64,000 nt of DNA from Solibacillus sp. FSL H8-0538 (GTDB lineage: Bacteria; Bacillota; Bacilli; Bacillales_A; Planococcaceae), in assembly GCF_038003525.1 (NCBI RefSeq), contig NZ_JBBOPI010000001.1:3502001-3566000 (forward strand). The letters run 5' to 3'. Position numbers and translations under genes: made by a program. Each line of letters opens with the position of its first letter. Positions within the stretch are counted from its first letter, which is position 1. Positions 1 through 64,000 of the stretch are shown piece after piece. The notes beneath the pieces are model-generated. The model did not search any database and was not told the origin of the DNA. It saw nothing but the letters and a program-made list of their open reading frames with translations.

Positions 1-771
1 TAAATGAACAATCGTAAAACCCTGATCAAACATTGCCTGAAAAATAGAACGTGTTTTATAGCGCCAGTCTTCAGCTAACGGTGGACTCTCGATTTTAATC
101 TTTTGGAAATATTGCGGAATTGGTAACAAATATGCATCACGGTAATAAGAAATTGATGGTGCAAATTCATTGTCCTTATCAAGCATTGGTAAGCCTACTG
201 CACTTAGTGACCAAGATACGAGTTGTTCTGCACCCTCGAGTAGCTCCTCCACCTTCGCATCCCAGCGCAAGTAGTCATTATCTACGAGCTGCCATTCAAC
301 GACTAAACGGTCTGTTGGTAACGAGCGGTTAAATGGGTCTTGCATCTCGCCGTAGCAATCTGAAATATACATATTGGCATACGCACGGAGCTTCGTAAAG
401 TTCAAATAACCATTACGCGCCTCAAGCGGATCAAACGTCCACTTACATTTGCGGTAGCCACGTGTCGTAGCGATATCCTTTTGATAAATTTTTAACAACT
501 CACCAACACCAAGTTCACGGAATTCCCGCTTAATTCCTAGCATATGTGAATATAAATACGTCTCGCCGTCCATATAGCCGGGGCAACTATAATTAAAACC
601 GATTAGCTCCCCATCCAAATAAGCACCCAGCACTAAACCGCCATTACGGATAGCAGATACCGTTTGATGCACTGGAATACTATCTACGTCCCAAATTGTG
701 TGCTCAAGGTGTCTTGCCTCTTCTATTTGCTCAATTGAATTTAACTCTTTCACTATTACTGATTCTAACAT
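1..771 (-). CDS. GNAT-fold N-acyltransferase, COG3375-like (partial; probable amino-acid N-succinyltransferase)
   Basis: An open frame of 257 codons runs off the left edge of the window, so its C-terminus is missing. It starts at ATG 771 behind a GAGGAGG ribosome binding site that lies inside the end of the upstream M20 gene. The product begins MLESVIVKEL and has the GNAT-like segment GGLVLGAYLDGELIGFNYSC followed by LGIKREFRELGVGELLK (acetyl-CoA-binding loop region), then a long C-terminal half typical of COG3375 proteins. In Geobacillus kaustophilus such a protein is the succinyl-CoA:D-amino acid N-succinyltransferase, working with an M20 desuccinylase and an enolase-superfamily N-succinylamino acid racemase. 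The 41-bp overlap with the M20 gene fits one operon. The substrate is inferred from context only. Confidence 0.75.
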   Translation of the reverse strand, partial: MLESVIVKELNSIEQIEEARHLEHTIWDVDSIPVHQTVSAIRNGGLVLGAYLDGELIGFNYSCPGYMDGETYLYSHMLGIKREFRELGVGELLKIYQKDIATTRGYRKCKWTFDPLEARNGYLNFTKLRAYANMYISDCYGEMQDPFNRSLPTDRLVVEWQLVDNDYLRWDAKVEELLEGAEQLVSWSLSAVGLPMLDKDNEFAPSISYYRDAYLLPIPQYFQKIKIESPPLAEDWRYKTRSIFQAMFDQGFTIVHL

Positions 772-1915
772 AATGTTCTACCTCCTCATTTTTAGCGTGC
801 TGCAAAGCGGATAGTACAGTTCTTGTTAAAATTTCTATGCCTGTAATTAATCGCTGCTCATTAAATGTCATATTAGGGTGATGTAGTCCTGGTGACAGTC
901 CGCAGCCAAGCCCAAGCATTGTCGCCTTCAATCGCGGTCGCTTGACGGCATAATAATGAAAGTCTTCTCCTCCTGGCGTATGAATAGCTGGCTGTAAGTG
1001 CTCCTCTCCTACTACATCAATTATCGCTTGACTCAGTATTTCCTGTGCATGCTCATCTACTTCTGCTGCCACAATACTCGACACCTCAGTAACATGAACT
1101 TTAACGCCGTGGAGCCGCCCAATGACTTCAATATGATGAATTATTTGCTGTTCAATCATATCCATTACTTCATTGCACTGCGCTCGCACATCAATGGTGA
1201 ACTCGGCACGGCCTGGAATAATATTCGAGGCTTCACCACCTGCCTGAAAACGCGTCAGCTTAAACGACGCAGGAATCATCGGATCATGGTGAATTGTTGT
1301 AAGAGATTGTACAATTGCTGCTCCAATCTCAATGGCGTTTTGACCTAAATGTGGACGTGCAGCATGTGCATCCTCACCAACAATTTCTCCGATAAATGTT
1401 TTTGCCGCACCGTGATACAGTGCTGGACTATAATCCCCGTCGTTAAGTTCTTGAATGGGACGTACATGTACGCTAAATAAATAGGATAGCGGATCAATTA
1501 CGCCCTCTTCTAATAGTTTCAATGCACCTCCGCCTTTTTCCTCCGCAGGCTGAAAAATAACTCGAATCGTGCCATCTACTATTTGCGGTAATTGCTTCAA
1601 TAATAACAGTGAACCAATGGCCATCGTCATATGACCATCATGCCCACATGAGTGATTTGCTTGCCAAACACCATCTACCTCCTGCCACAGCGCATCCATA
1701 TCTGCACGTAACCCGACGACCGGACTACCGTGTCCAATATCCACATATACACCTGTACATTGCTTAAAGCGCTTCGGTTCAAAACCTTCTTGCTGTAGCA
1801 ATCGGGATATGTAATTGGTGGTATATACTTCCAGCCAACTTACTTCAGGATGTTCATGTAAATGCTTAAATATAGATAATATTTTTGGAGCTAGTTCACT
1901 TAATATACTTTTCAT
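731..1915 (-). CDS. M20-family amidohydrolase / N-acyl-L-amino acid hydrolase (394 aa)
   Basis: Cytosolic metal-dependent amidase of the M20D aminoacylase/desuccinylase type. The N-terminal HEHPEVSW box (about residues 20-27), ADMDAL (71-76), SCGHDGH metal-ligand motif (89-95) and PAEE with its catalytic glutamate (about 123-126) are all present, followed by the dimerisation domain and a C-terminal GGEDFHYY metal-ligand motif. I chose ATG 1915 because GGAAGGA precedes it; the frame stays open further upstream, but that stretch is rich in non-conserved residues. The 3' end overlaps the GNAT gene, which suggests translational coupling. From the G. kaustophilus pathway it could remove succinate from N-succinyl-L-amino acids; a hippurate or acetyl-amino-acid hydrolase is the alternative. 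Confidence 0.85.
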   Translation of the reverse strand: MKSILSELAPKILSIFKHLHEHPEVSWLEVYTTNYISRLLQQEGFEPKRFKQCTGVYVDIGHGSPVVGLRADMDALWQEVDGVWQANHSCGHDGHMTMAIGSLLLLKQLPQIVDGTIRVIFQPAEEKGGGALKLLEEGVIDPLSYLFSVHVRPIQELNDGDYSPALYHGAAKTFIGEIVGEDAHAARPHLGQNAIEIGAAIVQSLTTIHHDPMIPASFKLTRFQAGGEASNIIPGRAEFTIDVRAQCNEVMDMIEQQIIHHIEVIGRLHGVKVHVTEVSSIVAAEVDEHAQEILSQAIIDVVGEEHLQPAIHTPGGEDFHYYAVKRPRLKATMLGLGCGLSPGLHHPNMTFNEQRLITGIEILTRTVLSALQHAKNEEVEHYVRISNSERVKFN

Positions 1916-2010
1916 TTTAATCGCATCCTTCCGTCTACTTAATGACATTATATACCATAAACAAATTTTGTAATTGCTTGTCATTAAATTATTTTTCTTA
2001 TCCACAAGCA

Positions 2011-2126
2011 AAAGTGCTAAAGCGCCCACTTAGCCCTGACAAGCTGCTTCCGAGTCCGAAGTGAAGGCGCGCTCTTTGCCTTCGCCAGAGGACAGACCGC
2101 GACCTCGAGGGGCTGGCGCTTTCTCC
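2011..2126. repeat. GC-rich nested inverted repeat (REP-like)
   Basis: The outer arms AGCGCC (2021-2026) and GGCGCT (2115-2120), the middle arms AGCCC (2032-2036) and GGGCT (2110-2114) and an inner hairpin GAAGGC/GCCTTC (2063-2083) make a nested palindrome. It is clearly richer in G+C than its surroundings. Another element at 17655-17748 shares the outer GCTAAAGCGC sequence, so this looks like a dispersed intergenic repeat rather than a unique regulatory site. Confidence 0.5.
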
Positions 2127-2189
2127 TAGAAGTTGCATGTACTTATTTGAACATTATCCCCAATGCAAAATTTAGGAATTTCCATAGCA

Positions 2190-2229
2190 AAATAAAACCC
2201 AGTTCGTAGATATTCTCTACAAACCAGGC
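2190..2229 (-). terminator. intrinsic terminator of dtpT
   Basis: Thirteen-base arms (2198-2210 and 2216-2228) with G-U pairs and a five-base loop are followed on the minus strand by TTTTATTTT. It sits just after the stop codon of the peptide transporter gene. Confidence 0.8.
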
Positions 2230-2240
2230 TCTAAATAAAC

Positions 2241-3725
2241 TTATTTTATTCCACGCATTGCTTTTGAAATTTTCGGCGTTAAAAATAGGATAACAATACC
2301 TAGCAGCACAGATAACGCACCAAGTACACCGAAATACGCTGTTTCAGAAATAACTTCGTAAATACGTACTAACTGTGCATTGATTGCAGATGCAGCTGAA
2401 CTTGCTAAGAACCATAAAGCCATTGTTTGTCCAGCGAATGCCGCAGGAGCTAATTTTGTTGTTGCAGATAAGCCAACTGGAGAAAGTAATAGCTCCCCAA
2501 GTACTACTAGGAAGAATGAAAATACAACCCATAATGGACTAACTAAAGTTTCACCATCAGTAATTAATGAAGGAATCATCATTATGATGAATGAAGCTCC
2601 TGCAAAGATTAATGCGAAGGCGAATTTTTTCGGCGTAGATGGACCACGCTCACCCCATTTTGTCCAAAGTAGCGCAAATAATGGGGCTAATGCGATGATG
2701 AATAATGGGTTTAACGATTGGAACCATGACGGTGGAATTTCAAAGTTTCCAAGAGTTAAATCCGTACGAGTATCAACAAATGTTGCAAGGGTTGTTGCAG
2801 ATTGCTCTGCGATTGCCCAGAACATAACGGCACTAATGAATAGTGGAACGTATGCTAATAAACGGGATTTTTCAACTTCCGTAGTTTTAGGACTACGGTA
2901 CATGTAAATCATAAATACGGTAGGAATTAATACACCTAAAGTTGTAATTAATAACGAGAAGTTCTCAATACTTGCATTACCAGTAGTGTAAGCGATAATG
3001 CCTAAGACTAAGACTACAGCACCACCGATTGAGAAGTTGATTGCTGCTTTTTTCTTTTCTTGTTCGTTCATTGGGTTAGTTGGTTGAGAACCAGCTAAAC
3101 CAAGATTTTTCTTAGATAACACGAATACGACTAAACCAATGAACATACCAACTGCTGATACTGCAAATCCAGCGTGGAAGCCCCATTTTTGTTCAGTCCA
3201 ACCCACAAGAAGAGGTGACAAGAATGCACCCATGTTGATACCCATGTAAAAAATAGAGAAACCAGAGTCACGACGAGGGTCATTATCTGCATATAAATCC
3301 CCAACGACCGCTGATACGTTCGGTTTTAATAAACCTGTACCAATAATAATGAAGAACATTGATGCATATAGAGACATTGCGCCACCAGGAAGTGCAAGCG
3401 CAATATGCCCGATCATAATTAAAATACCACCGTAGAATACAGACTTTTGAGTACCTATAATACGGTCAGCAATCCAACCGCCAATAATTCCTGACATATA
3501 AATTAACGAACCATAAATCGACATGATTATATTCGCTTGTGAACGATCTAATCCTAACCCACCATCTTTTACTGCATAGTACATGTAGAAGATAAGGATG
3601 GCACGCATACCATAATATGAAAAGCGCTCCCAGAATTCAGTGAAGAATAGAGGAAATAATCCTTTTGGTTGTCCAACGAATCCTGTTTGAGGGACCGACT
3701 TTACAATTTCTTCTTTTGTATACAT
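2241..3725 (-). CDS. dtpT: Proton-dependent oligopeptide (POT/PTR2) transporter (494 aa)
   Basis: Membrane symporter importing di- and tripeptides with protons. The N-terminal signature FFTEFWERFSYYGMRAI (about residues 26-42) contains the ExxERFxYY proton-coupling motif of the POT family, and the following PTR2 segment GGWIADRIIGTQKSVF is also clear. About 12-14 hydrophobic segments and a length near 490 residues match DtpT of Lactococcus and Bacillus. Start ATG 3725 was chosen for its AAAGAGGG ribosome binding site; an in-frame ATG 37 codons upstream has none. Single-gene transcription unit with its own terminator. An imperfect inverted repeat, ACACTTGAATAC/GTATTGAAGTGT, lies about 75-105 bases upstream and could be an operator. 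Confidence 0.93.
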   Translation of the reverse strand: MYTKEEIVKSVPQTGFVGQPKGLFPLFFTEFWERFSYYGMRAILIFYMYYAVKDGGLGLDRSQANIIMSIYGSLIYMSGIIGGWIADRIIGTQKSVFYGGILIMIGHIALALPGGAMSLYASMFFIIIGTGLLKPNVSAVVGDLYADNDPRRDSGFSIFYMGINMGAFLSPLLVGWTEQKWGFHAGFAVSAVGMFIGLVVFVLSKKNLGLAGSQPTNPMNEQEKKKAAINFSIGGAVVLVLGIIAYTTGNASIENFSLLITTLGVLIPTVFMIYMYRSPKTTEVEKSRLLAYVPLFISAVMFWAIAEQSATTLATFVDTRTDLTLGNFEIPPSWFQSLNPLFIIALAPLFALLWTKWGERGPSTPKKFAFALIFAGASFIIMMIPSLITDGETLVSPLWVVFSFFLVVLGELLLSPVGLSATTKLAPAAFAGQTMALWFLASSAASAINAQLVRIYEVISETAYFGVLGALSVLLGIVILFLTPKISKAMRGIK

Positions 3726-4183
3726 TGTAATACCCTCTTTCCAATTAATTACTATATTCCGATAATTGATTATTCTTAATTCAATTATCAGAAAACTACA
3801 CTTCAATACATTAAAGTATTCAAGTGTAATTTGCAATAGTGATTATTAATGTTATAAAATTCTCTTTATTCTACATTTTCCGTTAATTATGCATTTTATT
3901 CGTTGTAAACACTAGCAATGACATTTGGTGGATTCTATTGCATAACAGTTTAAATTAATTTGGTTTTGTTGTCCGTTACGATAAATTACTTTATTCATAT
4001 AATTTTTCCAACAATAATACTTATTGGCAAAAGAAAAAAGGCGATTACTTTGAGTATTTATAATTATCTACTCCGCAAACCAACTGGCGCAATAATATCA
4101 ACGGATACATAACGCCACATGACAGTTCTAATTGTTATTGCAACTAATCGGTGTACTTATACATATAATATAAATAAAAAAAA
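3726..4183. other. AT-rich intergenic region upstream of dtpT
   Basis: No plausible gene on either strand. It must carry the dtpT promoter. The inverted repeat noted at about 3803-3832 is the only structure seen. The right end is an eight-A tract that borders the MITE-like insertion. Confidence 0.5.
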
Positions 4184-4304
4184 GGTTCTACACCAAAATC
4201 TGAACTTGACAGCACATTCCACTCCAGGCGGTCGTTTCCGTTCCATGTGCCTATAAAGTAGTACACTTTCTTTTAAAGTAAAAAACATGTTTTGGTAAAG
4301 ACCC
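4184..4304. mobile_element. MITE-like insertion with ISL3-type terminal inverted repeats (about 120 bp)
   Basis: The left end reads GGTTCTACACCAAAA and the right end, read inward, GGGTCTTTACCAAAA (12 of 15 identical), resembling ISL3-family IS ends. The element has no coding capacity. It is flanked by eight A on the left (4176-4183) and seven A then T on the right, compatible with the 8-bp target duplication of ISL3 elements. Internally GCACAT/ATGTGC arms enclose a GGCGGTCGTTTCCG core of the kind seen in dispersed Bacillaceae repeats. The GPx pseudogene begins immediately to its right. Confidence 0.55.
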
Positions 4305-4305
4305 A

Positions 4306-4708
4306 AAAAAATACAAGAAAAATATGCCGATAAAGGTTTAGTAGTACTAGCTTTGCCTTGTAATCAATTCGGTAAACAAAATCCGGAAGATGGTTTTAAA
4401 ACACAATCATTTTGTAAAATTAACTACCACGCAACATTTCCCCCTTTTTTTCTTTAGATAGAAGTAAATGGCGATAAAACACATACCTTATTCAACTACT
4501 TGAAGCATGATATGAATCCGCGTGATATTAACAATAAAAATATGGTGGAGTTAATACGGGCAACACTTGTACACCGGTATTACCCAAACTATTAAATCGG
4601 GTGCAATATTCGTTGGCACTTTACGAAATTTTTTTGGCGAAGAAGAGTCAAGTTGTAAAATGCTTTAAGCCTACTGATCCTAAACTAAACATTGAAGAAA
4701 TTTTATAA
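4306..4708 (+). pseudogene. Glutathione peroxidase remnant (N-terminus missing, frameshifts and stops)
   Basis: Conceptual translation jumps frame several times yet follows the GPx family from end to end: EKYADKGLVVLALPCNQFGK (the family's PCNQFG box), KTQSFCKINYHATFP, then IEVNGDKTHTLFNYLKHD, IRWHFTKF (usually IRWNFTKF) and a C-terminal VVKCFKPTDPKLNIEEIL with TAA at 4706-4708. The N-terminal part with the catalytic Cys/Sec loop is absent, and the MITE-like insertion abuts the break. The gene cannot make a working thiol peroxidase. The final stop runs into the terminator shared with hflX. Confidence 0.85.
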
Positions 4709-4760
4709 ATAAATAAAGGAAGGTCGACTGATTAAATTGTCGACCTTCCTTTATTTATTT
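4707..4760. terminator. bidirectional terminator between the gpx remnant and hflX
   Basis: A perfect 22-bp inverted repeat (arms ending GGTCGAC and starting GTCGACC) with a 10-base loop and A/T-rich outer arms gives a U-tract on both strands. The right arm extends into the hflX stop codon. Confidence 0.85.
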
Positions 4761-6041
4761 CACTACAAAATGCTCATATTTATTAAAATCAGATTCCTTT
4801 ACCTCAACAGATAATAGTGTACCTTTTTCCTCATAACTAGTATTAAAAATCGTCGCATTTGTATTTAAATACGAAACGACTCCACCTTGATCATACGGAA
4901 TGAGCATGTCACACTTCACATAATCTGAGAAGATTTGCTTCCGAATCATTAACAATAGCTCGTCAAGCCCCACTGGTTGCTTCGCAGAAATCCATATATT
5001 ATCTCCGCTCACTAACGGATACTCCACACCCGCTAAATCGGATTTATTGTACACATATATAGTAGGAATATCTTCAACACCTACCGCCTTTAGCGTATCA
5101 TTTGTGACGTCCATCATAAAACGATACTCCTCATTCGAAACGTCTACTACATGTAAGAGCAGATCTGCTTCACGCGCTTCTTCCAGCGTCGAACGGAATG
5201 CCTTCACTAGATGGTGAGGTAGCTTACTAACAAAACCAACTGTATCTGTTAATAAGAAAGATTTATTATCCGGTAATTCGATATTACGAACAGATGTTTC
5301 AAGTGTCGCGAACAGCATGTCCTTTTCAAATACTTGCTTGTTGTCCTCCTGCCCGATTTTTCGTAGCAGTTGGTTCATGATTGTCGATTTCCCGGCATTC
5401 GTATAGCCAACAATGGATACGACAGGCATTGCATTTTTACGGCGTTGCTTACGTTGTGTTTCACGCTGATCCTTTACCACTTCTAAATCCTTTTTAATTT
5501 TTGCAATTTGGTCCTCGATTTTACGACGATCCAGTTCGAGCTTCGTTTCACCAGCACCACGGTTTTTGAAGCCGCCTCCTGTACCACCACCTTGGCGAGA
5601 TAGGGATGCATGAAGTCCCACTAAACGCGGGAGCATATACTGTAGCTGTGCAAGTTCTACCTGCATTTGTGCTTCGCGCGTTTTTGCACGGCGGCCAAAA
5701 ATATCTAGTATGAGCATCGTACGATCGATTACTTTACATTCTAGATCACGCTCCAAGTTACGAATTTGTGATGGAGAGAGTTCGTCATTGAAAATAACAA
5801 TATTGGCATCTACCTCATCAAAGAATGCCTTTATTTCTTCAATTTTCCCAGTTCCCACATAATGTGAAGGTGTCACACGCTCTAAATTTTGCGTCACCGT
5901 GCCAACAACTTCTACATTTAATGCTTCCGCTAAATTCGCTAGCTCTTCCATTGAATATTCAAAATGACTATTTTTTTGTAAATTGACGCCAACTAAAATT
6001 CCTTTTTCAATCAATGTTTCAATGTCTTTTAAATTACTCAC
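4755..6041 (-). CDS. hflX: GTPase HflX (428 aa)
   Basis: Ribosome-associated GTPase of the Obg-HflX superfamily, known to split stalled or stressed 70S ribosomes. The N-terminal HflX domain contains GTGKIEEI (about residues 63-70) and the glycine-rich SRQGGGTGGG followed by GAGETKLE (162-169), diagnostic of HflX. The G domain shows G1 GYTNAGKST (212-220), the G3-type segment DTVGFV and NKSD (G4). The start is GTG 6041, fixed by AAGGGAGG seven bases upstream; an upstream in-frame ATG lacks a site. Separated from putP by that gene's terminator and repeat copy A. Confidence 0.95.
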   Translation of the reverse strand: MSNLKDIETLIEKGILVGVNLQKNSHFEYSMEELANLAEALNVEVVGTVTQNLERVTPSHYVGTGKIEEIKAFFDEVDANIVIFNDELSPSQIRNLERDLECKVIDRTMLILDIFGRRAKTREAQMQVELAQLQYMLPRLVGLHASLSRQGGGTGGGFKNRGAGETKLELDRRKIEDQIAKIKKDLEVVKDQRETQRKQRRKNAMPVVSIVGYTNAGKSTIMNQLLRKIGQEDNKQVFEKDMLFATLETSVRNIELPDNKSFLLTDTVGFVSKLPHHLVKAFRSTLEEAREADLLLHVVDVSNEEYRFMMDVTNDTLKAVGVEDIPTIYVYNKSDLAGVEYPLVSGDNIWISAKQPVGLDELLLMIRKQIFSDYVKCDMLIPYDQGGVVSYLNTNATIFNTSYEEKGTLLSVEVKESDFNKYEHFVVK

Positions 6042-6108
6042 TAATTTGCCTCCCTTAAACAAAGGTTTGTATTTCCATCGTAACATAGAATACCCATTTT
6101 TTATTTAT

Positions 6109-6191
6109 AAAGACACCTCTCGTACCAAAATAGGACAAGATGATGTCCTTTATAATTTGCTTAAGAAAGCGATTCGTTCTTAACTACTAAA
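6109..6191 (-). repeat. Post-terminator structured repeat, copy A (degenerate)
   Basis: Read on the minus strand, the element starts at the U-tract of the putP terminator, has an eroded first hairpin (AGTTAAGAAC/GCTTAAG), the spacer containing AAAGGACATCA and a weak second hairpin ending in GTGTCTTT. It is one of ten copies in the window, all in this orientation. Confidence 0.65.
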
Positions 6192-6224
6192 AGTAAAAGC
6201 CCACGACGAAATTTGCCGTGAGCT
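6192..6224 (-). terminator. intrinsic terminator of putP
   Basis: On the minus strand GCTCACGGC and CGTCGTGGGC form a stem followed by TTTTACTTTT. Repeat copy A starts directly after it. Confidence 0.75.
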
Positions 6225-6235
6225 CTAGCCTAGTA

Positions 6236-7726
6236 TTATTTTTCTTTGTTTAATAGTTCAAGTGTTCGATTGAATTCTGCTTCAATCTCTTTATTTGGCT
6301 TATAGGTTACTAAACTAACAATTATCGCGACGAATAAACAAACTAAGAAACCTGGTACGATTTCATAAAGCTGATCAGAAAGGGATGTTTTGCCCCAAAT
6401 AAATGCCGTCAAAGCACCCGTAATCATGCCAGCAAGTGCACCTATATTTGTTAATTTACGCCAAAATAACGCCAATAAAATAATCGGTCCAAAGGCAGCA
6501 CCAAACCCTGCCCATGCAAAGCCAACTAAACTTAAAATCGAGCTATCTGGATTCCATGCGAGCACGGCCGCAATAACAGAAACAACCAGTACCGCTAATC
6601 GACCAACCAACACATAATGCTTATCTGTTGCGGATTTATTAAATAACGCTTTATAAATATCTTCTACTAATGCTGAAGATGTTACAATTAACTGTGATGA
6701 AATCGTACTCATAATTGCCGCTAAAATCGCCGCTAGTATAACTCCTGCGATAAACGGATGGAATAATAGCTGACCCATTACAATGAACACCGTTTCCGGA
6801 TCCTTTAATTCTCCTAGCGTGCTTGCGTTTTGCTGATAATACGCAATACCAACCAGCGCTGTAGCAATCGCACCACCTAAACTTAAAATCATCCATCCAA
6901 TGCCGATTCGACGCGCTTGTGTCATTTCCTTTACCGAGCTAATCGCCATGAAACGCACGATAATATGAGGCTGACCAAAATACCCTAACCCCCATGCAAC
7001 AGATGAGATGACCCCCGCAACTGTCGCCGTTTTGGCAAATAAGTTTAAATGCTCCGGATTCACAGCTTTAATGGATTCGATCGTCTCACCAAGTCCACCC
7101 GTATAAAAAATACCAAACAGAGGTACCGTTATTAATGCTAAAAACATAATCAAACCTTGTAAAAAGTCCGTATAACTTACCGCTAAAAAGCCACCGAATA
7201 ATGTATAGGCAACAACCACACCCGAAACAATTAATAACCCTGTATGGTATTCATAGCCGAATGAACTATCGAAAAACTTACCGCCTGCAACCATTCCTGA
7301 CGATACATAAAACGTAAAGAATACTAAAATAATAATTCCGGAAGCAATCCGTATTAGCTTGGTGCTATCACGTAATCGATTGTCTAAAAAACTAGGAATT
7401 GTTATCGAGTCATTTGCTACTTGTGTATAAACACGAAGCCGCGGTGCCACAAATAACCAGTTTAAATATGCACCGACTGTTAACCCAATTGCAATCCACG
7501 CTTCTACTAAACCTGACAAATAAATCGCACCTGGTAAACCCATAAGTAGCCATCCAGACATATCTGCCGCACCCGCACTTAAAGCCGTAACAGCCGGACC
7601 CAGCCCACGTCCACCGAGCATATAATCACTCAAGTTTGAAGTTTTAACAAATGCATACCATCCAATTGCGAGCATTGAAACCAAGTAAATGGCGATTGCT
7701 AATAACTGAAACGCATTATCTGACAT
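6236..7726 (-). CDS. putP: Sodium/proline symporter (SSS family, 496 aa)
   Basis: Thirteen-TM sodium:solute symporter. MSDNAFQLLAIAIYLVSMLA is the first helix. The SSS signature region SYTDFLQGLIMFLALI and the helix-one motif LGGRGLGPAVTALSAGAADM, with the PutP-specific serines and MSGWLLMGLPGA, are clear. Length matches PutP (about 490-500). It imports proline with sodium for nutrition or osmoprotection; OpuE-type osmoregulated transporters are the same family and cannot be separated from sequence alone. AAAGGAGGGAG precedes ATG 7726. Single-gene unit, divergent from the methyltransferase gene. Confidence 0.92.
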   Translation of the reverse strand: MSDNAFQLLAIAIYLVSMLAIGWYAFVKTSNLSDYMLGGRGLGPAVTALSAGAADMSGWLLMGLPGAIYLSGLVEAWIAIGLTVGAYLNWLFVAPRLRVYTQVANDSITIPSFLDNRLRDSTKLIRIASGIIILVFFTFYVSSGMVAGGKFFDSSFGYEYHTGLLIVSGVVVAYTLFGGFLAVSYTDFLQGLIMFLALITVPLFGIFYTGGLGETIESIKAVNPEHLNLFAKTATVAGVISSVAWGLGYFGQPHIIVRFMAISSVKEMTQARRIGIGWMILSLGGAIATALVGIAYYQQNASTLGELKDPETVFIVMGQLLFHPFIAGVILAAILAAIMSTISSQLIVTSSALVEDIYKALFNKSATDKHYVLVGRLAVLVVSVIAAVLAWNPDSSILSLVGFAWAGFGAAFGPIILLALFWRKLTNIGALAGMITGALTAFIWGKTSLSDQLYEIVPGFLVCLFVAIIVSLVTYKPNKEIEAEFNRTLELLNKEK

Positions 7727-7935
7727 TAAACTCCCTCCTTTTCCTAATTATCTACAAGTCCACCGCACCACTTAATTGCCACAAAAAAATCCCAGTCCAA
7801 AACGTACTAAAGAAAAAATTCGGTTCATTCATACTATTCGACGAATTACTGCACTATGCAGAATATCCGTTCAAAGTACATTGCAATGTATGGTTATGTT
7901 AAACTAATGCCAATCACTTAAAAGAAAAGGCGGAT

Positions 7936-9102
7936 ATGATGGATTTTGAACAAATGAAAACGCAACTACTTGAGCTGTTGAACAATAGAACATTAATTAA
8001 CGCAACAATTAGCCAACCGCGCCAAAAGTCAAATGAACTAAAACGTGTAAAGTTAAAGCCTATCGATTTGCGCGGCGTATATACAATTCAAATCGAGTAC
8101 CAGTACGAGCGCATCCTGAAACATGCAAACGTGGCATTAGAAGAATTCCCCACGCATCTAGAAGCATTACTCGAGCAATTCCGTCAAATACACGCAGAAT
8201 TCTCAACTGAAAAAGTTCATATACAGCTATCAAAGAAAAACAAAGTGCTTTGGAAATCAGACAAAACGGCAGAAATAAAACAGGTGAACCTATCACATAA
8301 CCGTAAAAAACAATATTTACTGGACGATGCCACAGCTTACCCATTCCTTATTCGCCTTGGCGTACAAACAGAGGATGGCAAGGTAAAAAAACAAAAATAC
8401 GATAAATTCAAGCAAATTAATCGCTTCGTCGAATTTATTGACGATTCTCTTGAGTACTTGCCGAAGGATCGCCAAATTCGTATTTTAGATTTCGGTTCAG
8501 GCAAATCGTATTTAACGTTTGCCCTTTATCACTATTTAAAAGTAGAAAAAGGCTTTAATATTCGCGTTACTGGATTGGATTTAAAAAAAGAAGTAATTGA
8601 GGAATGTAACCGCATTGCACAGGACCTAAATTATGATGATCTTGAGTTTTTAGTCGGTGATATAAATGATTTCAACGAAGAAACGGCTGTCGATATGGTC
8701 GTCACATTACATGCATGTGACGTGGCAACGGATATGGCTTTGGCTCGCGCTGTGAAATGGGGAGCAAAGGTGATTTTAAGTGTTCCTTGCTGCCAGCACG
8801 AACTAAATCGCCAGCTTCAAGCGCCTGCATTAGATGTGATGGTGCAGCATGGTTTAATTCGTGAACGCTTCGCCTCTCTTGCTACAGATGCAATTCGCGC
8901 AGAGCTTTTGTCACTTGTCGGTTATGATGCGCAACTGCTTGAATTTATCGACATGGAAAATACGCCGAAAAACATTTTAATTCGGGCTTACTTCACAGGA
9001 AAAAAACCATCCGAGGAACAACGAGCAAAATATAATGCATTCATACAGTTTTTATCTGCAACACCTTTTTTAGAAAATGAATTACGTGACTATTTGCAAT
9101 AA
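7936..9102 (+). CDS. SAM-dependent methyltransferase, Methyltransf_32 type (388 aa)
   Basis: Class I methyltransferase of the PF13679-like group. The C-terminal half carries motif I, RILDFGSGKSYLTFALYHYL (near residue 190), then GLDLKKEVIEECN with the acidic ribose-binding residue, and a VTLHACDVATDMALA motif IV followed by VPCCQHE, all typical of this family. The roughly 150-residue N-terminal half is a conserved extension of unknown role. The substrate is unknown; RNA or protein is possible. Two ATGs in tandem follow AAAGGCGG; either could be used. Monocistronic, with its own promoter in the 209-bp divergent space and a strong terminator. Confidence 0.85.
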   Translation: MMDFEQMKTQLLELLNNRTLINATISQPRQKSNELKRVKLKPIDLRGVYTIQIEYQYERILKHANVALEEFPTHLEALLEQFRQIHAEFSTEKVHIQLSKKNKVLWKSDKTAEIKQVNLSHNRKKQYLLDDATAYPFLIRLGVQTEDGKVKKQKYDKFKQINRFVEFIDDSLEYLPKDRQIRILDFGSGKSYLTFALYHYLKVEKGFNIRVTGLDLKKEVIEECNRIAQDLNYDDLEFLVGDINDFNEETAVDMVVTLHACDVATDMALARAVKWGAKVILSVPCCQHELNRQLQAPALDVMVQHGLIRERFASLATDAIRAELLSLVGYDAQLLEFIDMENTPKNILIRAYFTGKKPSEEQRAKYNAFIQFLSATPFLENELRDYLQ

Positions 9103-9108
9103 AAATGA

Positions 9109-9134
9109 AAGGGCTGAAATAAACAGCCCTTTTT
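9109..9134 (+). terminator. intrinsic terminator of the methyltransferase gene
   Basis: AAGGGCTG and CAGCCCTT form an 8-bp stem with a short loop, followed by TTTTTG. Confidence 0.85.
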
Positions 9135-9570
9135 GTTGTACAGAAGTAATACATTTTAGTAATAAAAATTTAAAAATTCTGTTCCAAAATGATTTTGAAT
9201 AAATACATTATTATATCAAATACTATAAAAATGTAACTGTTTTTGTTGCAACCTTGCTTTGACAATATTTCACACTCCGAAGTAACCAAACTATTCCAAA
9301 CTTTTTTCAATCGTACGTTTTTTCCTTTGATTACTTGTGAAACTACTGATATTACTGACTTTATCACACTTTTATTATTCTTAGTCTTTTGCTAGGCTTT
9401 AGGTCCTATATATACCACTTGTGAAAGTGTGAACAAATCTTATATTACAGTATTGTAAAGATTGATAATACAACGTTAAAAATTGTGTAGATTCTTTATA
9501 GTTTTTGTTATGATGAGTGAGGTTGAAAAATTACAAATCAAAACTTTTATATACATTCAGGAGGCATTCC
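9135..9570. other. AT-rich leader/intergenic region before the phosphate-transport pair
   Basis: No gene supported. A 65-codon minus-strand frame (9170-9367) lacks a ribosome binding site and has AT-driven, lysine/isoleucine-rich composition. The promoter of the DUF47-pit pair must lie here; I could not pick out a convincing -35/-10 pair or Pho box. Confidence 0.5.
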
Positions 9571-10191
9571 ATGTTTAGTTCAAGAAAGCAAGATCCATTC
9601 TTCGCAGCGTTACACAAAATTGCTGAAAACGTCCAAGAATCGGTGCATTATGCAAATGATTACCGTATCGAAACAGTAGCAGATTTAAAAGAAATTAGCA
9701 TTCGTATGAAGCAATATGAAACTACTGGTGATAAATTAATTCATGAATTGATCGTAATGTTAAACAAGTCATTCATGACACCAATTGAGCGTGAAGATAT
9801 TTTAGCTTTAGCAATTCGCATGGATGATATTTTAGACGGTACAGAAGGCACAATTGCCCACTTTGAAATGTTCTCTTTAATAGAAATCGATGAATCAATG
9901 CGTACCTTCCTTGGCTACATTGTAAAGTCAGCAGATGAAATCGTAAAAGCGATGGACCTTTTAAATAAGAAGGATTTAGTTGGTATGCGCCAACATGCAA
10001 TTCTGATTAAGGACTATGAGCGTCAATGTGACGAAGTACTTCGTTCATCAATTAAACAATTATTCTTAAACGAAAAAGATCCAATTCGCTTAATCAAATT
10101 CAAAGACATTTATGAGCAATTAGAAGAAATTGCTGACTACTGCCAAACAGTAGCTAATACAATCGAAACTATTATTATGCGTAACGCGTAA
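9571..10191 (+). CDS. DUF47 (PhoU-like) phosphate transport accessory protein (206 aa)
   Basis: All-helical PhoU-like protein of the DUF47/PF01865 family, equivalent to Bacillus YkaA. Acidic repeats such as IEREDILALAIRMDDILDGTE and VMLNKSFMTP (PhoU metal-binding type) and a second helical repeat with YERQCDEVLRSSIKQLF are visible. These proteins are found next to Pit transporters and are thought to modulate phosphate uptake. CAGGAGG precedes ATG 9571, which is better than the upstream in-frame ATG at 9517. Its stop lies 17 bases before the Pit start, so the two form one operon. Confidence 0.9.
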   Translation: MFSSRKQDPFFAALHKIAENVQESVHYANDYRIETVADLKEISIRMKQYETTGDKLIHELIVMLNKSFMTPIEREDILALAIRMDDILDGTEGTIAHFEMFSLIEIDESMRTFLGYIVKSADEIVKAMDLLNKKDLVGMRQHAILIKDYERQCDEVLRSSIKQLFLNEKDPIRLIKFKDIYEQLEEIADYCQTVANTIETIIMRNA

Positions 10192-10208
10192 GAGCGGGAG
10201 AATTACTA

Positions 10209-11225
10209 ATGGACATAATATTAATCATCACGTTATTAGTCGTTGCTTTCGCATTACTATTCGACTTTATTAACGGCTTCCATGATACAGCCAATGCGAT
10301 TGCGACTTCAGTTTCAACGCGTGCTCTACCACCACGTGTAGCAGTACTTATGGCGGCATTTATGAACTTTATCGGGGCCATCACATTCGTAGGGGTTGCA
10401 AAAGCAATTGCGAGTGACATTGTTGACCCATTTGCTTTATCTACACCTGAAGCACCTTTAATTGGTTCAGTCGTTATTTTAGCAGCTTTACTTTCAGCTA
10501 TTACTTGGAACTTAGCAACATGGTACTTCGGTATCCCATCTAGTTCTTCACATACACTAATCGGGTCAATCGCTGGTGCGGCAATTGCAGCAGCTGGCTT
10601 TGACATCTTAAACTATACAGGCTTTATTAAAATTCTTGAGGCGCTACTTTTATCGCCATTCATCGCTCTTGCAGCCGGTTTCTTAATGATGTCTCTATTT
10701 AAAATAATCTTTAAAAACACAAACCTTTATAAAACAAATAAAGGCTTCCGTACAATGCAAATCTTCACTGCGGCAATTCAATCATTCACACATGGTACGA
10801 ATGATGCGCAAAAAGCAATGGGTATTATTACGATGGCTTTAATTGCTGGTGGCTTACAGCATACAGATGATGTTCAAGGTTGGGTGCGTCTTGCCTGCGC
10901 AGTTGCAATGGGTCTTGGTACGTCAATCGGTGGTTATAAAATCATTAAAACAGTTGGTGGTAAGATTATGAAAATCCGCCCAGTAAACGGGGCTGCTGCT
11001 GACTTAGCATCTGCAACGGTTATTTTTGGAGCAACATTAATTCACTTACCGGTATCAACAACACATGTTATATCATCTGCTATTATGGGTGTAGGTTCTG
11101 CGCAACGTGTGAAAGGTGTTAAATGGGGAACGGCTCGTAAAATTGTCTTAACTTGGATTATTACAATGCCGATATCTGCTTTAATGGCGGCAATCATCTA
11201 TACAATCTTAAATTTATTCTTTTAA
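10209..11225 (+). CDS. pit: Low-affinity inorganic phosphate transporter, Pit family (338 aa)
   Basis: Membrane phosphate (metal-phosphate):proton symporter of PF01384. Both copies of the family signature are present: FDFINGFHDTANAIATSVST near the N-terminus and FTHGTNDAQKAMGIITMALI in the middle, each with the conserved G-HD/ND-AN/QK pattern. About ten hydrophobic helices; length is normal for the short Gram-positive Pit form. Co-transcribed behind the DUF47 gene (17-bp gap, GAGCGGGAG ribosome binding site). Confidence 0.93.
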   Translation: MDIILIITLLVVAFALLFDFINGFHDTANAIATSVSTRALPPRVAVLMAAFMNFIGAITFVGVAKAIASDIVDPFALSTPEAPLIGSVVILAALLSAITWNLATWYFGIPSSSSHTLIGSIAGAAIAAAGFDILNYTGFIKILEALLLSPFIALAAGFLMMSLFKIIFKNTNLYKTNKGFRTMQIFTAAIQSFTHGTNDAQKAMGIITMALIAGGLQHTDDVQGWVRLACAVAMGLGTSIGGYKIIKTVGGKIMKIRPVNGAAADLASATVIFGATLIHLPVSTTHVISSAIMGVGSAQRVKGVKWGTARKIVLTWIITMPISALMAAIIYTILNLFF

Positions 11226-11239
11226 TAAATAATAAAAAT

Positions 11240-11286
11240 AGGGCTATGTCAAAAAAGTGGAAATCCAACTTTTGACATAGCCCTTA
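11240..11286. terminator. long inverted repeat after pit (possible terminator)
   Basis: AGGGCTATGTCAAAA and TTTTGACATAGCCCT form a 15-bp stem around a loop of about 16 bases. The plus-strand U-tract is poor (TTACTACG), and a better T-rich stretch lies on the minus side. A hairpin of related sequence occurs at 33613-33650. Confidence 0.5.
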
Positions 11287-11452
11287 CTACGTTAAAGAGT
11301 TAGCTGTTCAAGGATTTCGCGTCTGTCCGTAATGCCCTTCACTAAATGAATGTGTCTTAGTAGCCTAGTGAGACACAATCTTCTTTATACATTTTTTTGT
11401 AATATGCTTTACACTAGAGGAAAAGATTAATGAGAGAGGCGGATTTTTAAGT

Positions 11453-13561
11453 ATGCACGCTTTATCTATATTCGTAACAAAAAACGCAAAAAGTATTATA
11501 GCTATTTGGGTCGTGTTTTTTGCTGTTATGGCATTCTTCGCTATTCAATTACCTACAAAATTACAGGGAGATGGGTTCTTTGTAGAAGATGATCATATAC
11601 GTATCACCGAAGAGCTTTCTGAAACGTTCGGTCTTCCCGCCAAAACGATTTTTGTGTTGTTTGAGAATAAGTCGGATGAAGAAATCAAAGACATCTTAAC
11701 AACTATCGAAAAAGTAGAGGAAATCAGTTCTATCACCTCCCCCATCGGCATTGATGCCTTAAGTAAAGACGGCATTTCCTATGCAATGCTTGATTTTGAT
11801 AATACGGTTAATAATTATCCAGCGATTGTGGACGAAATCCGTACAATTTTAACGAATGAGGTTGGGGTTGCCATTACGGGTGAACCCGTTATTAATGAAG
11901 ATATTAATGTAGCGAGCCAAAAGGATTTAATGCAAGCCGAGGCAATTGGCGTACCGATTGCGATGATTGTACTACTGCTAGCATTCGGTACGGTTGTTTC
12001 CGCACTGCTACCCATTATTATTGGTGGCGCCACGGTTATTTCTGCATTTGGAGTTTTAACGCTACTTAGCGAGACATTTAATTTATCAATTTTTGTTTTG
12101 AACATTGTGCCCATGCTTGGTCTTGCGCTTAGCATTGACTTTGCGTTGTTATACATTAACCGTTACCGTGAGGAGCGTGAACAAACATCTGTTGAAGAAG
12201 CTGTCAAAACATCAATTCGTACAGCAGGGCGCTCCATTATTTTCTCCGCTGTTTGCGTTATGATTGGGCTTGGTGCGATGGTTGTTATTGAAGTGGAGAT
12301 TTTCCAAAACATCGCATTAGGTGGCACGATTGTTGTATTTTTAGCGGTAGTATCTGGCTTAACTTTACTACCTTCAGCAATTTTATTATTAGGTGATCGT
12401 CTGAATAAATGGCGCCTATTCCGTGTTAGACGAGTTACCACTCGTTGGCAGCGTTTTGCGTCGTTTGTCATGAAGCGTCCTATTATCATTATCTTTGTAG
12501 CTTTTATTTTACTTGGGATTGCAATGATTCCTATTAAGGATATGAAGCTAACGATTCCTTCTACAGATGCGCTACCAACATCTTATGAAGCGCGCCAAAC
12601 ATACGATAAACTCGCAGCAACATTTGGTTTAGGTGAAGAAGCAGTTGTTTTTCTACTTGCTGAGCGTGAGGGAGGCTGGGAGGATGCGGACGGCCTTGAA
12701 AAGATGATGGCAATCCAGCAGCATCTTGAACAGTACCCGCTTGTAACAAAGGTAAATTCGATGTTTACTTCCGCACAAATAGATTCAGTAAACAAGTGGC
12801 AGGCTGCAATGACAAATCCTGAAAGCCCAGCTTACCTACAAACAGTTCGGGATTACTTCGTGCAAGACGAGCAAATGTATCTAACGTTCTCACTTGATGC
12901 AGACGGTGCCTCAAGTGAAGCCCAAGCCTTTGTACGGGAATTAAAGGACGAAGATTTAGGCGTTACGTTTGGGCTATCTGGACGACCGAAGTTTAATCAG
13001 GAAATTTTTGATGAAATTGCGAGCAAAATTGTTGTAGCGCTTGCCATTATTGTGACGACAACATTTATTATTTTAATGATTGCCTTCCGCTCAATCTTAA
13101 TTCCGTTAAAGGCCATCATTATGAATATTATCGGTTTAGGCGCGACATTTGGCATTCTCGTTTATATATTCCAGTTCGGTCATTTCGGACTGGAGCCAGG
13201 GACGATTGTGCTGATTATACCCGTCATCACATTTTGTTTAGTATTCGGTCTCAGTATGGACTATGAGGTATTTTTAATTTCTCGCATTCAAGAGGAATAC
13301 CAAAACGGCTCGAACAATACAAAGGCAACGATTGACGGGCTCGTTTCAACGAGTAAAATCATTACGTCAGCCGCGCTGATTATGATTGTTATTACAGGGG
13401 CGTTTGCCTTTACAGATGTTATTCCAGTCAAACAAATTGGTGTCGGCATTGCGATTGCTGTAGCCATTGATGCAACGATTATTCGTTTACTGCTCGTGCC
13501 AAGCTTAATGCGTCTATTTGGCGATTGGAACTGGTGGTTGCCGTTTAGAAAAAAACGTTAA
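11453..13561 (+). CDS. MMPL/RND-superfamily transporter (702 aa)
   Basis: Large exporter of the MMPL family, similar to Bacillus YdfJ. Two equivalent halves are visible, each with one TM helix, an extracytoplasmic domain of about 130-160 residues and five TM helices. The MMPL motifs are IDFALLYINRYREE in the first half (about 225-238) and FGLSMDYEVFLISRIQEEY in the second (about 597-615), with the Asp-Tyr pair used in proton coupling. Substrates are unknown; lipids, surfactants or drugs are typical. GAGAGGCGG precedes ATG 11453. No partner regulator lies beside it. Confidence 0.9.
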   Translation: MHALSIFVTKNAKSIIAIWVVFFAVMAFFAIQLPTKLQGDGFFVEDDHIRITEELSETFGLPAKTIFVLFENKSDEEIKDILTTIEKVEEISSITSPIGIDALSKDGISYAMLDFDNTVNNYPAIVDEIRTILTNEVGVAITGEPVINEDINVASQKDLMQAEAIGVPIAMIVLLLAFGTVVSALLPIIIGGATVISAFGVLTLLSETFNLSIFVLNIVPMLGLALSIDFALLYINRYREEREQTSVEEAVKTSIRTAGRSIIFSAVCVMIGLGAMVVIEVEIFQNIALGGTIVVFLAVVSGLTLLPSAILLLGDRLNKWRLFRVRRVTTRWQRFASFVMKRPIIIIFVAFILLGIAMIPIKDMKLTIPSTDALPTSYEARQTYDKLAATFGLGEEAVVFLLAEREGGWEDADGLEKMMAIQQHLEQYPLVTKVNSMFTSAQIDSVNKWQAAMTNPESPAYLQTVRDYFVQDEQMYLTFSLDADGASSEAQAFVRELKDEDLGVTFGLSGRPKFNQEIFDEIASKIVVALAIIVTTTFIILMIAFRSILIPLKAIIMNIIGLGATFGILVYIFQFGHFGLEPGTIVLIIPVITFCLVFGLSMDYEVFLISRIQEEYQNGSNNTKATIDGLVSTSKIITSAALIMIVITGAFAFTDVIPVKQIGVGIAIAVAIDATIIRLLLVPSLMRLFGDWNWWLPFRKKR

Positions 13562-13567
13562 TACGTT

Positions 13568-13610
13568 AAAGAGCGAACTACGATAATATTCGTAGCTCGC
13601 TCTTTTTTTC
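13568..13610 (+). terminator. intrinsic terminator of the MMPL gene
   Basis: GAGCGAACTACGA and TCGTAGCTCGCTC pair around a six-base loop and are followed by TTTTTTTC. Confidence 0.9.
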
Positions 13611-13675
13611 AAGTCCTATCTTCTTGAGAGAAATGCATTTTTTTGATTCTGTACATTTAATACACGGAAGTTCAG

Positions 13676-13888
13676 TTAACTACGTATCACAACGGATTGC
13701 TCTACTACCGGTGTCACATAGCTTGTATCGTCCATGTCAATTTCTTTAGCCGGTTTTGGGTCCCAAACTGCATAAAAGATTTGAATGGCTATAACAATTA
13801 AAACGCATACAGCTAAAATTGTTCCTACAATCATAAAAGCCACTTTCTTACCAGTAACTTCTTTACCTGGTGCCACTTTTTCTGACAT
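13676..13888 (-). CDS. Small single-pass membrane protein (70 aa), function unknown
   Basis: I do not recognise a named family. A basic N-terminus (about residues 1-15) leads into one TM helix, VAFMIVGTILAVCVLIVIAI (about 16-35), and a polar acidic tail outside the membrane. GCGGGGGAAATAG before ATG 13888 is a credible ribosome binding site. It starts 18 bases after the stop of the gene upstream, so the pair is probably an operon. Confidence 0.6.
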   Translation of the reverse strand: MSEKVAPGKEVTGKKVAFMIVGTILAVCVLIVIAIQIFYAVWDPKPAKEIDMDDTSYVTPVVEQSVVIRS

Positions 13889-13906
13889 ATCTATTTCCCC
13901 CGCATT

Positions 13907-14368
13907 TTATTTAGTCGATCTAAAGCCTTCTTCTCGTAAATATTGTACTGCCGATTCGCGCGTTCCAAATGCTTCTTCTAAATTATCCTGGTGGTACACA
14001 TTCCAAGAGCGATTTTCAAAAACTAACTCTAATTTTGTTCCTTCTCGTGATGTCCATGCTTCAACAATCGGTGAATCATCAATTTCCTCAGATAAATAGT
14101 CAATCGACGCAGTAATAATTTCTCGTAATGCATCTTCATCGTAATCACGAATGTTCACTAAACCTTGATCACTTGCTTCTTTTTCATATTTCAACAAATC
14201 GCCAACGAAAACAAAGCCGTTACCATTTGGATGTAATTTTTCAACAACAATCGACTTTTCATAAAGCGTCGCTTCAAAGTGATAATTTAAACGCTTTAAT
14301 GAAACCTCTTTTTTCGTTAATTCGGGGAATGATTCAATGATTGCTTGTTTCTGTTCAAATGTTAGCAT
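13907..14368 (-). CDS. Conserved hypothetical cytosolic protein (153 aa)
   Basis: No family name can be given. The protein is soluble and acidic, begins MLTFEQKQAIIESFPELTKK and contains a middle segment PNGNGFVFVGDLL and a C-terminal SWNVYHQDNLEEAFGTRESA that looks like an alpha-beta fold. AAAGGAG lies seven bases before ATG 14368. Upstream partner of the small membrane protein gene. Confidence 0.65.
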   Translation of the reverse strand: MLTFEQKQAIIESFPELTKKEVSLKRLNYHFEATLYEKSIVVEKLHPNGNGFVFVGDLLKYEKEASDQGLVNIRDYDEDALREIITASIDYLSEEIDDSPIVEAWTSREGTKLELVFENRSWNVYHQDNLEEAFGTRESAVQYLREEGFRSTK

Positions 14369-14426
14369 TGTATGCTCCTTTACTTTTCAATCTTACTTTT
14401 TTAGTATACCTTGTTCGCGATTAATT

Positions 14427-14447
14427 AAAAAGAGAAGCACGTTCTCT
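14427..14447 (-). terminator. short intrinsic terminator of the AI-2E family gene
   Basis: On the minus strand AGAGAA and TTCTCT pair with a five-base loop and are followed by TTTTTAATT. Confidence 0.6.
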
Positions 14448-14455
14448 CCCTACTG

Positions 14456-15535
14456 CTATACCGTCTTTGTAGCGGTTTCTTTGATTTTCTTACGCTCATG
14501 ATAAATATTTTGTACGATGACCTTCAATACCGCATAGGTTGGGATGGCCACTAAAATACCAATGAAACCAGCAATATTACCTGCTGCTAGTACAAGTGAA
14601 ATGACCGTGAGTGGGTGAATGTCTAAAGATTTCCCCATGATATTTGGTGTAATTAAATTACTTTCTACTTGTTGGGCAATGAGCGTAATGACACCTACCC
14701 AAACTACTAAAATGGGTTCCTGAATAACCGCGACAATTAAGGCGGGAATTAGTGAAAGCCATGGCCCAATAAACGGAATCATATTCATAAAGAATGCAGA
14801 AATAGCCAGTAATAATGAATACTCTAAACCAATAATTAAATAGCCTATAAACATCATTATCGCAAGTAAAAGACTAATGAGTACTTGTCCTTGTACATAG
14901 CTACGTAACACTCTATCGACATCTTCAAGTGTTTCTTTGATCCAAGTGCGGCGTTCCCCAGTAAATAAATCGTAAATTTGTGGAGCAAATTTTTCATGAT
15001 CTTTCAGCATAAAAATAAAGAAAAACGGCACTAAAATTAATGTGAATGTCGTGGATACCGCCCCACTTACAAATGAGACAATCCATTTACTACTTGTAAT
15101 TGCGATGTCTTGGATTGAGTTAGTAATCGACGTGACAAACTCCTCCACTTGAGGCGGAAGATTTTTACTGTTATCAATTACATAATTGGTCACTTCTTCT
15201 ATCTTTTCGCCTAAATACGGTGCATTCGCTGCTAAATTATTGACCTGTGTGGCAATCGGATTACCAATTAATAATAAAAGACCTATTACGAGACCGGCTA
15301 ATACAAGCACAATTGTTGTAAGACTTCCCCAACGCGGCATGCCACGCTTTTCTAAAAGTCGCTGCAACGGCTCGGATACATAGTACAACACACCCCCAAG
15401 TAGTAAAGGAATTAAAATCGTTTTAAAAATAATGACAATTGGATTAAAAATTGAGCGAATCTCAATAAAGTATTTAACAATTAATAATGCAATTAATATC
15501 CCAATCCCTACTTGAAACCAAAGCTTCTTTGTCAT
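14456..15535 (-). CDS. AI-2E family transporter (UPF0118/PerM-like, 359 aa)
   Basis: Membrane protein of PF01594 with about eight TM segments. The paired N-terminal helices, a central cytoplasmic region (HEKFAPQIYDLFTGERRTWIKE), the conserved MNMIPFIGPWLSLIPALI and the C-terminal QQVESNLITPNIMGKSLDIH motif are all characteristic. Relatives in Bacillus (YueF, YtvI, YdbI) have been linked to ion export or autoinducer transport, but no substrate can be assigned here. The start is ATG 15535 behind AAGGGAG. Stands alone. Confidence 0.88.
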   Translation of the reverse strand: MTKKLWFQVGIGILIALLIVKYFIEIRSIFNPIVIIFKTILIPLLLGGVLYYVSEPLQRLLEKRGMPRWGSLTTIVLVLAGLVIGLLLLIGNPIATQVNNLAANAPYLGEKIEEVTNYVIDNSKNLPPQVEEFVTSITNSIQDIAITSSKWIVSFVSGAVSTTFTLILVPFFFIFMLKDHEKFAPQIYDLFTGERRTWIKETLEDVDRVLRSYVQGQVLISLLLAIMMFIGYLIIGLEYSLLLAISAFFMNMIPFIGPWLSLIPALIVAVIQEPILVVWVGVITLIAQQVESNLITPNIMGKSLDIHPLTVISLVLAAGNIAGFIGILVAIPTYAVLKVIVQNIYHERKKIKETATKTV

Positions 15536-15639
15536 TTTCTAACATAACTCCCTTTCTGTCAGCTCTATCAGTACATTCTGCCCTATTGCTTTATTATAAA
15601 TCTATTTACGTTTTTGTCTGTAAAAAAGTGTCACCAATT

Positions 15640-15673
15640 GAAAAAACCTCTCCAAAAATTTCTAGAGAGGTTA
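15640..15673 (-). terminator. intrinsic terminator downstream of the M3 peptidase gene
   Basis: On the minus strand AACCTCTC and GAGAGGTT pair around a 12-base loop, with TTTTTTC following. It lies about 190 bases beyond the peptidase stop, implying a long 3' untranslated region. Confidence 0.65.
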
Positions 15674-15681
15674 CTTAAATT

Positions 15682-15816
15682 ATGGCGCTGTTAAACGCTA
15701 CTGTTGTTTTATTAGCTAATACAACCGTGATAAAGACCAACGTGGGTGTCATTATAGGAGTAGCATGTATACCACCCGTTGCGCAAGGCTTGGTTGTAGT
15801 AAGTGTTCACTACTAA
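15682..15816 (+). CDS. Possible 44-aa hydrophobic peptide
   Basis: A short plus-strand frame MALLNATVVLLANTTVIKT... ending in SVHY, with AGAGG 11 bases before the ATG. The product is almost entirely hydrophobic, like a membrane peptide, but there is no homologue I recognise and the frame lies antisense to the peptidase 3' untranslated region. It may be chance. Confidence 0.25.
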   Translation: MALLNATVVLLANTTVIKTNVGVIIGVACIPPVAQGLVVVSVHY

Positions 15817-15860
15817 TGTTTAATTCAAAAAAACAACACTGTTATTTAACATAACCTATA

Positions 15861-17558
15861 TTATAAAGCTTGATCGTCTACGCTATTTAAGTACGTTTCA
15901 ATCGTATCAATAACTGACTCTACACAGCCTTCTTCAAACGGTGATATTAAGCCTGCCTCGCGCACTAAGTTTGTGAATGATTGAGATCCACCCAGTCCGC
16001 AAAGATGTACATAATCTTTCCAAGCCGCATCAAAATCTTCGCGTGAACGCTTCCAGAATTGGAAAGCACAAATTTGTGCTAGTGTGTAATCAATATAGTA
16101 GAAAGGATTTGCATAAATATGCGCTTGACGTTGCCAGAAGCCGCCCATCTCTAAATATTCATTGCCATCATAATTACGGTGAGGTAAATATTTCTCTTCA
16201 ATTTCTTTCCACGCTGCCTTACGCTCTGCTGGTGTCATTTCTGGATTTTCATACACAACATGCTGGAACTCATCCACTGTTACACCGTATGGCAAGAATA
16301 AAAGCGCTCCACTAAGATGCGCGAATTTATATTTCTCTGTTTGGTCTTTAAAGAATAGCTCCATCCACGGCCACGTGAAGAATTCCATACTCATTGAATG
16401 AATTTCACAAGACTCATATGTCGGCCACAAATATTCAGGGATTCCGATATTGCGGCTTGAATACACTTGGAACGCATGCCCCGCTTCATGTGTTAATACA
16501 TCAATATCACCTGACGTACCGTTAAAGTTTGAGAAGATATACGGTGATTCATAATCTTCTATAAACGTACAATAGCCGCCGCCTTCTTTCCCCTTTTTCG
16601 CCTCTAAATCCATTAAGTCACGCTCAATCATAAAGTTAAAGAACTCGCCTGTTTGTGGAGATAGCTCTTCGTACATTTTCTTACCGTTTTCAACGATCCA
16701 CGCAGGCTCGCCTTGTGGTTTAGCGTTTCCAGATAAGAACTTTAAGCCTTCATCATAGTACTTGAAGTCTTCTACACCAATACGTTTTGCTTGGCGTTCG
16801 TATAATTTGCTGGCAAGTGGCACGATGAAATCACGTACTTGATCACGAAACTTTGCGACCATTTCTGCATTATAATCGACGCGGTTCATATTCACATAGC
16901 CAAGCTCAACATAGTTTTTATAACCTAACTTCGTTGCAATTTCATGACGTAATTTTACAAGTTGATCAAAAATAGTATCAAATTTTTCACCGTTTTGTGC
17001 AAAGAAATTAGTGCTCGTATCACGCGCTGCTTTACGAATGGCACGGTCAGTTGATTCACTGTAAGGTCCTAATTGGGCAAGTGTTAGTGTTTTCCCGTCA
17101 AACTCAATTTGTGCACTTGCTACAAGCTTGCTGTATTCAGAAACAAGCTTATTTTCCTTTTGCATGAGCTCAATGACTGCTGGTGAAAAGCCTTTAATTT
17201 GATTTTCCGCTAGAGCAAATAACTGCGTGCCCCATTTTTCTTCCAGTTGCGGGCGGAACGGAGATTTTACGAGCTCTTTGTAGTATTCAAAAACGATTTC
17301 TTCCGCTTCAGGCGATACTTCATCCAAGTAGTCGCGCTCTGTTTGATAAAACTCATCATTCGTATCAATCGAAGCACGGATATACACTAAATTGGCTTGT
17401 GTTGAAAAGTAATTACGTTGTGCATTGATTTTTTTAATTACTTCGCTTTGCTCTTCCACTGTTTGAGCCGCCTTGAATTGCTCAATATACGCACGTACGG
17501 CTAACTTCATTGCATCTAAATTGGGACGCTTATATTCATAGTCTTTAAAAGTAACCAT
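15861..17558 (-). CDS. M3-family oligoendopeptidase (565 aa)
   Basis: Cytosolic zinc oligopeptidase related to PepF. The catalytic motif LTHEAGHAFQVYSS (HExxH, about residue 350) and the downstream glutamate ligand in the YESCEIHSMSMEFF block are present. The length and the C-terminal helical block MGGFWQRQAHIYANPFYYIDY match the 560-residue Bacillus-type M3B subgroup. It degrades short peptides and could process peptides imported by the dtpT system, though the two genes are not linked. GAAGGGTGAAG precedes ATG 17558. Confidence 0.92.
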   Translation of the reverse strand: MVTFKDYEYKRPNLDAMKLAVRAYIEQFKAAQTVEEQSEVIKKINAQRNYFSTQANLVYIRASIDTNDEFYQTERDYLDEVSPEAEEIVFEYYKELVKSPFRPQLEEKWGTQLFALAENQIKGFSPAVIELMQKENKLVSEYSKLVASAQIEFDGKTLTLAQLGPYSESTDRAIRKAARDTSTNFFAQNGEKFDTIFDQLVKLRHEIATKLGYKNYVELGYVNMNRVDYNAEMVAKFRDQVRDFIVPLASKLYERQAKRIGVEDFKYYDEGLKFLSGNAKPQGEPAWIVENGKKMYEELSPQTGEFFNFMIERDLMDLEAKKGKEGGGYCTFIEDYESPYIFSNFNGTSGDIDVLTHEAGHAFQVYSSRNIGIPEYLWPTYESCEIHSMSMEFFTWPWMELFFKDQTEKYKFAHLSGALLFLPYGVTVDEFQHVVYENPEMTPAERKAAWKEIEEKYLPHRNYDGNEYLEMGGFWQRQAHIYANPFYYIDYTLAQICAFQFWKRSREDFDAAWKDYVHLCGLGGSQSFTNLVREAGLISPFEEGCVESVIDTIETYLNSVDDQAL

Positions 17559-17654
17559 TCTTCACCCTTCTTTCGACATTATTCGGATACCGAAATTTCT
17601 ATCTCCATTATTTACTATTTCTGAGCTTGTTGCAACTATTCAGACATAAGAAAG

Positions 17655-17748
17655 TTGCTAAAGCGCTCGTTTGCATCCTAGTGAAAGATAATGCCGCAAT
17701 CATCCACTTCATGTAAGCCCCCATTTCAAAGTTGTGGCGCTTTAGCAA
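17655..17748. repeat. Inverted repeat with TTGCTAAAGCGC arms (REP-like)
   Basis: Perfect 12-bp arms TTGCTAAAGCGC (17655-17666) and GCGCTTTAGCAA (17737-17748) enclose about 70 bases. It shares the GCTAAAGCGC end with the element at 2011-2126 and lies directly beside repeat copy J, in the space between the chemoreceptor and peptidase genes. Confidence 0.55.
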
Positions 17749-17754
17749 AGATTT

Positions 17755-17842
17755 GAAAAAAAACAACTCATCCAAAATAGAGTGAGTTGATTTCCTTACT
17801 TATGTGGATGGGAAAGTTATCATTTCTTCTCCACAAAAAAAG
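17755..17842 (-). repeat. Post-terminator structured repeat, copy J
   Basis: On the minus strand the element begins in the U-tract of the chemoreceptor terminator, then forms hairpin one (GTGGAGAAGAAATG/CTTTCCCATCCAC), the AAGTAAGGAAATCA spacer and hairpin two (CAACTCA/TGAGTTG). Stem two keeps its pairing by joint changes relative to the other copies. Confidence 0.8.
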
Positions 17843-17866
17843 TAAGAGAGTTCTCCTCCCTTACTC
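17836..17866 (-). terminator. intrinsic terminator of the chemoreceptor gene
   Basis: On the minus strand AGTAAGGGAG and CTCTCTTACT pair around GAGAA and are followed by seven T, which are also the first bases of repeat copy J. Confidence 0.8.
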
Positions 17867-17870
17867 TAAT

Positions 17871-19613
17871 CTACCTAATAGAGAATTGTTTAACCGATTC
17901 CTGAAGACCAATGATTTCATCGGACAAATCATTTGATGACTGTGTAATGAGCTCAATCGCACGCTGCTGCTCATCTACTGAAGCCGTTACCTCTTCTGTC
18001 ATCGCTGCATTCTTTTCACTAATGGAGGCGATGCTTTCAATCGAGTGCATAATTGTATTTTTTGAAGCATTTAATTGAATGACACTTGTAGAGACATCTT
18101 CAATTGATGTAATAATTTTTCCAACAGCTCCCTCAATTTCCTTGAATGAGGTTTCTGTTAATTTCACAGATTCGTGTTGGTCTTGAACAATCGTGTATGT
18201 TTTAGACATTTCTGTCGTCACAAGGTTCGTTTCATTTTCAATGCCACGCAGTGTATTACGCACTAGGTCCGTTGCTTGGCTTGTCTGATCTGCCAACTTA
18301 CGTACTTCTTCTGCTACTACGGCAAAGCCTTTACCATGCTCACCTGCACGCGCAGCCTCAATGGACGCGTTCAATGCCAGTAGGTTAGTCTGATCTGAAA
18401 TCTCGTTAATTGTGCCAACGATGCCTTCAATTTCCTTCACCTTAAAAATTAAACTGCCAAATACACTTTGCACCTTCGTAATCAGTTCATACGTTTCATT
18501 CGAACGTTCCTTTAATGTGCTTAAATTACGTAAACCTTGTTCATTGGATTGACGCATTTGTTCAGAGGACTCTAACATCGATTTATTTTTCACATGTAGC
18601 TGATCAATTTCATCTGCAAACTGCATTGTCGAACGATTTGTCTCTTCTGCATCAACCGCCTGCTGCGAAGCCCCCCTTGCAACTTCTGTTACAGCATTGA
18701 CGATATCCTCACCGAATGCTGTCGTTTCTTCTGCAACCGCTGTTAAATTCGACGATGTTCCCTGGATTTCCGTAATCGTTTTTTCGACATCTGTAATTAA
18801 CATCTTTAACTGCTCAACCATGTTATTAAAGCCATCATTTAAAATACCAACTTCATCGCTACGGCCGATTTGTTCGATTTCTACGGTTAAATTCCCTTTA
18901 GCCACTTGTCGAACACGGCCAGCTAATCTTTGTAAAGGTAATGCCAGGTGGCGCGAGAACAACATTGCTGCTATTCCACCAAGTACAGTTGCGACTGCTA
19001 TTGTCAGGACGATTACCTTCAACAATGCCATCGCTGGTGCATTAAAGTCCTGAACATAGGTACCTGATGCCACGATCCAGTTCCAGTGAGGATCTAGCTT
19101 CGAATATATTAACTTTGGTGCAACGGCTGTTTGACCAGGTAACTCGAACTCATAGTAAGTAAATCCACCGCCTGCTAATGCTTGGTTTTTTACTTCACGT
19201 ATAAAATATAATCCAGAGCCGTCTTGAGCATCCCATAAATTATCGCCTTCACGTGTTGGATGACCAATTAATGTACCGTCATGATCGAGAATATAAATGT
19301 AGCCATTTTCCCCTAAATCGCTCGGGTACGATAACGTTCGTTTACCTTCCCCATCTTTCTCGCCAATCAGTGCCGTATACACTTTCTCCTGCGCCTCTTC
19401 TAATGTCAGTGTACCGTTTTTCACCTGCGCATCTGCCGTGGCAATTAACTGCATAGACGTTTCAACACTATTTTTTATAATTGTTTCGCCAAGTTCATCC
19501 ATCCCTTGCTTTGCCTGCATATAGCTAACAAGACCGATAATCACACTTGGAATCAAAAATAGTAAGAATGAAAATATTAATAACTTCCCTTGAATAGTAC
19601 GTAGAAACCTCAT
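17871..19613 (-). CDS. Methyl-accepting chemotaxis protein with Cache sensor (580 aa)
   Basis: Transmembrane chemoreceptor signalling to CheA/CheW. Order of parts: TM1 (about 8-30), an extracellular single-Cache domain (about 35-185) with [20 protein letters not shown] and the [10 protein letters not shown] end strand, TM2 (about 190-212), HAMP (about 213-265), then the long coiled-coil signalling domain with the invariant hairpin tip [20 protein letters not shown] followed by [20 protein letters not shown]. The Cache_2-type sensor usually binds small carboxylates or amino acids; the ligand cannot be stated. Monocistronic, with a terminator followed by repeat copy J. Confidence 0.94.
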
Positions 19614-19791
19614 TCATCATCACCACTTTTCTATTTGTTTGAATATTTATTCTTTATTTACATTATTACACAAACAGAAAATTAAACAATGTGAAAATCG
19701 GTTTTTTGTAGATTATAGTCAATTTTCGCTATAAAAAACAGGAAAATACACTTCACTCATTATACTATGGAGCCTACTCATTTTATTTTTC

Positions 19792-19830
19792 AAAAAAAAA
19801 AATCCAATAGCATCAATCGCTACTGGATTT
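19792..19830 (-). terminator. intrinsic terminator of yebC
   Basis: AAATCCAGTAGC and GCTATTGGATTT pair on the minus strand, followed by a run of nine T. Confidence 0.88.
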
Positions 19831-19842
19831 CGTCATTATTAA

Positions 19843-20562
19843 CTATTCACCTAAATCGGCATTGTGGTATACACGTTGAACGTCTTCTAAATCCTCTAAT
19901 GCGTCAATCATTTTTTCGAATTTCACTGCATCTTCTTCAGATAAAGTAACTTCTGTTTGTGGAAGCATTGTCAATTCAGCTACTGTGAATTCAGTAATAC
20001 CTGCTACTTGTAATGCTTCTTGTGTAGCATGGAATTGATCCGGTTCCGTATAAATGATGATTGTTCCTTCTTCATCCAAAATATCGCGAGCATCTAAATC
20101 CGCTTCCATTAAGATTTCAAGAATTTCATCTTCTGTTTTGCCTTCGATTCCAAATACAGCGGTTGCATCAAACATGTAAGCAACGGAACCACTTACACCC
20201 ATGTTGCCGTTGTTTTTTCCGAATGCTGCACGTACGTCAGAAGCTGTACGGTTTACGTTGTTTGTTAGTGCATCCACGATTACCATTGTGCCACCGATAC
20301 CGAAACCTTCGTATCGTAATTCGTCGAAGCTCTCCTCGCCGCCGCCTTTAGCTTTATCAATTGCTTTTTCAATAATATGCTTCGGTACTGAGTATGTTTT
20401 TGCACGTTCTAAAACGGTTTTAAGTGCGCGGTTAGATTCTGGATCTGGCTCCCCAGATTTTGCAGCTACATAAATTTCACGACCAAATTTTGCATTAATA
20501 CGGCTAGTACTTGCGTCTTTAGAAGCTTTCTTTTCCTTGATATTATTCCATTTACGACCCAT
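19843..20562 (-). CDS. yebC: YebC/PmpR/TACO1 family protein (239 aa)
   Basis: Cytosolic protein of the Transcrip_reg family, 239 residues as usual. The N-terminal [20 protein letters not shown] (family form GRAWxNIKxKKxxxDAxxS), the [15 protein letters not shown] block and the [22 protein letters not shown] segment are diagnostic. Members were first described as transcription regulators; recent work on B. subtilis YebC homologues points to a role in translation of proline-rich stretches. GAGAGTGAATCC precedes ATG 20562. Repeat copy B lies about 45 bases upstream. Confidence 0.95.
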
Positions 20563-20606
20563 TTGGATTCACTCTCTTTCACATATATAAAGTAACTTAG
20601 TACTTT

Positions 20607-20692
20607 AAAAGACACATCTCACTCACTACAGAGCGAGATGTTGCCCTTTCCTATGTGGTTAAGAAATTTATACTTTCTTAACCACGAAAAAA
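20607..20692 (-). repeat. Post-terminator structured repeat, copy B
   Basis: Minus-strand order: TTTTTTC, hairpin one GTGGTTAAGAAA/TTTCTTAACCAC, spacer with AAGGGCAACA, hairpin two CATCTC/GAGATG arms, then GTGTCTTTTA. Stem one has T/A pairs (GGTTAAG/CTTAACC) where other copies have GGATAAG/CTTATCC, a compensated change. Confidence 0.85.
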
Positions 20693-20835
20693 TTTATTTA
20701 TGACTTCATTATTATACATAAATACAATGCGAAATTAAATTCCAAAGTATGAATTTCTGTTATGCCATTGGATTTTTTTAATATACCTTCTTCTAAATCA
20801 GCTTTTACTTTAACAAGGTTTGCCTAGGCACCAGC
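20693..20835 (-). other. Spacer between repeat copies C and B with a short coding-like remnant
   Basis: On the minus strand a frame of about 40 codons reads ANLVKVKADLEEGILKKSNG and continues to a stop, preceded by an in-frame TAG and without a start or ribosome binding site. It looks like the tail of a lost gene trapped between two repeat copies, but may be chance. A TATAAT-like box (GTATAATAATG) in it could serve yebC. Confidence 0.3.
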
Positions 20836-20921
20836 TTAGAAAGACACATCTCGCCCAGTATAGGGCGAGATGATGTCCTTACTTATGTAGATAAGAAAGT
20901 GATAATTTCTTATCTACTAAA
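20836..20921 (-). repeat. Post-terminator structured repeat, copy C
   Basis: Hairpin one GTAGATAAGAAA/TTTCTTATCTAC and hairpin two CATCTCGCCC/GGGCGAGATG are both perfect. This copy starts about 15 bases after the phosphatase stop codon and, unlike most, has no separate terminator before it, so the element itself may end transcription. Confidence 0.85.
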
Positions 20922-20936
20922 TAATCGGCCATTAAT

Positions 20937-21401
20937 TCAAGCTCTAGATGGTTTCAAAATCAGCTCCAACAGTGCCTCGCAACCCTCAACTGCAAGCCCG
21001 TACGTTTCCTGAAAATCACCCGTATACCACGGATCCGGTACATCCATTTTGTGTGACGTTAAATCAAGGAAACGGAAGATTTTCTGGCTATCCGGCTCTC
21101 CTAGCATATCACGGATATTTTGTACATTACTCGCATCCATCCCGACAATATAATCAAACGCTTCAAAATCATTTTTCGTTAATTGGCGGGCACACATACC
21201 ACTCGTAGAAATGCCGTATTCTCTTAATTTTGCCTGCGTTCCTTTATGAGGTGGCTCATCGATATGCCACGAGCTTGTCCCCGCTGAATCAAATTTTATT
21301 TCCGCTGACAGTCCTTGCTGCTCAACTAAATCACGCATAACCGCTTCTGCCATTGGTGAACGACAAATATTACCGAGACAAACAAACAATACTCGAATCA
21401 T
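20937..21401 (-). CDS. Low-molecular-weight protein tyrosine phosphatase (154 aa)
   Basis: Cytosolic phosphatase of the LMW-PTP fold. The P-loop CLGNICRS (Cys8-Ser15, CX5RS) follows the first beta strand, and the general-acid loop VPDPWYTGDF is near residue 125. Relatives in B. subtilis (YfkJ, YwlE) act on phosphotyrosine or phosphoarginine; the Ile in CLGNICR favours neither clearly. Start ATG 21401 with AGGAGGG six bases before it. That ribosome binding site directly abuts repeat copy D, so no separate promoter fits between plsC and this gene except within the repeat. Confidence 0.92.
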   Translation of the reverse strand: MIRVLFVCLGNICRSPMAEAVMRDLVEQQGLSAEIKFDSAGTSSWHIDEPPHKGTQAKLREYGISTSGMCARQLTKNDFEAFDYIVGMDASNVQNIRDMLGEPDSQKIFRFLDLTSHKMDVPDPWYTGDFQETYGLAVEGCEALLELILKPSRA

Positions 21402-21414
21402 CAAAATCCCTCCT

Positions 21415-21508
21415 ATTAGAAAGACACATCTCCCCTAAAAATATAGGGCGAGATGATGCCCTGTATTATGTGGTTAAGAAAGTTTTACTTTCTTAACCAC
21501 CGAAAAAA
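21415..21508 (-). repeat. Post-terminator structured repeat, copy D
   Basis: Starts at the six-T tract of the plsC terminator and ends at the Shine-Dalgarno of the phosphatase gene. Hairpin one GTGGTTAAGAAAG/CTTTCTTAACCAC is perfect; hairpin two has CATCTCGCCC paired with a slightly eroded arm. Confidence 0.85.
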
Positions 21509-21533
21509 CACTCCCGTTTTACGAGAGTGTCTT
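21502..21533 (-). terminator. intrinsic terminator of plsC
   Basis: GACACTCTCG and CGGGAGTGTT pair on the minus strand around a short loop, followed by TTTTTC, which then runs into repeat copy D. Confidence 0.82.
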
Positions 21534-21537
21534 GGAC

Positions 21538-22125
21538 TTATTTAGCTTTTAATTCATTTGTTAAACGCGCCAGTTCTTCTTCTAAATGCTGCATAGATGC
21601 CTCGCGCGCTTCTTTTCCGCTCTCTACCATAAACGGCTTGCCGTAAAGTAAATAACCCTTTTCACGTTTTAGCACACCTTTGATATTACGCGGGCCAATA
21701 TACGCTGCCGGCACGATCTGCGCTTTTGATAGCTGAGCAATCGTAATCGCACCCGCCTTTAAATCTGTGTTTTCTGCGCTACGCGTACCGCTCGGAAATA
21801 TCCCGACAATATTCCCTTCTTTAATAAGTTGACGGGGGATTTTAATAACACTCGGCCCCGGATTATCACGATCTACTGGAAATGCATTTAGCTGTTTAAT
21901 TAACCAACCAAGCCCTTTCATATCAAACAATTGTTTTTTCGCCATGAAATGAATTTCACGCGGAATCATTGAAACACCTAAATTAAAAATATCCACATAG
22001 CCATTATGCGTACACGCGATGACAAAGCCGCCATCCTTCGGTAAGTTTTCCTGACCATATACCTTTGCCTTTGAACCATTAATCATTAAAAATACTTTTA
22101 CTACTGTTGCTGCAAATTTATACAC
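21538..22125 (-). CDS. plsC: 1-acyl-sn-glycerol-3-phosphate acyltransferase (PlsC family, 195 aa)
   Basis: Membrane-associated acyltransferase of phospholipid synthesis. The catalytic HX4D motif appears as CTHNGYVDIF (about residues 34-43), the second block as FPVDRDNPG and the third as GIFPSGTRS, where the usual FPEGTRS glutamate is Ser. AIVPAAYIGPRN matches block IV. Length is typical of short Gram-positive PlsC proteins. It begins with GTG 22125 behind AAGGTAGG. A role with another acyl acceptor is possible because of the altered block III. Confidence 0.85.
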   Translation of the reverse strand: MYKFAATVVKVFLMINGSKAKVYGQENLPKDGGFVIACTHNGYVDIFNLGVSMIPREIHFMAKKQLFDMKGLGWLIKQLNAFPVDRDNPGPSVIKIPRQLIKEGNIVGIFPSGTRSAENTDLKAGAITIAQLSKAQIVPAAYIGPRNIKGVLKREKGYLLYGKPFMVESGKEAREASMQHLEEELARLTNELKAK

Positions 22126-22197
22126 GATTGTTTCCTACCTTATTATTATGATGCCTCCATTGTAATCGAAAACTACGTCTCGGTTCAATGAACAGTA

Positions 22198-23082
22198 TTA
22201 AGTTTCACTATTTTTAGCAATAGCTGTGACTAACTCTTGAAGCCAACTATGTAAGTCACTGAAAGTAAACCCTGCTTGCTGCGCCTTTGTATTGTGCATA
22301 TACCAGGAAGATGGGATTGCATAAGGCGAACGAATATCTTCGTTACCAAGTAGTGCAATTTTCGCACGCTTGCCCGTTGCCTCCTCAACTAACTCCAACA
22401 GTGCTTTTAATGAAATTACCCCGTTTGCTGTGGCGTTGAACGGACCTTCTACACCACTCATGCCCGCCCATAGTAAGAAACGTGCGGCTTCACTTGCCTG
22501 AATAAACGACATTTTCGCATCCATATTGACAAATCCAATCGGCTCTCCGTTTGCAACCCGGTGAACATGGAAATGCAGACGCTTTGTGTAATCATCTTCA
22601 CCCATAACAATCGGGAAGCGCACCGCTACGACCGGAAATTCAGCATATTTATAAAATACTGCCTCTGCCTGACGTTTGCCTTCACCGTAAGTAAAGTCCT
22701 CGATATTGCCCATTCGGATTTCATACGTAAACGGATCAAAATCTGCTTCAACTTTAGCCATACCGTCTATTGCGTAAGTTGATAAAGTAGATGTCAGTAC
22801 TAGCTTGCCAATGCGCCCATTGAAAATATCACAAAAAGCTTTTGCTTCATTGGGTGAATAACAAATATTGTCATACACAATATCAAAGCTACGTCCTGCT
22901 ACTGCAGCAGCGAATGCTTCTTTATCACGACGATCTAGCTGAATATGCTCGACCTCATCGCCAAATGGATTGATAGTTTGCCCGCGCGTCACAATCGTTA
23001 GGTGATGCCCTTCTTCAATTAATTGCTCCACTAATTTACGTCCAAAAAAACGGGTTCCGCCAAGCACTAAAATATTCTTCAT
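22198..23082 (-). CDS. NAD-dependent epimerase/dehydratase family protein (extended SDR, 294 aa)
   Basis: Rossmann-fold enzyme starting MKNILVLGGTRFFGRKLVEQ, with the extended-SDR GGTxFxGxxL nucleotide motif. The later segments YDNICYSPNEAKAFCDIF and RFPIVMGEDDYTKRLHFHVH resemble the CSP41/RNA-binding-like epimerase subgroup. The usual YxxxK catalytic pair is not obvious (YGEGKRQAEAVFYKY offers a Tyr-Lys pair). Substrate unknown. AAAGGAGG precedes ATG 23082; monocistronic or loosely linked to rlmA upstream. Confidence 0.85.
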   Translation of the reverse strand: MKNILVLGGTRFFGRKLVEQLIEEGHHLTIVTRGQTINPFGDEVEHIQLDRRDKEAFAAAVAGRSFDIVYDNICYSPNEAKAFCDIFNGRIGKLVLTSTLSTYAIDGMAKVEADFDPFTYEIRMGNIEDFTYGEGKRQAEAVFYKYAEFPVVAVRFPIVMGEDDYTKRLHFHVHRVANGEPIGFVNMDAKMSFIQASEAARFLLWAGMSGVEGPFNATANGVISLKALLELVEEATGKRAKIALLGNEDIRSPYAIPSSWYMHNTKAQQAGFTFSDLHSWLQELVTAIAKNSET

Positions 23083-23165
23083 TTAAGTAACCTCCTTTGC
23101 AGCGATTATCCGCTAAATAGTAATACCCTTAAAATATATTAATTCACAAAATTTTACAACAAATA

Positions 23166-23192
23166 TAAAAAAAGAGCGCGCTAGCTGCACGC
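23166..23192 (-). terminator. intrinsic terminator overlapping the 3' end of rlmA
   Basis: GCGTGC and GCGCGC pair around AGCTA, with TCTTTTTTT following on the minus strand. The stem includes the last codons and stop codon of rlmA. Confidence 0.8.
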
Positions 23193-24020
23193 CCCAACTA
23201 AAATATTCAAATCAATCGTAATTTCACTAATCTCGATGGCTTTGTGGTTTTCAATATGCCAGCCCATTGGTGTCATTTCTAACAGCTTAGGTACAAGTGA
23301 TACTTCTAGTGGCATCGTGTACGTAATGCGCGTTACCGCAACTCGGTCAAAGCTTTCTTTAAAGCGCTCCACCGTTTGCTCATTCGAGTAGCTTTCTTTT
23401 TCAGAATCCGCGAATGCCTGTGCACGTAACTCTTTTAGGTAACCTGCCTGTGGTACAACTTTAATAACCTTGCCACCCGGTTTTAATAAGCGCTTAAACT
23501 CCTCGTAATTTGCAGGCGATAAAATATTTAAAATCGTATCGAATGACTGTGCATTATACGGACTATTTGCTAAATCACCGACACACCAAATCAGTCCTTC
23601 GTAAAACTTTGCTGCCGCTAAAATGCCTTCCTTGGCAATATCAATGCCTACACCTACTGAATTTTCTAGCTTCGTACAAATTCTTTGCAAATGAGAGCCT
23701 TCTCCGCAGCCCGTATCTAAAATGACCGGTGCCTCGCCTTCGATCAAACTCGCTATTGTCTGTTGCATAGTATCGTATAGACCGCTTACGATAATTTGCT
23801 GACGCGCCTCGAATAATTCCTTACTGTACATTGAACCTGCTGGACGGTGCATTAAATTAATATAGCCCTGCTTCGCAATATCAAATGAGTGATTGCTTGC
23901 GCAACTCATCTTTCCTTCTTCACTTACCGTCATTGCTTGCGCGCAAATTGGACAAGCGAATAGTGGTTCATTATTTTTCATCGTTTGTATACTGATCGCT
24001 CGTTTTGATAATTGGCCCAT
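23181..24020 (-). CDS. rlmA: 23S rRNA (guanine-N1)-methyltransferase, RlmA family (279 aa)
   Basis: The N-terminal zinc finger has CPIC (Cys23, Cys26) then Cys40 and His44 in SCASNHSFD, followed by IAKQGYINLM, which is diagnostic of RlmA. The class I methyltransferase core shows VILDTGCGEGSHL, VGIDIAKEGI and ILSPANYEEFKRLLKPGGK. The enzyme methylates G745 or G748 of 23S rRNA in helix 35; the Gram-positive RlmA(II) type confers tylosin-related effects. I chose ATG 24020, seven bases after AAGGAG, rather than the ATG two codons earlier that sits against the ribosome binding site. Confidence 0.92.
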   Translation of the reverse strand: MGQLSKRAISIQTMKNNEPLFACPICAQAMTVSEEGKMSCASNHSFDIAKQGYINLMHRPAGSMYSKELFEARQQIIVSGLYDTMQQTIASLIEGEAPVILDTGCGEGSHLQRICTKLENSVGVGIDIAKEGILAAAKFYEGLIWCVGDLANSPYNAQSFDTILNILSPANYEEFKRLLKPGGKVIKVVPQAGYLKELRAQAFADSEKESYSNEQTVERFKESFDRVAVTRITYTMPLEVSLVPKLLEMTPMGWHIENHKAIEISEITIDLNILVGACS

Positions 24021-24071
24021 CGTCATTCTCCTTACTACTTGTTCGTTTTGTATCGTATCATACTAAACAAG

Positions 24072-24103
24072 AAAAATCCCTTATGCCTACATGACATAAA
24101 GGA
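24072..24103 (-). terminator. intrinsic terminator of the tyrosine phosphatase gene
   Basis: CCTTTATG and CATAAGGG pair on the minus strand, followed by ATTTTTC. Confidence 0.75.
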
Positions 24104-24109
24104 CGGCCG

Positions 24110-24889
24110 TTACAGTAAATATTCATTTTGCAACTGCTTGCGCATGTCTCGAGAAATCGCAAATTCATGCTCTAAAAATTGCTCCGTCGATTCATAGCGC
24201 CGCTCAATCTCACGAAATACGGCATTTAAATATTGCTCTTTTGCCGACATAATATCGTAAAAGTGAGTTAGCTCCAAATTGCTATAATTTTTACTTACAG
24301 TATGAGCTAATTTTTCAACCATCGTCGTCAGTAAATTATTTGTTACTAAATAATCCTGCATAATCGTTTCCTTCGGTACATCGAGCGCCATTAAAATGAG
24401 TGCACCGCCAACACCTGTTCGATCCTTGCCTGCTGCACAGTGATGCAGTAAACCCAAATTCGTTTTTTCCTGAATGAGCTTCATCAACGCTTGGAAAGAC
24501 GGATTATTAAATGGCATTTGTGCATAGAACTGCGCAAACGTATCCGCATCAACCTGTTTATAAAAATCCAGATTGGTTTGTTCCTTTTGTGAAACGCTCG
24601 GCATTTTGAAAGGTGCTGATCCTTTTGCTGGTACCCTTATATTTTGAACGCCCTCAATGGCTGGGTCTGGATTATTCGTTGCTTCATGTTCATCCCGGTA
24701 ATCAAAGATTGTACGAATTCCTAAGCTTTGTACTTTACGTCTATCCTCTTCGGTCATTTTCGTTAAGCTAGCTGATCGAAAGAAAAGCCCGTTTCGAACT
24801 TTGCGTCCATCTTGCGTTGGATAGCCGCCCATATCTCGGAAATTAAGTACCCCGTCTAATGCAATCACGCGTTCTGTACTATATGGCAT
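24110..24889 (-). CDS. Tyrosine-protein phosphatase, Y_phosphatase3 family (259 aa)
   Basis: Dual-specificity-type phosphatase of PF13350. The N-terminus LDGVLNFRDMGGYPTQDGR is the family signature, and the P-loop is HHCAAGKDRTGVGG (CX5R with Lys-Asp inside, as in MptpB/LipA-type enzymes that also act on phosphoinositides or phosphotyrosine). GGGGGGAGAA precedes ATG 24889. The target is unknown. Monocistronic. Confidence 0.92.
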   Translation of the reverse strand: MPYSTERVIALDGVLNFRDMGGYPTQDGRKVRNGLFFRSASLTKMTEEDRRKVQSLGIRTIFDYRDEHEATNNPDPAIEGVQNIRVPAKGSAPFKMPSVSQKEQTNLDFYKQVDADTFAQFYAQMPFNNPSFQALMKLIQEKTNLGLLHHCAAGKDRTGVGGALILMALDVPKETIMQDYLVTNNLLTTMVEKLAHTVSKNYSNLELTHFYDIMSAKEQYLNAVFREIERRYESTEQFLEHEFAISRDMRKQLQNEYLL

Positions 24890-24950
24890 AAATTCTCCCC
24901 CCCCACGTATGCTGTCTATTTTCTTATTCGCAGTTTGTTGAAAAGTCGCA

Positions 24951-24978
24951 AAAAGCTCGGCACTACTGCACCGAGCTT
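24951..24978 (-). terminator. intrinsic terminator of the SDR gene
   Basis: AGCTCGG and CCGAGCT pair on the minus strand and TTTTTG follows. Confidence 0.8.
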
Positions 24979-24999
24979 CCTATTAATCTAATCTATTTA

Positions 25000-25758
25000 C
25001 TAATAGGCAGTCCAACCTGCATCTGCAGTTACAATAATTCCGTTCACAAAATCGGAGTCATCTGAAGCTAAAAATAAAGCTACCTTGGCGATATCTTCTG
25101 GTTCTCCGTTACGCGGATTAAAACCGACACCTGCCATCGCACGACTAATGCCGAACTCATTTGGCTCTTTTAATGATGCGGTAATATTCGTATTCACTCC
25201 TCCAGGTGCAATCGCATTACAACGAATGCCCTTGCCCGCATACTGAAAGGCTGTATTTTTTGTTAAACCAACAACTGCATGCTTAGCAGCTGTGTAAGAC
25301 GCACCCGCACGTGAACCATATAAACCACCAATTGATGCAATATTTACAATAACCCCTGCACCCTTCTCTAAGAAAATCGGCATTGCCTGACGTGTTGCAC
25401 GCATGACGCCCTTCACGTTCACTTCAAATACACGATCCCACATATCATCTGTCACATCGCCAATTGGAGAGAAATCATCCATAATTCCGGCATTATTTAC
25501 TAAAATATCAATTGTTCCATAACTATTTAACGCTGCTTTAATGAGCTTATGAATATCACCTTCATTTGCCACATTGGCCACTACTGCTGTTGCAGTTCCA
25601 CCAAGCGCCGTAATTTCTGAAACTGTAGCCCCCGCACCTTCCAATGTTAAATCTGAAACAACTACTTTCGCACCTTCCTGCGCATAAAGAATTGCGATTG
25701 CCTTTCCCATACCAGAAGCTGCACCTGTAACGACTGCCACTTTATCTTGAAGTCTCAT
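25000..25758 (-). CDS. Short-chain dehydrogenase/reductase (252 aa)
   Basis: Classical SDR with TGAASGMGKA cofactor motif (TGxxxGxG, about residues 11-20), NNAGIMDD (about 88-95) and the catalytic Ser with YTAAKHAV (YxxxK). A cyclopropanated or NAD-preferring fold is suggested by the Asp after strand two (VSDLTLEGA). The substrate cannot be told. Start ATG 25758 follows GAGGGGG; an upstream in-frame ATG lacks a site. Lies 91 bases after the MFS gene and could be co-transcribed with it. Confidence 0.9.
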   Translation of the reverse strand: MRLQDKVAVVTGAASGMGKAIAILYAQEGAKVVVSDLTLEGAGATVSEITALGGTATAVVANVANEGDIHKLIKAALNSYGTIDILVNNAGIMDDFSPIGDVTDDMWDRVFEVNVKGVMRATRQAMPIFLEKGAGVIVNIASIGGLYGSRAGASYTAAKHAVVGLTKNTAFQYAGKGIRCNAIAPGGVNTNITASLKEPNEFGISRAMAGVGFNPRNGEPEDIAKVALFLASDDSDFVNGIIVTADAGWTAY

Positions 25759-25848
25759 AAACAAATCCCCCTCAATCGTGATGTTATTTATTCCCATATT
25801 GTGTATCTTCTGTTTATTAAGATGTTTTTCCTGCTTGCATATATCAAT

Positions 25849-27099
25849 TCAAGCAATTTTAGGATCATGTTTTTTCAGTAAAATGACAAACAAGCTTGCT
25901 AGTAAGCAGAAGCCACCTGCTAAAATAAATGCCCACATATACGAACCGAATACGTTAAAAGCAACCCCACCAAAATAAGCAGCGACACCAGCGCCTACTT
26001 GATGGGCAGCAACTATCCACCCATACATCATTGCACTTTTTTCAACTCCAAACTTTTGGCGTGTTAACCCGATTGTTGGCGGGACCGTCGCAATCCAATC
26101 TAGCCCGTAAAAGATAGAGAAAATAACTAGCCATGTATAGGAACCTTGTGACAACGCAAATGGTAAGAAAACAAGTGACACACCGCGCAAAGAATAATAC
26201 CAAAATAGTAGCCAGCGATTATCAAAACGATCCGAAAGCCAACCTGACAGCGTCGTACCAATTAAATCAAAAATCCCCATAAACGATAGCATGGATGCCG
26301 CCATTACTAAAGGAATACCAAAACTTACACAATAAGAAATAAAATGAGTACCAATTAGTCCACTCGTTGATAAGCCGCAAATGAAGAAGCTTCCAGCGAG
26401 TAGCCAAAATTCCTTTACACGCAAGCCTTCAAGCAGTGAGCCTATTGCCATTTTAAATGGATTTCGCCCTTTCACAGGCGGTTCCTCTACCGTCATATCT
26501 TCTTGCCCATATGGCGTTAAGCCGATATCCTTTGGGAAGCTACGCATTAATAGCGCAATAATGATAAACATAACTACACTTAATACTAAAATTAGTAGGA
26601 TGGCTGCACGCCATGAATAATTTTGGATGAATATTGCTAATACCGGCAATAAAACTAATTGTCCCGTTGCTGTTGCTGCTGTCAATATGCCCACCGCGAG
26701 CCCGCGCCGTTTTGCGAACCAACGATTAGCTACCTGTGTACTTAATACCGTTAAGAATAAACCAGAGCCTATTCCGATCATGACACCCCAAATTAAAATG
26801 AGCTGCCACTCGGTTTGCATAATAAAGGTAAATGCTAGTCCTATAGCGAGCACAGCCATGGACCAAAGCATCATGCGCTTTAAACCAAAAATCTCTACAA
26901 ACGCTGCCATAAATGGTCCTGAAAATCCGTATAAAAATAAACATACGGCAAATGCAAAGGAAATTGATGGCCTGCTCCAGCCAAATTCCGATTCGAATGG
27001 ATCGATGAAAATACCGGATGACGAGCGTACAATACCGGCTACGATGATTGCACAAAAAGTGACGGCTAAGACTACCCAGCTATAATGGAATTTCTTCAT
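25849..27099 (-). CDS. MFS transporter, monocarboxylate/OFA-like (416 aa)
   Basis: Twelve-TM major facilitator. The N-terminal helix WVVLAVTFCAIIVAGIVRSSSGIFIDP and the post-TM2/3 region FGLKRMMLWSMAVLAIGLAF resemble oxalate/formate-antiporter-like and monocarboxylate permeases. MFS A-like loop GWLSDRFDNRWLLFW lies between helices 8 and 9. A weak ribosome binding site (AGAAGG) is 13 bases upstream of ATG 27099. The SDR downstream suggests uptake of a carboxylic or keto acid that is then reduced or oxidised; this is inference. Confidence 0.85.
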   Translation of the reverse strand: MKKFHYSWVVLAVTFCAIIVAGIVRSSSGIFIDPFESEFGWSRPSISFAFAVCLFLYGFSGPFMAAFVEIFGLKRMMLWSMAVLAIGLAFTFIMQTEWQLILIWGVMIGIGSGLFLTVLSTQVANRWFAKRRGLAVGILTAATATGQLVLLPVLAIFIQNYSWRAAILLILVLSVVMFIIIALLMRSFPKDIGLTPYGQEDMTVEEPPVKGRNPFKMAIGSLLEGLRVKEFWLLAGSFFICGLSTSGLIGTHFISYCVSFGIPLVMAASMLSFMGIFDLIGTTLSGWLSDRFDNRWLLFWYYSLRGVSLVFLPFALSQGSYTWLVIFSIFYGLDWIATVPPTIGLTRQKFGVEKSAMMYGWIVAAHQVGAGVAAYFGGVAFNVFGSYMWAFILAGGFCLLASLFVILLKKHDPKIA

Positions 27100-27167
27100 T
27101 TCGTATCACGAACCTTCTTTTTTTCTCTATTGTACATGAGGATTTGAATTTTGATCAGAAAATCTAA

Positions 27168-27250
27168 ACAAAAAAAGAAGCCTCAAAATAGGACTAGATG
27201 ATGGCTTTTTTTATGTGGTTGAGCAAGTTATACTTTCTAAAATCCTAAAA
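27168..27250 (-). repeat. Post-terminator structured repeat, copy E (degenerate)
   Basis: Starts directly at the TTTTTTAGG tract of the NERD-gene terminator on the minus strand. Hairpin one is partly broken (TTAGAAAGTATAACTTGC), the CATCATCTAGTCC/GGACTAGATGATGG region is altered and the end is TTCTTTTTTTG rather than GTGTCTTTCT. Confidence 0.55.
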
Positions 27251-27282
27251 AACCAAGTATATTCTATAGAATATACTTGGTT
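27246..27282 (-). terminator. Terminator of the NERD gene: 32-bp perfect palindrome
   Basis: Positions 27251-27282 are a perfect palindrome (arms AACCAAGTATATTCTA and its complement) with six T following on the minus strand. There is no loop sequence, so the RNA hairpin must open a few central A-U pairs. Confidence 0.8.
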
Positions 27283-27377
27283 CCTATTAATTTCTATAAA
27301 TTTGAGTTATGCCTAAGTTAATAGAACAACAACTGCTTTGCTAATCAACACATGAAAAAAGAGCAAATCATACTGTG

Positions 27378-28049
27378 TTAGTTCAATGAAACTGCTTTAG
27401 TTTGTTTTTTTATCAATGCATTCTTTCCTTGAACCATGCCTTCAAGCGCCTTATAAATGGACTCGATGTCGGTTTGTGATAACACCTCACCACTTAGTTG
27501 CGTTAACCACGCCTTAAGCTCTGTCGTTTTTATGACATCCGCATTTTGCGAATGAATTTCAATTTGCTGGAACGAGCAACTATCTGTAAACAATATTAAT
27601 GTTTCAAATAAATCATAATTGATTTCAGGCAATGCATCCTGTAAGGCAAAAATCGAACGTCTATTTTCATGAATGGGGTTAGCAAAGGCCCGCTGTTTCT
27701 CTCGGTGGAATAATTGCACCCACTCTTCGTCCTGCTCACGTCCAGAAATCCAACCAGACATATGTTTCAAGTCAATTATGTAAATACCTGACTCGTGCAA
27801 TAACACCGCATCAACATGGCGTGTACCTGATGCACTTGGAACGAGTAAATCAAGCAATATTTTGTGAGAACCTTCGACATGATTCAGCACCGTCAATAGT
27901 TTTTTTGAAGCAAGCGCCTTTTTATTCGTCCATAAATCAAAATAGGAATAGCCTGTAATTTTACTGAAAATAGTATCATCATGCTTATATAACGAAAAGG
28001 CAAAATAACCAAAAAGGGAGATGATAACGAAAATTAGCCAAAATGTCAT
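27378..28049 (-). CDS. Membrane-anchored NERD-domain protein (nuclease-related, 223 aa)
   Basis: One N-terminal TM helix (MTFWLIFVIISLFGYFAF) anchors a cytosolic NERD domain (PF08378). The nuclease-like core is visible in the SGTRHVDAVLLHESGIYIID block followed by LKHMSGWISG, giving the D...(D/E)xK-type order Asp then Lys of the restriction-endonuclease-like fold. No helicase or kinase partner domain is present. Function unknown. ATG 28049 was chosen with AAGGAG eight bases upstream. Confidence 0.85.
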   Translation of the reverse strand: MTFWLIFVIISLFGYFAFSLYKHDDTIFSKITGYSYFDLWTNKKALASKKLLTVLNHVEGSHKILLDLLVPSASGTRHVDAVLLHESGIYIIDLKHMSGWISGREQDEEWVQLFHREKQRAFANPIHENRRSIFALQDALPEINYDLFETLILFTDSCSFQQIEIHSQNADVIKTTELKAWLTQLSGEVLSQTDIESIYKALEGMVQGKNALIKKQTKAVSLN

Positions 28050-28336
28050 TCTGTCCACTCCTTACATACGTATCTGTTTATTCCCTATTTTAACAAAGTT
28101 CGCAAAACTTGACTATGCACCCATTGGCTACATTATATGTGTCATTTCACATGAGGGTTTTCCGACATTGCGCAAATAGTCACTATGTACCGTTACCATT
28201 TCATCACGAAAAGGAAATGGTTGAGTGACCAAATGTAACGTAAAATAATGTTATAAGCAATAATTTGTACCCTGCCTACACGAGCTTAGTATAGAAACTT
28301 ATAACACCATCCACATAAAACGAGAAAAAAATCACG
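28050..28336. other. Intergenic region without recognised genes
   Basis: No conserved structure seen beyond AT-rich sequence. It should hold the promoter of the NERD gene on the minus strand. Confidence 0.4.
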
Positions 28337-28477
28337 ATGAGTAACACAAAAATAACTGATACACTTTTTCCCGCTTCTCCAGCGTTTCACGTTCAAGTAA
28401 AACGCTTAGTGCGATCTCGAGAAGAACTTTACCTAGTCCCCAAAGAAATAACAGTTCGCACGATACGAGTGGGCTAG
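28337..28477 (+). CDS. Possible 46-aa small protein or remnant
   Basis: A plus-strand frame MSNTKITDTLFPASPAFHVQ continues with VKRLVRSREELYLVPK to a TAG five bases short of the ASCH gene's 3' end. The composition is balanced like real protein, but no ribosome binding site precedes the ATG and I recognise no family. It could be the remains of an older gene. Confidence 0.25.
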   Translation: MSNTKITDTLFPASPAFHVQVKRLVRSREELYLVPKEITVRTIRVG

Positions 28478-28482
28478 TTTAT

Positions 28483-28923
28483 TTACAATGCAGGATACAG
28501 TACTTCAAAACGCTCACAAACGAGCAGTAAATTTTCAGTAAAGGGAAGATCCAATTCAGCAAGGGCTGCCGTGAAGAAATTCACATGACCATTCCACCAT
28601 TCATGGTATTCGCCTTCACCCTCCGCCAGTGCAAAATCAATGGGCACTTCTTTCATCGGAGAAAGCATCACACCCACATTTTTTATAATGGCAACCGGCT
28701 CATCACTTGCATTTAGTACAATATTATACTGACCTACTTGGGGAAGTGGTTCATTTTCTAACTCATAAAATAGATGGCCCGAGCATGTCGCCGTTTTCTT
28801 TCCTTCGACCACTAATTGTGCGAGCCAGTCAGCATCTGAACCGAATTGAAATGCTTCTGGTAGAGGTGGGACCGGCTTTTGTAATTGTTGCCAGTAGTTG
28901 TCCCAAAATTGTTGTATTGTCAT
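28483..28923 (-). CDS. ASCH-domain protein (146 aa)
   Basis: RNA-binding-like ASCH fold (PUA-related). The conserved GKKTATCSGHLFYE segment (KTAT/S-type core), PLPQVGQYNIVLN and the C-terminal EGEYHEWWNGHVNFF motif (EGDxSxxxWxxxHxxFF in the family) are clear. Such proteins are proposed to bind RNA or act as nucleoside amidohydrolases (as shown for E. coli YqfB); role here unproved. ATG 28923 follows GAGGATAACC; an ATG ten codons upstream does not have a site. Confidence 0.85.
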   Translation of the reverse strand: MTIQQFWDNYWQQLQKPVPPLPEAFQFGSDADWLAQLVVEGKKTATCSGHLFYELENEPLPQVGQYNIVLNASDEPVAIIKNVGVMLSPMKEVPIDFALAEGEGEYHEWWNGHVNFFTAALAELDLPFTENLLLVCERFEVLYPAL

Positions 28924-29035
28924 GGTTATCCTCGTTTCGTTTGTTAAATGCATATTCCATTCATCATAGCATTGAAATTGCAGAAAAAATCGAAATATTG
29001 TATATTTTATCGAATTTCCCGGGAAATTAACGAAG

Positions 29036-29061
29036 AAAAAGTGCGCATTAGCTACGCACTT
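29036..29061 (-). terminator. intrinsic terminator at the 3' end of the HAD phosphatase gene
   Basis: AAGTGCG and CGCACTT pair around nine bases and are followed by TTTTC on the minus strand. The 5' arm begins at the stop codon. Confidence 0.7.
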
Positions 29062-29749
29062 AACATTGTAAAATTGATTGCAATTCCGCTAAACACTTGA
29101 TTTCATATGTAGGCGTAACGGCTGTGGTATTTTGCTTTCCGGATGGATTTAACCAGCATGTATCAATGCCTGCCCCTGCTCCACCGACAATATCTGCACT
29201 TATAGAATCACCAATAATTAGTGTTTTTGATGCATCAAAATTAGAAATACGCTCAAATACATAATCAAAAAATGGTTTCATTGGTTTTTGATAACCGGTA
29301 TCCTCTGACACGAATATTTGTTTAAAATACGGCGCTAACCCTGTATATTGAATGCGTGCATTTTGCGTTTCCGAAATACCATTCGATGTTATATATAAGT
29401 CATAATGCTTTGATAATCGTTGAATTATTTCAAATGCCCCTTCAACAAACACTTTGCTCTCTGCTAAAAAACGACGGTACTGTGCATCAAGCTCTTTGCC
29501 GTTTACTTCAATTCCGAACTCTCTAAACGTCTTCGCAAAACGTGTTGCCATTAACTCCTCACGCGTTACCGTACCTTCTTCAAGCGCATGCCATAAGCCA
29601 CTATTAATTTCTTTATACCTTGCCTCTACTTCTGGTGTTAAAGGAAATCCTTGCGATTCAAATAACTTCGGTAATGCGATATGTTCTGCCGCGCCAAAAT
29701 CTAACAATGTATCATCTAGGTCAAATAATAGATATCGATAGCTTTTCAT
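29060..29749 (-). CDS. YjjG/YfnB-family HAD nucleotidase (229 aa)
   Basis: HAD hydrolase with motif I DLDDTLLDFG (about residues 9-18), motif II ITSNG (near 119), Lys in QKPMKPFFDYVF and motif III LIIGDSISADIVGGAGAG. The helical cap and the YITSNGISETQNARI phrase match noncanonical pyrimidine nucleotidases (YjjG), which clear damaged dUMP/dTMP analogues. ATG 29749 has ATGGAGAA upstream. Divergent from the TSUP transporter gene. Confidence 0.92.
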   Translation of the reverse strand: MKSYRYLLFDLDDTLLDFGAAEHIALPKLFESQGFPLTPEVEARYKEINSGLWHALEEGTVTREELMATRFAKTFREFGIEVNGKELDAQYRRFLAESKVFVEGAFEIIQRLSKHYDLYITSNGISETQNARIQYTGLAPYFKQIFVSEDTGYQKPMKPFFDYVFERISNFDASKTLIIGDSISADIVGGAGAGIDTCWLNPSGKQNTTAVTPTYEIKCLAELQSILQC

Positions 29750-29890
29750 TTTGAATTCTCCATTCTTTTATACATTCACTTTCTTACGGTAACACAAAAA
29801 TCCAGAGTGTATGTACAATTTCATTTAATCTCTTTACAACAAAACCCTTTTCCGATAGGATTTCTTTTAGATAGAAAGAAGGTTAGTAGG

Positions 29891-30658
29891 ATGCTATTTG
29901 ATTTAGACCCACAGCTCGTTGTAATTTTAATATGCTTTGGCTTTTTAGCTGCCTTTATTGATTCCGTTGTTGGCGGAGGTGGACTCATTTCTCTCCCTGC
30001 GTTAATGTTCACAGGTCTTAGTCCGTCTGCAGCAGTTGCGACGAACAAGCTTGCTGGAACAATGGGCTCGCTCACAAGCACAATCACGTTTTATCGTTCA
30101 GGCAAAATCGATTTAAAATCGGTGCTGAAATTTTTCCCATTCGTATTTTTTGGCTCCATGATAGGGGCTTGGATTGTCCATTTAATGAATCCCGAGCTAC
30201 TTAAGCCCTTGATGCTTATCATGTTGGCAGCAGTAGCGATTTATACAATTTTTAAAAAAGACTGGGGTAGCCTTTCCGCTGTTAAAAAGCTTTCAAAAGG
30301 AAAGTTTGCATTATTTTTAATCGTCATTACTTTAATCGGTACTTATGATGGCTTTTTAGGACCTGGGACAGGCTCGTTTTTAATCTTCGCTTTTTTAATT
30401 GTTGGCTACGATTTTTTAAAGGCTGCAGGCAATGCCAAGTTTTTAAACTTTGGGAGTAATATCGGCGCTCTGCTCATGTTCATGTGTCTTGGCCAAATTA
30501 ATTATGCATACGGTCTCATTATGGGTGTAGCACAAATTCTTGGCGCTATATGCGGCTCAAAATATGCGATCAAGCGTGGCAGTGGCTATGTACGTGTGTT
30601 GTTTATTACAGTAACTGTACTGTTGCTTGCGAAAAACGCGTATGATTATTTCTTGTAA
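29891..30658 (+). CDS. TSUP (TauE/SafE) family membrane transporter (255 aa)
   Basis: Membrane permease with about eight TM helices from PF01925. The N-terminal FIDSVVGGGGLISLPALMFTG motif and the GTYDGFLGPGTGSFLIFAFL repeat at the start of the second half are the family hallmarks. Members export or import sulfite, sulfoacetate or similar anions; no substrate can be given. ATG 29891 is preceded by AAGAAGG; the frame is open upstream but lacks a site. Confidence 0.9.
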   Translation: MLFDLDPQLVVILICFGFLAAFIDSVVGGGGLISLPALMFTGLSPSAAVATNKLAGTMGSLTSTITFYRSGKIDLKSVLKFFPFVFFGSMIGAWIVHLMNPELLKPLMLIMLAAVAIYTIFKKDWGSLSAVKKLSKGKFALFLIVITLIGTYDGFLGPGTGSFLIFAFLIVGYDFLKAAGNAKFLNFGSNIGALLMFMCLGQINYAYGLIMGVAQILGAICGSKYAIKRGSGYVRVLFITVTVLLLAKNAYDYFL

Positions 30659-30781
30659 GTACAGCCTATGTTGAATTCCATTGTTGTTTTTTGTAGGGAC
30701 CATTTATCGTTCCTCCGCACATCATTTCTTCCTATTTTGTGCGAGCTGTTTCTTTTTAACGTGATATGCCTCAATCGTACA

Positions 30782-30852
30782 AATTGGTATACAACTTATT
30801 TGAAATTAAGCGACATTGGCACTTATTTGTGAATAAGTTGTATCTCCAATTC
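30782..30852. repeat. Long inverted repeat (19-20 bp arms)
   Basis: AATTGGTATACAACTTATT and AATAAGTTGTATCTCCAATT are inverted copies (one indel, one mismatch) separated by about 32 bases. It lies 120 bases after the TSUP gene. TTTTT follows shortly on the plus strand. It may be a distal terminator or a small mobile-element relic. Confidence 0.5.
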
Positions 30853-30902
30853 GTCTTTTTATGTTTTTAACAAAAAAAAACTGTTTGTTATAAAACCTAA
30901 TT

Positions 30903-30943
30903 AAACTAGGAGGTGCTACATCTGTAGTGCCCCCTAGTTTTTA
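30903..30943. terminator. terminator between the TSUP and ogt genes
   Basis: AACTAGGAGGTGCTACA and TGTAGTGCCCCCTAGTT pair with one G-U and one mismatch. TTTTATTTTTT follows on the plus strand. It closes the TSUP unit and may also serve ogt on the other strand. Confidence 0.75.
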
Positions 30944-31453
30944 TTTTTTATTTACGAATTCAAGCTCAAGCAACTTTTCTTTCATTTCCAGCCCTCCGCG
31001 GAAACCAGTTAGTGTCCCATTTTTTCCAATGACGCGGTGGCAAGGAATTACGACCATAACTGGATTAGCTCCAATAGCCGTTCCAACTGCACGTACAGCT
31101 TTTGGATTACCAATTATTTGTGCAATGGCGGAGTACGTTGTCGTTTCACCGAACGGAATGTCCTGCAACGCGTGCCAAATTCCCTTCTGAAAATCGGTTC
31201 CTTCATAATGTATCGAAAAATCTAACACTTTGCGCTCACCGTTAAAATATTGTTTAAACTGTTCAACATATAGCGCAAGCTTTTCAGCATTTTCCACAAG
31301 TTCGCTCCCTTTAAAGCGTTTTGCTGCCCATGCTTCAAGCTCCTCCACATCACGATTTTGTGAGCCAGTATAGCAAAGTCCCCCGTCTGTAGCTGCTAAC
31401 AGAAAGCGCCATGGTCCATCTTCAAAATACGTCCAGTATATTGTTGGTTGCAA
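30941..31453 (-). CDS. ogt: Methylated-DNA-[protein]-cysteine S-methyltransferase (170 aa)
   Basis: Suicide DNA-repair protein that removes O6-alkyl groups from guanine. The active-site motif VVIPCHRVIGKNG and the following LTGFRGGLEMKEKLLELE are present, with the winged-helix segment TTYSAIAQIIGNPKAVRAVG carrying the DNA-reading arginine. Size and N-terminal domain match Ogt. The start is TTG 31453 with AAGGGGG seven bases upstream; an ATG eleven codons earlier lacks a site because the Shine-Dalgarno lies inside that extension. Confidence 0.94.
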   Translation of the reverse strand: MQPTIYWTYFEDGPWRFLLAATDGGLCYTGSQNRDVEELEAWAAKRFKGSELVENAEKLALYVEQFKQYFNGERKVLDFSIHYEGTDFQKGIWHALQDIPFGETTTYSAIAQIIGNPKAVRAVGTAIGANPVMVVIPCHRVIGKNGTLTGFRGGLEMKEKLLELEFVNKK

Positions 31454-31501
31454 ATTTTTTCCCCCTTGATAATTATTTTTCTTCATTAAATATTGTTATA
31501 T

Positions 31502-31529
31502 AAAAAACTCCGAACACTTGTGTCCGGAG
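31502..31529 (-). terminator. intrinsic terminator of the DinB gene
   Basis: CTCCGGACAC and GTGTTCGGAG pair around AA with one mismatch and TTTTTT follows on the minus strand. Confidence 0.85.
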
Positions 31530-31536
31530 CTCGAAC

Positions 31537-32013
31537 TTATTTGTTTTGCATTTCCTTTGTTGGCCCCATAATCGGCGGGACCGTTAAACCTGCTTGACGT
31601 AGTAAAACAGTCATTTGACCGCGGTGATGTGTTTGGTGGTCGATGAACGCGCGCAGTAATTTTCCACGCGAAGTTGGCCCACCAAAACCAGCCACTTCTT
31701 CTAATAACATCTCATCTGTTAATGTTGAAGCTTCCTTGTTATAGGCCGCGATGACCATTTCATACGCTTCAACGATTTCTGTCATATCTGTTGGCATTGC
31801 CATATCAGATCCTGGTGCTGGAATTTGTAAGCCCGCGAAATGACCAAATGCTCCCCCTGCACCAACTAAGTGCCAAGCTAACCACCCTAAAGAATTGTGA
31901 TCATCAACAATGGCGAAATCTATTTTTTCATTCGTAATAGCTTTTATTACATTTAATGTGCCGGCTGATGATACTTGCCAATCTTCTAGAAAATCTTCTA
32001 CTGTACGATACAT
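31537..32013 (-). CDS. DinB-family metalloprotein (158 aa)
   Basis: Four-helix-bundle protein of the DinB/YfiT-like superfamily. The metal-ligand histidines appear in LAWHLVGAGG (near residue 48) and in FIDHQTHHRGQMTVLLRQAG (about 127-146), the usual H...HxxxH pattern. Bacillus relatives include thiol-S-transferases that use bacillithiol; this one could be of that kind. ATG 32013 with AGGAG nine bases upstream. It and the glycosylase gene are 55 bases apart and may be co-transcribed. Confidence 0.9.
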   Translation of the reverse strand: MYRTVEDFLEDWQVSSAGTLNVIKAITNEKIDFAIVDDHNSLGWLAWHLVGAGGAFGHFAGLQIPAPGSDMAMPTDMTEIVEAYEMVIAAYNKEASTLTDEMLLEEVAGFGGPTSRGKLLRAFIDHQTHHRGQMTVLLRQAGLTVPPIMGPTKEMQNK

Positions 32014-32073
32014 TTGCACTCACTCCTAATCCTCTATTTCTGTTTTATCATAACCAAAAACCAGGCTGTCTGG

Positions 32074-32586
32074 CTATAAATAACGTTTGATGATTTGCCA
32101 ATCCGCAACCTTTTCTTCGAAAGACTTTATATTTTTCCCAGGTATTGGACTTGTTGAGGGCATTTTTTCGTACTGACGGTTTTGCAAAATATCAAAGCCA
32201 ACTCGTTTTTTAAACACATCAAATGCTTTACCCCCATTGAATAATATGAGCTCAATTTGTGGGAACTCTTCAAACAGTTTGCCAAAAGCATTCGGAATTT
32301 CATTACGAATATTCGAATCAAGACTCCCTTTGCGCTCGCATGATTGAATAACATCCCAAAGCCCGATATGGTACGCGCGCAAAAGTTGAATGCGCTGTTC
32401 GTAATTAGTCGGGATGTCCGTTTTAAGAATTTCTCCCATGATCGGCCAAAAATGATTACGTGCATTGCCGTAATACTGCTGTTTTTCCAGCGATTGCTGA
32501 CCAGGCATTGAGCCAACAATTAACACGCATGTATCCGCTCCGACAATCGGTGGAAGAATATTGGTAATCGGTTTTTGTGGTTGCAT
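32074..32586 (-). CDS. Hypoxanthine-DNA (deoxyinosine) glycosylase, UDG superfamily (170 aa)
   Basis: Base-excision repair enzyme of the UDG fold. Motif A is LIVGSMPGQQSLEKQQYYGN, with the NHFWPIMGEIL block that distinguishes the HDG (family 6) glycosylases, and a middle GLWDVIQSCERKGSLDSNIR. The C-terminal motif is seen as PSTSPIPGKN, where family members have a leucine-type intercalation loop. It removes hypoxanthine arising from adenine deamination. ATG 32586, with AAAGGGTG upstream. Confidence 0.88.
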   Translation of the reverse strand: MQPQKPITNILPPIVGADTCVLIVGSMPGQQSLEKQQYYGNARNHFWPIMGEILKTDIPTNYEQRIQLLRAYHIGLWDVIQSCERKGSLDSNIRNEIPNAFGKLFEEFPQIELILFNGGKAFDVFKKRVGFDILQNRQYEKMPSTSPIPGKNIKSFEEKVADWQIIKRYL

Positions 32587-32629
32587 GGAATCACCCTTTC
32601 TTAAAGAGTAGTATACAGGAAGTTGCGTT

Positions 32630-32775
32630 TTATTCGGCTGTTGGAGGAGTTTCTTTCGGGATTTGAAGCTGTTGTTCGAAACTTTATGGCATGTATTCAG
32701 AACCTAACTTTTCAAGAAAACTAGACTTGAAGAGATCGTTAAAAGTGGTTGTTGCTGTTTCGATTTTATTTACCC
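32630..32775 (-). pseudogene. Short coding remnant with an internal stop
   Basis: On the minus strand a frame reads NKIETATTTFNDLFKSSFLE, KLGSEYMP, an in-frame TAA, then SFEQQLQIPKETPPTAE and a stop. The composition and uninterrupted sense after the stop look like the tail of a decayed protein gene. No start or family recognised. Confidence 0.4.
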
Positions 32776-32840
32776 CTCAGCTATACACACGGCTTAAATG
32801 TTATTAATCACCACTATGTAAATGGATTGCTAAAACATTT

Positions 32841-32933
32841 AATTAGAAAGACACAACTTCCCCAAAATAGGGCGAATTGATGTCCTTATTTTTACGGATT
32901 GGAAAGTTATTCTTTCTAATCCGCATAAAAAAA
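32841..32933 (-). repeat. Post-terminator structured repeat, copy F
   Basis: Directly follows the eight-T tract of the lipoprotein terminator on the minus strand. Hairpin one is GCGGATTAGAAAG/CTTTCCAATCCG with compensated changes against other copies; hairpin two CAATTCGCCC/GGGGAAGTTG has mismatches but retains its GC core. Ends GTGTCTTTCTAATT. Confidence 0.82.
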
Positions 32934-32958
32934 ACGCTTAGGAGATTTCCTAAGCGTT
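32926..32958 (-). terminator. intrinsic terminator of the lipoprotein gene
   Basis: AACGCTTAGGA and TCCTAAGCGTT pair on the minus strand, followed by a run of eight T. Confidence 0.9.
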
Positions 32959-32964
32959 CACGTA

Positions 32965-33483
32965 TTATTTCGGTTTAGCAGCGTTATTGTCATCACGTGT
33001 ATAAGGCTTTCCAACCATTAAATGATCTAAAATTTCTTCGTAAGAGCCATTATGAATAAACGTCACGTCATTTAGTTCCGTGAAATTGGCGAAATACGAT
33101 TGAATCAACGTCCCTGCAAACATAGCGCCCCCAGCTGAGCCCTGCACATTATAAATATTGTCATCGAGATTTAGTACAAGCGACGTGTTATTATTTTCAA
33201 ACGTATAATCAAGTAAGCCGACATTAAATTCCGCTGTTTGCTCAAAAATAAAACGCACCAACTCCGTTTCCTCGCCTGTATAAATAACGTCATACGGCTC
33301 TACATATTCTGCATTAGCGTCCGATTTAAATAGCGTTAATGGAATCTGTTGTTCTGTATTCGAAGTAGATTCTTCTTGTGATGCATTCCCCTGCTCTGTC
33401 GAAACATTCGGATCGACTTCTTCACCTTGCCCACAGCCTACCAACAGTACTGCGAGTAGTGCACTAAAAATTAATTTCTTCAT
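32965..33483 (-). CDS. Lipoprotein with a possible GerMN-like domain (172 aa)
   Basis: Signal peptide MKKLIFSALLAVLLVGCGQG with lipobox LVGC (Cys17) is followed by a Ser/Glu/Gln-rich linker (about 20-48). The rest (IPLTLFKSDANAEYV, LVRFIFEQTAEF, TSLVLNLDDNIYNVQGSAGG, VTFIHNG) follows the strand pattern of GerMN domains of spore-germination and lipoprotein LpqB types, but the match is only by eye. Anchored at the outer face of the membrane. Single-gene unit with a terminator and repeat copy F. Confidence 0.75.
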   Translation of the reverse strand: MKKLIFSALLAVLLVGCGQGEEVDPNVSTEQGNASQEESTSNTEQQIPLTLFKSDANAEYVEPYDVIYTGEETELVRFIFEQTAEFNVGLLDYTFENNNTSLVLNLDDNIYNVQGSAGGAMFAGTLIQSYFANFTELNDVTFIHNGSYEEILDHLMVGKPYTRDDNNAAKPK

Positions 33484-33612
33484 GTTACATAGCTCCCTTC
33501 AATTGCCACTATATCCTTAGTATAACGAAAAATTATCAGTTGTCTTGTACCGAATTATCCGGGACAAATTACTCGGCTAGCCTAAATTCGTGTTTGGGGT
33601 TGCTGTACGAGC

Positions 33613-33650
33613 TGTGTCACAAGTTAATTTTCACTTTTGACACAGCTACT
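33613..33650. other. Inverted repeat (possible terminator) after the GNAT gene
   Basis: AGCTGTGTCA and TGACACAGCT arms with an 18-base loop lie just beyond the GNAT stop codon. There is no U-tract. It resembles the hairpin after pit at 11240-11286 (GGGCTATGTCAAAA arms). Confidence 0.4.
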
Positions 33651-33661
33651 ATTGCTACTAT

Positions 33662-34147
33662 TTACTTCAGAGATTTGCTCATATTCATCCAAACTTCCCC
33701 GCCGTGCTTAGAAGAGGATAAACCCTTATTCACGTATCCTAGGTTCTCATAAAACGACACTAAGTTTTCTAAGCATGTAAGCGTATCGGTTTCACGTTGA
33801 TGCTTTGTCGCCTGTTCCTCCAGCTTCTGCAATAATCGTTTCGCAATGCCGCGCTTTTGTGCTGATGGTGCAACCGCTAATCCTAAAATCGTTTGATGTC
33901 CACCAAGAGCAGGGTTTTCTTGAATGTCTGCAAATAATTCATCGGTAATAAATTCTGTATGGACGACCGGTCCGTTCACTAGCCCAATCAGCGCTCCATC
34001 TTCCTGCGCTACAAAAAAGCTATCCGCAATCTTTTCAATTCGCTTCTCAAATGCTTCGCGTGTTGCCGCCTCTATTGGTGTAAAACACATATTCTCAATT
34101 GCAACAAGCTGGTCTAAATCTAGCTTTTCCACATGCCGAATAATCAT
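33662..34147 (-). CDS. GNAT-family N-acetyltransferase (161 aa)
   Basis: Typical GNAT fold. IENMCFTPIEAATREAFEKR and the GLVNGPV region precede ILGLAVAPSAQKRGIAKRLL, which holds the acetyl-CoA pyrophosphate loop (Q/RxxGxA), and the C-terminal LVSFYENLGYVNKG motif. The shape, with a long first helix pair, resembles arylalkylamine (AANAT-like) acetyltransferases. Substrate unknown. Two ATGs follow GGAGGG; the second (34147) has the better spacing. Confidence 0.88.
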   Translation of the reverse strand: MIIRHVEKLDLDQLVAIENMCFTPIEAATREAFEKRIEKIADSFFVAQEDGALIGLVNGPVVHTEFITDELFADIQENPALGGHQTILGLAVAPSAQKRGIAKRLLQKLEEQATKHQRETDTLTCLENLVSFYENLGYVNKGLSSSKHGGEVWMNMSKSLK

Positions 34148-34217
34148 CATTATTTCCCTCCGCTATTCCGTCCTAGAAAAAATAATAGCAGTGTTGGACA
34201 GGAGAAAGAAAGGTTTT

Positions 34218-35015
34218 TTAAATAGATTGTTGAAAACTAGTACATGCTAAGATATCCTCTGCCGGCATTGTCAGCAATATACTTTGCTCTTTAACGCAAC
34301 AGTTTTCTTGAAAAGACTGTACCATTCTGTAGCCCGCGCAGTAGCCAATCCATAGTGGTAACCCTGCCCGTTCGTCTCCATATAAAAACGGCCGGTGATT
34401 GTTCAAGCCTTTAAGTTTTAACGCTGGCAGAAAATGAGACTGCCAAATTTCTTTTACCTTATCAACCGAGTAACGCTTCGTCCAAGGACTTAACCGCTGC
34501 TCACCATACAATGCCTCCACTGCATATTCTGCAAGGCCTTCCACCATTAGTGAATCCAATAATGTTATTTCAGAGGTCAATGTATTGAGATAATGAAGCC
34601 TACACACATGATGGTATTCATGTGCAAACAACGCCTTTAGCTCTCCTTCATCTAATCGTATAGAAACAAATAAAAAGATGGCATCCTTATAAGCGATACC
34701 GTTTTTAGGTATCTCCCCATTGGTAATCGGGAAAATATAAATGGGCACATTTGGACCATTCCAGTCAGTTTTTAGACGTGCAAATTCATTTTCTACAATT
34801 CCCCAAACATTTTGTCTTACTAGTTGTTTCACGTTTTTTTGTAAATAAGTGACTTCATGTCTATTAAATAAGCCGTTTTTTATCAACTCATAATGGATTG
34901 CCTCTATTGGTACACTAGTGAATAACCCAATAAGTGGCTCACATAAAACTTCAATTAAGTTATCTTGCTGCTCATTAATTTGATACAACCATCTATCTGT
35001 TCGCACAACGCCCAT
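34218..35015 (-). CDS. DUF2268-type putative Zn-dependent protease (265 aa)
   Basis: Soluble protein with an HExxH-type site in LFAHEYHHVCRLHYLN (about residues 133-148) and a glutamate-bearing LLDSLMVEGLAEYAVEALYG some 30 residues later, matching the gluzincin-like arrangement of DUF2268 (PF10026). YPIFPITNGEIPKNGIAYKD-like strands come before. No signal peptide, so probably cytosolic. Target unknown; Bacillus YjaZ is a possible relative. AAAGGATGAGAG precedes ATG 35015. Confidence 0.82.
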   Translation of the reverse strand: MGVVRTDRWLYQINEQQDNLIEVLCEPLIGLFTSVPIEAIHYELIKNGLFNRHEVTYLQKNVKQLVRQNVWGIVENEFARLKTDWNGPNVPIYIFPITNGEIPKNGIAYKDAIFLFVSIRLDEGELKALFAHEYHHVCRLHYLNTLTSEITLLDSLMVEGLAEYAVEALYGEQRLSPWTKRYSVDKVKEIWQSHFLPALKLKGLNNHRPFLYGDERAGLPLWIGYCAGYRMVQSFQENCCVKEQSILLTMPAEDILACTSFQQSI

Positions 35016-35119
35016 TCTCTCATCCTTTTTAATAGTATATGCTTTGGACGATTCGCTCGTGTGTGCTCATTAGTTCTACATATATTAGGACACAGTCTAA
35101 ATAGATAGGGGGAATAACG

Positions 35120-35374
35120 ATGAATCAATCTGATGCATATAATTTATGCTGTAAATATCAAGGACGCAAAGTAATTATTACAGATAATCGGGGACGCCGG
35201 CATATAGGACGCATTACAAAAGTAGATAACCGAAAAGTGTGGATCATGCCGGATGATGTTGGGAGTTACGGCATTGGCTTTTGGGGCTATGGAAGACCAG
35301 GTATCGGATTTGGCTACGGCATCGCGCTCGGTGTGATAACAGGCATTGTACTATCTTCATTATTTTTATTTTAG
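35120..35374 (+). CDS. Small protein: Sm-like segment, glycine-rich linker, TM helix (84 aa)
   Basis: No named family. Residues 1-47 (CKYQGRKVIITDNRGRRHIG, then RITKVDNRKVWIMPDD) have the strand pattern of an LSm/Hfq-like beta barrel. They are followed by a Gly-Tyr-rich stretch GFWGYGRPGIGFGYG (about 53-67) and a C-terminal hydrophobic helix GVITGIVLSSLFLF. The AGGGGGAATAACG site makes translation credible. Placement at the membrane or spore surface is plausible; function not known. Confidence 0.75.
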   Translation: MNQSDAYNLCCKYQGRKVIITDNRGRRHIGRITKVDNRKVWIMPDDVGSYGIGFWGYGRPGIGFGYGIALGVITGIVLSSLFLF

Positions 35375-35391
35375 GACACCTGTAATTAGAT

Positions 35392-35417
35392 GGGACTGCC
35401 TATGCAGTCCCTTTTCG
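35392..35417 (+). terminator. intrinsic terminator of the small Gly-rich protein gene
   Basis: GGGACTGC and GCAGTCCC pair around CTAT-type loop bases and TTTTCGTTT follows. Confidence 0.85.
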
Positions 35418-35460
35418 TTTCTACTATTAAAAATTCTAATACATATAAGCTAACTAGAGA

Positions 35461-35530
35461 AAGGTCATTGGTGCTCTGGCCTTCGCTTTTCCGCGGGCGG
35501 TGGCGAGACTCCCCAAGCAGAGGTGAGGTA
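35461..35530. repeat. GC-rich fragment of a dispersed intergenic repeat
   Basis: The stretch containing CTTTTCCGCGGGCGGTGGCG is much richer in G+C than its surroundings and resembles the CTTTCCGCGGGCG-type repeats common between Bacillaceae genes. It has no coding frame. The identity is from memory of that repeat family. Confidence 0.4.
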
Positions 35531-35646
35531 CCCATTTTTCTCATGTATCAAAAACAGGTAAAAAAAACGAATTGTTTTTCTCCACCTGTTTTAATTTAGG
35601 GACTTTTTAGACAGCCCCTTCGTTTTCTATAATAGGAAAATCTGAA

Positions 35647-37230
35647 TTATTTATTTCTCTCGAATACTATACGTCCTGCAACGACCGTTTTCACAGCTTT
35701 CGCTCCAAGCATTTCTTCTGACGTGCCCGCAAATAAATCACGGTCAAAAATCGAGAAATCTGCTACGTATCCTGGTTTAATCAATCCGCGTTCATGTTCT
35801 TTGCAAATCGCCTGTGCACTGCCAATTGTGTACATTTGTATCGCTTCAAAGCGTGATACCTTCTGTGCTGGCAAATATCCGTCATGTGCTTCAGAAGGTT
35901 TTTTACGTTCAACAGCTGCATAAATAGTAGCAACCGGATTAATATCCTCTATTGGTGCATCTGTTCCTGCTGCGCACATAATCCCACGATCGATTAATGT
36001 TTTCCAAGGGTATGCGAACTCGAGACGGTCCTCTCCTAGACGATCAATTACCCAAGGGAAATCTGACGGCACAAAGGCAGGCTGTAGGTCTACTACAACA
36101 GGTAATTTACTTATGCGCTCCACCAATTCTTCATTCAGCACAGAGCAATGAATTAAACGATCTCGCTTTCCATTTGGTACAGGATATTTTTCAATAACTT
36201 TCAGTACTTGCTCTGCGCCTGCATCACCAATCATATGTACTGCAATCGCCTCATTGTAGCTACGCGCAAGCTTCACCAATTCCTCTAATTGTTGATCTGT
36301 TTGAATGAATAATCCATTATTACTCGGCTGATCTGCGTATGGTTTTAATAGTGCAGCAGTTGAACCACCGAGCGCCCCGTCTGCAAAGATTTTCATCGCT
36401 CCTAGTTCAACAAATGGGCCGTCAAACTGCACATTTTCTTCCATCATCTCTTTAAACACAACATTATGACGTAGCAAGTTCACGCGAAAGTTACGTTTCT
36501 CCCCAACGACGCGATGATACGCCGTTAGCGGATTCATAAAGTTCCCGAAATAATGCATTTCTTCTGTATGTCCGCCAGTTAACCCATGTGACAGCATATC
36601 ACCCACTGCTAGATTGAGCGCATCTGTTAGAGACTGAATATACGCTTCGCCTTCTTTTGGAATAGCATCCGTTACTAAGTTTGACGCCAATTCATAGAGT
36701 AATCCATTTAGCTGACCATCTGCAGTACGACCAATTTCACCGCCTGCTGGAGACGTACTTTCTTCCGTAATACCTCCCGCTTTAAGAGCTGCTGAATTTC
36801 CTAATATGACGTGATGGCAAACTCTCGTTAATAGAATCGGTTCTTTACGAATTGCATCAATCTCATCTTTTGTTGGAATTCGTTTGTCTTCAAAATTATT
36901 TTCATTCCAGCCCTCACCAAATAACCACTGATCAGCAGGAGTTGTCTTCGCTGCTTCTCTTACCATTTCTAGCATTTCTTCAGTTGACTTGGCTTTTGTT
37001 AAATCCAATCGAAGTAACTTTTCTCCTTGAAAAATCATATGAAGATGGCTATCTACAAAGCCTGGATACATGATCGCACCTTGCAAATCAATCTCCTCAT
37101 CTGCTTGTGCACGAAGCGCATCTAGCGTGCCTGTTGCGAGAATTTTATCATGCTCAACAAGGACCGCTTCTACCGTTTCATTTTCTTGTTCCATTGTGTA
37201 AATCGTCCCACCGTACCAAAGTTGTTTCAT
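35647..37230 (-). CDS. YtcJ-like amidohydrolase (Amidohydro_3, 527 aa)
   Basis: Metal-dependent amidohydrolase. The first metal site is VDSHLHMIF (HxH, about residues 62-70), followed by VCHHVILGNSAAL, the HMIGDAGAEQVLKVIEKYP block and the late AAGTDAPIEDINP with catalytic Asp. The arrangement matches the YtcJ group (PF07969), whose natural substrates are mostly unknown. Cytosolic. Start ATG 37230 has GAGAGGG upstream; an earlier in-frame start lies before that site. Monocistronic. Confidence 0.9.
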   Translation of the reverse strand: MKQLWYGGTIYTMEQENETVEAVLVEHDKILATGTLDALRAQADEEIDLQGAIMYPGFVDSHLHMIFQGEKLLRLDLTKAKSTEEMLEMVREAAKTTPADQWLFGEGWNENNFEDKRIPTKDEIDAIRKEPILLTRVCHHVILGNSAALKAGGITEESTSPAGGEIGRTADGQLNGLLYELASNLVTDAIPKEGEAYIQSLTDALNLAVGDMLSHGLTGGHTEEMHYFGNFMNPLTAYHRVVGEKRNFRVNLLRHNVVFKEMMEENVQFDGPFVELGAMKIFADGALGGSTAALLKPYADQPSNNGLFIQTDQQLEELVKLARSYNEAIAVHMIGDAGAEQVLKVIEKYPVPNGKRDRLIHCSVLNEELVERISKLPVVVDLQPAFVPSDFPWVIDRLGEDRLEFAYPWKTLIDRGIMCAAGTDAPIEDINPVATIYAAVERKKPSEAHDGYLPAQKVSRFEAIQMYTIGSAQAICKEHERGLIKPGYVADFSIFDRDLFAGTSEEMLGAKAVKTVVAGRIVFERNK

Positions 37231-37512
37231 AAAAAAACCCTCTCTTTCATTAGTAAATGGCATCCCAATAGTCCAATGCCCAATTAATACACTTATTTTA
37301 CCATAGAGAAATCAAAATTTTCTTATTAATAAGCCACTACTAAATCGTCTAGTAATGCACGTTCTACTTAAATGAACTAAAAAAATAGTTCAAATAATAC
37401 TATGCTTCGCTCTGCCTAACATGTTCTCGTCCACCTTTTGTATTAAACATTATGAGACTATTTAACCGTTTTTATTAAATGCATATATATATCTGCTTTA
37501 GAACCGATATTA
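37231..37512. other. Divergent promoter region
   Basis: AT-rich sequence between the minus-strand amidohydrolase and the riboswitch-led plus-strand gene. It must hold both promoters. No convincing box pair or palindrome was picked out. Confidence 0.4.
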
Positions 37513-37597
37513 GCATCGTAAAGTCAGAGAAATTTGATGTCACAAAGCTATAGGGGCTAAGGAGGTTACTATCACTCTATGCCAGCCAGCTGCCATT
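37513..37597 (+). promoter_or_regulatory. Cyclic di-GMP-I (GEMM) riboswitch
   Basis: The leader contains the GEMM core in order: GTAAA, a short hairpin (TCA...TGA), then GTCACAAAGC (consensus GACGCAAAGC), TATAGGGGCTAAGG (consensus ...GGGCCTAAGG) and the 3' block TATGCCAGCCAGCTGCC (consensus TATGGYAGCCRGGTTGCC). It lies 28 bases before the ATG of a secreted surface-like protein. The ribosome binding site CGGAGGAATAGGG follows directly, which suggests control of translation; no terminator hairpin is visible. Identification is by eye against the known consensus. Confidence 0.75.
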
Positions 37598-37624
37598 ACC
37601 TAAAAAGAGACGGAGGAATAGGGA

Positions 37625-38620
37625 ATGTTAAAAAAAATAATAACCGTTGTTGCTACGGTACTTGCAACAGGATTGATTTTATCGGGGCCAAGTGCTTATG
37701 CTGCACCAAAAGCAAATGTGTTAGCAGTACAAAAGCAAGAAACGAAACACCAGAAAGAGCAGGTCAAAAAAGAGGAAATACAGAAGAAAAATCAGGTTAA
37801 AAAAGAAGAAAAACTTAAAAAAGCTCAAATACAACAGCTTAAATCTATCGATAAGAAATTAGACAAAATCGAGGATAAATTAAGTAATTATCAAGACAAA
37901 CTTTCAGATAAAGAAGAAGAGTTAACCGAGAACATCAATGAGCTGGACAAAAATCAATCAGATGACGTCCAACAAGTTGAACTGATTGAAAATGAATCAG
38001 GTGACATCCAACAAGATGAGCTGGATGATGAAGAGTTAGATGAAGAAGCACTGACAGACGAAGAGATTGAGGAACAAATAAAGGAAGTAGAAGATAAATT
38101 AAAAGAACACCAAGGTTATATTGGAAAATTCAATTCATTACAAAATCAATTAAATGCTGTTACAAAGCAATTAGATGTACTTTCTTCCAAAGGATTCGAT
38201 CGCACAATTTTGGCAGAACGATATGACCGTATAGCCTCGCTAAGTCAAGAGCTTGCTGAAGTATTAGCACATATTAAAGATGTACAAGACCAAGTAAAAG
38301 AAGCGATTAAAAAGGATACTACTGTTGAAGAAATACCACCCGTAACTACGATACCGCCTACGAAAGAATGGAAAATTAAATTTAACAAAAAACTAGATAA
38401 AAATACTTTATCTAATCTAGATATTATTGTAATGGATTCTGAGAAAAATATTATAGAAACAACGTTCAGTTATTCAGATAAAACGGAAACTGTAACAATT
38501 ACATCGCTTCAACACTATACAGCAGGTGAAACATACACTCTTTATATAGGTAAACAAATTGCAGCTAACAATGGATTAACTTTAAAAAATTCATATAAAA
38601 TGAATTTTTCTATTAAGTAA
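37625..38620 (+). CDS. Secreted coiled-coil protein with C-terminal SbsA/Big-like Ig domain (331 aa)
   Basis: Signal peptide MLKKIITVVATVLATGLILS with cleavage after AYAA (about residue 26). Residues about 35-235 are an almost continuous, highly charged Lys/Glu/Gln coiled coil (QVKKEEKLKKAQIQQLKSID, LDEEALTDEEIEEQIKEVED). A proline-threonine linker, EIPPVTTIPPTKEWK, joins a final domain with the SbsA_Ig pattern (KIKFNKKLDKNTLSNLDIIV ... YTAGETYTLYIGKQIAANNG). No sortase signal or S-layer-homology domain. Likely cell-surface or matrix protein whose production responds to c-di-GMP through the upstream riboswitch, i.e. a link to biofilm or motility switching. Confidence 0.85.
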   Translation: MLKKIITVVATVLATGLILSGPSAYAAPKANVLAVQKQETKHQKEQVKKEEIQKKNQVKKEEKLKKAQIQQLKSIDKKLDKIEDKLSNYQDKLSDKEEELTENINELDKNQSDDVQQVELIENESGDIQQDELDDEELDEEALTDEEIEEQIKEVEDKLKEHQGYIGKFNSLQNQLNAVTKQLDVLSSKGFDRTILAERYDRIASLSQELAEVLAHIKDVQDQVKEAIKKDTTVEEIPPVTTIPPTKEWKIKFNKKLDKNTLSNLDIIVMDSEKNIIETTFSYSDKTETVTITSLQHYTAGETYTLYIGKQIAANNGLTLKNSYKMNFSIK

Positions 38621-38638
38621 AGGTTACTAAAAATACAT

Positions 38639-38675
38639 AAACCGAGAGTCTTATTTTTCGACTCTCGGTTTTCTT
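38639..38675. terminator. bidirectional terminator after the secreted-protein gene
   Basis: AAACCGAGAGTC and GACTCTCGGTTT form a 12-bp stem with a nine-base loop. TTTTC follows on the plus strand; the minus strand has TTTATGTATTTTT. Confidence 0.9.
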
Positions 38676-38708
38676 ATCGTACTAATTTCTTAGCCCCGAA
38701 TGTAAATT

Positions 38709-40040
38709 CTATTTTCCCTCCATTGCCTCCAACGCTTTGCTTTTAAATCCACATTGTTCCATCGCTTCAGCAAGCTCTGCTCTTAATTGTGTTACATTAA
38801 AATTTACTAATTCCTTATTAGTCACAACCTGTTTTCCAGCAATAAATACGTCGCTTACATTACTAGCATTAGCTGAGTACACTAAAGCTGAATACGCATC
38901 AAAAATAGGAAACATATTGACCGAGTCAGTTTCTACTAATATGAAGTCTGCTTGTTTTCCTACCTCAATCGAACCAATATGCTCCTGCATTCCTAACACT
39001 TTTGCTCCCTCAATGGTTGCTAACTTTACAATTTCTTCGGCCGGAAACGCACTACGATCCTGCAAATATGTTTTATGGAAATTCGCAAACAAACGCATTT
39101 GGCTAAATAAATCGAGCGTATTACCACTACTTGGGCCATCTGTTCCGAGTCCAACTGTTACACCTGCAGCGAGTAAATCGCGCACACGTGCTACCCCTTT
39201 CGCAGATTTAGTATTGGCACCAATGCAATGAGCTACCTTCACATCGTATTTCTTTAATAACTCGATATCATGGTCTGACAAATGAATACAATGCGCGGCG
39301 ACTAGTCTTGAGCTCAATACCCCAATCTTCTCTAAAAACTCAATTGGCGTTTGATTGTGTTGATCGCGATACTTCGCCATTTCAAAGTCCATCTCACTAA
39401 CATGCATCATCCAAGGCACCTTGTACTTTAAAGATAATTTATCGACCTGTTGTAGCACTTCAATAGTGTTGGAGTATGGGGCGTGAGGGGCGACTGATGC
39501 TTGAACCATCGAATGTCCTTGCCATTTCGGCAGAAAACGTTCAGCGTATTGTAAGCCACCCATTGGCTCAGCCACATCCACTGTTACCGAATCAATAACT
39601 GTTTCTGCTAAAAGTGCACGGCTATGCATTTCCTCTGCTGCTTCTGCCAATTGTTGTTCAAAATAATACATATCAAAGAACGCAGTCACTCCCGCAAGTT
39701 GCATTTCGGCAATGGCATATTTCCCACTCGTGTAGGCAAGTTGTTCATTCATACACTCATTTTCTAATGGGAATAAGAAACGGCGTAAACGGTCTGGATA
39801 GTCGTCTCCTAAAGACCGAAATGGAATCATGCCAATATGGGTATGTGTATTAACCATGCCAGGTAATAAAATTGCACGTTTCGCATCCATGCACTTGTCA
39901 TACTTCACATCCTGTGGCAATGAATCCATCGCGCCAACTTCTAAAATCTTCGTATCTTCAACTACTAAATAGCCATGTTCAAATTGCTCCATTTGATCAT
40001 TCATCGTTAAAATCCAAGCGTTTTTAATGAGTATTTTCAA
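38709..40040 (-). CDS. Amidohydrolase of the SAH/MTA deaminase-like group (443 aa)
   Basis: Cytosolic metal-dependent deaminase of the AHS/cytosine-deaminase subgroup. Metal and catalytic motifs: VNTHTHIGM (HxH, near residue 62), MHVSEMDFEM (HxxE near 207), AAHCIHLSDHD (near 236) and LGTDGPSSGNTLD (catalytic Asp near 290). Best fits are S-adenosylhomocysteine/5'-methylthioadenosine deaminases; guanine or atrazine-type hydrolases are alternatives. It starts with TTG 40040, overlapping the adenine deaminase stop by four bases (TTGA), so translation is coupled. Last gene of the Pot-ade operon. Confidence 0.85.
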   Translation of the reverse strand: MKILIKNAWILTMNDQMEQFEHGYLVVEDTKILEVGAMDSLPQDVKYDKCMDAKRAILLPGMVNTHTHIGMIPFRSLGDDYPDRLRRFLFPLENECMNEQLAYTSGKYAIAEMQLAGVTAFFDMYYFEQQLAEAAEEMHSRALLAETVIDSVTVDVAEPMGGLQYAERFLPKWQGHSMVQASVAPHAPYSNTIEVLQQVDKLSLKYKVPWMMHVSEMDFEMAKYRDQHNQTPIEFLEKIGVLSSRLVAAHCIHLSDHDIELLKKYDVKVAHCIGANTKSAKGVARVRDLLAAGVTVGLGTDGPSSGNTLDLFSQMRLFANFHKTYLQDRSAFPAEEIVKLATIEGAKVLGMQEHIGSIEVGKQADFILVETDSVNMFPIFDAYSALVYSANASNVSDVFIAGKQVVTNKELVNFNVTQLRAELAEAMEQCGFKSKALEAMEGK

Positions 40041-41749
40041 TTTTCCTCACCCTCAACTAATGGAATCATCTTTTGAGAACGCACATTCATCATACCTTTG
40101 TCCGTAATTTTGATAACAGGTGAAACCGGTAAAGATAAAGTAGAAAAAGACATGATTTCATTGCTGTTGCGATAGCCTAACGCATTCATCGCTTGGCGTA
40201 CTTCCTTCAACCCCGCACCAAGCTCTTGAATGGATGCATCACTAATAATGCCACCCACCGGTAATGGACAAGTTGCTTGTACCTGGCCACCTTGTGCAAC
40301 GGCATAGCCACCTTGAATGTCTAGTATGTGGTTTTGAGAAATTATCATATCTGCCGCGCACGTTCCCATTACCATTAAATTGTGATGATCATGCGCCCAA
40401 GTTGTCGCTATAGCCCCTTTTTCACGTAATGCATTTTCGACGAAGCCGTATGCGATGTTGCCAGTTTTCCCGTATCGCTCCATCACGACAATTAAAGATA
40501 ATCCACTGTTCTCCCAATCTAAATAGCCATCTACTACTTCAACCTCTCGCTGCACATGTTCTGTAAATGTACCTACTTCGGCAATTTGTATTACGTTCAC
40601 TAACGCCTTTCCAGAAGCAGTTACCTTAATACACAAATCTTCCGCTGTTAATGGACGACATTGTATGGATTGATAGAAATGCTCTGGAAAATTAGGTTTT
40701 TCTGCAGGATAACGGAAGTCCTCTCCTTTTTCATGCACCAATTGGCCATTTTTATAAACCGCCGCAATGTCCAACTTTTCAACATCATCTAGCAACAGAA
40801 AATCTGCTTTAAAGCCCGTCACAATCGCACCACGATCTTGGAATCCCATACGTCGAGCAGGCGTGTAGGTAGTACAGTAAATTGCTTGTTCTGCTGGCAT
40901 GCCACATGCGATCGCCAAGCGTACATTGGCGTCCAAATGCCCTTCTAGAAAGTCGTCGGCCATTACATCATCCGTGATAATAGCTACATAGTCATAGAAA
41001 TTATTTTCAACGACAACACGCATATTTTCCGACGTTATCGATTTCTTTTGAAACTCTAAAAACATCCCGCTTGAGATTTTCTCATAAATTGATTCGGGTG
41101 ATTGATGGGTATGATCTGCCGTTAATCCTGCATATAAAAATTTTGCCAATTCTAATCCAGAAACGCGCGGAATGTGGCCTTCTAAAGGCATAAATGGCTT
41201 GTTCATTTGAACCTCACGTAAAATTTGGCGAATTAAAGAATCTGGTTCATTGACAATACCATTAAAGTTCATCGCTTCTCCTAAAGCAATTACTTTCGGA
41301 TGTTTTAACAGCTGTTTCACTTCTTCAACACCAATATAGCCGCCTGTTGTTTCTAATTCTGGCGTCGTCGAAGGAACAGAGGAAGGAATCGCATAGAAAA
41401 TATCCATCACACTCGGTTGGTCAAAGAATGCCTCTAGCCCTTCCATACCAAACACATTTGCAATCTCATGCGCATCCGCTACTATCGTAGTCACACCATA
41501 TGTTAGTGCTGTCTCAGAAAAAATAGACGGGGATGTCATCGAGCTTTCAATATGCATATGAATATCCATCAACCCTGGCACCATATATTTTCCTTCTGCA
41601 TCTACAACTTCAGCAGCCACCAAATTTTCAAACTCGTCAGTTGTAATATAGTAAAATTTATCCCCAATTATTGATACATTTTTCTTTTCAAACTTTTTTG
41701 TAAACGTATTGAAAACTTGAGCATTTAAAATAGCTAAATCAATATTCAT
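40037..41749 (-). CDS. ade: Adenine deaminase (570 aa)
   Basis: Converts adenine to hypoxanthine and ammonia in purine salvage. PGLMDIHMHIESSMTSPSIF (HxH, about residues 68-87), VADAHEIANVFG (near 107) and the C-terminal TWAHDHHNLMVMG block are hallmarks of AdeC. Length matches Bacillus AdeC (577). GGAGGG lies about ten bases before ATG 41749, and repeat copy G ends only 15 bases before that site, so transcription must come through or from the repeat. Placed between a Pot-type ABC transporter and a second deaminase. Confidence 0.95.
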   Translation of the reverse strand: MNIDLAILNAQVFNTFTKKFEKKNVSIIGDKFYYITTDEFENLVAAEVVDAEGKYMVPGLMDIHMHIESSMTSPSIFSETALTYGVTTIVADAHEIANVFGMEGLEAFFDQPSVMDIFYAIPSSVPSTTPELETTGGYIGVEEVKQLLKHPKVIALGEAMNFNGIVNEPDSLIRQILREVQMNKPFMPLEGHIPRVSGLELAKFLYAGLTADHTHQSPESIYEKISSGMFLEFQKKSITSENMRVVVENNFYDYVAIITDDVMADDFLEGHLDANVRLAIACGMPAEQAIYCTTYTPARRMGFQDRGAIVTGFKADFLLLDDVEKLDIAAVYKNGQLVHEKGEDFRYPAEKPNFPEHFYQSIQCRPLTAEDLCIKVTASGKALVNVIQIAEVGTFTEHVQREVEVVDGYLDWENSGLSLIVVMERYGKTGNIAYGFVENALREKGAIATTWAHDHHNLMVMGTCAADMIISQNHILDIQGGYAVAQGGQVQATCPLPVGGIISDASIQELGAGLKEVRQAMNALGYRNSNEIMSFSTLSLPVSPVIKITDKGMMNVRSQKMIPLVEGEEN

Positions 41750-41773
41750 TTCATATTCCCTCCATGTTACAAA

Positions 41774-41864
41774 GATTAGAAAGACACAACTCGCCCAAAA
41801 TAGGGTGAGTTGATGTCCTTACTTAGGTGGATGGGAAAGTTATCCTTTCTTATCCACTGAAAAA
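41774..41864 (-). repeat. Post-terminator structured repeat, copy G (best-formed copy)
   Basis: Begins at the T-rich tract after the binding-protein terminator. Hairpin one GTGGATAAGAAAG/CTTTCCCATCCAC with loop GATAA (one G-U and one offset), spacer AAGTAAGGACATCA, hairpin two CAACTCACCC/GGGCGAGTTG, then TGTCTTTCTAATC. This copy lies inside a probable operon, between the transporter and ade. Confidence 0.88.
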
Positions 41865-41894
41865 GAAAAAAGGCCAAGAATAATCCTTAGCCTT
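41864..41894 (-). terminator. terminator-like hairpin after the binding-protein gene
   Basis: AAGGCTAAG and CTTGGCCTT pair on the minus strand with G-U pairs and TTTTCTTTTT follows. It would attenuate, not fully separate, ade expression from the transporter genes. Confidence 0.7.
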
Positions 41895-41910
41895 CCTCCT
41901 TACTAACCCT

Positions 41911-42960
41911 TTATTTGTTCAGTATTCTGTTCCATTGACTAATCCAAGATTCAAGATTTTCATTAACGAATGTTGGATTAACTAAGTTTGTGCGTTTTGC
42001 AACTTCACCGTACGTTTTATTTTTAGCTGTTTCTTCATCTAATACAACTTCTTTATTCGTTGGAGCTTCGTTTAAAGAAACAGAAGTTTTTTCTTGTATT
42101 TCTTGGCTTAATCTCCAGTCGATATACTTATAAGCTAAATCTTTATTTTTAGAGTTAGCATTGATATTGATTGTGTTGAAGTTTGCATATGTGCCTGATT
42201 GTGGAACAACATAAGCAACATCTGCATTAGCTTGCGTAATAATTGGAACAGCAAAGTCACCAACCACAGCAGCTACGATTTCACCTGACTGGAACATGTT
42301 TGCTAAGTCTGAAGATTTACTATACGTTTTGACAACGTTTGGAGATAAGTCAGTAATTCCTTTGAAAGCTGCTTCCCCTTTATCCGTTGTAATGTCAACA
42401 TTTTGGTTGCTACTTGCTACATACAGCATTGCTGGACCAAATGTTGATGTAATGTCTGGAATTGAAATTTTACCTTTTAATTTAGGATCCCAAAGGTCAT
42501 TCCACTCTTTAATTTCCATACCGGCTGCCTCTTTATTGTAAACAATTCCAATACTGTTCAATGTGTATGCTGGGCCAGAACCATCTGCAGCTAATTCTTT
42601 TGCGCTATCGATTAAGTTCTCCATATTCGGCACTTTTGAGCCATCAATTTTTTCAAATATCCCTTCCGCTACGCCAGATGCCGCATTTGCTTGAGATAAT
42701 TCAATTACGTCAACCGTTGAGTTCGGGTTACTTTGCAATTTTGTATAACGTTCCGAGCTTGTACCAGTTTCTAACACAATGTCTACATTGTATTTTTCTT
42801 CAAATGGTTTGAAAACATCTTCCTGCATTTTGTCTTCTTCTAAACCAAACGTTGAGATAACCAATGTTTGTTGCTCGTCTTTTGTAGATTTTCCACCACA
42901 TGCGCCTAAAACACTAGCCGTTACTAAAGTTAAAGCCACTAAACCTAATTTTTTCTTCAT
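41911..42960 (-). CDS. ABC transporter substrate-binding lipoprotein, PotD-like (349 aa)
   Basis: Signal peptide MKKKLGLVALTLVTASVLGA with lipobox LGAC (Cys20). Mature domain follows the spermidine/putrescine-binding (SBP_bac_8/PotD) fold: LVISTFGLEEDKMQEDVFKP, YTLNSIGIVYNKEAAGMEIK, WNDLWDPKLKGKISIPDI and the late KDLAYKYIDWRLSQEIQE. The polyamine-binding acidic/aromatic pattern cannot be confirmed by eye, so the ligand could be a different organic cation or purine derivative. AAAGGAGAG precedes ATG 42960. Confidence 0.88.
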   Translation of the reverse strand: MKKKLGLVALTLVTASVLGACGGKSTKDEQQTLVISTFGLEEDKMQEDVFKPFEEKYNVDIVLETGTSSERYTKLQSNPNSTVDVIELSQANAASGVAEGIFEKIDGSKVPNMENLIDSAKELAADGSGPAYTLNSIGIVYNKEAAGMEIKEWNDLWDPKLKGKISIPDITSTFGPAMLYVASSNQNVDITTDKGEAAFKGITDLSPNVVKTYSKSSDLANMFQSGEIVAAVVGDFAVPIITQANADVAYVVPQSGTYANFNTININANSKNKDLAYKYIDWRLSQEIQEKTSVSLNEAPTNKEVVLDEETAKNKTYGEVAKRTNLVNPTFVNENLESWISQWNRILNK

Positions 42961-43062
42961 ATTTTTCTCTCCTTTTAATTACGCGTGAACGTATTTTCCC
43001 TACCAACATTTACTTCTAACTTACCCATCACATTAACTATTGTGTACCCATTTGAACTCTTA

Positions 43063-44103
43063 TTAAACGATGATCAGTTTGTGAGCTGGAATCGATAATG
43101 CCACGTTGTCTCCCACTTGATAGATGACATGATCAGGTTCATTGACAAGTAATGTACCAATCGAAGTTTCTATTTCATATTGATACGATTTCCCTAAGAA
43201 CGTACGAACTTTTATTGTGCCAGATACGACATTATTCGTTTTCACTTCAGTACTAGCTACAATATCAATGTCATCCGGACGAATCGTTCCGGTCTTTCTT
43301 TCAGCATCCCATGCGCGCGTACTTTGGAAAACCGTTCCATCAGCGGTTTTGTATTTCCCATCTTCTACTTTCGTTAAATCAAAGAAATTTTCAAAGCCGA
43401 TAAAGCGCGCGACAAACTCAGTTTTTGGATTTTTATAAATCGCTTCTGGTGTGTCGAACTGTTCGATAACCCCTTTATTCATGACCGCTACCTTGTCAGA
43501 AATCGAGAAACATTCCTCTTGATCGTGCGTTACAAACACAGAGGTAATCCCTAATTGACTTTGGATCCGTTTAATTTCGATACGCATAGCTACGCGCAAT
43601 TTCGCATCTAAGTTACTTAACGGTTCATCTAATAACAATAATTTTGGTTCAATGACTAAGGCACGTGCTAAAGCAACACGTTGTCTTTGTCCACCAGAAA
43701 GCTGTTTCGGATAACGATTAGCAAGCTCTTCTAAGCCTGTAATAGCTAATATATCATTTACCTTCTTATCAATGGCTGCCTTATCTTCTTTGCGTAATTT
43801 CAAGCCAAACGCAACGTTTTCCTTAATTGTTAAATGAGGAAACAGTGCATAGCTTTGGAATACCATCCCAAATTTACGCTTATGAACAGGCACCTTTGTT
43901 AAGTTTTGATTGTCCACTAAAAATTGCCCATCATTCGGTTCGATTAAGCCAGCAATAACACGTAAAGTTGTTGTTTTCCCGCACCCAGATGGCCCTAATA
44001 AGGAAACTAATTCCCCTTTTTCAATGGATAAGTTCAAATCTTTTAATATATCCGTTTTGTCATCATAACTTACTCGAATATCTTTTAATTCAACATAGGA
44101 CAT
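43063..44103 (-). CDS. ABC transporter ATP-binding protein, PotA-like (346 aa)
   Basis: Cytosolic ATPase of a class I importer. Walker A GPSGCGKTTT (about 37-46), Q-loop FQSYALFPHL, signature LSGGQRQRVALARAL (about 133-147), Walker B LLLLDEPLSNLD and switch His in FVTHDQEE. The C-terminal TOBE region (about 240-346) includes GTIRPDDIDIV. Matches PotA/FbpC-type ATPases. GGAGGAAG lies before ATG 44103. Positioned between permease and binding-protein genes. Confidence 0.93.
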   Translation of the reverse strand: MSYVELKDIRVSYDDKTDILKDLNLSIEKGELVSLLGPSGCGKTTTLRVIAGLIEPNDGQFLVDNQNLTKVPVHKRKFGMVFQSYALFPHLTIKENVAFGLKLRKEDKAAIDKKVNDILAITGLEELANRYPKQLSGGQRQRVALARALVIEPKLLLLDEPLSNLDAKLRVAMRIEIKRIQSQLGITSVFVTHDQEECFSISDKVAVMNKGVIEQFDTPEAIYKNPKTEFVARFIGFENFFDLTKVEDGKYKTADGTVFQSTRAWDAERKTGTIRPDDIDIVASTEVKTNNVVSGTIKVRTFLGKSYQYEIETSIGTLLVNEPDHVIYQVGDNVALSIPAHKLIIV

Positions 44104-44143
44104 TTATTATTCTTCCTCCTTCGCACATACATCTTGCCTGTTC

Positions 44144-44923
44144 CTATGAAATACTTGCTAACCCTAACGTCTTTTCAATAATAAACATTAGAACAATCGT
44201 ACCTAGCATTAAAATCACTGATAATGCAGAAACAGATGGATCATAATTGTATTCAATATAATTCATTAAGCTCGTTGGGAGCATCGTCACACCTGGTCCA
44301 GATAAAAATTGCGACACAGGAATATTGTTGAAGGAATTAATGAATGCCAACATGAAAGAAGCAAAAATTCCTGAAGTAATATTCGGTAAAACGATTTTGC
44401 TAAACGTTTGTAATTTTGTGCAACCTAATGTCCACGACACTTCTTCAATGGAAAAATCTAATTGCTCGATAGTCGAGCCAACTACCCGAATCACATAAGG
44501 TAAACATACAAGGAAATGCCCTAGTAGCAGTCCTTGTATAATCGGAAATTGAAATTGAATAACAACAAATTGATACAATGAATAACCAACTACTAAACCT
44601 GGTACGATTGTTGGTGATAGGAAAAAGCTTTTGATCCAATTACGTCCGAATACATTATGGCGTGCTAAAGAGTAAGCTGCCGGAACACCTACAAGCAAAG
44701 CCAGAACCGTAGCAAAAAGCGCGATCTTTAAACTAAGGGCAAAGCTGTTCATAAATGATTCATTTTTAAATACTTTGCTATACCAATCAAGCGTGAAGCC
44801 TTCAATCGGAAATTGAATTGTTGAGCTAGTTCCAAAAGAGGTCACCACAATAATAATTAGTGGTATAAACAAAAATGCAAACACTAAACAAGCAAAGATC
44901 CTTAACCCCACATTTTTACGCAC
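44144..44923 (-). CDS. ABC transporter permease, PotC-like (259 aa)
   Basis: Inner permease with six TM helices. The ATPase-docking EAA loop is EEVSWTLGCTKLQTFSKIVL followed by PNITSGIFASFML. Start is uncertain: I prefer GTG 44923, eight bases after GAGAGG, over GTG 44932, which is too close. Either way it overlaps the end of the PotB-like gene (8 or 17 bases), implying coupled translation. Confidence 0.9.
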   Translation of the reverse strand: MRKNVGLRIFACLVFAFLFIPLIIIVVTSFGTSSTIQFPIEGFTLDWYSKVFKNESFMNSFALSLKIALFATVLALLVGVPAAYSLARHNVFGRNWIKSFFLSPTIVPGLVVGYSLYQFVVIQFQFPIIQGLLLGHFLVCLPYVIRVVGSTIEQLDFSIEEVSWTLGCTKLQTFSKIVLPNITSGIFASFMLAFINSFNNIPVSQFLSGPGVTMLPTSLMNYIEYNYDPSVSALSVILMLGTIVLMFIIEKTLGLASIS

Positions 44924-45752
44924 GTGCTTCACCTCTCTTATCTAAACGATTCGCAATCCAGTTAAATAACTTCATTACGACTACAGTTGTCACTATCATG
45001 ATTAACGCGATTACACTTGCACCTTGCCAATTACCTAACGCCGTCGCATTTTGATATAAGAAAGTGGCTAACATCATGTTTCGGTTCCCACCTAATAATT
45101 GCGGAGTTGTATACGCAGTCAAGGTACCTGTGAATACTAAAATACTGCCCACAATAATTCCTGGAACACTTAAAGGTAAGATTACCTTCGCAAAAGCAAC
45201 TACGCGATTGGCACCTAACGTTTCAGCCGCTTCCATAATTTCCGAATCAATATTTTCTAAAATCCCTACTAACGTAATAACCATTAAAGGTAGGAATAGA
45301 TACACGGAGCCAATCGTAATGGCAAACTCCGTATAAAGTAATGTAAGCGGTTCGGAAATTAAGCCGATTTTCATTAACCCATTATTAACAATGCCGTCTT
45401 GTCCTAAAAGCGTAATCCATGCAAAACTCCGTACAACGGAATTTGTTAACAACGGAAATAGAGTTAACGACATTAACAAGCTACGCCATTTTTTCGGACT
45501 TTGCGAAATGTAATAAGCAGTTGGAACGCCGAATATTACACAAATTGCCGTCACAATGAGTGAAATTTTTAGTGTTCGCCAAAAAATACTGAAATTATAT
45601 TCATCCTTTAAAAACGAAGTATAGTTTGAAAAGGTGAATCCTCCATCAAAGAACGTTGGAAAAATGATGGATACTAGAGGTAACACCAAAAATAAAATCA
45701 AAAGAATCAATCCTGGAGCCAGTATGATATAGGGGATTCTTCTATGCGTCAT
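44916..45752 (-). CDS. ABC transporter permease, PotB-like (278 aa)
   Basis: First gene of the operon. Six TM helices; the first is YIILAPGLILLILFLVLPLV and the EAA loop is EAAETLGANRVVAFAKVILP with LSVPGIIVGS following. Start ATG 45752 with GTGAGGATCG upstream; a GTG four codons earlier overlaps that site. Transported substrate unknown (see the operon's two deaminases). Confidence 0.9.
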   Translation of the reverse strand: MTHRRIPYIILAPGLILLILFLVLPLVSIIFPTFFDGGFTFSNYTSFLKDEYNFSIFWRTLKISLIVTAICVIFGVPTAYYISQSPKKWRSLLMSLTLFPLLTNSVVRSFAWITLLGQDGIVNNGLMKIGLISEPLTLLYTEFAITIGSVYLFLPLMVITLVGILENIDSEIMEAAETLGANRVVAFAKVILPLSVPGIIVGSILVFTGTLTAYTTPQLLGGNRNMMLATFLYQNATALGNWQGASVIALIMIVTTVVVMKLFNWIANRLDKRGEARA

Positions 45753-45843
45753 GTCGATCCTCACTTTCCTTTTTTAAAGGGATTATTTATTGATGAGAAA
45801 TACCATATAGTATACGGTTTTATCTTTTCACACCATACAATGC

Positions 45844-45872
45844 ATTATAATTAATTCGACACGGTTCGACAA
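45844..45872 (-). promoter_or_regulatory. Sigma-A promoter of the Pot-ade operon
   Basis: On the minus strand TTGTCG (45867-45872), 17 bases, TATAAT (45844-45849). This predicts a leader of about 80-85 bases before the PotB-like gene. The 36-bp dyad lies eight bases upstream of the -35 box. Confidence 0.7.
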
Positions 45873-45879
45873 CATAAAA

Positions 45880-45915
45880 ACGAATATTTTTTTGATATAA
45901 TTAATAAATATTCGT
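45880..45915. promoter_or_regulatory. Operator-like dyad upstream of the Pot-ade promoter
   Basis: ACGAATATTT, 16 bases, AAATATTCGT: a perfect 10-bp dyad beside the promoter. The half-site resembles the PurBox (CGAAC core with an AT-rich flank), but has T where PurR sites have C. A regulator binding here, possibly PurR-like, would make sense for purine deaminase genes; inference only. Confidence 0.4.
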
Positions 45916-46150
45916 CATTTCAGCAAGACCACTGCAAAGATAGTATTTTTTCTTCTCTTTTACTACCAATTCGTCATATTTTAGATAATTCCAATAAAAC
46001 AATAAAATTAGTACCTTAATTACAACCGGCTTCTACTGAATCAGGAATGAGAGGATTGGTGAAAAAGAGTGAGCAGATGCGGGATATAATATTAGGGGTT
46101 ATTTGGATAATATGAGACTATATTTGTAAACGAAGAAAGGAGCAGATTTT
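45916..46150. other. Intergenic region between divergent units
   Basis: No gene. A plausible plus-strand ribosome binding site (GAAAGGAGC) precedes the DUF1801 gene. No other structure recognised. Confidence 0.4.
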
Positions 46151-46591
46151 ATGGACATGCAGCATTACGTTGATTCGATGGATGATAAATGGAAGGACGC
46201 CTATGCGCAATTAGTAGAACTATTAGACAATACGTTGCCAATAGGATTTGAGAAATGTTTTCTGTACAATATGATTAGCTATGTTGTGCCACTTGCTACA
46301 TATCCAAGCGGCTATCATGTGACGCCTAATACACCACTCCCGTTTATTAGTATTGGTGTACAAAAAAAGCATATTGCCATTTATCATATGGGCATCTATG
46401 CAAACAAGGAATTATTGAATTGGTTTACCGAAAACTATCAGCAGCAAGTCCCGACAAAATTAAATATGGGGAAAAGTTGTATTCGCTTTACAAATCCTCA
46501 CAAGATTCCATTTTCTCTTTTGCAGGAGCTTTTTGAAAAAATAACACCTGAGCAGTGGATTACTGCCTATGAAAAGGAGCGAAATCGATGA
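46151..46591 (+). CDS. DUF1801-domain protein (146 aa)
   Basis: YdhG-like small protein (DUF1801/PF08818). The conserved middle YNMISYVVPLATYPSGYHVT and PLPFISIGVQKKHIAIYHMG, then LNMGKSCIRFTNPHKIPFSL, follow the family, whose fold is shared with frataxin/YjbR-like proteins. Biochemical role unknown. AGAAAGGAGCAG precedes ATG 46151. Overlaps the VOC gene start by four bases (ATGA), so the two are translated together. Confidence 0.88.
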   Translation: MDMQHYVDSMDDKWKDAYAQLVELLDNTLPIGFEKCFLYNMISYVVPLATYPSGYHVTPNTPLPFISIGVQKKHIAIYHMGIYANKELLNWFTENYQQQVPTKLNMGKSCIRFTNPHKIPFSLLQELFEKITPEQWITAYEKERNR

Positions 46592-46965
46592 AATCTGTTC
46601 GAACGTTTTTAATGTTTCAAGGAAATGCAGATCAAGCAATTCAGCAATATGAGGCATGGTTCCCCGCGTGCATCGTAGTTCATAAAGCGTACCAAGAGGA
46701 TAATAAACTTATAGCGATGGCCGTACTAAATATTAACGGCTATGAAATCTTAATTAATGATAGTTCTATCCAACACGGTTTTACATTTACCCCGTCTACA
46801 TCTCTGTTTATCGAGTGTGATTCAGAAGAAGAAATTCAAGATTTAACCGAAAAATTAACACAAGACGGTGAAATATTAATGCCACTTGACCATTACGGCT
46901 TTTCGAAAAAATTTGCATGGATTCAGGATCGCTTCGGCGTGTCGTGGCAGTTAAACTTAGCATAG
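46588..46965 (+). CDS. VOC-family PhnB-like protein (125 aa)
   Basis: Glyoxalase-fold protein of the PhnB (3-demethylubiquinone methyltransferase-like) type. The MFQGNADQAIQQYEAWFPAC start, INGYEILINDSS, TPSTSLFIECDSEEE and the closing MPLDHYGFSKKFAWIQDRFG followed by VSWQLNL are typical. Catalytic activity has rarely been shown in this group. Partner of the DUF1801 gene; a terminator follows 41 bases on. Confidence 0.9.
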   Translation: MKSVRTFLMFQGNADQAIQQYEAWFPACIVVHKAYQEDNKLIAMAVLNINGYEILINDSSIQHGFTFTPSTSLFIECDSEEEIQDLTEKLTQDGEILMPLDHYGFSKKFAWIQDRFGVSWQLNLA

Positions 46966-47006
46966 TGGATACAAGTTTTTCCGTTTAATGGGGACACCTA
47001 GAAAAA

Positions 47007-47042
47007 GACCTAACATCTTAATAGATATTAGGTCCCCTTTTA
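47007..47042 (+). terminator. intrinsic terminator of the DUF1801-VOC operon
   Basis: GACCTAACATC and GATATTAGGTC pair with one mismatch, then CCCTTTT. Confidence 0.75.
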
Positions 47043-47070
47043 AATTCCGTATGTACAGTTGTTCCTCTTA

Positions 47071-47640
47071 CTATTGAAGATAACTTTGGATTTCTTGTAT
47101 GATCTCCGCAATGTCACGGTTTGTCGTTGAAATGCGGATAAATTCACTTTCAAGCGCATTAAACTCTTCTAAAAATCGTTGGCGAAGCTGGTCATCATCT
47201 AACTGATTGTCTAAAAAACCTCTACCTCTTTCATCCAATCTCAGCTGACGCTCATTTTCATCCACATCTAAATAGAAAATATAATCCGGCTTACGAATCG
47301 AATATAGCTCTGTCTCATGCTCATACGCTGCATTTACACCTTTTGCTCGATGCGAAACGACTGTATCAATAAAATAGCGAACACAATAAATATTGTCGTC
47401 ATTTTGGCTCATCTTTTCATTAATAAGCTCCGTTAAATATACATTCGATGCTAAATAATATAAATAATGAGCGGTTGGCGAAACATGATAAACCTTTTCA
47501 TCTATCTCATTTCGGTTCACCGAAAAAGGAACCGGTGGCGATTTTAATAATGAAGAACCTTTATCTTCTAAATGTAGCTGTTCCGCAACCGTACTTGTTC
47601 CACTACCATCTAAACCTGTCAAAATAACTAACTTACCCAA
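47071..47640 (-). CDS. Thymidylate-kinase-like P-loop nucleoside/nucleotide kinase (189 aa)
   Basis: MGKLVILTGLDGSGTSTVAE carries a P-loop GLDGSGTS (about residues 9-16) of the dTMP-kinase/deoxynucleoside-kinase superfamily. The DRY/DR-like segment is VRYFIDTVVSHRAKG, and the LID region is RLDERGRGFLDNQ. The protein is shorter than Tmk (about 210) and diverges at the substrate loop, so dTMP kinase activity is not certain. Start TTG 47640, behind GGAGAGGTGA. Confidence 0.82.
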   Translation of the reverse strand: MGKLVILTGLDGSGTSTVAEQLHLEDKGSSLLKSPPVPFSVNRNEIDEKVYHVSPTAHYLYYLASNVYLTELINEKMSQNDDNIYCVRYFIDTVVSHRAKGVNAAYEHETELYSIRKPDYIFYLDVDENERQLRLDERGRGFLDNQLDDDQLRQRFLEEFNALESEFIRISTTNRDIAEIIQEIQSYLQ

Positions 47641-47766
47641 ACCGAGTCACCTCTCCTTTTTAAAATCTACCAAAATGTACCACAATATTATTGGAGCGTA
47701 AACATCATCAGAGAAAGCTAGCGATTAATGGGGAAAATAAGAAAGAACGGACAGAACCTTTTTCTA

Positions 47767-48723
47767 TTAAGTTGCGTCTGGGGCGTATTTCGCTTTATAC
47801 TTCTCAAGAATTCGGCTAAACTGCGATGCCAATATTTGTTGAAATAGCATGCCGAATACAACGGGCATCACTACTTTCGAAGGAAAATACGTGCTTGCCA
47901 CAACAACACCAACCGCAATATTGCGCATGCCACCTGTAAAAATAAATGTCGTAATAATACTTGCATCCTTCTTCCATAAAATATGTCCGATCAATAAGCA
48001 CATTGCATAGCCAGATACAGCAAGCAAAAATACAACTAAAATGACACCAAGCGTTTCCCACGAAATGTTTTTAACATATGGGGCAATGACGCTACTATTA
48101 ATCATAACAATTAAAAATAAGCTTATTTTTGAAAATGGCGCGAGTGTTTTCCCGAGCGTTTTCTCAATTTCCCCTTTTGTCCATTCATTGAAGAGCACAC
48201 CCACGATCGACGGGAGAACAATCATCCATAATAAATCAAGCATTAGGGATGCCGTGTCAATTTCAATGGCTTGCCCAACAACAAGATGCACTAAGGCCGG
48301 CATCACAATTGGAGCGAGGAGCGTATCAATTAAAATAATCGATAAACCAAGCGCGAGATGCCCACGACTAATACTAATCCAAATAAAACTCGTCACCCCT
48401 GTTGGAACAGCTACAGACAACACAAAACCAATCGTCAGTAAATGATCATCAAACAGCGCCGTTGACACAAAGTACGCCCAAACTGGCATGACAATATGTA
48501 AAAAAGCAATCGTTAATAAAATAACAGCAGGATACTTCTGAAAGCTCTGCAACCCTGTAAAATTCAAACTCAAACTTCCTGCAAACGTCATAAACGCAAA
48601 AAGCACTGGCACTAAAAAAACTAGCTGACTCCCTACATCCCCAATCAGCACACCAATCACCAAACTAAGCGGCGTCAAAATCGGCATCAACTTTTGGAGC
48701 CGGACATTCAACCTGTCTAACAT
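47767..48723 (-). CDS. Bile acid:sodium symporter (BASS) family transporter (318 aa)
   Basis: Ten-TM membrane protein of the SBF family (YocS/YfeH-like). The crossover-helix regions VAVPTGVTSFIWISISRGHL and TFIFTGGMRNIAVGVVVAST match the sodium-site motifs of BASS proteins. Likely imports an organic anion such as a keto acid or pantoate-like compound; substrate unknown. Start ATG 48723 has AGAAGGCATC upstream. Monocistronic. Confidence 0.88.
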   Translation of the reverse strand: MLDRLNVRLQKLMPILTPLSLVIGVLIGDVGSQLVFLVPVLFAFMTFAGSLSLNFTGLQSFQKYPAVILLTIAFLHIVMPVWAYFVSTALFDDHLLTIGFVLSVAVPTGVTSFIWISISRGHLALGLSIILIDTLLAPIVMPALVHLVVGQAIEIDTASLMLDLLWMIVLPSIVGVLFNEWTKGEIEKTLGKTLAPFSKISLFLIVMINSSVIAPYVKNISWETLGVILVVFLLAVSGYAMCLLIGHILWKKDASIITTFIFTGGMRNIAVGVVVASTYFPSKVVMPVVFGMLFQQILASQFSRILEKYKAKYAPDAT

Positions 48724-48941
48724 ATAGATGCCTTCTTTCCTTGTGAAAATTAAACTGCAGTCGGGCCATTGAAAAGCGCTAAATCTACATCTAGCCTTGT
48801 CATACAGTACCCACACTAAACATTTAATGATATACCATATTTTGTTGCATTAGGATTTGATGGAAATAACAATAGCACTGGCTTTATACTTTTTGAATCA
48901 TCTCTATTTGCTTATGGATTTTCGAAATAAGGCTCGCTTTT

Positions 48942-49415
48942 TCAAAATTTTATTTGCATTTTCCGACTGATCGTTTCCATTCCAAAAGAGTCATAGAATA
49001 ACATTGCCTTTTCATTGAATTCCCATACATTTAATTCTAGTGAACTAGCCTCTCTTGCTTTTGCCCAACTAACACATGCTTCAAATAATATTTTGCCAAT
49101 TCCTTTTCGTTGCTCACCGGATTTAATCCCAAAATCATTAATATAAGCATATTCTCTTTCTACTAAAGAATCGAAAGAAGGCGACTTTTCCATACTCATA
49201 ACTGCAAATCCAACAATTATTAGTCCCTCTTTAGCCACTAGGATTTCACTACAATTGTCTTCTAATAATTCCTGGTAATAAGATGTTGGCATGACTTGAG
49301 CTACACTTTTAAATACGTTTGGCAAAGCCTCGACATGTTCTTCATGCCCTTCTTTAACAATTTCATTAACCGCTTCAAAATCATCTATAGTTGCAATTCC
49401 AATTGAAATGGCCAA
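48942..49415 (-). CDS. GNAT-family N-acetyltransferase (157 aa)
   Basis: Standard GNAT protein: DDFEAVNEIVKEGHEEHVEA helix pair, AKEGLIIVGFAVM, then YAYINDFGIKSGEQRKGIGK with the acetyl-CoA loop (QRKGIG) and ELNVWEFNEKAMLFYDSFGM. Substrate unknown. It starts with TTG 49415 behind AGGGGGAATAAA. Repeat copy H lies upstream. Confidence 0.88.
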   Translation of the reverse strand: MAISIGIATIDDFEAVNEIVKEGHEEHVEALPNVFKSVAQVMPTSYYQELLEDNCSEILVAKEGLIIVGFAVMSMEKSPSFDSLVEREYAYINDFGIKSGEQRKGIGKILFEACVSWAKAREASSLELNVWEFNEKAMLFYDSFGMETISRKMQIKF

Positions 49416-49489
49416 ATTTATTCCCCCTATTTTCTGCCCTTACTGTAAGTATTCGAACTCCGGAACACGATTCCCTTTAGCAGCCCTAA

Positions 49490-49577
49490 AATACATGCAA
49501 CATACCCCAAAAATTAGGGTGAGCTGATGTCCTTATTTATGTGGGTGGGAAAATGATACTTTTTTGCACTAAAAAAG
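49490..49577 (-). repeat. Post-terminator structured repeat, copy H (degenerate)
   Basis: Starts at the six-T tract of the DUF1540 terminator. Hairpin one is eroded (AGTGCAAAAAAG/TTTTCCCACCCAC), the AAATAAGGACATCA spacer is well kept, and hairpin two is CAGCTCACCC against GGGGTATG. The GTGTCTTT end is lost. Confidence 0.65.
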
Positions 49578-49603
49578 TATAGACCAAAATCGTCTATACT
49601 TTT
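49571..49603 (-). terminator. intrinsic terminator of the DUF1540 gene
   Basis: AAAGTATAGAC and GTCTATACTTT pair around seven bases; TTT continues on the minus strand into repeat copy H. Confidence 0.85.
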
Positions 49604-49633
49604 AAGCCACCTAATCCATAAGTCAAATTACGT

Positions 49634-49855
49634 TCAGCGTTCTTCTTTAGATATGAACGTTTTACAGCAAGTATCTGAAGACTTACTCGCTTCTTCAGGC
49701 ATAGTCCGTAAATCAAAATCGGAAGCAAACTCTGTATTCTTTTTGTTTTTTGATTGGTAATCCATATTGATCTCAATTTTTTCAGCCCCACAAACATTTC
49801 CTTCTACATGGAAAACACAATTCGATACAGTACAGTTCACCTCTACATTAGGCAT
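49634..49855 (-). CDS. DUF1540-domain cysteine-rich small protein (73 aa)
   Basis: Two CX-type cysteine clusters, VNCTVSNCVFHVEGNVCGAE at the N-terminus and SSDTCCKTF at the end, fit the DUF1540 pattern (CxVxNCxYxxxxxCxAxxI), probably a metal-binding knuckle. Such proteins are frequent in spore-forming Firmicutes. ATG 49855 is chosen because of GAGGAGGAGCGCT; the frame is open upstream but has no other site. Confidence 0.85.
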   Translation of the reverse strand: MPNVEVNCTVSNCVFHVEGNVCGAEKIEINMDYQSKNKKNTEFASDFDLRTMPEEASKSSDTCCKTFISKEER

Positions 49856-50125
49856 AGCGCTCCTCCTCATGGATTTGATATGTCTTGAAAAATACAGAAA
49901 AGGTTTCATTCCCTCATCCATACTCCTCATAGTGTATTTTGTCCATTTCAAGGTTTTTTATTAACTAATATGATAAACGTTCTTTTTCAAACGAAGAACA
50001 TTAAATTTTTCTATTACCGTTAACGTCACTTCCTGATGATACGGATCACCGTGATGTAAATAAATGAGGTTGTTGTTCATTTTGCAATACATTTACGACA
50101 ATTATACGCTATTGCAATTAAATGC

Positions 50126-51268
50126 CTAGTTATTTAGTTTCAAAAGAGCTGTTTCATCAACTAAGGTAGATGTGTTAAATAAAAATAGCACGTCATTAAT
50201 TCCATTCTTGGACATATAATCAGCAATACTGCCGTTATAATACCGCATGTCAATCACATGAATTTCTGGTACATGTCTTGTGAGAAATGGGATTACGTTA
50301 TGCGCATACGAGTCTTTAATGACTAGCAGCTTATCCTGTTCAATCTGTTGTGAATTGAGCTTGGTTGTAATCGTCATCAGCGCATGGACACCACCTAGGA
50401 AATAGGAATACTGATCCTTCTTAGCAAGAAAACTTGAATCATACATACTCGTCATCGTTTGATTCGTATCCGCGATATACATCTCTGTAGGAATGAGCTT
50501 ACGAGGACTATAGACTTGGATGGTATCCGGTGCTAATCCACTAAACTGACTCCTTGTATGGTAGCTCCCTAGAAACGAATTGCTCACGGTTTGAATCAAA
50601 AAGTCACTTTGGGAAAGAGGATGCCACCCTTTCTTCTCCGCATAGGCAGCATACGCCAAATAAGCTCCGTACGTCGTCCAATGATGATCCGTACGATAAT
50701 AAATTGATTCAAAAGCATGGGGACTAAGGAAATCAAAGCCGTCAATAAAAGTTAATTCTTTCGCAAGTTGCTCACCAATATAGTCATTCACCTTCTTTTG
50801 TGAATAAGACGGTGCTAACCATGGTAAACGTTCGGGATAAAGACCCACCGATGTAGGCGCTAGCATAAACATCATGTTCACTTCCGGATGGTTGTTAGCA
50901 AATTCGTTTACCGAATCTGTATATTGCTCAACCTTTTTGTAATCCGGTTTGATAAAATTTTCAAATAAATAGCCATCTTGCCCTTTATAAATCCCATTAT
51001 TCTCTTGCTGCAGACGAGATTGTTCAGCAGCTGATTTTATCCAAAGCCACTTATCTCGGAAAGGAAAATGGTCCGTTACGAAACTCTCCGCCTCTTCTGC
51101 ATATTTATTGGACAATACGTTATCCCAAGTTAGATGGGGGACACCTTGTAAATATCTGTTTTCCAGATTGGAGAAACGTTGATGAGGCAAAATGAAAAAT
51201 AACAGAGAGATTAGAAACAATGTTCCAACAAACCCAATAACCAAAAATCGCTCTGCTTTCTGCTTCAT
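50126..51268 (-). CDS. DHHW-family (AlgX/AlgJ-like SGNH) extracytoplasmic protein (380 aa)
   Basis: One N-terminal TM anchor (residues about 10-28), then an extracellular SGNH-like domain. The family motif RTDHHWTTYGAYLAY (catalytic Asp-His, about 200) and the nucleophile-type segment LLVIKDSYAHNVIPFLTRHV are present. These proteins transfer or handle acyl groups delivered by a partner MBOAT. The gene follows the MBOAT gene by 14 bases with its own GGGAGGT site, so they are one operon with the DUF4358 lipoprotein. Confidence 0.9.
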   Translation of the reverse strand: MKQKAERFLVIGFVGTLFLISLLFFILPHQRFSNLENRYLQGVPHLTWDNVLSNKYAEEAESFVTDHFPFRDKWLWIKSAAEQSRLQQENNGIYKGQDGYLFENFIKPDYKKVEQYTDSVNEFANNHPEVNMMFMLAPTSVGLYPERLPWLAPSYSQKKVNDYIGEQLAKELTFIDGFDFLSPHAFESIYYRTDHHWTTYGAYLAYAAYAEKKGWHPLSQSDFLIQTVSNSFLGSYHTRSQFSGLAPDTIQVYSPRKLIPTEMYIADTNQTMTSMYDSSFLAKKDQYSYFLGGVHALMTITTKLNSQQIEQDKLLVIKDSYAHNVIPFLTRHVPEIHVIDMRYYNGSIADYMSKNGINDVLFLFNTSTLVDETALLKLNN

Positions 51269-51282
51269 GATTTTCTACCTCC

Positions 51283-52668
51283 CTAGAAACGAAAATATAA
51301 GAATGGGTTAAAGGTAGCGTCTACCAAATAGGCGATGGAAAGAAAGAAGAGAAATCCATACCAAACAACATGCAAAAGCGACATTTCATTCTCTCTTGCC
51401 CATTGCTTCTGAGATAAAGAGGCGATAACCAATACTAGGAATAAAACTGCGTTCGTATAAAACAAGTAAAGCGTGTCATTATTCCAAAGCGCTTGGTGAT
51501 TGAATCCCGCCATGGCACGCAAATAATCAACAATTAAGTGTGGCTGGTCAAAGGCAAATAGCACCCACCCAATCAGAATGAGGATGATGGCATAAAGATG
51601 TCTGATCCAACGTGGTGCACGAAGAAGTAATGATAACCCCCACCACTTTTCGAAAATGAGAATGACGCCAAAATACAATCCCCATAAAATAAAGTTCCAG
51701 CTTGCTCCATGCCAAAATCCTGTAAGCATCCAGACAATTAGGATATTACGTGTTTGAATGGCTAACCCTCGCCGATTGCCGCCAAGTGGAATGTAGACGT
51801 ATTCTCGAAACCAACTACTGAGCGATATATGCCATCTCCTCCAGAAGTCGGTAATGCTCTGCGCAATATATGGCTTGTTGAAATTCTCGTTAAATCGAAA
51901 ACCAAACATGAGGCCAAGACCAATCGCCATGTCTGAATATCCGCTAAAATCAAAATAGATTTGGAATGCAAATGCGATGATACCTAGCCATGCCGTTAAT
52001 GCAGGCATAGCATCTGCATTTGATTGCGAGATGGCGTGCCAAAGCAGCCCGATATTATTGGCTAGTAATACCTTCTTCGCCAGTCCGATAATAAACCGTC
52101 GAATGCCCTCTGCAAACATCTCAATATTTTCCGATCGCTTGTGGAGCTGTTCCGCAATCGTGCTATATTTCACGATTGGACCTGCAACAAGTTGAGGGAA
52201 CAAGGCGACGAACGTTCCGAAGTCAATCCAATTCCGTTGTGCTTTAGCGGTCCCTCTATACACATCTATGATATAAGACATGGATTGGAACGTGTAAAAT
52301 GATATCCCAATAGGTAAAGGAAGCTCGGTCAAAGGGATATTTGTACCGAGCAACGCATTTACATTTTGAATAAGAAAATCAGCATATTTAAAATAAGATA
52401 ACAGTGTCAGGTTAACAATAATAGATAAGGCGACAATCCACTTTCGTTTCATGGAACTCAAATTAGGTCTATCCAGTAGCAACCCGAAGCTGTAATCCGT
52501 AAAAGTCGATACCAACATAATAATAATGTAAACCGGTTCACCCCAGGCATAAAAGATAAGACTGGTTAAAAATAAGATTAGATTTCTAATCATCTTTGGT
52601 GAACAATAGTAAAGTGCTAATACAGCTGGCAAAAACAAAAATAGAAATAGCAGACTGCTAAATACCAT
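51283..52668 (-). CDS. MBOAT O-acyltransferase, AlgI/DltB-like (461 aa)
   Basis: Polytopic membrane acyltransferase. The MBOAT signature FWRRWHISLSSWFREYVYIP and LGGNRRG is followed by the invariant-His segment MLTGFWHGASWNFILWG. It moves an acyl (usually acetyl) group across the membrane to a surface glycan. Starts ATG 52668, six bases after the DUF4358 stop, with a weak ribosome binding site, so it is likely coupled. The acceptor polymer is not evident: no polysaccharide synthesis genes lie beside it. Confidence 0.93.
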   Translation of the reverse strand: MVFSSLLFLFLFLPAVLALYYCSPKMIRNLILFLTSLIFYAWGEPVYIIIMLVSTFTDYSFGLLLDRPNLSSMKRKWIVALSIIVNLTLLSYFKYADFLIQNVNALLGTNIPLTELPLPIGISFYTFQSMSYIIDVYRGTAKAQRNWIDFGTFVALFPQLVAGPIVKYSTIAEQLHKRSENIEMFAEGIRRFIIGLAKKVLLANNIGLLWHAISQSNADAMPALTAWLGIIAFAFQIYFDFSGYSDMAIGLGLMFGFRFNENFNKPYIAQSITDFWRRWHISLSSWFREYVYIPLGGNRRGLAIQTRNILIVWMLTGFWHGASWNFILWGLYFGVILIFEKWWGLSLLLRAPRWIRHLYAIILILIGWVLFAFDQPHLIVDYLRAMAGFNHQALWNNDTLYLFYTNAVLFLVLVIASLSQKQWARENEMSLLHVVWYGFLFFLSIAYLVDATFNPFLYFRF

Positions 52669-52674
52669 TGCCGT

Positions 52675-53160
52675 TTATTTTTGGTCAAAGAGACTATTAT
52701 AAACTTTTACAAGTGCGTCTGCTTCTTCCGAGATAACTAATAACACATAGTTGCCTTTCGTAATTAGCTTATAGTTTTTTGCATTTTCGTATTGGTCTGG
52801 AAGATATGTTTCAAATTGCTTTTTCACATTTTCCGCTCTTTGCTTTACCGCTGATTCCACGTCAGGGATATCTTCAGCATTTTTCACTTTCAAAATTGCA
52901 ATTTCATTTGTCTTTACGTTCATCATCGGTATTCTAATCGAATATTCATCAAGCATTTCCGGGTCTATATTGTAAAATTCCTTCACTTGATCTGGTTGCA
53001 ATTCCATTAGCATAGGTTGTTCGACTTCCTTCACCATTTGATCTGCCATTTCTTTTGCAGGTAACTTCGCCTCGATTGTAGATGACTTATCATTAGAACA
53101 GCCTGTAATCACCAATCCTAATGCCATTGTTAACATAAGATAGATTATTGTCTTTTTCAT
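52675..53160 (-). CDS. DUF4358 lipoprotein (161 aa)
   Basis: Signal peptide and lipobox ITGC (MKKTIIYLMLTMALGLVITG, Cys21), then the DUF4358 domain: EMADQMVKEVE, FYNIDPEMLDEYSIRIPMMN, EIAILKVKNAEDIPDVESAV and KGNYVLLVISEEADALVKVY. The DUF4358-MBOAT-DHHW order recurs in Firmicutes, implying the lipoprotein is a subunit of the O-acylation complex. First gene of the unit; AAAAGGGGAG precedes ATG 53160. Confidence 0.88.
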   Translation of the reverse strand: MKKTIIYLMLTMALGLVITGCSNDKSSTIEAKLPAKEMADQMVKEVEQPMLMELQPDQVKEFYNIDPEMLDEYSIRIPMMNVKTNEIAILKVKNAEDIPDVESAVKQRAENVKKQFETYLPDQYENAKNYKLITKGNYVLLVISEEADALVKVYNSLFDQK

Positions 53161-53424
53161 TGTTATGTACTCCCCTTTTCTACAAGTTAGACTTCAAAGT
53201 ATTTAGACGTACGAATTTCATAAATGTTACATAAATTATTATTTCACAAAAACAAAAGTTTATTCATACACGAATTTTCTACCTTCTACCACTTTGCTAT
53301 ATTTACTAAATCCCTCTATTAACGCCTATGTTCAAGCATTAATTTTAGCGATGTATTCTCCGTAGTCTTTTGATTTAGTACATACGAGAAGCACACCGAT
53401 TATTCCTAACAAAGGGTAATATAT

Positions 53425-53459
53425 CAAAAAAGACCTATTCACCAATGTGAATAGGTCTA
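53425..53459 (-). terminator. intrinsic terminator of the que operon
   Basis: AGACCTATTCAC and GTGAATAGGTCT form a perfect 12-bp stem with a four-base loop, followed by TTTTTG on the minus strand. Confidence 0.9.
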
Positions 53460-53469
53460 ATTAAAAGAT

Positions 53470-54009
53470 TTATTCTGATATAGGACGTTTTTCTTTCATT
53501 ACATGTACTTGATTCAAAATCAGTGCACCGAACATTTGAATAGTCGTCTTCACAATAATTTGCCCCAAAACGGCAGCCGGTACAGCTTCCCAAGGCAGTA
53601 TGTTGGCGCCAAGTGGACTCAAGCCAATTACTACGAAAATAACCGAATCCAAAAATCCTCCAACAATTCCGCTGTAGAACACACGCCAAGCCATTGGAAG
53701 TTTTAATCGAGTATAAATCTCTGTATCAGCTGTTTCAGCGACAACAAATGAAATTGCCGATGCAACAACAATCAATAGTGTATCTCCGAGTAGGAAGGAA
53801 ACCACAGCGGATAAGATTAACGCTATTAAAATAAATAAATACGTCTTTGCTCTACCATATTTATTTTGCACAAGGTCCCGGAAAATGAAGGTCGCCCCAA
53901 TCATAAGAGTCCCCATTGGAACGATAAACATTCCAAACTGTAATGGCGCAAATCTTGCCGTTATTACATTAGCGATGACAATAGATAATAAATAAAATAA
54001 TATTCTCAT
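53470..54009 (-). CDS. Queuosine-precursor transporter, YhhQ/VUT family (179 aa)
   Basis: Membrane protein of the Vut_1 family (PF02592), about five or six TM helices; the segments GATFIFRDLVQNKYGR and SFVVAETADTEIYTRLK plus GLSPLGANILPWEAV are typical of YhhQ. E. coli YhhQ imports preQ0/preQ1. Placed 46 bases after queE as last gene of the que operon, it would give this strain salvage next to de novo synthesis. ATG 54009 with GAGGAG upstream. Confidence 0.88.
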   Translation of the reverse strand: MRILFYLLSIVIANVITARFAPLQFGMFIVPMGTLMIGATFIFRDLVQNKYGRAKTYLFILIALILSAVVSFLLGDTLLIVVASAISFVVAETADTEIYTRLKLPMAWRVFYSGIVGGFLDSVIFVVIGLSPLGANILPWEAVPAAVLGQIIVKTTIQMFGALILNQVHVMKEKRPISE

Positions 54010-54055
54010 GATGTTACTCCTCTAGTAAATTTAGAGACAGTTTTATAACTGCTCC

Positions 54056-54784
54056 CTATACGCCTCTTTTATTTCCCCACACAAGGGCATGCAGCTGCGG
54101 CAGTACTTTGACATCTCTTAATTCCTCATCCAAAATCACTTTATTAATGAGCGCTTCATATTGCTCTAATAAATGGCTGATGAGACGTGAATTATCCATC
54201 GTCGTGATATCATCATTACCGACTTGGAGATAAAAAGGAATGGTTGGATATCGAAGGTGAATTTGTTTAGCATAATCATAATCCTCTTGGTTAAAAACGA
54301 CTATTTTAAGGGATATATGCTGCGCGCTGTTTCGATTTTGAAGTTTTTCTAAGATATCAGTGAGCACCGAATAGTCTGTCGTCATTCCGGAACTAGGCGG
54401 CTTTGGTGAAAGTGTCAGTTCATCAACCTCATACAGCCACTCTTGCCATCTGCTTCCCTGCGTCTCCACTCCGACCTTGATCTCATTTTCTTTTAAAATA
54501 CCAATGAGCGCGTCTAAATTTCGCAGGAGCGCAGGATTGCCGCCCGAAATCGTGACAAATGAAAAACCGCTGCCACCAAGGCGTTTCAATTCAGCCCAAA
54601 TCTCTTGTGCTGTCATTTGCACAATAAGATGCTTGCCACTGCCATCCCACGTAAATGAGGAATCACACCATGAACAGGCATAATCACAACCAGCAGTCCG
54701 GACAAACATTGTCTTTTGACCCACGACCATTCCCTCACCTTGAATCGTCGGCCCAAAAATCTCTATAACGGGTACCTTACTCAA
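54056..54784 (-). CDS. queE: 7-carboxy-7-deazaguanine synthase (242 aa)
   Basis: Radical SAM enzyme converting 6-carboxytetrahydropterin to CDG in queuosine synthesis. IEIFGPTIQGEGM opens the protein; the cluster motif CDYACSWCDS (Cys33, Cys37, Cys40, CX3CX2C) and the TISGGNPALL segment (GGE/GGN motif) follow. Start is TTG 54784, overlapping queD's stop by eight bases, since the conserved protein begins SKVPVIEIFG there; longer reading upstream would lie inside queD. Confidence 0.93.
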   Translation of the reverse strand: MSKVPVIEIFGPTIQGEGMVVGQKTMFVRTAGCDYACSWCDSSFTWDGSGKHLIVQMTAQEIWAELKRLGGSGFSFVTISGGNPALLRNLDALIGILKENEIKVGVETQGSRWQEWLYEVDELTLSPKPPSSGMTTDYSVLTDILEKLQNRNSAQHISLKIVVFNQEDYDYAKQIHLRYPTIPFYLQVGNDDITTMDNSRLISHLLEQYEALINKVILDEELRDVKVLPQLHALVWGNKRGV

Positions 54785-55250
54785 CTTCCATCCACTCCCG
54801 TCTCGCTTCAGCATAGCTAGTCGGAGTTTCATACAGCCTGATAAATTCGACACGCGCCCCCGTATATCGCTGTTCCTCAAGCAAGGCTTCAGCTAACTTT
54901 TCGTACATCCATACAACAATGTTCTCTGCTGTCGTATTCATCAGGGGAAGCGTTTCATTTAAATAACGATGATCCAAATAAATCTCTATTTTTTGTTTCC
55001 AAATTTCTTTTATATCGCCAAAATCAATCATCAAGCCGCGCTCATCCGTGTACCCACTTAGTCCTAATACAGCACGATACGTATGGCCGTGCAGATTTTT
55101 ACATTTCCCCTCATAATTATGTAAATGATGGGCAGCATCGAAGGTAAATTCCTTGCTCACAAGCACACGCTTTGCATGATAGTTCAATTGATCCCTATGA
55201 ATATCTTCATCTATTTTTTGGAGCTTATCGACAATTCTAAAATTCGTCAT
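54777..55250 (-). CDS. queD: 6-carboxytetrahydropterin synthase (157 aa)
   Basis: Second enzyme of preQ0 synthesis, PTPS fold. Zinc ligands AHHLHNYEGKCKNLHGHTYR (His-His/HxH pattern) with catalytic Cys in KCKNLHGH, and the late VEFIRLYETPTSYAE with conserved glutamate. It starts three bases after the queC stop (ATG 55250), its ribosome binding site AAAGGAG lying in the end of queC, and overlaps queE. Confidence 0.94.
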   Translation of the reverse strand: MTNFRIVDKLQKIDEDIHRDQLNYHAKRVLVSKEFTFDAAHHLHNYEGKCKNLHGHTYRAVLGLSGYTDERGLMIDFGDIKEIWKQKIEIYLDHRYLNETLPLMNTTAENIVVWMYEKLAEALLEEQRYTGARVEFIRLYETPTSYAEARREWMEVE

Positions 55251-55253
55251 GCC

Positions 55254-55913
55254 TTAAGACTCCTTTCTAGAACTTCTATACTCTTCAAGCCCTTTGTTTC
55301 GCAGTTTACACGCCGGGCATTCACCACAACCATCTGCAATTACACCGTTATAACAAGTTAACGTTCTTTCCCGAACAAACTCAAGCGCCCCAAGCTGATC
55401 CGCTAGCTCCCATGTCTGTGCCTTGTTCAGCCACATGAGTGGAGTATCAATCACAAAGGTATCGTCCATCGATAAATTTAACGTGACGTTCAAGGATTTA
55501 ATAAAAATATCTCGGCAATCTGGATATCCGCTAAAATCCGTTTCACAAACTCCGGTCACGATATGCTTAGCTCCTACTTGGCTCGCTAAAACACCTGCAA
55601 AGGAAAGAAAGAGCAGATTCCTCCCAGGCACAAAAGTTGATGGAAGCTCGCCATCTTTTCCGTCTTCAACCTTTATGTCATCTCGTGTTAATGCATTCGG
55701 AGCGAGCTGGTTTAGGAGTGACATATCAAGAATATGATGTTTGACACCTAGCTCGGCTGCTATACTCTTCGCACATTCAATTTCAAGAACATGCCTTTGC
55801 CCATAATCAAATGTCACTGCCTCAACTTCTCTAAAACGTTCCTTTGCCCAAAACAGACAAGTCGTACTGTCCTGACCTCCACTAAACACAACGATTGCTT
55901 TTTCCTGCTTCAT
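55254..55913 (-). CDS. queC: 7-cyano-7-deazaguanine synthase (219 aa)
   Basis: ATP-dependent enzyme making preQ0 from CDG and ammonia. The PP-loop [16 protein letters not shown] is at residues 8-23 and the C-terminal zinc site is [20 protein letters not shown] (four Cys). Preceded by its own preQ1-I riboswitch and terminator (55935-56005), so its expression falls when preQ1 is plentiful. ATG 55913 with AAGGGAG upstream. Confidence 0.95.
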
Positions 55914-55934
55914 CTGTGAAAACTCCCTTATAAC

Positions 55935-56005
55935 GAAAAAACAGCATTCTAAGAAAAATGCTGTTCTTCTTAGTTTTTTAAAGAGGGTAGCTAAAAACCT
56001 CTTTC
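55935..56005 (-). promoter_or_regulatory. preQ1-I riboswitch with transcription terminator, queC leader
   Basis: Minus-strand aptamer AGAGGTTTTTAGCTACCCTC, then TTTAAAAAACTAAG: P1 stem AGAGG/CCTCT, the A-rich tail and the pseudoknot UUAG/CUAA are all present. The platform is a terminator (AACAGCATT/AATGCTGTT, TTTTTT); the tail CTAAGAA can pair instead with TTCTTAG in the terminator loop, a ready antiterminator. It begins about 20 bases after the queF stop, leaving no obvious room for a promoter. Confidence 0.93.
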
Positions 56006-56023
56006 TAGATTGACCTCTTTAAT

Positions 56024-56524
56024 TTATCGATTATCTATCTTTTCTGGATTCAGATCGTGGTTCATTAAACGGTAATTCGCTATTTCTTCGTATTTCGTTC
56101 CCGGCTTCCCGTAATTGCACCAAGGATCAATCGAAATACCCCCGCGTGGAGTAAATTTCCCCCAAACCTCAATATATCTTGGATCAAGTAAGTTAATTAA
56201 ATCGTTCATAATAATATTCACGCAATCTTCATGGAAATCCCCATGATTTCTAAAACTGAATAAATATAATTTCAGTGATTTACTCTCAACAATTTTTTGA
56301 TTTGGAATATATGAAATGTACATCGTTGCAAAATCGGGTTGATTTGTAAGTGGGCATAAACTCGTGAACTCTGGACAATTAAACTTGACAAAATAATCCC
56401 GATTCGAATGTAGATTATCCACTGACTCCAATACCTCGGGTGCATAATCATATGAATATTTAGTACCTTGATTACCTAATAGTGTTAAATCTTTTAAACC
56501 TTCTTCATGGCTACGGCCAGACAT
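56024..56524 (-). CDS. queF: preQ0 reductase, NADPH-dependent 7-cyano-7-deazaguanine reductase (166 aa)
   Basis: Final enzyme forming preQ1. The catalytic motif is [20 protein letters not shown] (Cys57, Asp64) and the NADPH motif [20 protein letters not shown] is intact; the unimodular length of about 165 matches B. subtilis QueF. ATG 56524 has AAGGAGG eight bases upstream. It stands first in the que operon, whereas in B. subtilis queF is last, and has its own riboswitch. Confidence 0.95.
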
Positions 56525-56607
56525 AAAAAAACCTCCTTGTAAAATGTTTCCCAACACTTTTCAAGAGAGGCTTCACCAATCATTCTATAAAAAATATACA
56601 AAAACAG

Positions 56608-56689
56608 AAAAAGCCACGTCCGATATGGACATGGCGAATAGTCATGTTTCCATAGTTTTTTATAGAGGGTATCAGCTATGAACCTCTCC
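56608..56689 (-). promoter_or_regulatory. preQ1-I riboswitch with transcription terminator, queF leader
   Basis: Minus-strand aptamer GAGAGGTTCATAGCTGATAC followed by CCTCTATAAAAAACTATGG: P1 AGAGG/CCTCT and pseudoknot AUAG/CUAU, which covaries with the queC copy. The terminator is GCCATGTCC/GGACGTGGC then TTTTTC. Tail bases TATGGA can pair with TCCATA in the terminator as antiterminator. It lies about 85 bases before the queF start. Confidence 0.93.
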
Positions 56690-56923
56690 CGTTCTAGTCC
56701 GGGCATTCTTTTCTTCCATATAATATAGAATATGAAGGAAAACGTCAAATGAATCTTTTTAAATACAACCTTCCGACAAATGCTTCTCTAGAAAAAACCG
56801 CTGTTATACCGACATTTAGATACATTATAAAAAAATATATACTCGATTAATCCAAATTGATGTTTTATATTAAAATTAACTAGCAATAGATTTAAAATGG
56901 GTATTTTTTGAGAGGTGGATTGT

Positions 56924-57277
56924 ATGAAACGTCAACTAACAGATAAATTTTGGCGTGAAGAAAAATACCGTGTTATGTTCCATAGCCAAAAGCATTATAA
57001 CCTAATTCGGCAGGCAATGCGTGAACAGCTGGCCCATGAACAAATTGAACAATTGATCCATGCTGCGCTACAACAAACGCCAACAGAAGGCAGCATGCGC
57101 AATGCCTGCCAGCACATGTGGGGCTATTTCCGTAAAGTAGCCACACCCGAAGAAAAGCAAACATACGAACAACTGCTCAACACTTGTGATATGCCAACAT
57201 TTCTTTGCTTTTTACAACAATTGGCCATTCAATATAACGTTACTTATTTACGAGAAAGTACGATTTTGCAGCCGTGA
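56924..57277 (+). CDS. DUF1722 (YbgA-like) protein (117 aa)
   Basis: Small DUF1722 protein. The start LTDKFWREEKYRVMFHSQKH and MWGYFRKVATPEEKQTYEQL follow the YbgA domain (WxxxKYxxMxHSxxxY ... YF). In E. coli YbgA is next to photolyase genes, and DUF1722 is often fused to DUF523; here it is a stand-alone short form without such partners. Role unknown. ATG 56924 has GAGAGGTGG five bases before it. Confidence 0.82.
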   Translation: MKRQLTDKFWREEKYRVMFHSQKHYNLIRQAMREQLAHEQIEQLIHAALQQTPTEGSMRNACQHMWGYFRKVATPEEKQTYEQLLNTCDMPTFLCFLQQLAIQYNVTYLRESTILQP

Positions 57278-57396
57278 GTCTACGTCGTGAGGGATCTTCC
57301 TTTGTATACCACCTTCTGTTACTAAAATCCTCTCGAATCAATCAATCTCGCCTATAATTAGGTAGAAATCTTTCCATTCAATCAAGGAGAATCAAT

Positions 57397-57714
57397 ATGA
57401 ACAAAAATAAAAACAACACAGACGTCATCTTGCTCTCTGACCCAACCGAACGCTTAATACACCCATTTAATAATAAACAACTCGTCTTTACTGGGGCCCT
57501 TTCCACTATGACACGTTCAGAAGCTGCGAAAAAAGTGCGGGCCTGTGGAGGGATTATGCAGGGGGCTGTTACAAAGGAGACCGATTTTCTTATTCTAGGA
57601 AAAAAACGTCCTAGTATAAGTACGAAACAATTAAAAGCTGAACAGTTAATTAACCTTGGCCAGGATATCCAAATGGTTGCTGAGGATGATTTTATTTGGC
57701 TCATTTCTATATAA
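57397..57714 (+). CDS. Stand-alone BRCT-domain protein (105 aa)
   Basis: Small soluble protein with one BRCT domain (about residues 25-105): NKQLVFTGALSTMTRSEAAK, the VRACGGIMQGAVTKETDFLI segment with the conserved Gly-Gly pair, and a Trp near the end (DDFIWLISI). The fold is as in the C-terminus of NAD-dependent DNA ligase. No enzymatic domain. Probably binds DNA ends or phosphoproteins; partner unknown. CAAGGAGAATC precedes ATG 57397. Confidence 0.9.
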   Translation: MNKNKNNTDVILLSDPTERLIHPFNNKQLVFTGALSTMTRSEAAKKVRACGGIMQGAVTKETDFLILGKKRPSISTKQLKAEQLINLGQDIQMVAEDDFIWLISI

Positions 57715-57788
57715 AAGGATATTTAACATCATCTTTTAAAGTGGGGCTGCCTCTTAATTTAACAGCTTTGTGGAACCCCTCTCCTCTA

Positions 57789-57825
57789 AAAAGGTATGCA
57801 AAACAACTCTGTTCACATACCTTTT
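57789..57825 (+). terminator. probable terminator after the BRCT gene
   Basis: AAAAGGTATG and CATACCTTTT pair around about 17 bases, with TTTTC at the end. It lies 75 bases after the stop. Confidence 0.65.
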
Positions 57826-57849
57826 CTCCTATTAGTTTTTGGGAAAATC

Positions 57850-57963
57850 AGACTTACTTATGAGCTGGTTCTTGCTTGCTATCACAAATAGCAGCTAACC
57901 GATTTACCAAGCACGCTCTTTTAAAGCCATCCAAAAACAAAAAACTCCCTAAGTTAGAAATAC
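57850..57963. repeat. Direct-repeat copy R1 (about 110 bp)
   Basis: About 110 bases that recur, with scattered substitutions and small gaps, at 62972-63080 in the same orientation. The best-conserved stretch runs from ATCACAAATAGCAGCTAACC, through ACCAAGCACGCTCTTTTAAA, to AAAACTCCCTAA. No gene is read through it. It may be part of an inactive element or a terminator-bearing dispersed repeat. Confidence 0.65.
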
Positions 57964-58071
57964 CTCAAGGAGCGGGTTATTTCGATATATTATTCCTGCA
58001 GCCATTGAACAAAGTTTGATAAAAAGAACTTTTAAAGTCATATTTTATAACAAACGAAGGCACCCGTTAGT

Positions 58072-58500
58072 TTAATTACTGACAGGATTATTTAAAGTTT
58101 TATTATCAGGAGTTACTTGATATTGCCATACTTTTCCGTCTCCCCCTAAATAAAAGTAAGAGTACATAAAGGCTTCTTCTTCAATAAAGTTAATATATAA
58201 TTGATATTCAAGATTACCAGATTTAATTTCTTCAGAAGCGATACTTTTTAAACTTTGATTATATTCAAAATCGCTATATTGCGTTGAATCGTATAGCCAA
58301 GTTTCCGCATTATCAACTTCATCGGCAAGTACCTCTGTTCCAAATCTCTCTCTTACTTCACTATAAGTTAAACCAACCTCTGCATTTTCTTCTACAAACG
58401 CTTTCGTAATATCAACTTCCTTTGTTGAGTTGTCTCCATTTTCGTTTGAACAAGCAACAAGAATAAACATAAAACTTAAGCAAACTAGTATTCTTTTCAT
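58072..58500 (-). CDS. Hypothetical lipoprotein (142 aa)
   Basis: Signal peptide MKRILVCLSFMFILVACSNE with lipobox LVAC (Cys17). The mature part GLTYSEVRERFGTEVLADEV, AETWLYDSTQYSDFEYNQSL resembles the SmpA/OmlA (BLIP-like) pattern, in which a short helix with GMTxxEVxxxLG precedes beta strands; only by eye. Its function is unknown. It has no neighbours in the same direction. R1 lies 110 bases downstream. Confidence 0.75.
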   Translation of the reverse strand: MKRILVCLSFMFILVACSNENGDNSTKEVDITKAFVEENAEVGLTYSEVRERFGTEVLADEVDNAETWLYDSTQYSDFEYNQSLKSIASEEIKSGNLEYQLYINFIEEEAFMYSYFYLGGDGKVWQYQVTPDNKTLNNPVSN

Positions 58501-58913
58501 TTAATACTCCAACCTCCAAAATTAAATATAATCCTCTTCTTCTTTCACTAACCTGCTTACGTTAATTGAACAAGAAAGATGCACAGTTTGTCCCTTATAC
58601 ATTTCGATATTAAACAGTTTACAATTACTCTTCACCATGCTTAATTCGAACAATTAAATAAAACCCCCGTTACTTTAATTGTAGTATTTCACGAACTTTC
58701 ATCTTCAATTATCATTATCCTCTAATCTATTCAGAAGTTTGTTTAATTTTATTGAAATTCTTATAAGTAATATGAAGATATGAATAAAAAATCCAACTAC
58801 TATTCCAACTAATGGTGCATAAAACTCAACGAAAAATTTCTATTATAGTTGGTACTATGTATCTAAAAGCTACCATAATATTTCAATCTATTTAATTGCT
58901 TTAACCTGTACCT
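58501..58913. other. AT-rich region with no recognised gene
   Basis: No conserved frame. It is upstream of the lipoprotein gene (minus strand), whose promoter should be in its left part. The rest belongs to a decayed stretch extending to about 59480. Confidence 0.4.
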
Positions 58914-59081
58914 TTAACTTGAGGAGTGACTGCTTTTAATTTCTTTTAAATATTCTTTTGATAGCTCTGTATGGGCTGTGTTTAATATTTCAATAGAAAC
59001 CTTGGTACATAATTTTTGCAATATGAAGGAGTAAAGAATGTCTTCACTTTTAAACTCAATATTTCCAAGAACACTACGCAT
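58914..59081 (-). pseudogene. Short frame, 55 codons, probably a decayed gene fragment
   Basis: Reads MRSVLGNIEFKSEDILYSFI, then LQKLCTKVSIEILNTAHTEL and a Lys/Ser tail. It follows the next frame upstream by 15 bases, has no ribosome binding site and no family I recognise. Confidence 0.3.
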
Positions 59082-59095
59082 CAAAAGTCTTAAAG

Positions 59096-59302
59096 TTAAT
59101 GCCGTCTACCGTAATCAAATTTCACTTCCGGAAACTCTCTATCGAACATCAATATTACTCCGTCATGTTTATTCTTGGATTTTGCATATCTTATTACTGA
59201 AATGCCGACGATGATTGATTCAATAATATTAATTTGCCTAAATTCTAATTTTTTTTCTTTACTCCACTCATGAAACTGTAGCATATTTTTGCTGTTGGTC
59301 AT
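59096..59302 (-). CDS. Small hypothetical frame (68 aa), possibly a gene fragment
   Basis: MTNSKNMLQFHEWSKEKKLE ... ISVIRYAKSKNKHDGVILMF ... GRRH. Protein-like composition, but no clear ribosome binding site. It starts five bases after the stop of a 40-codon frame and is followed by a 55-codon frame, which looks like one decaying gene or a set of very small genes. Confidence 0.35.
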   Translation of the reverse strand: MTNSKNMLQFHEWSKEKKLEFRQINIIESIIVGISVIRYAKSKNKHDGVILMFDREFPEVKFDYGRRH

Positions 59303-59306
59303 TAAG

Positions 59307-59429
59307 TTAATTCCCTTCCACTAACCCAAGCAGAAAAGGCAACCTCACTTCTCTACTTAAATTCTCTAATTGATTCACTCGTTCTAAGTCATGCATAATT
59401 CGTGGTAGAAATTCAGTGTAATAATTCAT
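59307..59429 (-). pseudogene. Short frame, 40 codons, upstream member of the decayed cluster
   Basis: MNYYTEFLPRIMHDLERVNQ followed by LENLSREVRLPFLLGLVEGN and a stop. No ribosome binding site beyond weak AAGTGAAAA. Tandem arrangement with the two frames downstream suggests a common origin. Confidence 0.3.
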
Positions 59430-59512
59430 TTTTCACTTCTAAGTTTCCTTGTGAGTCATCCAACTTTTTTTAGGACAAAATACCTCCCAATGCTCCATAA
59501 ATAAATGAAGTC

Positions 59513-59604
59513 TATTAGAAAGACACAACTCGCCCAAAATGAGGCGAGTTGATGCCCTTACTTATGTAGATGGGAAAGTTATACTTTCTTATCCACTAAA
59601 AAAA
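59513..59604 (-). repeat. Post-terminator structured repeat, copy I
   Basis: Well-formed: TTTTTTTAGTGG start, hairpin one GTGGATAAGAAAG/CTTTCCCATCTAC, spacer AAGTAAGGGCATCA, hairpin two CAACTCGCC/GGCGAGTTG, end GTGTCTTTCTAATA. Here the next gene is divergent (plus strand), so this copy is not behind a recognised minus-strand terminator; a weak AAATAA/TTTATT hairpin precedes its T-tract. Confidence 0.85.
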
Positions 59605-59615
59605 TTAATAAATTT

Positions 59616-59641
59616 TGAAACTTATTTTGTAATTTTCCGTC
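59616..59641 (+). promoter_or_regulatory. ECF-sigma-type promoter of the deacetylase-sigma operon
   Basis: TGAAAC, exactly 16 bases, CGTC. This matches the TGAAAC-N16-CGTC consensus of SigM/SigV-like ECF factors and lies about 40 bases before the deacetylase start. With an ECF gene in the same operon, it suggests autoregulation. Confidence 0.6.
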
Positions 59642-59681
59642 GGTACGTTGCTTAAATTCAAGAAGCAATGTGGAGGACAAA

Positions 59682-60983
59682 ATGAAAAAATACGTTTATA
59701 TTACAATCTTAATCCTTTTTATAGGAAGTGTATTAATTGAAAGCTTAGGTTTACTAGATAATTTGGAAAGAGTAGAAGCAAATGAAAAAGAGTTCGAACA
59801 AGTTAAACATATGGAAATCGTGAAATCGATAAATATAATTCCTCAAACAAAGGAATTTGAACAAGTTGTGATTTTTAATGATCCTCAGCCGTTTTATATT
59901 AAAGAAGATTCACTCATAAAAATCGGACAACTTGAGCCGAATGTAGAATTTACGATTGTACAAGAAAAAGAGAATTTTTATGAACTACTATTTGGACATG
60001 TAACGGTCTATGTAGAAAAAATAGGCACAGTATTTCAAAAGAAATCACTAAAATCGATGATCAATACGGAAGTTAGTGGCGCAATTAAAACGACAGCTCA
60101 AACAATGGTCTATGAAGCACCAAACAACAAAAGTCCTCAACTATTACAACTTGATGTAGGCTTTCGTTATCCGATAGTGGGTCAAGTGGATGACTGGTTT
60201 CTTATAAAAGTGGGAGAACGATCGGGCTATATACATAAACAAACGGTTCAACTAGATGAAGGAATACCCGTGCTTGTGTACCATCACATTTTACCGAAAG
60301 CATTAATGAAGAAAACGACAAGTACGATATCTGCGGAATCTTTTGAACAGCAAATGGATTATTTAGCAGCCCATCAATTTAAGACGATTGGTTCACATGA
60401 AATGTATGAATACAAAGAAGGGCGAAAAATTTTACCTATCAATACGGTGTTAATTACATTTGACGACGGATTATTATCGACAAAAGAATATGCCTATCCG
60501 CTATTAAAAAAGCATCAATTTAGAGCAATTCAACATATTATTTCGTCCAGAACGCATCGCACAGAAGGCATTCAAACGTTTGATTCAGAAGGTAAATTAC
60601 AATTTTTCACGGAAGAAGAGATGGCAATCATGTCAGATGTCTTTATTTATGAGGCGCATACATTTGATTTGCACATTTTAAATGAAGAAACAAAGGTCGG
60701 TAAGCTAATGGAAGTATCTGCGGAAGAGTTAGAAGTAGACTTACGCAAAAACCTTGAAGAAATCCCAAACGCTATTTCTTTAGCTTATCCTTTTGGGCAT
60801 TATAAAGAAGAGACAATTGAAGTGATGAAAGACCTTGGTTTTTTACTCGGCTTTACTACGAAAACAGGATATGCGAATATGGAAGATCCCAACTATGAAA
60901 TCAAACGCTTTGGTGTGACAGAGGTCGTAATGATGGAAGAATTCATTAATTATGTACAAGGTGAGATGCTGTTTCCTGAATGA
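59682..60983 (+). CDS. Membrane-anchored/secreted polysaccharide deacetylase with SH3-like region (433 aa)
   Basis: N-terminal TM or uncleaved signal (MKKYVYITILILFIGSVLIE), an SH3b-like stretch (about 105-190, SGAIKTTAQTMVYEAPNNKS ... VDDWFLIKVGERSGYIH), and a C-terminal NodB domain: IPVLVYHHIL, VLITFDDGL (TFDDG), AHTFDLH (HxxxH-type metal ligands) and SLAYPFGHYKEETIE. Probable activity is deacetylation of peptidoglycan or another surface glycan. Start ATG 59682 has TGGAGGAC upstream. First gene of an operon with an ECF sigma factor, in the manner of the lysozyme-response PdaV/SigV systems. Confidence 0.9.
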   Translation: MKKYVYITILILFIGSVLIESLGLLDNLERVEANEKEFEQVKHMEIVKSINIIPQTKEFEQVVIFNDPQPFYIKEDSLIKIGQLEPNVEFTIVQEKENFYELLFGHVTVYVEKIGTVFQKKSLKSMINTEVSGAIKTTAQTMVYEAPNNKSPQLLQLDVGFRYPIVGQVDDWFLIKVGERSGYIHKQTVQLDEGIPVLVYHHILPKALMKKTTSTISAESFEQQMDYLAAHQFKTIGSHEMYEYKEGRKILPINTVLITFDDGLLSTKEYAYPLLKKHQFRAIQHIISSRTHRTEGIQTFDSEGKLQFFTEEEMAIMSDVFIYEAHTFDLHILNEETKVGKLMEVSAEELEVDLRKNLEEIPNAISLAYPFGHYKEETIEVMKDLGFLLGFTTKTGYANMEDPNYEIKRFGVTEVVMMEEFINYVQGEMLFPE

Positions 60984-60995
60984 AGAAAAAAAGAA

Positions 60996-61041
60996 AACAC
61001 CTAAATGTTATACTAATCAAATCAATATGTAAGAAGGTGTT
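60996..61041 (+). promoter_or_regulatory. Hairpin overlapping the sigma-factor ribosome binding site
   Basis: AACACCT (60996-61002) and AGGTGTT (61035-61041) are inverted copies just before the sigma gene. The second arm contains the AAGGTG that is the best Shine-Dalgarno candidate, so the fold could restrain sigma translation. Confidence 0.35.
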
Positions 61042-61049
61042 ATAGGCAA

Positions 61050-61556
61050 ATGAAACATTTAGACACCATAATGAATGAGCATAGTCGTTACCTTGTCAGA
61101 ATTTCGTATCTGTATGTGAAAAATTGGGCGACCGCAGAGGATATTGTCCAAGAAGTGTTTGTGACCTATTTTCAAAAAAGCGAGCAGTTTAGACATGAAT
61201 CATCGTTAAGAACCTATTTAACAACGATGACAGCCAATCGCTCGAAAGATTATTTGCGTTCATGGAAACATAAAAAAGATGTATTATTTGAAACGATTTT
61301 CGCCAATTCAAACGGTGTAGAGCAATCTATTTTAGAGAAAGAACAGCTTGCAGAGTTAGAAAAAAAGATATTCCAACTACCCTTGAAATATCGAGAACCA
61401 TTAATTCTTTATTATTATGATGAACAATCAATTGCCGATATTGCATCCTATTTACAGCTCAATGAAAACACAGTGAAAACAAGGCTGCGTCGTGCAAAAC
61501 ACCAGATGAAGGAATTTTTCAATGAAGAGGAAATGGAGGGATGGCAGAGTGAATAA
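61050..61556 (+). CDS. ECF RNA polymerase sigma factor (168 aa)
   Basis: Region 2 is seen in YLVRISYLYVKNWATAEDIV and QEVFVTYFQKSEQFRHESSL, with the RTYLTTMTANRSKDYLRSWK end. Region 4 is ELEKKIFQLPLKYREPLILY followed by the helix-turn-helix SIADIASYLQLNENTVKTRL. Close in type to SigV/SigW/SigM-like factors of Bacillus. ATG 61050; its last eight bases overlap the next gene, the standard sigma/anti-sigma layout. Candidate target: the TGAAAC-N16-CGTC promoter at 59616. Confidence 0.93.
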   Translation: MKHLDTIMNEHSRYLVRISYLYVKNWATAEDIVQEVFVTYFQKSEQFRHESSLRTYLTTMTANRSKDYLRSWKHKKDVLFETIFANSNGVEQSILEKEQLAELEKKIFQLPLKYREPLILYYYDEQSIADIASYLQLNENTVKTRLRRAKHQMKEFFNEEEMEGWQSE

Positions 61557-62643
61557 ATTTAAAAATCAATTAGATAAAATGATGGGCGATACCGATTTGC
61601 AGGAAAAACAAATAAAACAACGTGTTCATGAAAGGATGGATTCATCTATTAAAAAGCGTTCATGGAGCATACCACTAGTGACGGCTGCTATGGTTGCACT
61701 GTCCTTCTTTCTCTTTATTACAATGAATCCATTCGAACAAGTTACATCAGATGAAGGACGATATATACCTTATGATCCACTTGATGATATGGTGGCTATT
61801 TCGACACTTCATAAGAAGAAGCTACTATCTATGATTGATTACGAGCAATTAGCAACACTACCATTGCTCGATTCATTATCAAGCTTGCAGTATGTTGACC
61901 CCGAGTCGTTCACAATTAATAATGCTGATTATCACACAGTTATTGAACGACAGCCGAATTTATTTGATGAGGTTGTATATGAGCCTGGCGATGTTGTTCG
62001 TACACTGACAAATACGAGTAGTCATCTTCCTATTTTTAACGATATTTATTATGAAGTCGCCGCTGTACCAGGAGACCGAGTCATGTTACGTGACGGAAAA
62101 TTAACAGTTAATGGTAAACGGCTAAATTCATCATTAATTCAGCAATATAAACAAAATGGAAATACGATTTTAGGAAGCTACGAACAAACATTAAACGCCC
62201 GGGAATATTTTCTTCTAAATCATTTTCCAGCAGAGCAAACTCTGCAGGCAGGGACGATAACACCTGTGCATAAAATTTTCGGAGAAGTCGTCGCGCTTGC
62301 TAATGAAAATTATACAGATACGATTTATTTTGAGAAAAAGGAAATTGCAAACAATGGCCTAGTTGGTGATTATGCGCCTGAAGAATATTTTGACCTGTAT
62401 TTATACGATGCTATTTTTGGTGAAGGTGAAATAGCACAGAACTTAACAGTAGAAAATGCGATCTTCCCTCATTCGAATAGACAAAGTGAATTATTCTTAG
62501 AGGCTGCTTATCGAACAGTAACGTATTTATCAAATGAGGAAGTCGAAATTCGTTATCAATATGGACGCGAGGGTGTAACCGAATATACATTCTATATGTA
62601 TAAAATGCCTAATTCAACAACTTGGAAATGGGGACTTAATTAG
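61549..62643 (+). CDS. Putative anti-sigma factor with inactive signal-peptidase (S26)-like external domain (364 aa)
   Basis: Start GTG 61549 (GGAGGGATGG upstream), overlapping the sigma stop by eight bases. Residues 1-38 are a charged cytosolic segment; 39-59 a TM helix (SWSIPLVTAAMVALSFFLFI); the rest is extracellular. About 140-250 follows signal peptidase I order: YEPGDVVRTL (box C), YEVAAVPGDRVMLRDGKLTV and NGK (box D), EYFLLNHF, then GTITPVHKIFGEVVALA. The Ser of box B, the Lys of KRVIGLPGD (here Tyr-Glu) and the GDNR of box E are all absent, so it cannot be catalytic. It probably holds the sigma factor inactive and senses an envelope signal. A non-sigma role is possible. Confidence 0.75.
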   Translation: MNKFKNQLDKMMGDTDLQEKQIKQRVHERMDSSIKKRSWSIPLVTAAMVALSFFLFITMNPFEQVTSDEGRYIPYDPLDDMVAISTLHKKKLLSMIDYEQLATLPLLDSLSSLQYVDPESFTINNADYHTVIERQPNLFDEVVYEPGDVVRTLTNTSSHLPIFNDIYYEVAAVPGDRVMLRDGKLTVNGKRLNSSLIQQYKQNGNTILGSYEQTLNAREYFLLNHFPAEQTLQAGTITPVHKIFGEVVALANENYTDTIYFEKKEIANNGLVGDYAPEEYFDLYLYDAIFGEGEIAQNLTVENAIFPHSNRQSELFLEAAYRTVTYLSNEEVEIRYQYGREGVTEYTFYMYKMPNSTTWKWGLN

Positions 62644-62750
62644 GGAGGCTGCGACCATAGCAGGAGCAATTTTTTCTGTGATGTAAGCGAAGTGATAGAA
62701 TACTACTCATTCGATTCTTAATATAAAAGAGAGGTTCTTTTCCCGAAAGT

Positions 62751-62793
62751 AAAAACGCATTATTTGGATCGAATCTAAATAATGCGTTTTTGC
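62751..62793 (+). terminator. intrinsic terminator of the deacetylase-sigma operon
   Basis: AAAACGCATTATTT and AAATAATGCGTTTT pair perfectly around a ten-base loop and TTTGCG follows. Confidence 0.9.
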
Positions 62794-63414
62794 GTTGTGA
62801 GCAAGATTGATTTCCATTGCGGTTAAGCTGTTCGAGTAATAGTCAAAATTCAATTCATTTCAATCCATTCATAAATTATCAAATTTTTATTGAGCGTTTT
62901 GCCCCATCTAAAGTTTGTATCTACTTAAGGGACTTTCAACAATATTATAAATTAACCGAACTCATGAAACCGGACTTACTTATGGTATGGTTCACCCTAT
63001 CACAAATAGCAGCTAACCGATGTACCAAGCACGCTCTTTTAAAACCACCCAAAACAAAAAACTCCCTAACTTAGAAATGCCGGATTAACATAATTTACCG
63101 ATAAATAAAAAAATCCATTTTTAAAAAAGATTAATCACTTTCTTATTTCAGTAGTGATTTCAAGAAAATCCTCATTTAGCGAATGACTTATCTTTTTTCT
63201 GTCGGATGAAGAAATTTTTTTGAGATGAACTTCTTATTTCGTCATCATTAGAGTTTCAAGTTTTTTTGTATTGGGATACATTAATATCCTATGTGTCAGG
63301 TCCAATCGTGATAAAATCAAACAAATAGAACTATGAAACCTTATACATAAAAAATGAAATGGCTAATAACAGGGATCGTAATTAAAGTCATGAGAATAAA
63401 GGGGAAAGATATGA
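62794..63414. other. Intergenic region without genes, holding repeat R2
   Basis: No coding frame is convincing: an 85-codon frame at 62817-63074 lacks a ribosome binding site and runs through repeat R2. The promoter of the Dph6-like gene should be in 63250-63400. Nothing else recognised. Confidence 0.5.
62972..63080. repeat. Direct-repeat copy R2 (about 110 bp)
   Basis: Second copy of the sequence at 57850-57963, same orientation, with single-base changes and a three-base gap near its left end. Flanks of the two copies are unrelated. No inverted terminal repeats or target duplications were identified. Confidence 0.65.
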
Positions 63415-64000
63415 ATGCCAGAATTAATAGATTGGAAAAATAGTGCTCACGGGCATAAATTTATAGCTTCCTTTAGCGGAGGCAAGGATAGTGTCTTAGC
63501 TCTATATAAAGCTGCTAAGGTTGGAGAAGCGATTGGACTGATCGTCATGATGGAGGAAGAAGGGAAATGTTCCAGATCCCATGGGATGCCTCCTGAACTC
63601 ATACGTGCCCAGGCTAAATCTATAGGTTTGCCCGTATATACTGCCGCTTCAAGCTGGACAGATTATGAAAAAGTATTTATGCGCCTTTTAGAAAAAGCTA
63701 AAAATCAAGGTGCAGAAGTGTTAGTAACCGGAGACTTAGATATGCCTGCTCATGGTTGTTGGCATGAAAAAGTTACGAAAAATGCTGGATTAAAGCTTGG
63801 GATGCCTTTATGGGAAATGAACCATCGTGAAGCCGTCGAAGAGTTCATTAATCTAGGATTTGTAACGATTATTGTAACTGTTAATTTATCATTGGGAATG
63901 CGAGAGGACGATTTAGGGCGAACATTAACCCACGAATACGTGAAGGAACTTGAAGCTCGAGGGATTGATCCGTGCGGAGAAGGTGGAGAGTTCCATACCA
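63415..64000 (+). CDS. Dph6/diphthine-ammonia-ligase-like ATP pyrophosphatase (partial, 195 codons in window)
   Basis: N-type ATP pyrophosphatase related to Dph6 (ATP_bind_4). The PP-loop IASFSGGKDSVLALYKA lies at residues 17-33; MEEEGKCSRSHGMPPELIRA, VTGDLDMPAHGCWHEKV and EFINLGFVTIIVTVNLSLG follow the family, and the last bases encode the conserved CGEGGEFHT. In bacteria diphthamide is absent, so these enzymes have another, unproven, amidation or thiolation role. Start ATG 63415 is four bases inside a competing out-of-frame ATG; AAGGGGAAA lies before it. Continues past 64000. Confidence 0.9.
   Translation, partial: MPELIDWKNSAHGHKFIASFSGGKDSVLALYKAAKVGEAIGLIVMMEEEGKCSRSHGMPPELIRAQAKSIGLPVYTAASSWTDYEKVFMRLLEKAKNQGAEVLVTGDLDMPAHGCWHEKVTKNAGLKLGMPLWEMNHREAVEEFINLGFVTIIVTVNLSLGMREDDLGRTLTHEYVKELEARGIDPCGEGGEFHT

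What the first reader, a model, noticed from the sequence alone, without database searches (positions are those of the whole stretch)
61549..62643. Anti-sigma-like protein whose external domain is a dead signal peptidase
Overlap of eight bases with an ECF sigma gene, a short cytosolic segment and a single TM helix suggest an anti-sigma factor, but the outside part follows type I signal peptidase boxes C-D-E with Ser, Lys and GDNR lost. RsiV-type anti-sigma factors are cleaved by signal peptidase after binding lysozyme; here the sensor itself seems to be a signal-peptidase fold, perhaps a substrate mimic, a decoy or a peptide-binding sensor.
Basis: partly seen in the sequence, partly recalled or inferred. 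Interest (0 to 1): 0.65.

Follow-up and report, generated by a model that had tools for sequence, protein, structure and literature searches.

The report
Anti-sigma factor with dead signal-peptidase sensor
A membrane protein made together with a gene-switching sigma factor carries, outside the cell, a signal-peptidase fold that has lost its cutting residues, and the switch it appears to hold back serves genes for proteins of the cell surface layer; it looks like a new kind of sensor for a known kind of bacterial switch.

Summary
Confirmed and extended. ORF 61549-62643 (GTG start) overlaps an ECF sigma gene by 8 bases; it has a short cytosolic end and one membrane helix. Its outer part is a type I signal-peptidase (S26) fold (Pfam hit in 30 of 30 sequences, window included; structural Z 9.1-9.5 to SpsB and the naturally dead SipA in two models), followed by a probable NTF2-like domain. 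The Ser motif, the Lys (now Tyr) and GDNR (now N[HRY]FP) are lost in 30 of 30. Sigma and this protein occur in the same 51 of 261 family genomes. An ECF promoter, TGAAAC-N16-CGTCNGTA, precedes the operon: 123 sites in 31 of 31 genomes tested with the pair, 2 sites in 33 tested without it. Of 69 distinct genes behind the sites, 50 encode S-layer-homology proteins. So it is very probably an anti-sigma factor with a pseudo-signal-peptidase sensor over a surface-protein regulon. A second set of degenerate S26 domains sits on other anti-sigma-like proteins and on lipoproteins. Sigma binding, ligand and proteolysis are untested; peptide or pre-protein sensing is inference. In the window's own genome the exact promoter occurs only twice. 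The papers searched show no such protein.

The parts
59616..59645 (+). ECF-type promoter of the operon: -35 TGAAAC (59616-59621), 16 bases, -10 CGTC (59638-59641), then GGTA
   Evidence: Full motif upstream of sigma in 28 of 30 loci; the other two, L071 and L072, have the core TGAAAC-N16-CGTC. 2 exact sites in the own genome, 0 for the reversed control.
59682..60983 (+). Exported SH3 + polysaccharide deacetylase (PgaB/IcaB-like), first gene of the operon
   Evidence: Pfam PF01522 E 5.8e-11, PF08239 E 8.4e-7; NCBIfam PgaB/IcaB models below cut-off; a homologue precedes sigma in 24 of 30 loci. Mechanical ORF starts at 59670; the ATG at 59682 lies behind GGAGG.
61050..61556 (+). ECF sigma factor (region 2 and region 4)
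   Evidence: PF04542 E 3.8e-14, PF08281 E 4.4e-14; best NCBIfam resemblance PRK09415 sigma C, below its cut-off.
61549..62643 (+). Anti-sigma-like membrane protein with pseudo-signal-peptidase ectodomain
61549..61668 (+). Cytosolic N-terminal segment, residues 1-40, two predicted helices (3-12, 15-30, low confidence): candidate anti-sigma domain
   Evidence: Model; N-terminus aligned with that of another ECF-adjacent S26 set.
61669..61725 (+). Single transmembrane helix, residues 41-59
   Evidence: Hydropathy.
61741..61788 (+). Conserved juxtamembrane segment, residues 65-80: [LFIV]-[ST]-[SA] followed by G70 and PYDPLDD
   Evidence: Residue 66 S/T and 67 S/A in 30 of 30; residue 65 L/F/I/V in 28, N in 2.
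61882..62313 (+). S26 / type I signal-peptidase fold, residues 112-255, without catalytic residues
   Evidence: VIA Z 9.3 SpsB (119 aligned, 3.2 A), Z 9.1 SipA (121 aligned, 4.5 A); second model, from a Caryophanon relative: Z 9.5 SipA, 9.3 SpsB.
62050..62052 (+). Tyr168 at the position of the catalytic Lys
   Evidence: Tyr in 30 of 30; Lys in 13 of 13 reference signal peptidases.
62218..62229 (+). NHFP (224-227) at the place of GDNR
   Evidence: N[HRY]FP in 30 of 30.
62365..62640 (+). Probable NTF2-like C-terminal domain, residues 273-364
   Evidence: VIA Z 7.6 (3fsd, 82 aligned, 3.8 A), Z 7.0 in the second model: tentative, below 8.

Best explanation
The protein is the membrane-bound anti-sigma factor of the ECF sigma factor encoded just upstream. 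Its short helical N-terminus holds the sigma factor at the membrane. Outside, a signal-peptidase fold that has lost its catalytic residues, with an NTF2-like domain behind it, receives an envelope signal and passes it across the single helix, probably by exposing a juxtamembrane cleavage site so that proteolysis frees the sigma factor. Free sigma then reads TGAAAC-N16-CGTCNGTA promoters: its own deacetylase-sigma-anti-sigma operon and genes for exported surface proteins, above all S-layer-homology proteins. Shown here: gene arrangement, predicted fold, loss of catalytic residues, strict co-occurrence, promoter and regulon association. Inferred: sigma binding, proteolytic release, and that the dead peptidase groove binds an exported peptide or pre-protein. 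The confidence below is for 'anti-sigma factor with a dead S26 ectodomain in control of this regulon'; the peptide-sensing step alone I put near 0.35.
For: Eight-base overlap, and sigma directly upstream in 30 of 30 loci; sigma (65% identity or more) and full-length anti-sigma in exactly the same 51 of 261 family genomes; N-terminus and S26 part aligned with another ECF-adjacent S26 set. S26 by Pfam in 30 of 30 and by two models. Catalytic residues lost in 30 of 30. Promoter: 123 sites in 31 of 31 genomes with the pair against 3 for the reversed pattern; 2 sites in 33 genomes without it. 50 of 69 distinct downstream proteins have SLH domains, and 66 of 69 start with a hydrophobic segment by a simple test. 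Two deacetylases behind the promoter (L233 and L261, assigned by eye) are in genomes G168 and G203, whose operon promoter stands right before sigma, so the gene seems to stay in the regulon when it leaves the operon.
Against: No binding, transcription or cleavage data. In the own genome the exact promoter occurs only twice, one site before a seemingly truncated SLH ORF, although 77 SLH matches exist there. The shorter core TGAAAC-N16-CGTC is no more than chance inside the window itself: 6 matches with one mismatch allowed, 3.2 expected, 7 of 100 shuffles reach it. 26 of 97 site occurrences had no ORF of 250 aa or more behind them (at least 4 of the 26 are operon sites), and single downstream genes are an integrase, a FapA-like and a PMT_2 protein. 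The groove wall that would carry the Ser is variable (columns 122-128), which weakens the peptide-binding step.
Confidence: 0.85

Rival explanations
1. A variant of the main reading, not exclusive with it: an RsiV/RsiP-type system in which the ectodomain senses a cell-wall insult (lysozyme, beta-lactam, wall damage) and a true signal peptidase makes the first cut; the S26 fold is only a scaffold and binds no peptide.
For: A polysaccharide deacetylase gene leads the operon, and a gene named pdaV is in a csfV-rsiV operon quoted in PMC5014341 (passage seen; that it is a deacetylase is recalled). Residues 65-67 fit a small -1 residue and a mostly aliphatic or aromatic -3 residue, like the V-Q-S site of RsiP (PMC8844934 passages). 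SLT transglycosylases (5 of 69) and acyltransferases (4 of 69) are among the downstream genes. The NTF2-like part also resembles the N-terminal part of PBP2a and PBP5 at Z 5.7-5.8.
Against: No RsiV domain listed; 50 of 69 downstream genes are SLH proteins, not known lysozyme or beta-lactam resistance genes.
Confidence: 0.35
2. Not an anti-sigma factor but a positive partner or a SipA-like assembly chaperone for surface proteins, co-transcribed with the sigma factor.
For: SipA is a dead signal peptidase needed for pilus assembly (PMC4049620 passages) and is the best or near-best structural match; the regulon is mainly surface proteins.
Against: Short cytosolic end and single helix fit anti-sigma factors; related S26 proteins with other N-termini sit beside other ECF sigma genes; co-occurrence with sigma is complete (51 of 51).
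Confidence: 0.08
3. The promoter and SLH regulon belong to another ECF sigma factor of these genomes.
For: Bacillota ECF promoters share TGAAAC and CGT elements (recalled); 7 of 100 shuffles of the window reach the count of the short core.
Against: The extended motif heads this operon in 28 of 30 loci. It is missing or single in 33 tested genomes without the pair, among them four of genus g17 (G183, G204, G223, G232: no site), the genus that holds most genomes with the pair.
Confidence: 0.08

Closest known systems
RsiP of Bacillus thuringiensis (PMC8844934, passages seen)
   Same: Membrane anti-sigma of an ECF sigma factor, cut outside at a V-x-S site by a signal peptidase; a comparable small-residue site is conserved here at 65-67
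   Different: No S26 ectodomain is mentioned in the passages seen; it answers beta-lactams through PbpP; the regulon differs
RsiV of Bacillus subtilis (PMC5014341, passages seen)
   Same: Single-helix anti-sigma with a ligand-binding ectodomain, made with its sigma factor
   Different: Ectodomain is DUF4163/DUF3298 and binds lysozyme; neither was listed here
SipA of Streptococcus pyogenes (PMC4049620, passages seen)
   Same: Signal-peptidase fold without Ser and Lys; VIA Z 9.1 and 9.5
   Different: Pilus assembly factor; its peptide cleft is described as strongly conserved, here one wall is variable
SpsB / type I signal peptidases (S26)
   Same: Fold of residues 112-255 (Z 9.3) and PGD core
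   Different: Catalytic Ser motif, Lys and GDNR lost in 30 of 30
Second set of degenerate S26 proteins found here (alignment A4, e.g. L048, L093, L099)
   Same: PF10502 at E 4e-15 to 2e-22 in the five tested; Lys lost in 13 of 13; many beside an ECF sigma gene
   Different: Ends after the S26 part, 11 of 13 keep a DS[RK] in box E; some are lipoproteins with no sigma gene found beside them

Membership tests
ECF anti-sigma factors (membrane-bound, short anti-sigma domain) | Encoded with its ECF sigma factor | tested here: met
   8-base overlap; adjacent in 30 of 30 loci; same 51 of 261 genomes
ECF anti-sigma factors (membrane-bound, short anti-sigma domain) | Short cytosolic helical segment and one membrane helix | tested here: met
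   One hydrophobic segment 41-59; helices 3-12 and 15-30 at pLDDT about 55, 64-74 in the second model, so helicity is of low confidence
ECF anti-sigma factors (membrane-bound, short anti-sigma domain) | Binds and inhibits the sigma factor | not testable with these tools
   Needs two-hybrid or deletion
Type I signal peptidase (S26) | S26 fold | tested here: met
   Pfam 30 of 30; VIA Z 9.1-9.5 for predicted models
Type I signal peptidase (S26) | Catalytic Ser in S-M-x-P-T motif | tested here: not met
   Absent in 30 of 30
Type I signal peptidase (S26) | Catalytic Lys before R-x-x-G-x-P-G-D | tested here: not met
   Tyr168 in 30 of 30
Type I signal peptidase (S26) | GDNR..S.DSR box E | tested here: not met
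   GDNR absent, N[HRY]FP present in 30 of 30
RsiV | DUF4163/DUF3298 lysozyme-binding ectodomain | tested here: not met
   Only PF10502 listed at E up to 1
RsiV | Site-1 cleavage by signal peptidase | not testable with these tools
   A small-residue site at 65-67 is conserved but cleavage is unknown
SipA pilus factor | S26 fold without Ser and Lys | tested here: met
SipA pilus factor | Encoded in a sortase-pilus locus | not tested
   Only four proteins near the finding were scanned against Pfam

The most novel reading that the evidence does not exclude
The dead signal peptidase is a secretion-load sensor: its groove shields the anti-sigma factor's own juxtamembrane [LFIV]-S-[SA] site (or binds pre-proteins) so that the state of signal-peptide traffic, or a missing surface-layer protein, decides whether a true signal peptidase cuts the anti-sigma factor and turns on S-layer-protein genes. 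A pseudo-enzyme would thus regulate access of its own active relative.
Probability: 0.2. Interest if true: 0.88.

Novelty: new variant of a known kind. Interest (0 to 1): 0.7.

Why it matters
Signal peptidase is the site-1 protease of RsiV and RsiP (PMC5014341 and PMC8844934, passages), but here the sensor itself is a dead signal peptidase, an architecture that none of my paper searches listed. It would give surface-layer-type genes in Caryophanaceae a dedicated ECF switch with a defined promoter, and it makes a pseudo-enzyme sensor directly testable. The recurrence of degenerate S26 domains on other anti-sigma-like proteins and on lipoproteins suggests a reusable sensor module.

Tried and rejected
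The search for related loci with the single protein gave no relatives; an alignment query gave 29. phmmer of the single protein against PDB sequences gave signal peptidase only at E 0.48; the profile gave E 0.004. hhalign against reference signal peptidases covered 45 columns only, so box E rests on structure and on the bridging set A4. The 13 reference signal peptidases were picked by a script that required SM.PT and a GDNR-like motif, so their invariance in those two motifs is by selection; only the Lys was not selected for. The 'order' search returned the same 261 genomes as the 'family' search, so one was wasted. Outside the family, the class search of 398 genomes added no match: the 7 that matched are of this family, the own genome among them. 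RsiV membership rejected. Sites of the type TGAAACCGAC... in five genomes (G167, G181, G193, G197, G217) look like a conserved sequence of another locus and had no ORF of 250 aa or more behind them; they were left in the count of 123. The third hit in the own genome (one mismatch, L168) lies behind the end of an ORF, with no same-strand ORF of 80 aa or more downstream in the stretch, and was set aside. Searches for a published S26 anti-sigma factor and for ECF control of SLH proteins showed none in their listings; one search listed 20 of 411 papers, and only the held open library was searched. Signal-peptidase box names and motifs, and the transposase label of an ORF in L167, are recalled.

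Full report
Observation. The ORF runs from a GTG at 61549, behind GGAGG, to 62643 and overlaps the ECF sigma gene 61050-61556 by eight bases. The sigma protein has sigma regions 2 and 4 (PF04542 E 3.8e-14, PF08281 E 4.4e-14). The 364-residue protein has one hydrophobic segment, residues 41-59. Pfam lists one family at E up to 1, PF10502 Peptidase_S26, E 5.3e-7, above its cut-off, residues 129-224. The whole-genome search with that family shows two members in the own genome: a normal signal peptidase (1.9e-62) and this one (7.9e-7).

Family. Full-length relatives (44% identity or more) are in 51 of 261 family genomes, the own genome included; 7 more genomes have only partial or weak matches. 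Named relatives are Solibacillus, Metasolibacillus, Bacillus ndiopicus, Sporosarcina and Caryophanon (29 loci). Of 398 genomes drawn from the class, 7 matched, all of this same family. All 30 proteins of alignment A3 (window plus 29) hit PF10502, the only family listed at E up to 0.01.

Dead peptidase. In A3 no sequence has S-M-x-P-T or a GDNR-like motif, and 30 of 30 have N-[HRY]-F-P. The Lys position is Tyr168 in 30 of 30; PGD of box D is kept in 30 of 30. In 13 reference signal peptidases from related genomes and the same class, Ser, Lys and GDNR are invariant, but these were picked by the Ser and GDNR motifs, so only the Lys is an unselected observation. Profile comparison with them gives probability 95, E 3.7e-8, over 45 columns.

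Structure. AlphaFold2 on A3: mean pLDDT 77.8, pTM 0.72; residues 30-48, 58-71 and 156-159 are below 50. VIA-align puts seven S26 entries first: SpsB Z 9.3 (119 aligned, 3.2 A), SipA Z 9.1 (121 aligned, 4.5 A), down to Z 8.0. Foldseek's first seven hits are S26 too, E 5.4e-4 to 4e-2. A second model from Caryophanon tenue (L078, alignment A7, 22 sequences, pLDDT 80.7) gives SipA Z 9.5, SpsB Z 9.3, and S26 entries in ranks 1-13. It is not independent of the first, as the 22 sequences of A7 are all among the 30 of A3. The C-terminal part matches NTF2-like folds at Z 7.6 and 7.0; both are below 8, so this is tentative. SipA lacks Ser and Lys but keeps its peptide cleft (PMC4049620, passages). In the present family the segment that would carry the Ser, a hairpin at 114-133 in the model, is variable at 122-128, whereas Y167-Y168-E169 and N216-Y220 are invariant. 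A groove with one wall kept is possible, not shown.

Anti-sigma architecture. Sigma lies directly upstream in 30 of 30 loci examined (window plus 29), and the SH3/polysaccharide deacetylase gene before it in 24 of 30. Sigma factors with 65% identity or more occur in exactly the same 51 genomes; the other 28 of the 79 genomes listed have 53% or less. Domains under 50 residues are put down as possible class II anti-sigma domains in PMC7406223 (passage); the present one is about 40 residues with two predicted helices of low confidence. Matches to the N-terminus alone led to other ECF-adjacent membrane proteins with other outer domains (L047, L049, L050).

A second S26 set. The weakly matching locus L048 led to a distinct set of degenerate S26 proteins, with 80 of 261 family genomes matching at E 1e-5, a count that also takes in N-terminal-only and weak cross matches. 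In the 13 aligned, the Lys position is Ala (5) or Gly (8), the Ser position is Ser in 4, and 11 keep a DS[RK] in box E. A script looked at 38 loci, which are 30 distinct ones after repeats: 9 have a sigma ORF beside the S26 gene, 7 have a lipoprotein signal, none both, 5 neither, and in 9 the script found no ORF with the searched motif. Profile comparison of A3 and A4 aligned residues 1-256 at probability 95.8, and A4 with the reference signal peptidases at 99.5. This bridge supports the S26 origin.

Promoter and regulon. TGAAAC-N16-CGTC followed by NGTA lies upstream of the operon in 28 of 30 loci; L071 and L072 have the core. In the own genome the pattern TGAAACT-N15-CGTCNGTA has 2 exact hits and 1 with one mismatch, 0 for the reversed control: the operon, and C2:158244 before an SLH ORF of 141 aa that seems truncated. 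The short core alone is not above chance within the window (6 matches with one mismatch allowed, 3.2 expected, 7 of 100 shuffles reach 6). I then gave 31 of the other 50 genomes that have the pair: 123 sites, at least one in each genome, against 3 reversed-control hits. Of the 210 genomes without the pair I gave 33: 2 sites, 1 control hit. I fetched 90 stretches around sites outside the operon. They contain 97 site occurrences, some of them repeats or operon sites; taking the nearest same-strand ORF of 250 aa or more that starts within 260 bases, I got 69 distinct ORFs, 2 repeats, and 26 occurrences without such an ORF, at least 4 of these being operon sites. Pfam: SLH in 50 of 69, BspA-type LRR in 10, SH3 in 6, SLT in 5, acyltransferase in 4, polysaccharide deacetylase in 2 (overlaps occur); also one integrase, one FapA and one PMT_2 protein. 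66 of 69 begin with a hydrophobic segment by a simple hydropathy test with a threshold of my choice. SLH genes also follow the anti-sigma gene in several Sporosarcina loci.

Mechanism. Shown: arrangement, predicted fold, loss of catalytic residues, co-occurrence, promoter and regulon association. Inferred: sequestration of sigma, signal reception by the ectodomain, proteolytic release. Residue 65 is L, F, I or V in 28 of 30 (N in 2), 66 is S or T and 67 is S or A in 30 of 30, before an invariant G70 and PYDPL. RsiP is cut by SipP at V-Q-S close to the membrane (PMC8844934, passages), so a signal-peptidase site here is a reasonable lead, no more.

Against. The own genome has only two exact sites though it has 77 SLH matches, so most of its SLH genes seem to lie outside this regulon. 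Five of the 31 genomes with sites include a likely unrelated conserved sequence in the count. Several genomes with the pair show a single site (for example G064, G065, G067, G068, G151, G152, G207). Sigma binding and ligand are unknown. Residues 1-75 are poorly modelled.

Verdict. A real and conserved feature: very probably an ECF anti-sigma factor with a pseudo-signal-peptidase sensor, linked to S-layer-type surface proteins. New variant of a known kind; no description appeared in the paper searches made.

Noticed in passing
RVVGLPGE ... VDQWWRGTDSR) occurs on two unlike N-termini beside ECF sigma genes and, separately, on lipoproteins with no sigma gene found beside them.
   Followed up: partly
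L101:1314-2468 (-): An ECF-adjacent S26-type protein with an extra insert of about 100 residues between membrane helix and S26 part.
   Followed up: no
L167:1562-1987 (own genome C2:158244 site): The only other exact promoter of the own genome precedes a seemingly truncated SLH-protein ORF, with a transposase-like ORF (label recalled) nearby on the other strand.
   Followed up: partly
L199, L210, L214, L219, L220, L281, L282, L284, L285, L287 (assigned by eye; Pfam counts 10): BspA-type leucine-rich-repeat surface proteins stand behind the same promoter in Solibacillus- and Caryophanon-type genomes.
   Followed up: partly
L047, L049, L050: N-terminal segments related to residues 1-90 of the finding occur on other ECF-adjacent membrane proteins with quite different outer domains: apparent swapping of sensor domains.
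   Followed up: partly
L249, L262, L266, L283 (assigned by eye; Pfam counts 4): Acyltransferases (3 of 69 proteins carry an SGNH domain) follow the same promoter, possibly modifying the cell wall or its polymers.
   Followed up: no
L233 (G168) and L261 (G203): Deacetylases with the operon's promoter stand elsewhere in two genomes whose operon promoter lies right before sigma, without the deacetylase gene.
   Followed up: partly
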